Assembly: GCA_002404015.1 (NCBI GenBank) | Contig: DHIW01000070.1 | Coordinates: 1 to 15,931, forward strand | Length of the DNA stretch: 15,931 nucleotides | Direction of reading: 5' to 3' | From: Chloroflexi bacterium UBA4736 | Lineage (GTDB): Bacteria; Chloroflexota; Dormibacteria; Dormibacterales; Dormibacteraceae | Shown: positions 1 to 15,931 of the stretch, in pieces | How positions within the stretch are numbered: the first letter of the stretch is position 1 | Layout of the letters: the number at the start of each line of letters is the position of its first letter | Notes under the pieces: model-generated | The model's database searches: none | Seen by the model: only the letters and a program-made list of their open reading frames with translations | What the model was told of the DNA's origin: nothing | Made by a program: the position numbers and the translations under genes

Positions 1-6
1 TATTTA

Positions 7-50
7 TGGGACGCAGCACTAGTCTCTTCGGGGTAAAGTGGCCGCTATAC
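7..50 (+). repeat. Possible left terminal repeat of an IS1595-type element
   Basis: The stretch contains GGGGTAAAGTGGC (about 30-42) just upstream of the transposase remnant. Some IS1595-family ends have a similar look, which is the only basis for the call. I found no matching inverted copy downstream, so the right end is missing or unrecognised. Confidence 0.22.
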
Positions 51-92
51 GACGACTCCCAATCTGTTGAGTTGTCGGAGAAGGAGGCAGAA

Positions 93-800
93 ATGCCACA
101 TACGGGCGAGAAGTGTCCGACCACAGGGACTTGGCGGGGCGACGACGAGCATAAGGAGGAGATCCACATCTCAGCGACAGAAACCTTCCCGCCATGTCGG
201 GCCTGCCACAGGGCGGTCAACTGGACGCTGGTGCGCGCAATGGGCTTGCTTGAGCGCCACGGAGAGATTCGCGCGAGGGTCGTCCCAAGCGTCCGAAAAG
301 GCACTCTGCAAAAGGAAGTTCGAGCAAGCGTTGCGCCTGGGTCTACGGTCTATACGGACGCGTCTTATTCGTACCGGGGGCTTCACACCGACTATGTCCA
401 CGAGGTCATCGATCACGCGGAATCCTACGTTCGGGACCGCGTTCACACTAACGGCCTTGAAAACTTCTGGTCGCTGTTCAAGCGGATGATCTACGGGACT
501 CATCACTCCGTCGATCCCGAGCACCTTGACCGCTATCTGGACGAGGCTACGTATCGCTTCAACTCGCGCGAGGTGTCGGACACGACGCGGTTTGTCGCCG
601 CAACCGCGCGAGTCATCGGGAAGCGAATCACCTACCGGCAATTGATCGGGAAGGAAGCCCTTGGGCAGTACTACTCCGAAGCCGAATCGGCTCCCTCGTG
701 CCAAGTTCGAGGAGTTCGTGAAACACGTTCTGGCGGTTCCGAAAGCCGAACTAGATGCGCGCCTGAACGAGGGGAAGCGCACGAAGCGCGAACGCATTAG
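93..800 (+). pseudogene. IS1595-type transposase remnant fused to a small Cys protein
   Basis: The ATG at 93 is chosen because AAGGAGG (81-87) lies 5 nt upstream. Residues 1-47 (MPHTGEKCPTTG...PPCRACHRAVNWTLV) look like an independent small protein with Cys8, Cys35 and Cys38, perhaps YjzC-like. From about residue 48 the sequence becomes the C-terminal half of an ISXO2/IS1595 DDE transposase: VYTDA holds the second Asp (D89), HTNGLENFWSLFKR holds the catalytic Glu (E123), and GKRITYRQLIGK is the usual family ending near residue 187. The zinc ribbon and first catalytic Asp (roughly 190 residues) are absent, so it should be inactive. The last 45 residues are low-quality read-through overlapping another frame. 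An internal deletion joining a passenger or upstream gene to the transposase is the simplest explanation. Confidence 0.7.
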
Positions 801-822
801 GCGACCGCCGACTAGCCGCTGA
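661..822 (+). CDS. Small basic protein overlapping the transposase tail
   Basis: The frame +1 to the transposase, open through 820-822, reads TTPKPNRLPRAKFEEFVKHV followed by LAVPKAELDARLNEGKRTKR. This looks far more protein-like than the transposase frame over the same bases. The only early start I see is TTG at 661, after a GGAAGGAAG stretch. The product would be about 53 aa, amphipathic then very basic. It ends 10 bp before the next gene. It could be a small passenger gene of the IS or a truncated downstream gene. Function unknown; the start is a guess. Confidence 0.35.
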   Translation: MGSTTPKPNRLPRAKFEEFVKHVLAVPKAELDARLNEGKRTKRERIRRPPTSR

Positions 823-832
823 CCTACGCGCC

Positions 833-1783
833 ATGCCGAAGCGTAAGAAACTGCCTCAACGCACCGCAGCGCAAATGACACGCCAAGCGGAACATCTAGC
901 GCGACGTCTAGCCAGTCGTGAGAAGGAACGCATCGCGGCAGAGAATGCCTCACACGAGAAGCGGTCCTTAGCGGAAAAAGAGCGGGCAGCATCACGCTCG
1001 TTCTCTCGAAAGCTCGATTGGGCGAGCCATCACATAGAAAATCTGCGCCAGACCACGGATGCGTGGCTCGGGACGGATGCTTACAGCTTCATCCCTGACA
1101 CTAATCCCCAAACGGGTCGCACAGTTGTGCGCGCCAAGATCCGCAAACCACCCCCGCCCGAGCTGGCTCTCATGGTGGGCGATGCCATACACGCACTGCG
1201 AGCGACCCTTGACCATCTCGCGCTGGAACTCGCCATTGCCTTTTGTCACCCCAAGCTCATTCCAGCCGAAGTTGAGGAGACGTCCGAGTTTGTCATCATC
1301 GGTGACGCTGACGAGGTGCGAGGCACCCATCGATTCGACAGTGCGGCCGGAAGCAAACTCAAAGGGATCGACCCCGACGCCCGAAAGGCGATCAAAGGCA
1401 TACAGCCGTACCACCGTAAGACCACCTACGCCGAAGACCCGCTGTGGGTCATCCACGAACTCGACAGGATCGACAAGCACCGCAGACTCAACCTCACGGC
1501 ATACGCTCTGGGAAGCGTCGGGCTCGGCGGTCCGGCCGGAGGCAGTGGCTACATTGAGTACTTGCATCTTGAGCGCATGGGCCATGCGGGGCCTGTAGAA
1601 GATGGCACCGAAGTAGCGGCCTTTACGGCTCGCAATGCCAGCTTCCAGATGAATTTCGCCCGCGAGATAACGCTCGCGGAACCCTCGCTGCCCAATGCGG
1701 TAATCGCGGTGCAAACGCTGACGCGTCTGCGCGACTACGTCAACAATGAGGTCGTCCCGCTGCTCACCCCCTTTCTCCGGTAG
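833..1783 (+). CDS. Uncharacterised 316-aa protein with LDHLA and DKHR motifs
   Basis: I cannot assign a function. Residues 10-60 are rich in Lys, Arg, Glu and Ala and probably form a charged helix or coiled coil. The conserved-looking core begins at 116-130 (GDAIHALRATLDHLA) and continues with ELDRIDKHRRL at 209-219. This pairing of a 'GDAIHxLRxxLDHLA' helix and a 'DKHR' helix recurs, from memory, in an uncharacterised bacterial family. The all-helical core with polar His/Arg motifs could be HEPN-like, which is inference only. Base composition and codon use look less GC-rich than the chromosomal genes at the right end, consistent with transfer. No clear Shine-Dalgarno precedes the ATG. It lies directly downstream of the IS1595 remnant and could be passenger cargo, since some IS1595-family elements are known to carry passenger genes. 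Confidence 0.7.
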   Translation: MPKRKKLPQRTAAQMTRQAEHLARRLASREKERIAAENASHEKRSLAEKERAASRSFSRKLDWASHHIENLRQTTDAWLGTDAYSFIPDTNPQTGRTVVRAKIRKPPPPELALMVGDAIHALRATLDHLALELAIAFCHPKLIPAEVEETSEFVIIGDADEVRGTHRFDSAAGSKLKGIDPDARKAIKGIQPYHRKTTYAEDPLWVIHELDRIDKHRRLNLTAYALGSVGLGGPAGGSGYIEYLHLERMGHAGPVEDGTEVAAFTARNASFQMNFAREITLAEPSLPNAVIAVQTLTRLRDYVNNEVVPLLTPFLR

Positions 1784-2247
1784 ACGTGACCGTGCAAGTG
1801 TGTCAAGTGATTCGTTGCCCTAATTAGGGGGACCTTGCAGGCCTGGAGGGGCTGCTCAACTTGGTTCACGAAAACGCAGGGAGTGTTGCCTTTACCTTCT
1901 CCGGCATCTCTGACCTCTCACGCTTCCACGATGCGGTGACCACCCCGGATTTGACCACCCGGCCACCTTCGCCAGACATGATCGCGATCACATTCGCCTG
2001 CCTGGCCCTACCGAGTAGGCCCCACCAGTTCCTGCTCCAGACCCCGGCCGGAGTAGGTCCCAGTAACGCCACTGAGCCCCAACCTGACCGGCAGCATCTA
2101 CACCGTGATCGCGATCACGAACACCCCCACGGCCGGGGGGGACGTGATCCCCGCGCCGTGTGGCGCGCTACGGACCAATGGCGAACCTGTCGCTGGCGAG
2201 CTGGGGGATGGTTGGGCCTGGGCGGGCCTCGGTGGCCATGGCCGCCT
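1784..2247. other. 464-nt gene-poor stretch with palindromes and short repeats
   Basis: No convincing gene. It holds the 12-bp palindrome CCCTAATTAGGG (1818-1829), which may be part of a weak hairpin after the 316-aa gene. It also holds the near repeats TGACCACCCCGG (1937-1948) and TGACCACCCGG (1952-1962), and two copies of the palindrome TGATCGCGATCA (1979-1990 and 2106-2117, the second extended to GTGATCGCGATCAC at 2105-2118). A plus-strand frame from about 2058 reads like a protein for some 25 residues (NLTGSIYTVIAITNTPTAGG, 2083-2142) before degrading, so a gene fragment is possible. This is a plausible place for an attachment site of the adjacent tyrosine recombinase, but no direct repeat confirms it. 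Confidence 0.4.
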
Positions 2248-3027
2248 TCAGAGCGCCCAGCGGCGCTGCTGGATTGCGGCCACGACCTCACCGGCCGTCA
2301 GGTGGCGCAGATAGCGGTCGGTCGTGGCCAGACTGGCATGGCCAAGCTGGTCCTGAATGAGGTTGACGGGCACGCCTTCCTTGACCAGTTCGGCGGCGTG
2401 GGTGTGCCGCAGAGCATGCGGGTGGACGCGCTTCTCAATGCCCACCTTGAGCGCCAAGCGCCGGAGCAGGGTGCGGACATAGGAGGCGGCCAGGCGACCA
2501 CCGTCCAACGTGCAGAAGAGCGAACCGTTGCGGACGCCGAGGTCGCTGCGGCGATCCAGCCAGCGCTGCACGAGCGCTATTGCGTCCTGGTCGAGCCCGA
2601 CGGTGCGCGATCGGTCGCCCTTGCCGTGTAGTACACGAATGGTGCCCCGGTCAGGGTCGATGTCGGTGGTCTTGAGCGCCAGTGCCTCGCCGACCCGCAG
2701 GCCGGACCTGTAGAGCACGGCGATCAAGGCCCGGTTGCGAATCCCGGTCGGTGCGTTGCTGGAGCAGGCACCGATCAATGCCCGGACCTCGTCGGGGGTC
2801 AGCACCTCGGCTGGGAAGGTCCGATCCTTGCGCGGCGAGGGCTGCCCCGCCCGATAGCCCTTGAGCGTGGCTGGAGAGGGTCGAGTGTTGTTTCTGATAC
2901 GAATCGACACTCTATCAGGCTTCGAGTTTCCAGCCTGAACCGACTTTAGGGCGAGTAGCACTGGATCGGTCGAGTCGCGACTCCCTCTCAAGCCGCGCAG
3001 AAGCTGCTCTCGGAGGTCGTCGGACAT
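2248..3027 (-). CDS. Tyrosine recombinase / XerC-like integrase
   Basis: DNA breaking-rejoining enzyme of the phage integrase family. With the ATG at 3027 it has 259 aa; a TTG at 3102 would add 25 residues. In the longer numbering the full catalytic set is present: Arg136 in SGLRVGEAL, Lys161 in HGKGDRSR, His229 and Arg232 in HPHALRHTHA, His255 in LGHASL and the nucleophile Tyr264 in TDRYLRH. The family linker FPAEVLTPDEV is at 96-106. The region before it does not look like a normal SAM-like core-binding domain and is short, so DNA binding may be altered. I prefer the ATG because a TAGGCT -10 box lies 7 nt upstream, and because the TTG would overlap the divergent promoter of the 77-aa gene. 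It probably mobilised the left part of the element or resolves dimers. Confidence 0.9.
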   Translation of the reverse strand: MSDDLREQLLRGLRGSRDSTDPVLLALKSVQAGNSKPDRVSIRIRNNTRPSPATLKGYRAGQPSPRKDRTFPAEVLTPDEVRALIGACSSNAPTGIRNRALIAVLYRSGLRVGEALALKTTDIDPDRGTIRVLHGKGDRSRTVGLDQDAIALVQRWLDRRSDLGVRNGSLFCTLDGGRLAASYVRTLLRRLALKVGIEKRVHPHALRHTHAAELVKEGVPVNLIQDQLGHASLATTDRYLRHLTAGEVVAAIQQRRWAL

Positions 3028-3034
3028 CGGGGTC

Positions 3035-3040
3035 AGCCTA
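3035..3040 (-). promoter_or_regulatory. -10 box TAGGCT for the tyrosine recombinase (leaderless)
   Basis: On the minus strand TAGGCT is followed by 7 nt and the ATG at 3027. This matches the spacing seen at several other starts in the window and supports that ATG. No good -35 is visible. Confidence 0.45.
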
Positions 3041-3095
3041 ACCCGGGGCAGTTGCTGGGCCAGGCTCCGTGACGGCCTCCAGATCCTACCTTGGT

Positions 3096-3124
3096 TTGAC
3101 AAACTAAGGTTGTCGAACTAACCT
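3096..3124 (+). promoter_or_regulatory. Promoter TTGACA-17-TAACCT for the 77-aa gene
   Basis: A consensus -35 TTGACA (3096-3101) is separated by 17 bp from TAACCT (3119-3124). The GTG start at 3132 follows 7 nt later, so the transcript should be leaderless or nearly so. Confidence 0.65.
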
Positions 3125-3126
3125 TA
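3105..3126. repeat. Inverted repeat TAAGGTT-N8-AACCTTA, possible operator
   Basis: Perfect 7-bp arms with an 8-bp spacer cover the spacer and -10 of the promoter above. The same area has an imperfect 14-bp tandem repeat (TTGACAAACTAAGG then TTGTCGAACTAACC). The position suits a repressor or recombinase binding site between two divergent genes. Confidence 0.45.
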
Positions 3127-3131
3127 TCGCC

Positions 3132-3365
3132 GTGACGAAACGTCTATTGGAGGACGACGACCTGATGAGGCGCGCGTTCGCAGCCTGGTTTCGAGGTGGC
3201 GGAGCCGATCAACCGGCCGCTGGCAGTAGCCGGGTCGAGGAGCACGAGGACCGGCTCTACGTCGTGCTCCGCAGCATGAGGGGCATCATGGCCGTCTACC
3301 GGGTCCGCAATGACGGGATGCTGAAGGGCCTGCGGCGTTGGCCCGCCAGCATCGAGGCGACGTAG
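3132..3365 (+). CDS. Conserved-looking hypothetical protein, 77 aa
   Basis: Function unknown. The GTG start sits 7 nt after a TAACCT -10 box with TTGACA upstream, so expression is probably real. The C-terminal half (YVVLRSMRGIMAVYRVRNDG followed by MLKGLRRWPASI) has an alternating beta pattern ending in a basic Trp-containing helix. I recall similar short proteins in high-GC actinobacterial-type genomes, but cannot name a family. The N-terminal 30 residues are acidic then helical. It is divergent from the tyrosine recombinase over a roughly 100-bp shared control region and may be a small accessory or regulatory protein for it, which is inference from position only. Confidence 0.65.
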   Translation: MTKRLLEDDDLMRRAFAAWFRGGGADQPAAGSSRVEEHEDRLYVVLRSMRGIMAVYRVRNDGMLKGLRRWPASIEAT

Positions 3366-3509
3366 CAACGTCGCGCTGGGCGAGGTAGGCTCGACGGAGA
3401 GCCCGCCGATCTGAGCAACAGGGGTCGCCAAAGCACGGGCGCGCGTGCGTTTTGAGGCGGTCGCCAGGTCCGGGTGGGCCACCCCTCAACCTCGGGAGGC
3501 CACGACTCA

Positions 3510-3526
3510 GGCTGACCATCGACCTC
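3510..3526 (-). repeat. Copy 1 of a 17-bp repeat encoding EVDGQP
   Basis: Minus strand reads GAGGTCGATGGTCAGCC. The second copy at 3830-3846 differs at one base. Here it lies just after a GTG (3538) in a frame that begins MATFEVDGQPESWPP and stays open to 3296 with increasingly poor composition. It may be a duplicated remnant of the leader ORF upstream of the zinc-finger gene. The rest of 3366-3565 holds nothing else I can support. Confidence 0.4.
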
Positions 3527-3565
3527 AAAGGTCGCCACGGCGATTGCCCGAGACTCCCGGGCTGG

Positions 3566-3805
3566 TCAGGGGATTTGCCCGCGCGCCCGGAGCCAGGCCT
3601 CGGCCTCGGGGACGCTCATCGGCGTGGAGGTGTGCCTGACTCGCTTGGGTCGTGGGGAGTCGGCGGTGTCGACCTTCCTCCGCGCCGAGTTGCGGATGCG
3701 CATGCACTGCCGACAGGTGCCTGAAGGCTGGGATGGCGGTCGGTAGGTGTTGGCGGGCGTCATCTCATGGCCCTGGCCGCAGTGGGTCCTCGGTTTCCGT
3801 TTCAT
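3566..3805 (-). CDS. Small zinc-finger protein, HNH-associated type
   Basis: 79-aa basic protein. Residues 8-34 have the pattern H-C9-G-Q-G-H13 ... C31-R-Q-C34, close to the THCxxGHxxTPxNTY...CRxC module that commonly precedes HNH endonuclease domains in actinophages and also occurs alone in short phage proteins. No HNH catalytic residues follow: the tail is only basic residues and a helix (PEAEAWLRARG). It is therefore a stand-alone zinc-binding, probably nucleic-acid-binding protein, not a nuclease. Its ATG overlaps the stop of the 18-aa ORF by ATGA, and GAGGAG lies just upstream, indicating translational coupling. It is last in the minus-strand series after the primase. Confidence 0.7.
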   Translation of the reverse strand: MKRKPRTHCGQGHEMTPANTYRPPSQPSGTCRQCMRIRNSARRKVDTADSPRPKRVRHTSTPMSVPEAEAWLRARGQIP

Positions 3806-3858
3806 AGGGTCTCCTCTTGAAATCCAAATGGCTGGCCATCGACCTCCGGGGTCTGCAT
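3802..3858 (-). CDS. 18-aa ORF with strong RBS, coupled to the zinc-finger gene
   Basis: Sequence MQTPEVDGQPFGFQEETL. A perfect AAGGAGG (minus strand, 3864-3870) lies 5 nt before the ATG, and the stop overlaps the next start (ATGA). This arrangement is typical of a translated small ORF or leader cistron feeding a downstream gene. The frame is open upstream beyond the ATG without a good start, so it could also be the tail of a longer decayed gene. Function unknown. Confidence 0.4.
   Translation of the reverse strand: MQTPEVDGQPFGFQEETL
3830..3846 (-). repeat. Copy 2 of the 17-bp repeat encoding EVDGQP
   Basis: Minus strand reads GAGGTCGATGGCCAGCC inside the 18-aa ORF. It is 16/17 identical to 3510-3526 and in the same coding phase relative to its start codon. 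Confidence 0.45.
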
Positions 3859-3947
3859 TCCAACCTCCTTGAATGCCTGGCGAGCTGGGGTCAAGTCAGC
3901 CTTCCAGTGACCTCGCCAGTGGATGGTGGCCTTGTGCTCGCCAGCTA

Positions 3948-3971
3948 GGCCCCCTCTGTGAGAGGGGGGCC
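3948..3971. repeat. Hairpin GGCCCCCTCT-GTG-AGAGGGGGGCC
   Basis: A 10-bp stem with one bulged G and a 3-nt loop, about 80 bp after the primase stop codon on the minus strand. No T-run follows on either strand, so it is not a classic terminator. It may still pause or protect the transcript end. Confidence 0.4.
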
Positions 3972-4007
3972 AATGGCGGCGAACACAGATCCACCGTATC
4001 CCCGGTC

Positions 4008-4040
4008 GCCGGGGCGAGGCCGGGGCGAGGACGGGGCGAG
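4008..4040. repeat. Three tandem 11-bp repeats G(C/A)CGGGGCGAG
   Basis: Units at 4008-4018, 4019-4029 and 4030-4040; the first two are identical and the third differs at one base. They are followed by CTGGCGAGCTGG. The array lies immediately downstream of the primase gene. Iteron-like spacing of one helical turn is notable, but three short GC-rich units may be slippage. Confidence 0.5.
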
Positions 4041-4052
4041 CTGGCGAGCTGG

Positions 4053-6191
4053 TCACTCGGCCACCCCTGGAAGTCCCGGCTCGCGTGGTCCCACGTCCTC
4101 TGTTTCGGTCGGTGTCCAAACCTGCTGGCAGTGGAGACAGCGCCGCTCCGGGAGCCCGTTGGGGCCTGCCGTGTATGCGAGCTGGCCGCAGGCCGGGCAG
4201 GGGATGGAGGGTTCCTGCGGGGTCGCCGAGTCTTCTTGCCGGTAGGGCTTCAGTGAGTGATGGAGCAGGCTGTTGTGAGGCCCCGGCATCACCTCTACGT
4301 AGCCATCGACCACCAGCGCCGCGAGCGCGTCCCGGACGAAGTTCCTCTTGCCCGGGACCTCCTTCTCGACCGCCGCCTTGCTCTGGGGTTCGGCCGCCTC
4401 CTCCAGGAAGCGGGAGACCCTCTCCATGAGGACGGTCGGCCGGAAGACCTCCTTGCCCTCCTCATCGGTCTTGACTCCGGCGGACGGCCGTAGCTCCCAA
4501 TCAATGCTGCCGTCAGGGTGTGACTCCAGGCGAAGCTGGGCGATCTCGGGATTCATCCCCGGGGTAAGCCCGCGCAGGTGCCCGGGGCGGTCTTTGCTGA
4601 GATGGATGCTGGCCAGTCCCGTGCGCCCGACCCCGAAGGGCACGATCAGCTTGAAGCTGAAGCTAGCGCCGTCGATGAGGGCCAGCTTCTGCCCGGCCCC
4701 CACCGCCCACCTACCTTGGGTGTCTGGGTTCTTGGTTACGTGGTCGATCAGGATGGTGGGTCCGCTGGTGGCGACCTGCACCGGCCGCACCAACTCCTCT
4801 TTCCAGGTCAGGACATCGGCGTTGGAGTTGGGCTCGTAGCCGCTGGCGGCGAGGGCGGTGTTCTCGCCGTCCAGGACCGCGATCTCTATGGGATTGGCGG
4901 CCAGCAGGGCGAGCAGGCGGGGCCGGGCCTCTTTCCCCAGGCCCTCTTCGGGCCTGATGTAGAGCAGGCCTTCCAGGATCTGCTCCTGGCTGACTCCCAG
5001 GGCCAGCAGGTGGCCGACCACGTCGCGCGCCTCGGCCTCGAAGTCGAGGTAGAGCGCCCGGCCGCCAGCCATCAGCACCTCTGCGACCGCCACCTGGGCG
5101 GCCCATGACTTCAGAGTCTCGGGCTCGCCGTGGAAGTCGTGGACACGGCCCGGATAGAGCAGCAGCACACCGTCGCCGCGTCGCAGGCGGGTGGGCTCCA
5201 GCGCGCCCAGGTCGCCCGCCAGCAGGGCCTCTAGGTCGACCGGTAGCCAGCTTGGCGACTCCGCCTCCGGGCTCGGCTCCCAATCGGGGACGGCTCGGAT
5301 GATGCCCCGCAGCATGTCCTGCATGTGCTGGTCGGGGTCCTGCTCGAACCAGTCATCCAGCCCGCCGCTGGGAGGTAGCCCCGGCAAGTCCAGCACCGTC
5401 ACTCTGGCGGCGATCCCGTGGCAGTCCCTTGCCACCCGCTGGGTCCTCCGCCTGCCCTTCTCGTCGTTGTCGGCGACGATCACCACCTGGTGGCCCCTGA
5501 ACTCCTCGGCGAACTCCGGCCGCCAGTCGTTGGCGCCGCCCGCCGTGGTCGCTAGCAACCCCTTCTCCCAGAGGTAATCGACAGCTTTCTCGCCCTCCAC
5601 CTCGAAGACCCACCGAGTCAACCCCAGCGTCGCCGCCTGGGCCAGCGCATCCCGCAGCTCGGGCAGCCGGTAGAGCACCGGCCTGATGCCCTCCAGGTTG
5701 GGGATCGACTGTCCCGGGTGTTCGGGGTCGGGCCGCCAGGGGAGAAACCACTTGAGCCGCTGCTCGCCCTCTCCGGTCTCGTAGCGCGCCCGCCGGTAGA
5801 CAAGTTTGCCGTCGGCGTCGTGGTAGTCGTAGGTGTCCTTGATGTGGGGGCGGTTCATCCACCTCATATCCGGCTGTGGCTGAACCTCGCGAGGCTCAAC
5901 CGGCTCCCCTGTTCGATGGGTGACACCGCAGGCGCAGTCGCCGTCGAGCCGGTGGGCGTAGGTGTTCGAGAGGTCATTGAAATCGAGACCGTCCGCGTAC
6001 TCCTCGCGCGTGCAGTGAGCCCACTCGCCGTCGCTGGAGAGGAAGCCCCAGCAGCGGGTGCCCCTGTGCTGGGGAAGCTCTGGGTAGCCGTCACAGACCG
6101 GGCATGGATTGCGGCGCGTGAAGCGCTGCTCAGATTTCACTGGGCCACCGTCTTGTTTGTGGCCGTGAGTAGGTACCTTCACGCCGTCCAC
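4053..6191 (-). CDS. TOPRIM primase / RecA-like helicase-type replication protein
   Basis: 712-aa replication protein of the kind found in actinophages and integrative plasmids. Residues 30-60 hold a zinc motif (C30-x2-C33 ... C47 ... C60). A TOPRIM domain follows at about 190-270, with Glu200 in FEVEGEKAVD and the D241-N-D243 pair in VADNDEKGR. From about 335 a RecA/AAA_25-like ATPase begins; its P-loop position reads GEPETLKSW (355-363), with Leu360 where a Gly is usual. A Walker B-like IAVLDGE surrounds D441, and LIDHVTK...GRWAVGAGQK (481-502) is characteristic of this family. A winged-helix-like region (585-655) and a second zinc ribbon (C665, C668, C685, C688) finish it. GTG at 6191 is used; GTG at 6182 overlaps the stop of a 14-aa ORF by GTGA and is a credible alternative. 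It probably primes and unwinds the element's own DNA. Confidence 0.8.
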   Translation of the reverse strand: MDGVKVPTHGHKQDGGPVKSEQRFTRRNPCPVCDGYPELPQHRGTRCWGFLSSDGEWAHCTREEYADGLDFNDLSNTYAHRLDGDCACGVTHRTGEPVEPREVQPQPDMRWMNRPHIKDTYDYHDADGKLVYRRARYETGEGEQRLKWFLPWRPDPEHPGQSIPNLEGIRPVLYRLPELRDALAQAATLGLTRWVFEVEGEKAVDYLWEKGLLATTAGGANDWRPEFAEEFRGHQVVIVADNDEKGRRRTQRVARDCHGIAARVTVLDLPGLPPSGGLDDWFEQDPDQHMQDMLRGIIRAVPDWEPSPEAESPSWLPVDLEALLAGDLGALEPTRLRRGDGVLLLYPGRVHDFHGEPETLKSWAAQVAVAEVLMAGGRALYLDFEAEARDVVGHLLALGVSQEQILEGLLYIRPEEGLGKEARPRLLALLAANPIEIAVLDGENTALAASGYEPNSNADVLTWKEELVRPVQVATSGPTILIDHVTKNPDTQGRWAVGAGQKLALIDGASFSFKLIVPFGVGRTGLASIHLSKDRPGHLRGLTPGMNPEIAQLRLESHPDGSIDWELRPSAGVKTDEEGKEVFRPTVLMERVSRFLEEAAEPQSKAAVEKEVPGKRNFVRDALAALVVDGYVEVMPGPHNSLLHHSLKPYRQEDSATPQEPSIPCPACGQLAYTAGPNGLPERRCLHCQQVWTPTETEDVGPREPGLPGVAE

Positions 6192-6223
6192 CGGTTGTCA
6201 GTTGGTCGTGCTAATCTGCTCAT

Positions 6224-6438
6224 GTTTTCTTCTTGGCGGCGCTGCAAACTTTAGGGGGCGTGGCGCCGCTGCTTTGTTTTCTACACCCCGACCCGGTGTA
6301 GCCGCAAGATGAATCACGTGAACCGAACCCCTGTTCGTGGCCCCATCTTGGAGGTAGAAACGTGAATTGTTTTAGCAACGGTTATCCGTTTAAGAACCAC
6401 CTCCTTCTTAGTGGCCCCATCAGGGACGAAAACGTGTG
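6224..6438. other. Structured gene-free block beside the primase: candidate origin or leader RNA
   Basis: No credible gene. Inverted repeats crowd the region: GCGGCGC/GCGCCGC (6236-6242 and 6263-6269), CTACACC/GGTGTAG (6281-6287 and 6295-6301), CAAGATG/CATCTTG (6305-6311 and 6344-6350) enclosing CGAAC-CCCT-GTTCG (6324-6337), and TAAGAA/TTCTTA (6391-6396 and 6405-6410). The loop of the last, read on the minus strand, is GGAGGTGG. An 11-bp direct repeat GTGGCCCCATC occurs at 6337-6347 and 6411-6421, each followed closely by AAACGTG. A locally AT-rich stretch lies at about 6357-6397. It is upstream of the primase and downstream of the 147-aa gene, so it may be a replication origin, a 5' leader RNA or both. 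Confidence 0.5.
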
Positions 6439-6882
6439 TCACGCCCAGACCTCGACCGTGACCTCGCCCTTCCTGACCACGTGCCCGACCGCCTCCCAGT
6501 GTCCGGCCGCGATCGTGAACACATAGCCGCACGGCATCAGGAGCAGCAGGTCACCGTCAGCGACCTCGAACGTAGCCCCCGGGCCGTACGACCGCCAGTC
6601 AGTGCCGGAGAGCATCACCATCAGGTCGCCCGCGACCGGAAGCCGGGGCGGACTCCAGCCCGCGCGGGCCAGCTCGCGATGGTCCAGAGCGCAGGAGGTC
6701 GCGGTCTCCCAGCAGTCGTGCCCGTGTCCGTGACAAAACCAAATCGGGGCGCCGTCGGTTACCAGGAGCGCCTGGAAGTGGGCTCGGCCGAGCGGCCGAA
6801 AACCGGGTTGAGGATCGGGTAGGGAGCGGTCGACCGAAACAGGCTGAGCTGCTCGGACGACTGGTCGAGTAGGCTGGTGCAT
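6439..6882 (-). CDS. Hypothetical 147-aa protein with His/Cys cluster
   Basis: I do not recognise the family. The ATG at 6882 is preceded by GAAGGAAG about 7 nt upstream. The central part has a potential metal-binding cluster: C50-H51-G-H53-G-H55-D-C57, then C64 and H68. The C-terminal half (VAGDLMVMLSGTDW, ATFEVADGDLLLLMPCGYVF) is beta-rich and resembles a small barrel. No signal peptide or membrane segment is evident, although LLLLMPCGYVFTIAAG is hydrophobic. It lies between the HTH/51-aa pair and the structured block upstream of the primase, all on the same strand, so it is probably an accessory protein of the element. An antisense-facing terminator lies just upstream. Confidence 0.6.
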   Translation of the reverse strand: MHQPTRPVVRAAQPVSVDRSLPDPQPGFRPLGRAHFQALLVTDGAPIWFCHGHGHDCWETATSCALDHRELARAGWSPPRLPVAGDLMVMLSGTDWRSYGPGATFEVADGDLLLLMPCGYVFTIAAGHWEAVGHVVRKGEVTVEVWA

Positions 6883-6897
6883 ACGTTTTCTTCCTTC

Positions 6898-6934
6898 GCC
6901 CGCCCCCGGGTGCCTCTTGGGGACGGGCTTTTTT
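6898..6934 (+). terminator. Intrinsic terminator pointing right (+)
   Basis: GCCCG-C-CCCC pairs with GGGG-A-CGGGC (one C/A mismatch, 12-nt loop) and is followed by TTTTTT at 6929-6934. It lies in the short gap between two minus-strand genes, and no plus-strand gene ends here. On the minus strand the hairpin has A6 before it and no T-run after it. Confidence 0.6.
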
Positions 6935-6948
6935 AGTTGACGGGGACG

Positions 6949-7104
6949 TTAGGCCTGGGGCGGCCTGGCCACCGAGCCCAGGAGTCCGGCAACCTTGGCT
7001 AGGACGGCCGGGTCGTAGCATTTGGGCGGCAGTCCTTGGCGACCACGATCAGCCAGCAGGCGCGCGACCGCGCGGGGGTCTGGGGAGGTGGCGGCGGCCT
7101 TCAT
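6949..7104 (-). CDS. Small 51-aa protein, translationally coupled to the HTH gene
   Basis: Begins MKAAATSPDPRAVARLLADR and ends in GLLGSVARPPQA. Its ATG (7104) overlaps the stop codon of the HTH gene (ATGA), a strong sign that both are translated together. The composition is helical: one helix around AVARLLADRG and another around PAVLAKVAGLLG, separated by LPPKCYD. It could be a small DNA-binding or antirepressor-like partner of the HTH protein, but nothing in the sequence identifies it. Confidence 0.55.
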   Translation of the reverse strand: MKAAATSPDPRAVARLLADRGRQGLPPKCYDPAVLAKVAGLLGSVARPPQA

Positions 7105-7367
7105 CGCGCCACCTTGGCTGTGGTCTTGGCCGTGCCCGTAGTCCGGGACTGAGTCGGCCCCTGCTCGATCGCCAATAGCTCGCTCTCGACCAGGGCGAGG
7201 ACGCGCGACGAGATCGCACGACTGCCGCGAATTGCCTTGCTCAACTCACCATCATCGAGTCCACAGCGGCGACAAAATTCGTGTTGCGAGATCTTGTTGA
7301 TGAAGAGCAGGTGGCGAAGGTGGGGGCCATCGAGAAACGCCAGGTTCCGGCTCCTGTTTCGAGACAT
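7101..7367 (-). CDS. Small HTH regulator, Cro/XRE-like
   Basis: 88 aa from the ATG at 7367; a TTG at 7406 would add 13 residues but lies within a hairpin. Residues 15-60 (HLRHLLFINKISQHEF, CRRCGLDDGELSKAIRGSRA) have the pattern of a lambda-repressor/Cro-type helix-turn-helix, with Q28-H-E-F-CRRCGL as the turn region and ELSKAIRG as the likely recognition helix. The C-terminal 25 residues are disordered and basic. AAGGAGG (minus, 7380-7386) is 12 nt from the ATG, longer than ideal, and lies in the 3' arm of a terminator-like hairpin. It is downstream of the integrase gene and overlaps the 51-aa gene. A role as element repressor or excision control protein is inferred from fold and position. 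Confidence 0.65.
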   Translation of the reverse strand: MSRNRSRNLAFLDGPHLRHLLFINKISQHEFCRRCGLDDGELSKAIRGSRAISSRVLALVESELLAIEQGPTQSRTTGTAKTTAKVAR

Positions 7368-7401
7368 AAAAAACGGCGACCTCCTTATGGAAGTCGTCGT
7401 T
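7368..7401 (-). promoter_or_regulatory. Terminator/attenuator hairpin holding the HTH gene's RBS
   Basis: On the minus strand AACGACGACTTCC (7401-7389), loop ATAA, pairs with GGAGGTCGCCGTT (7384-7372): 13 positions with one A/C mismatch and one G-U pair. The stem is followed by T6 (7373-7368) and immediately by the ATG at 7367. It has the form of an intrinsic terminator for transcripts coming from the integrase, and its 3' arm contains the GGAGG expected to serve the HTH gene. Confidence 0.65.
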
Positions 7402-7621
7402 CCCAAATCTCCCGGAACCCGCCCGATCTAAGTCGGGCAAGCCGCTTCAAAAGCACGTTGTCCCCGCCCTTCCAGGCGGGTTGCCGGGGTCATGACACGG
7501 GACTTGGTCCGCGACGCTTGGAGCCGATGCTACAGCATTTCTGGCCTTTTATTTGGCCCAAGGGTGACGCGGTTCCTGATGGCCTCATTAGGAAGACCGC
7601 GACGCGTCAAAAGGGGAGGCG
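7402..7621 (-). other. Spacer between integrase and HTH gene, with two hairpins
   Basis: No gene seen. GCCCGA-TCTAAG-TCGGGC (7421-7438) and CCCGCC-CTTCCA-GGCGGG (7463-7480) are perfect 6-bp stems, so with the terminator-like hairpin there are three stem-loops in about 110 nt. ATGCT-GT-AGCAT (minus strand, around 7530-7541) is a further short inverted repeat. The stretch would be the 3' UTR of the integrase transcript and the leader of the HTH transcript. I see no tRNA-like fold. Confidence 0.45.
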
Positions 7622-9025
7622 CTAGGTCTTCCAGCGAATGCTGATCCGGTCACTGTCGAAGGTGTTGCGGCCTCGCACCCCCGGTCCGATCACGACTGCC
7701 TCCACCAGGGCCGCGATCACGGCTCGCTTGCGGTGAAGCTCTAGGCCGAGCCAGGAGGCCCGCAGGGGGTCGGGCAGGCCATCGAGACGCTGACCACGCC
7801 GGGAGGCCTCCAGGCGGCGGCTGAGGGCGTCCCGGCGGACCATGAGCGCCGCCCGAGCGGCGTCCCACTCCCCCCGGCTGACGCGGTCGGCAGCCCAGTC
7901 CCGAGCCAGGTCAGCGAGCTTCTGCTCGACCCCCGCCAGCCCCTCCATCGCCTCGCGGTCCTCGGTGGTCTCCATGGCCGCCGCCAGCGCACCCCCGTCA
8001 ACCGCAGCCAGGACCGCCTCCGAGACCAGCGCTTCCAGGGGGTCGGCCTGGACACGGATTCCGCCGCAGCCCCTGAATCCGGGTCCCTTGGCGCAAACCA
8101 TGGAGCGGCTGCCGACGCGCGGCCGGGCGACCAGCGGGGCTCCGCAGAGCCCGCACACGGCCAGCCCGGCCGTCAGCAGGTACTTGGTCGAGTGTCCGTT
8201 CATGCGGCGCTCCCCATTCCCCAGCAGGCTGCGCAGGTCGTCTGACTCCTGGGGGCTGATGATGGCAGCCCAGACGGCGGGGGCCACGATGGTGCCGATG
8301 TCGCGCCTCTTGCCGTCGATGGTGCGCCGCTCCCGGCGGCCCGAGATGCGGGCGCTGACCAGCATCCGGCGCATTGTCGGGGCCGACCAGCGGGCATTGT
8401 TGACGGTCCCGATACCCCGCTGATCCCAGTCCCGGCAGAGGCCGCGCAGACTGCCACCAGCCAGGACCCGAGCGGCCGCCTCGCGGACCAGGCCCGCCTC
8501 TGTGGGCCGGACCGCGTGCCGGTCCTCCTCGTAGCCGAAGGGGCGGCCGCCGCCCGCGTCCTTGCCGTCGGTCGCCAGTTCCAGGTGTTTGCGCCGGGTC
8601 CGGCTGCGCATCTTGCGTAGCTCCTCGCGGGCGAAGCTGGCCCTCAAGTCCATCTCGAAGATGCCGGTGCCGGTGGCGAAGTCGGCCTCGCCGCCCAGCC
8701 AGGCGACCTTGATCCGGGCCTTCTCGCAGGCGGTGTAGAACCTCACGTAATCGGTGAGCCCTCGGTTCAGCCGATCCAGGTCGTGGGCCAGGACCAGGCC
8801 CACCTCATGGCGCTCGATGGCCTCGATCAGGCGCTCGTAGTCGGGCCGGTGGACCTTGCCCGAGCCGCTCAGGTCGTTGTCTTCCAGTGAGAGCACGACC
8901 TCGGCCCCTCGGCGCTCGGCCTCCCGCTGGAGGTCTTCCTGCTGGCGGAGAACTCCCAGCCGGGTCTCGTCTTCGTCTCGGGAGATGCGGGTGTAGATCG
9001 CTGCTCGGACCTGATCGGTACTCAT
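7622..9025 (-). CDS. Large serine recombinase (integrase)
   Basis: 467-aa site-specific recombinase that integrates and excises the element. The N-terminal resolvase domain has the nucleophile Ser15 in AAIYTRISRDED and Arg85/Arg88 in AHDLDRLNRG; the long E helix is FEMDLRASFAREELRKMRSR (124-143). The recombinase domain follows (about 160-270, starting GGGRPFGYEED), then the zinc ribbon with C291, C294, C311 and C320. A Glu/Arg/Ala-rich coiled coil lies at about 355-410, and a final strand RNTFDSDRISIRWKT is usual for the family. The ATG at 9025 is 7 nt after a TACAGT -10 box. The reading frame is also open upstream and continuous with the yifB fragment, so the product could be made as a 772-aa fusion from the yifB start at 9940. 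Confidence 0.92.
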   Translation of the reverse strand: MSTDQVRAAIYTRISRDEDETRLGVLRQQEDLQREAERRGAEVVLSLEDNDLSGSGKVHRPDYERLIEAIERHEVGLVLAHDLDRLNRGLTDYVRFYTACEKARIKVAWLGGEADFATGTGIFEMDLRASFAREELRKMRSRTRRKHLELATDGKDAGGGRPFGYEEDRHAVRPTEAGLVREAAARVLAGGSLRGLCRDWDQRGIGTVNNARWSAPTMRRMLVSARISGRRERRTIDGKRRDIGTIVAPAVWAAIISPQESDDLRSLLGNGERRMNGHSTKYLLTAGLAVCGLCGAPLVARPRVGSRSMVCAKGPGFRGCGGIRVQADPLEALVSEAVLAAVDGGALAAAMETTEDREAMEGLAGVEQKLADLARDWAADRVSRGEWDAARAALMVRRDALSRRLEASRRGQRLDGLPDPLRASWLGLELHRKRAVIAALVEAVVIGPGVRGRNTFDSDRISIRWKT

Positions 9026-9058
9026 GTAACAAACTGTAACACTCGACTGGGCTCGGGA
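9026..9058 (-). other. Attachment-site junction (yifB / element)
   Basis: Family members continue after GEIS with a sequence like LAHRGVLFLDEL. Here GEIS (ends at 9056) is followed by RAQSSVTVCY and the integrase start. The minus-strand bases CGAGCCCAG still resemble the expected coding for LAH, so the exchange point is probably within or just after 9045-9058. TGTAACA occurs twice at a 10-bp step (9025-9031 and 9035-9041) on the element side. Confidence 0.55.
9033..9038 (-). promoter_or_regulatory. -10 box TACAGT for the serine integrase (leaderless)
   Basis: Minus strand TACAGT, then TTGTTAC (7 nt), then ATG. The box lies on the element side of the junction, so the integrase would keep its own promoter wherever the element goes. 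No clear -35. Confidence 0.55.
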
Positions 9059-9946
9059 GATCTCGCCGGGGGCGGCCAGGCCGGAGCCGCCGCCGACCAG
9101 GCCGGCCAGCGAGATGGAGTGGTGGGGCGCGCGGAAGGGCCGCCGCCACTCCAGCGGCCGCCGGCCGGCCAGGTCCCCGATCACGCTGCGAACCTCGGCC
9201 ACCTCAAGGGCCTCTTCCAGGGTCAGCGGCGGCAGCAGGCCCGGCAGGCAGCGGGCCATCATCGTCTTGCCTGAGCCGGGCGGCCCGTTCAGCAGGAGGT
9301 GATGGCCGCCCGAGGCGGCGACCTCGAGCGCGCGCCTCGCCTCGGCCTGGCCGTGCACCTCGGCCAGGTCATCGCCGGAGGGCTCGGCTGCGGCCTCCGG
9401 CTCCGGGCGGCTGGATTCGTGCTGATACAGCGGCTCCACGCCCATCAGGTGGCGGACCACCGCCGCCAGGGTGGGTCCGGCCCGGACCCGAATACCGTCC
9501 ACCAGCGCGGCTTCGGCGGCGTCTGCCGGAGGCACGAAGACCTCCTCGAAGCCGTGCGCGCGCAGGGCCCGGACCGCCACCAGGACGCCGTCCACGTGCC
9601 GCACCTCGCCGTCCAGCGCCAGCTCGCCCAGGAAGGCAGCAGCTCGGGGGCCGGCCTGCCCGGCCGCCGCGAGGCTGATCGCCACCCCGATCGCGAGGTC
9701 GAGCGAGGACCCCTCTTTGCGCATCTCGGCAGGTGCCAGGTTCACGGTCAGCCGGCGCTTTGGGAACGCCAGATCGCTGTTTCGGATGGCGGCGCGCACG
9801 CGCTCGCGCGACTCCCGGACGGACGTGGCGGCCAGCCCGACCAGGAAGAAGCCCGGGACCCCGGGCGAGATGTCCACCTGGACCTCGACCGGCCGCCCCT
9901 CGAGCCCGTGCAGGAGGCAGGAGAAGACCGACGTCGGCATGACGCG

Positions 9947-9952
9947 AGGCTA
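9947..9952 (-). promoter_or_regulatory. -10 box TAGCCT for yifB (leaderless)
   Basis: Minus strand TAGCCT, 6 nt (CGCGTC), then the yifB ATG. No Shine-Dalgarno is present. Confidence 0.45.
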
Positions 9953-10017
9953 GCCGGCCGGTCGGGACCCCACAACGGTGCCTGTTAAGACGCTCGGCCA
10001 GTTCGCCGGCCAATGAG

Positions 10018-10860
10018 TCAGGGAGACAGCTGGGGCTCCGGCGTCCAGCGCCCGTCCGAGTCGACGTAGCCCGCCGGCTGGTCGGTCTCGTGCGACAGCA
10101 CCAGCAGCCAGCGGTGGGCGGCGGCCTCCTCCAGCAGCTTCGCCTTCTCGTCGAGAACTCGCAGCACGTCGAGGTCGGCGCTCATGGTCCAGGGAACGCG
10201 CAGGTGCGGCCGCATCCCGACCAGGTCCCCCGTGACGACGCACGACAGCTCGTCGCCCGCCTCGAAGCGCACCACCTGGTGGCCCGGGGTGTGGCCGCCG
10301 GTGCGCCGCACGACCACCCCGGGCAGCACCTCCGCCTCGCCGTCGACGAACTCGACGGCCCCCGCCGCCTCGACTGGCAGAAAGTCGTCCTCCAGGTAGC
10401 CCGAGCGCGAGCGCAGGTCCGGCGCCAGCGCGAAATCCCACTCGGCGCGCTGCACGATGTGCCGGGCCCGCGGGAACGTCAGCTCGACCCGGCCGCCCTC
10501 GCTGCGGCGCGTGAAGCCGCCCGCGTGGTCCCAGTGGAGGTGCGTGCTGAGGACCACGTCCACCTCCTCGGGCCGCACCGACAGGCGCTTCAGGCAGGTC
10601 AGCAGGCCGTCCGGCTCCCACACCCCGTACTGGCGCGCCCGCTTCTCGTCGAGCTTGGACCCGATCCCCGTCTCGCACACCAGAACGCGGCCGTTGTGGC
10701 GGACGACCACACCCACGCAGGCTGCCCGCACCAGGTTGTTCTCGTCAGCCGGCTTCTGGCGCTCCCAGAGCTTCTTGGGGACGACTCCGAACATGGTGCC
10801 GCCGTCGGGGTGCCAGCCGCCGGCCACGAGCAGGTGGATCTCGAAGTCGCCGAGGCGCAT
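10018..10860 (-). CDS. Metallo-beta-lactamase-fold hydrolase
   Basis: 280-aa cytosolic metal-dependent hydrolase. The signature STHLHWDHAGG (HxHxDH, 107-112) binds the two-metal centre. Further expected ligands are His190 in GGHTPGHQ, Asp212 in VVTGDLVG and His257 in LSHETD. Length and motif spacing fit the lactonase-like branch of the superfamily, such as quorum-quenching N-acyl homoserine lactonases, but many members are uncharacterised and the substrate cannot be read from sequence. There is no signal peptide. It starts 8 nt after a TACGCT -10 box and is divergent from the exporter operon, so the two may share control through the operator at 10908-10923. Confidence 0.85.
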   Translation of the reverse strand: MRLGDFEIHLLVAGGWHPDGGTMFGVVPKKLWERQKPADENNLVRAACVGVVVRHNGRVLVCETGIGSKLDEKRARQYGVWEPDGLLTCLKRLSVRPEEVDVVLSTHLHWDHAGGFTRRSEGGRVELTFPRARHIVQRAEWDFALAPDLRSRSGYLEDDFLPVEAAGAVEFVDGEAEVLPGVVVRRTGGHTPGHQVVRFEAGDELSCVVTGDLVGMRPHLRVPWTMSADLDVLRVLDEKAKLLEEAAAHRWLLVLSHETDQPAGYVDSDGRWTPEPQLSP

Positions 10861-10868
10861 CGGCCCTC

Positions 10869-10874
10869 AGCGTA
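10869..10874 (-). promoter_or_regulatory. -10 box TACGCT for the hydrolase gene (leaderless)
   Basis: Minus strand TACGCT, 8 nt, then the ATG at 10860; no ribosome binding site is seen. Confidence 0.45.
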
Positions 10875-10880
10875 GCGGCC

Positions 10881-10909
10881 TTGCCGGCCCGGGTTGAAAT
10901 CACTATATT
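10881..10909 (+). promoter_or_regulatory. Promoter TTGCCG-17-TATATT of the exporter operon
   Basis: -35 TTGCCG (10881-10886), 17-bp spacer, -10 TATATT (10904-10909). This is the most consensus-like -10 in the right half of the window. Transcription should begin at about 10915-10918. Confidence 0.65.
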
Positions 10910-10923
10910 CAGTACATACTGAA
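10908..10923. promoter_or_regulatory. Operator TTCAGTA-CA-TACTGAA
   Basis: Perfect 7-bp inverted repeat with a 2-bp centre, overlapping the end of the -10 and the predicted transcription start. Likely binding site of the winged-helix regulator encoded next, giving autorepression of the exporter operon. Confidence 0.65.
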
Positions 10924-10969
10924 CGTACAGAACTCACCGGACAGCCGGCTGGCGGCGTTCGCCGACGGC

Positions 10970-11386
10970 ATGGGGGCGCTCTGGGTGCAATTCGGCGGCA
11001 CCGCAACCGCGGGCCGCGTCTTCGGCCATCTCCTCACACGCGACGAGCCGGCCGGCCTGGACGAGATCGTCCGCGACCTCGGGGTGAGCAAGAGCGGGGT
11101 CAGCGTCGCCACCCGCCAGCTGGAGGCGGGCGGTGTCCTGCGCCGGATTCACCAGCGGGGCACCCGGCGGATCGCCTTCGAGCCTGTCGAGAACCTGGAG
11201 CCGATGGTCGCCGCCGCCTTCACCCGCATCGGCATGATCCTGGATCGGCTGGTCGAGGGCGAGCGCGTGCTGCCCCCGGGCCCCGCGCGGGATCGCATGG
11301 GGCACATGACCGAGCTGTTCCTGTTCATCTCCAGCGAATGCGAATCCATGCTCACCCGCTGGCGCAGCGATCGGAGGCAGCCGTGA
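10970..11386 (+). CDS. GbsR/MarR-type winged-helix regulator of the exporter
   Basis: Transcription factor with the wHTH pattern TATAGRVFGHLLTRDEPAGL then DEIVRDLGVSKSGVSVATRQL (helix-turn-helix) and RRIHQRGTRRIAFEP (wing), followed by a long dimerisation helix. ATG 10970 gives 138 aa but cuts into helix 1. Family members normally have about 10-20 more residues, and the frame upstream reads NVQNSPDSRLAAFADGM, which fits. No ATG, GTG or TTG exists in frame there; CTG at 10919, 9 nt after the -10, is the best alternative. The stop overlaps the ATPase start (GTGA). It probably represses the operon through the 10908-10923 palindrome and is relieved by the exporter's substrate. Confidence 0.8.
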   Translation: MGALWVQFGGTATAGRVFGHLLTRDEPAGLDEIVRDLGVSKSGVSVATRQLEAGGVLRRIHQRGTRRIAFEPVENLEPMVAAAFTRIGMILDRLVEGERVLPPGPARDRMGHMTELFLFISSECESMLTRWRSDRRQP

Positions 11387-12261
11387 ACGCGATCGAGACG
11401 AGGGGCCTGTCGAAGGACTACGGCCAGGGCCGCGGACTCTTCGACCTCGACTTGGATGTCAAGCCTGCTGAGGTCTTCGGCTACCTGGGCCCCAACGGGG
11501 CCGGCAAGACCACCACGATCCGCCTCCTCATGGGCCTGATCCACCCCAGCGAGGGCTCGGCGTCCATCCTCGGCCTCGACTGCCAGCGCCAGTCCGTCGA
11601 GGTCAAGCGCGTAGTCGGCTACCTGCCCGGCGAGCTGGCCCAGTTCGGCGGCATGCGTGCCAGCGAGGTCGTCGCCTACCTTGCCGGGCTGCGCGGCGGT
11701 GTCGACCTCGACCTCGCGCGGGCGCTGGCTGCACGCTTCGACCTCGACCTGGGCCGGCGTTTCCGGGAGTTCTCGCGCGGCAACAAGCAGAAGCTCGGCC
11801 TGGTCCTGGCCTTCATGCACAGGCCCAAGGTGCTCATCCTCGACGAGCCGACGGCCGGCCTCGACCCGCTCAACCAGCAGGAGTTCTACCGGCTGGTCCG
11901 CGAGACCAGCGCCGAGGGCAGCACGCTCTTCATCTCCTCCCACGTCCTGAGCGAGGTGGAGCACATCTGCACGCGGGTCGGCATCATCCGCGACGGCCGT
12001 CTGGTCAAGGTCGCCGAGCTGGACGAGCTGCACGAGATCCGCGTCCACCGGGTCGAGGTCGAGCTGGACGGCCCGCCCCCCGTCGAGAAGGTGAGGGCCG
12101 CAGCCGGGGTCGATGAGGTGGAGGTGGAGGGGACCCGCCTCCACTGCACCATCCGGGGCAGCTTCGACCCCTTCATGCGCGCCCTCGAAGGCACCCGGGT
12201 GCTGAACCTGACGAGCCACGAGCCCAGCCTCGAGGAGACCTTCCTGGCTTACTACCGATGA
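11383..12261 (+). CDS. ABC transporter ATP-binding protein
   Basis: 292-aa ATPase of the drug/antibiotic exporter type. Walker A GPNGAGKTT (36-44), signature FSRGNKQK (130-137), Walker B LILDEPTAGLD (151-161) and the switch His in ISSHVLSEVEH (H187) are all present, and YLPGE replaces a Q-loop as is usual in this branch. The C-terminal 80 residues form the accessory domain seen in such exporters. GTG at 11383 is used because GGAGG lies 5-6 nt upstream and the start overlaps the regulator's stop; the frame stays open further upstream but that part is antisense-like read-through. The stop overlaps the permease ATG (ATGA), so all three genes form one coupled operon. Confidence 0.93.
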   Translation: MNAIETRGLSKDYGQGRGLFDLDLDVKPAEVFGYLGPNGAGKTTTIRLLMGLIHPSEGSASILGLDCQRQSVEVKRVVGYLPGELAQFGGMRASEVVAYLAGLRGGVDLDLARALAARFDLDLGRRFREFSRGNKQKLGLVLAFMHRPKVLILDEPTAGLDPLNQQEFYRLVRETSAEGSTLFISSHVLSEVEHICTRVGIIRDGRLVKVAELDELHEIRVHRVEVELDGPPPVEKVRAAAGVDEVEVEGTRLHCTIRGSFDPFMRALEGTRVLNLTSHEPSLEETFLAYYR

Positions 12262-13871
12262 CCCGGGTCGCCCTGCGCCGCCACCGCGCGGCGATCATCG
12301 GCTACGGGCTCACGGCCGCGCTCTACGGGCTGGTCCAGGCGGCCGCCTTCCAGCAGATCGCCGGTTCGAGCGAGTCCGCCCGCCTCGCCTTCGGCCACTC
12401 AATGGAGGCCCTGGGCACCCAGATCAGCTACATCCTGCCGCTCCCGGTCCACGTGGAGACCATGAGTGGCTATGTCGGCTGGCGCGTGTTTGGCTTCTTC
12501 GCGATCCTGGGCGCTGTCTGGGCGGTCTCGGCCGGGGCGGGCGCGGCGCCCGGTGACGAGGAGGCTGGCCTGGTCGACCAGTGGCTGGCGACCGGGCTGT
12601 CCAGCGTCCGGCTCGTGGCCTCCCGGGTGGCCGCCTTCGCGATTGGCTCGACGGTTGTCTCGGTGGCCGGCGGAGTCGCCACCGACGTGGGAGCGGCCGG
12701 CGCCGGCTCCCCGCTCGACGCAGCGGCCCTGTCCGCTCAGATGGTTGCGCTGGACGCTCTGACGGTCTGCCTCTTCTGCCTCTCCTACCTGGTCGCCCAG
12801 CTGGGATCCACCAAGCGCGCGGGAGCGGCCGCCGGGGCGGCGGTCGTGGGCGTCCTGTTCTTTCTCAACAGCCTCAGCCGCACCGCGCCCAGCCTGCGTC
12901 CATACCGGGAGATCTCGCCGTTCCGGTGGTATGAGCGCAGCAACCCGCTGACCCCGGGCGGGCACGACGACTGGGCGGCCATCTTCACCCTCGTCCTGGT
13001 CGCGGGCGCCCTGAGCGCCCTGGCCGCCCTCGCCTTCGTGCGGCGCGACGTGGGCTCGCCACTGATCCCTCGGCGTCGGGTCACGCGCCCGGGCCGGGCC
13101 ACTGCCAGCCCGCTACTGAGGGTGCCGATACTGCGCGGCCTGTACCGGCAGCGCTGGGGCCTGTTGGCCTGGCTCGCGGCGGTGGTGGTCCTCGCCGCCT
13201 TCATGGCCAACCTCGGCAAGTCAGTCGTGGACGGGTTCAAGGGAATTTCGGCGATCCAGCAGTACCTGGCGGCCGGCGGCAGCGGCGACCCCTATAGCGC
13301 CTATATCGCCCTGGTCTGGTTCGGGGTCGCCCAGCTGCTGGTCGCGGCCTACGCCATCGTGCAGGTGTCGGGCTGGGCGGCCGAGGACACCGAGGGCGTC
13401 CTGGAGGCGGTGCTCAGCCAGCCCGTGCCTCGCTGGTGGGTCGTGCTCGAGCGCGGCCTCACGCTGGCTGCCGGCATCGCCATCCTGAGCGGCGCCGGCG
13501 CCGTGGCCACCGGGCTGGCGGGGGGCGGGGTCGGGATCCACGTCGACGCGGCATCGATCTGGCGCGCCTCCTGGCTCCTGCTCCCGTTCGGCCTCACCTT
13601 CGCGGCCGCGGGCGCCGTCGGCGTGGGTCGCTGGCCGCGGGCCACCGTCGCGGTCCTCGCCTTCCTGGCCATGGTCAGCTACCTCATCTACCAGCTGGCC
13701 CCGTTCATGGCCTGGCCGGCCTGGGTACCCGACCTCTCGGTTTTCAAGCTGTACGGGACGCCGCTCACGACCGGCGTCTACTGGCTGGGGCTGAACGTCA
13801 TGATCGCGATCGTGGCGGTCGGTTTTGCGGCCGGCGTGTTGATGATGCAGCGGCGGGAGGTCGCCCGCTGA
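12258..13871 (+). CDS. ABC-2 permease, exporter of polyketide-antibiotic type
   Basis: 537-aa integral membrane protein with about twelve hydrophobic segments in two similar halves; the second half begins near 13140 with RGLYRQRWGLLAWLAAVVVL. This double-length architecture is typical of the COG3559 'exporter of polyketide antibiotics' permeases that work with one ATPase, such as the tetronasin-resistance type. Landmarks are GYGLTAALYG near the N-terminus, a soluble loop GAAPGDEEAGLVDQWLATGL after the first helices, and EDTEGVLEAVLSQPVPRWWV at the equivalent place in the second half, which supports internal duplication. The start overlaps the ATPase stop. The exported compound is unknown. Confidence 0.85.
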   Translation: MTRVALRRHRAAIIGYGLTAALYGLVQAAAFQQIAGSSESARLAFGHSMEALGTQISYILPLPVHVETMSGYVGWRVFGFFAILGAVWAVSAGAGAAPGDEEAGLVDQWLATGLSSVRLVASRVAAFAIGSTVVSVAGGVATDVGAAGAGSPLDAAALSAQMVALDALTVCLFCLSYLVAQLGSTKRAGAAAGAAVVGVLFFLNSLSRTAPSLRPYREISPFRWYERSNPLTPGGHDDWAAIFTLVLVAGALSALAALAFVRRDVGSPLIPRRRVTRPGRATASPLLRVPILRGLYRQRWGLLAWLAAVVVLAAFMANLGKSVVDGFKGISAIQQYLAAGGSGDPYSAYIALVWFGVAQLLVAAYAIVQVSGWAAEDTEGVLEAVLSQPVPRWWVVLERGLTLAAGIAILSGAGAVATGLAGGGVGIHVDAASIWRASWLLLPFGLTFAAAGAVGVGRWPRATVAVLAFLAMVSYLIYQLAPFMAWPAWVPDLSVFKLYGTPLTTGVYWLGLNVMIAIVAVGFAAGVLMMQRREVAR

Positions 13872-13911
13872 CGCGCTCACTTTTTGTAGCCGCAACGCCG
13901 AGCCGCTAACG

Positions 13912-13917
13912 TAGAAT
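13912..13917 (+). promoter_or_regulatory. -10 box TAGAAT for ku
   Basis: TAGAAT lies 11 nt before the ATG, predicting a leader of about 4 nt without a Shine-Dalgarno. No clear -35. Confidence 0.45.
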
Positions 13918-13928
13918 CCCAGAGCCCT

Positions 13929-14765
13929 ATGCCGAGATCAATGTGGAAAGGCGTCATCAGCTTCGGAATGGTCTCCATCCCTGTGCGCCTGTACGTCGCC
14001 ACGGAGTCTCATTCCGTCACCTTCCGGCAGCTCTGCTCCGAGCACATGTCGCCGATCAAGTACAAGCGCTGGTGCCAGGCCGGCGACCACGAGGTCCAGT
14101 TCGGCGAGATAGTCAAGGGCTACGAGGTCTCGGACGACCGCTACGTGGTCATCGAGGAGCACGACCTGGAGAACCTTCCACTCCCCACCTCGCGAGCCAT
14201 CGAGATCTCGGAGTTCATCCCCCAGGACGACATCCAGGCCGGCCTCTACTTCAAGTCGGCGTACTACGTCGAGCCCGAGGAAGCGGGGCGCAAGCCCTAC
14301 CACCTGCTCAAGAAGGCGCTGGAGGAGACCGGCAAGGTGGCCGTCGCAAAGATCGCCCTGCGCGACCGCGAGCACCTCTGCGCGCTCCAGCCGGCCGACG
14401 GGCTGATGCTGATGAACACGCTCCACTGGCCTGACGAGATCCGCTCCACCGAGGGCCTGAAGGGGCTCGACGGCGACGTGAAGGTCAACCCCAAGGAGCT
14501 GCAGATGGCCATGTCGCTGGTGGAGAGCCTGGCCGAGGAAACATTCGACCCCTCGCGTTACCAGGACGACTACCACGACGCTCTGATGAAGGTCGTCAAC
14601 GCCAAGGTCGAGGGCGAGGAGATCGTCGCCGCGCCCGAGCCGGAGGCCGCGCCCAAGGTGATGGACCTAATGGAGGCCCTGAAGGCGTCCGTCGAGGCCG
14701 CCAAGAAGCAGCGGGCCGACAAGGCGCCGGCCAAGAAGCCGGCCGCGCGGAGAAAGGCCAGCTAG
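13929..14765 (+). CDS. ku: Non-homologous end-joining protein Ku
   Basis: 278-aa bacterial Ku, which forms a homodimeric ring on double-strand DNA ends and recruits the ligase. The start MPRSMWKGVISFGMVSIPVR is the classic Ku N-terminus, followed by FRQLCSEHMSPIKYKRWC, VIVKGYEVSDDRYVVIEEHD-type sequence (EIVKGYEVSDDRYVVIEEHD) and HLCALQPADGLMLMNTLHWP. The C-terminus (AKKQRADKAPAKKPAARRK) is the short Lys/Ala-rich tail found in many Ku proteins and thought to help DNA binding or sliding. The length is normal. It is followed 21 bp later by the ligase gene, which has its own -10 box. Confidence 0.95.
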   Translation: MPRSMWKGVISFGMVSIPVRLYVATESHSVTFRQLCSEHMSPIKYKRWCQAGDHEVQFGEIVKGYEVSDDRYVVIEEHDLENLPLPTSRAIEISEFIPQDDIQAGLYFKSAYYVEPEEAGRKPYHLLKKALEETGKVAVAKIALRDREHLCALQPADGLMLMNTLHWPDEIRSTEGLKGLDGDVKVNPKELQMAMSLVESLAEETFDPSRYQDDYHDALMKVVNAKVEGEEIVAAPEPEAAPKVMDLMEALKASVEAAKKQRADKAPAKKPAARRKAS

Positions 14766-14773
14766 CGGCCCGT

Positions 14774-14779
14774 TAGCCT
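14774..14779 (+). promoter_or_regulatory. -10 box TAGCCT for the ligase gene
   Basis: TAGCCT is followed by 7 nt and the GTG at 14787. Those 7 nt are AGGAGGC, so the start could serve either a leaderless mRNA or ribosomes on a read-through ku transcript. Confidence 0.45.
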
Positions 14780-14786
14780 AGGAGGC

Positions 14787-15818
14787 GTGCAGAACGCCGA
14801 CCAGCTTCTGTTCGAGCTGGACGCCTTCCCGCCCGCCGTCCGCCCGATGCAGGCGGTTTCCGCCGAGGCCCCGTTCTCAGCCGAGGACTACCTGTTCGAG
14901 GTCAAGTGGGACGGCCTGCGCGGCCTCCTGTTCGTCGATGCCGAGGGCGGCGTGCGCCTGCAGGACCGCGGCCTGAAGGACATCACCGACCTGCTGCCCG
15001 AGATGGCCTCGCTGGGTTCCCAGATCACCCATCCGGCGGTGCTGGACGGCGAGCTGGTCGCGACCGACGAGGAGGGACGGCCCGACTACCACGCTCTCCG
15101 CCGGCGCCTGCTGGGCGGCGCGGCGCTGGCCGAGGAGGTGCCGCTGGCGTTCCTGGCCTTCGATGCGCTCTACCTGGACGGGCGCTCCCTGCTCCGCCAG
15201 CCGCTGACGCGCCGGAAGGCCCGGCTCCGCAAGGCGGTGACCAGCGGCGGCCACCTCTTCGTGCCCGACCACATAGAAAAGGAAGGGGTGGAGCTCTTCG
15301 AGGCCTGCCTGGAGCGCGGCCTGGAGGGCGTCATGGCCAAGCACGGCGAGAGCACCTACGTGCCCGGCCAGCGCAGCCCGTTCTGGCTGAAGGTGAAGGC
15401 GGTCAAGAGCGACGACTTCGTCGTGACCGGTTGGACGCCCGGCCGGCCCTTCGGCGCGCTGCTTGTCGGCTACTACGAGCGCGGCCACCTGCTGCCCTGC
15501 GGCTCGGTGGTAGGGGGCTACGAGCCGGAGGTCGCCGAGGCGATGGCGCGCGAGCTGGAGGATCTGGAGACGGAGCTCAGCCCGCTCGAGCCGCCGCCCA
15601 TCATGACCGCCCCGGTGCGGTGGTGCCGGCCCGAGCTGGTGATCAGCGTCCGCTACTCGGAGTGGTCGCCCGACGGCACCCTGCGCTTCCCGATCTTCAA
15701 CGGCCTGCGCCCAGAGGTCCACCCCGCCGAGTGCGTGCGCCACCGGCCGCGGGTCGTCATCGGCGGCCGGGTCGCGCCCGGCTCACCGATCTTCGACCTC
15801 ACGCGCTTCCCGTTCTAG
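14787..15818 (+). CDS. ligD: ATP-dependent DNA ligase, LigD ligase-domain type
   Basis: 343-aa ligase that seals DNA ends, most likely with Ku. Nucleotidyltransferase motifs are in order: motif I EVKWDGLR with catalytic Lys40, DGEL at 87-90, AFDALYLDG at 124-132, EGVMAK at 180-185 and WLKVK at 200-204. The OB-fold domain follows from about 207 (DDFVVTGWTPG ... LRFPIFNGLRPEVHP). The polymerase and phosphoesterase domains of full LigD are absent here, so those activities would need separate genes. The GTG start is supported by TAGCCT and AGGAGG immediately upstream. The gene ends one base before an apparent IS end but appears intact. LigC is the alternative name for stand-alone ligases of this kind. 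Confidence 0.9.
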   Translation: MQNADQLLFELDAFPPAVRPMQAVSAEAPFSAEDYLFEVKWDGLRGLLFVDAEGGVRLQDRGLKDITDLLPEMASLGSQITHPAVLDGELVATDEEGRPDYHALRRRLLGGAALAEEVPLAFLAFDALYLDGRSLLRQPLTRRKARLRKAVTSGGHLFVPDHIEKEGVELFEACLERGLEGVMAKHGESTYVPGQRSPFWLKVKAVKSDDFVVTGWTPGRPFGALLVGYYERGHLLPCGSVVGGYEPEVAEAMARELEDLETELSPLEPPPIMTAPVRWCRPELVISVRYSEWSPDGTLRFPIFNGLRPEVHPAECVRHRPRVVIGGRVAPGSPIFDLTRFPF

Positions 15819-15931
15819 CAGGGTGTTGAAGAAGGTCGGCGAGGGATTCGGTGGCCAGGTGGCCCAGCTCCTAGGCGGCTCCGAGAACCGGAGCAAAGCG
15901 TATTGGAAATACGCGTCGCGAGGATCGCAGG
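15819..15931. mobile_element. Probable end of an insertion sequence (partial)
   Basis: Directly after the ligase stop the sequence AGGGTGTTGAAGAAGG resembles the terminal repeat of several transposase families (GGGTGTTGAAaAA type, for example IS1182/IS5-like). It is followed by two tight hairpins: GCTCCG-AGAAC-CGGAGC (15878-15894) and GCGTATT-GGA-AATACGC (15898-15914). Such hairpins often lie in the untranslated end of an IS. No transposase codons can be recognised in the 113 bases available. Confidence 0.45.

What the first reader, a model, noticed from the sequence alone, without database searches (positions are those of the whole stretch)
9026..9940. Serine integrase inserted in yifB/comM, producing an in-frame fusion
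Seen: family similarity of YifB ends at PGEIS (residue 295), and the same frame runs without a stop into a 467-aa serine recombinase, giving one 772-codon ORF. Known: ComM/YifB helps branch migration in natural transformation and is a target of other islands. Inference: the element uses a site inside the AAA+ domain, removes Walker B, and leaves the integrase behind both its own -10 box and the yifB promoter, so host transcription could also drive it. Gene splitting that reverses on excision could act as a switch for DNA uptake.
Basis: partly seen in the sequence, partly recalled or inferred. Interest (0 to 1): 0.7.

Follow-up and report, generated by a model that had tools for sequence, protein, structure and literature searches.

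The report
Serine integrase fused in-frame to yifB
A mobile element has cut into a bacterial DNA-recombination gene (yifB/comM) so precisely that its own integrase gene continues the host gene's reading frame; the gene is a well-known landing place, but the same exact fusion is repeated in other, distantly related elements.

Summary
One 772-codon minus-strand ORF (7622-9940) joins YifB residues 1-298 to a complete large serine recombinase (LSR) starting at 9025. The cut lies before Walker B, and no yifB 3' half was found in the window. It is not a one-off. Of 347 proteins listed by three database searches, ten (the window's included) carry the same fusion: GE[IVL]S, exactly ten residues, then the integrase start. 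Their integrases are 33-85% identical. An eleventh integrase, P0004, sits at the same codon in the opposite orientation: its long N-terminus is antisense to the yifB 3' half. I infer that the crossover is a CA in codon 298, and that the integrase start codon lies about 22 nt beyond it, at the end of the attP half-site. The in-frame join is then most simply a by-product of attachment-site geometry. yifB and the integrase both have leaderless-type -10 boxes. LSR integration into this gene is known (12.4% of predicted site-specific LSRs, PMC10083194). The recurrent in-frame geometry was not found in the papers searched. A reversible DNA-uptake switch is untested.

The parts
7622..9940 (-). 772-codon fused ORF, YifB(1-298) + arm + large serine recombinase
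9047..9940 (-). yifB/comM 5' part: Lon-like (ChlI) domain and first part of the AAA+ domain with Walker A, cut before Walker B
9023..9074 (-). inferred host-element junction (attL-type): host arm 9050-9074, putative core CA 9048-9049, element arm 9026-9047 (22 nt), integrase ATG 9023-9025
   Evidence: the limits are inferred, not tested
7622..9025 (-). large serine recombinase (integrase), 467 aa
9033..9038 (-). leaderless-type -10 (TACAGT, 7 nt before the integrase ATG), inside the element arm
9947..9952 (-). leaderless-type -10 (TAGCCT, 6 nt before the yifB ATG)
7101..7406 (-). small ORF, 101 aa, probably a helix-turn-helix regulator (by eye; no Pfam, PHROGs or NCBIfam match)
6439..6882 (-). 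ORF of 147 aa, no family match
4053..6191 (-). 712-aa TOPRIM/primase-ATPase protein like phage DNA primases
3566..3805 (-). 79-aa ORF matching phage HNH endonuclease families in part
2248..3102 (-). tyrosine recombinase (XerC/XerD/integron-integrase-like), presumably inside the element

Best explanation
A mobile element of at least about 9 kb, carrying a large serine recombinase and a phage-type primase, integrated site-specifically into yifB/comM. The crossover is most likely at a CA dinucleotide in codon 298, just before the Walker B codons. The element's attP ends at the integrase start codon, about 22 nt from that core, so recombination in the sense orientation always leaves the integrase 33 nt beyond the GE(I/V/L)S codons and in frame with yifB. 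Shown by sequence: the fused ORF, the loss of the second half of the AAA+ domain at this end, and nine further fused proteins with the same geometry. Inferred: the core dinucleotide, inactivation of YifB, transcription from both a leaderless promoter in the element arm and the yifB promoter, and hence possible production of both a 467-aa integrase and a 772-aa fusion. The frame match is most simply a by-product of where attB and attP lie, not an evolved device.
For: Fused ORF and domains. Ten fused proteins among 347 listed, with identical spacing of ten residues (10 of 10), integrases 33-85% and yifB parts (nine of them) 44-80% identical. P0004: antisense yifB from residue 298 to the end, 206 positions without a gap, score 148.8 against a maximum of 10.4 in 100 shuffles, fixes the other side of the same site and shows the reversed orientation. 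Codon 298 is Gln in 3 of 10 fusions and in 0 of 214 intact YifB, so its third base comes from the element. Core to ATG is 22 nt in the window and about 21 nt in P0004, against a 25-bp attP half-site in the A118-family integrase (PMC3783163, passages read). Of 14 gene starts checked, 5 have TANNNT 5-9 nt upstream, yifB and the integrase among them, against 0.8% of all positions. P0121's yifB part is 89.6% identical to an intact YifB, as expected for a recent insertion.
Against: The second junction and the yifB 3' half were not seen for the window or any sense fusion. The other nine fusions are known as proteins only, so their arm length in nucleotides and any shared core are inferred. The fusions were found because they are in frame; insertions in other frames would have escaped the protein searches. 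The TANNNT box is not readable in the same place in every fused relative: judged from residues it is excluded at that place in three of ten (P0121, P0232, P0233; own reading). One of the five boxed starts (the ligase) has an AGGAGG in the spacer, so it need not be leaderless.
Confidence: 0.75

Rival explanations
1. The in-frame join is selected and functional. Ribosomes translating yifB run on into the integrase and make a YifB-integrase fusion, or at least avoid early stops and polarity, so that integrase supply and excision follow the host's yifB expression.
For: Identical frame and spacing in 10 of 10 fused proteins with integrases down to 33% identity. In the window, a shift of one or two bases at the junction would bring a stop 7 or 79 codons later. 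No Shine-Dalgarno-like sequence stands before the integrase ATG. The one reversed member has an arm one nucleotide different.
Against: The ten were found because they are in frame, so the frame is not an independent result. Fixed attB and attP lengths explain it. P0004 shows that the clade also integrates the other way round. In a model of P0121 (nine sequences, mean pLDDT 70.6, pTM 0.38) most of the truncated AAA part, 182-307, has pLDDT under 50, which suggests a floppy remnant and no new working domain.
Confidence: 0.15
2. The fusion is a domesticated chimeric gene kept by the host, not a live insertion.
For: No yifB 3' half in the window; fused genes in at least two kinds of host.
Against: The integrases keep the full LSR domain set and the YxRIS motif. 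The yifB part of P0121 is 89.6% identical to an intact YifB. Fused proteins are scattered in the integrase tree among relatives not known to be fused, unlike one inherited gene.
Confidence: 0.06
3. Assembly chimera.
For: The window has no held genome, and an IS1595-type transposase lies at its left edge.
Against: The same protein is listed on six contigs. The same junction is found in nine other fused proteins, one on a 646-kb contig.
Confidence: 0.02

Closest known systems
LSRs that target the magnesium chelatase / ATP-dependent protease gene (PMC10083194; passages read)
   Same: Same target gene family; 12.4% of predicted site-specific LSRs; competence genes enriched among targets.
   Different: The passages that I read give no insertion codon, orientation or reading frame; the codon-298 in-frame join is not mentioned in them.
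Wolbachia phage WO sr1WO serine recombinase (PMC9203015, PMC5447182; passages read)
   Same: A serine recombinase integrates into the magnesium chelatase gene and leaves a part on each side; the gene remnant lies next to the recombinase.
   Different: Wolbachia phages, one family; no in-frame fusion described in the passages read. I did not compare the sequences.
MGEs that disrupt comM in Proteobacteria, such as Aggregatibacter, Acinetobacter and Mannheimia (PMC4774983, PMC11472951; passages read)
   Same: comM inactivated by insertion at conserved places; proposed benefit of avoiding removal by transformation.
   Different: Other integrases or Tn7-like elements; no fusion of the integrase to comM in the passages read.
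Other yifB insertions seen here in one other phylum and in viral contigs (L031, L040, L042, L059, L075)
   Same: LSR beside a broken yifB.
   Different: Breaks near residue 350, 277, 303 or 103 of P0166; in all five the integrase is on the strand opposite to yifB, so a sense fusion is impossible.

Membership tests
Large serine recombinase (phage-type serine integrase) | Resolvase catalytic domain with YxRxS, then Recombinase and zinc-ribbon domains | tested here: met
   PF00239, PF07508, PF13408 above cut-offs; PHROG integrase family; Tyr, Arg, Ile and Ser of YTRIS invariant in 29 aligned integrases
Large serine recombinase (phage-type serine integrase) | Recombines attP with attB without host factors | not testable with these tools
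   needs an assay
YifB/ComM family | Lon-like domain plus complete AAA+ with Walker A and Walker B, and C-terminal domain | tested here: not met
   only the 5' part: TIGR00368 positions 1-298 of 499, 293 bits against a cut-off of 362; Walker A present, Walker B and the rest absent
Site-specific integration into yifB at one conserved codon | Same junction in independent elements | tested here: met
   10 fused proteins with the same spacing; P0004 at the same codon in reverse
Site-specific integration into yifB at one conserved codon | Both junctions and the yifB 3' half flank the element | tested here: inconclusive
   3' half not in the window; seen only for the reversed member P0004, as antisense
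Prophage or integrative element | Replication, transfer or virion genes besides the integrase | tested here: inconclusive
   primase-like and HNH-like genes; no virion or transfer gene recognised among the window ORFs that I tested; the element's far end is outside the window
Reversible gene-splitting switch (active lysogeny, as recalled for Listeria comK) | Regulated excision that restores the host gene | not testable with these tools
   no reads or strains

The most novel reading that the evidence does not exclude
A family of serine-integrase elements has fixed its attP against the integrase start so that insertion into yifB makes a translated YifB-integrase fusion. The recombination gene's own promoter and ribosomes then supply the integrase and couple excision of the element to the host's recombination or competence programme.
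Probability: 0.15. Interest if true: 0.68.

Novelty: new variant of a known kind. Interest (0 to 1): 0.42.

Why it matters
yifB/comM is one of the commonest targets of serine integrases, and why is open. Here is a set of integrases whose attachment geometry ties the start codon to the host reading frame at a single codon, in at least two kinds of host (Dormibacterota-like and Actinomycetota). It gives a defined attB that can be tested directly. It also explains some odd database proteins: YifB-recombinase fusions named as ATPases or invertases, and an integrase with a long antisense-yifB N-terminus. If the fusion is translated, an element would be borrowing a host gene's expression for its own integrase.

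Tried and rejected
yifB 3' half in the window: none by motif or by tblastn with two intact YifB. Own genome: none held. Viral contigs with the window integrase alone: no relative; with integrase alignments: 20 and 32 loci. I inspected the in-frame upstream stretch for 20 of 20 and 30 of 32; none continues a yifB 5' half. tblastn of two YifB on all 52 found yifB pieces only in L059 and L075, both 3' pieces on the strand opposite to the integrase. Viral contigs with YifB alignments: none and two loci; L083 matches YifB over its whole length, L084 matches residues 1-72 only, and neither shows an LSR. Degenerate junction pattern in viral contigs: 0. The genome-contig scan gave one weak, unrelated locus.

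A DNA-level census of frames at this site failed, because only the phylum of that locus's genome could be reached. Of 398 genomes, 351 had a YifB match. I re-searched 55 of them, picked for two or more matches or a weak best match, and fetched 16 regions. In nine of the 16 a yifB 5' part ends at residues 349-356 without continuing (four of these nine at contig ends). LSR-like hits occur in 3 of 16, all on the strand opposite to yifB. No yifB 5' part in the 16 ends at the GEIS site. One genome with a match ending at residue 298 (G315) stops there at a contig end.

His/Gln at codon 298 as a target preference: weak, since His is there in 180 of 214 intact YifB (214 of 218 rows fitted the pattern, and at least two of the other four are integrases). 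Repeats flanking the element: among the 20 direct-repeat families shown of at least 60, none flanks it. Defence families: only a weak primase match in one of six proteins. In the integrase tree I left out P0019, P0031, P0037 and P0230 (incomplete) and most of P0066-P0120. Searches in named phages and plasmids found only distant integrases (best full-length hits 27% and 31% identity). Paper searches for yifB integrase sites or integrase-target fusions found nothing relevant (listings only); the library lacks most subscription journals.

Full report
What is there. On the minus strand one ORF of 772 codons (7622-9940) begins as YifB/ComM and ends as a large serine recombinase. YifB similarity stops at about residue 301 of the ORF (profile position 298 of 499 for TIGR00368), and the resolvase, recombinase and zinc-ribbon domains follow. 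Ser295 of PGEIS is at 9056-9058 and the integrase Met306 at 9023-9025. The AAA+ part keeps Walker A and loses everything from Walker B on. A yifB 3' half was found in the window neither by motifs nor by tblastn at E up to 1, so the element is at least about 9 kb and its far end lies outside. The same protein is listed on six contigs, the longest 16,208 bases.

It recurs. Three protein searches listed 347 different proteins (120 shown each time, of 427, 7999 and 7995 matches). Ten of them, the window's included, join YifB to a serine recombinase at the same place: P0001 (the window), P0005, P0023 (annotated from inside yifB), P0121 (named ATP-binding protein of an Actinomycetota MAG, on a 646-kb contig), P0231, P0232, P0233, P0234, P0235 and P0238. 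In ten of ten, exactly ten residues separate GE(I/V/L)S from the integrase start, which is Met in nine and Leu in P0121 (perhaps an alternative start codon). Nine of ten have Cys two residues before the start. Integrase identities run from 33 to 85%; the yifB parts of the nine longer ones run from 44 to 80%. P0121's yifB part is 89.6% identical to an intact YifB, so that insertion is probably recent; the window's is 68.8% identical to its nearest listed intact relative. Intact relatives of the window's yifB with a source name include Candidatus Nephthysia bennettiae and Candidatus Dormibacteraeota, so the host is probably of that phylum (inference).

The same site the other way round. P0004, about 59% identical to the window's integrase, has a long N-terminal extension. 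Its residues 3-208 fit the antisense strand of yifB from residue 298 to the C-terminus without a gap: score 148.8 against P0166, with a maximum of 10.4 in 100 shuffles. So this element sits at the same codon, reversed, with the integrase start next to the yifB 3' half. Codon 298 is His in seven and Gln in three of the ten fusions, while Gln occurs in 0 of 214 intact YifB, so the third base comes from the element in at least these three. P0004 keeps a His codon there on the 3' side. The bases common to both products are CA, read as TG from the other strand; I take this as the crossover dinucleotide (inference). That sites can pair either way round and that only the parallel alignment of the central dinucleotide recombines well is stated in PMC3783163 (passages read), which cites the Bxb1 and polarity-switch work.

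Why it is in frame. From the core to the integrase ATG there are 22 nt in the window, the same number of residues in the other nine fusions, and about 21 nt in P0004 (if its start is Met216). The A118-family integrase contacts a 25-bp attP half-site (PMC3783163), so the start codon lies at the very end of attP. A fixed attB position and a fixed arm length give a fixed frame. Selection for the fusion is not needed, and the ten cases were found because they are in frame. For the window, dropping one or two bases at the junction would give a stop 7 or 79 codons later; the naive chance of the right frame is one in three. In the integrase tree of 75 rows the fused proteins are scattered among relatives not known to be fused; the surroundings of those relatives are unknown.

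Expression. A strict -35/-10 scan of 8900-10100 finds nothing. But 5 of 14 checked gene starts (yifB, the integrase, the metallo-beta-lactamase-like gene, ORF 3132 and the ligase) have TANNNT 5-9 nt upstream, against 0.8% of all positions, a layout known from leaderless genes (recalled). The ligase also has an AGGAGG in its spacer, so four are clean. The integrase's box lies inside the 22-nt element arm, and no Shine-Dalgarno-like sequence precedes its ATG. In three of the other nine fused proteins the residues exclude such a box at the same place (P0121, P0232, P0233; own reading). Both a 467-aa and a 772-aa product are possible; neither is shown. A predicted structure of P0121 (nine sequences, mean pLDDT 70.6, pTM 0.38) has a confident N-terminal domain, pLDDT under 50 over most of 182-307, and a better-predicted recombinase; it is only suggestive.

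The element. Leftward follow small ORFs, a 712-aa phage-primase-like protein (best named relative: Microcystis phage MinS1, 37% over 54%), a partial HNH match, a tyrosine recombinase and, at the window edge, an IS1595-type transposase. Its kind (prophage, satellite or other integrative element) is open. The integrase has only distant relatives in named phages and plasmids.

What is known. In PMC10083194 (passages read) homologues of the magnesium chelatase/ATP-dependent protease gene are the target of 12.4% of predicted site-specific LSRs, and competence genes are enriched. Most Wolbachia sr1WO recombinases integrate into the same gene (PMC9203015, passages read; see also PMC5447182). MGEs of other kinds disrupt comM, with escape from removal by transformation as the proposed benefit (PMC4774983, PMC11472951; passages read). 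In the one phylum that I could reach, yifB breaks in the 16 fetched regions cluster near residue 350, and the three LSRs found beside breaks lie on the opposite strand. Viral contigs L059 and L075 show two further break points, again with the integrase on the opposite strand. So the landing gene is ordinary; the codon-298 site with a fixed in-frame join is the new part. Four paper searches for such sites or fusions found nothing relevant.

Verdict. Real, recurrent and specific. The likeliest reading is a particular attachment geometry within a known kind of integration. A host-driven integrase fusion is possible but unsupported beyond the conserved frame; the DNA-uptake switch is untested.

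Noticed in passing
protein P0004: A 688-aa database protein is an integrase whose N-terminal 200 residues are the antisense translation of the yifB 3' half, so it is probably a mis-extended gene call next to a reversed insertion.
   Followed up: yes
L031, L032, L034, L036, L042 and other regions: In another phylum yifB is often broken at the NPCPCG codons (residue about 350), with the two parts tens of kilobases apart in several genomes.
   Followed up: partly
L059:1-203, L075:2462-3778, L084:1450-1689: Viral contigs with further yifB break points (about residues 303, 103 and 72); in the first two an LSR faces away from the 3' piece.
   Followed up: partly
window starts at 9940, 9025, 10860, 3132, 14787: TANNNT 5-9 nt upstream of 5 of 14 checked gene starts against a 0.8% background, suggesting common leaderless transcripts in this host.
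   Followed up: partly
window 2248-3102: A tyrosine recombinase of the XerC/XerD/integron-integrase kind lies in the same element as the serine integrase.
   Followed up: no
window 6-800: IS1595-type transposase at the window's left edge, possibly where the assembly breaks.
   Followed up: no
window 13929-15818: Adjacent Ku and end-joining DNA ligase genes in the host flank.
   Followed up: no
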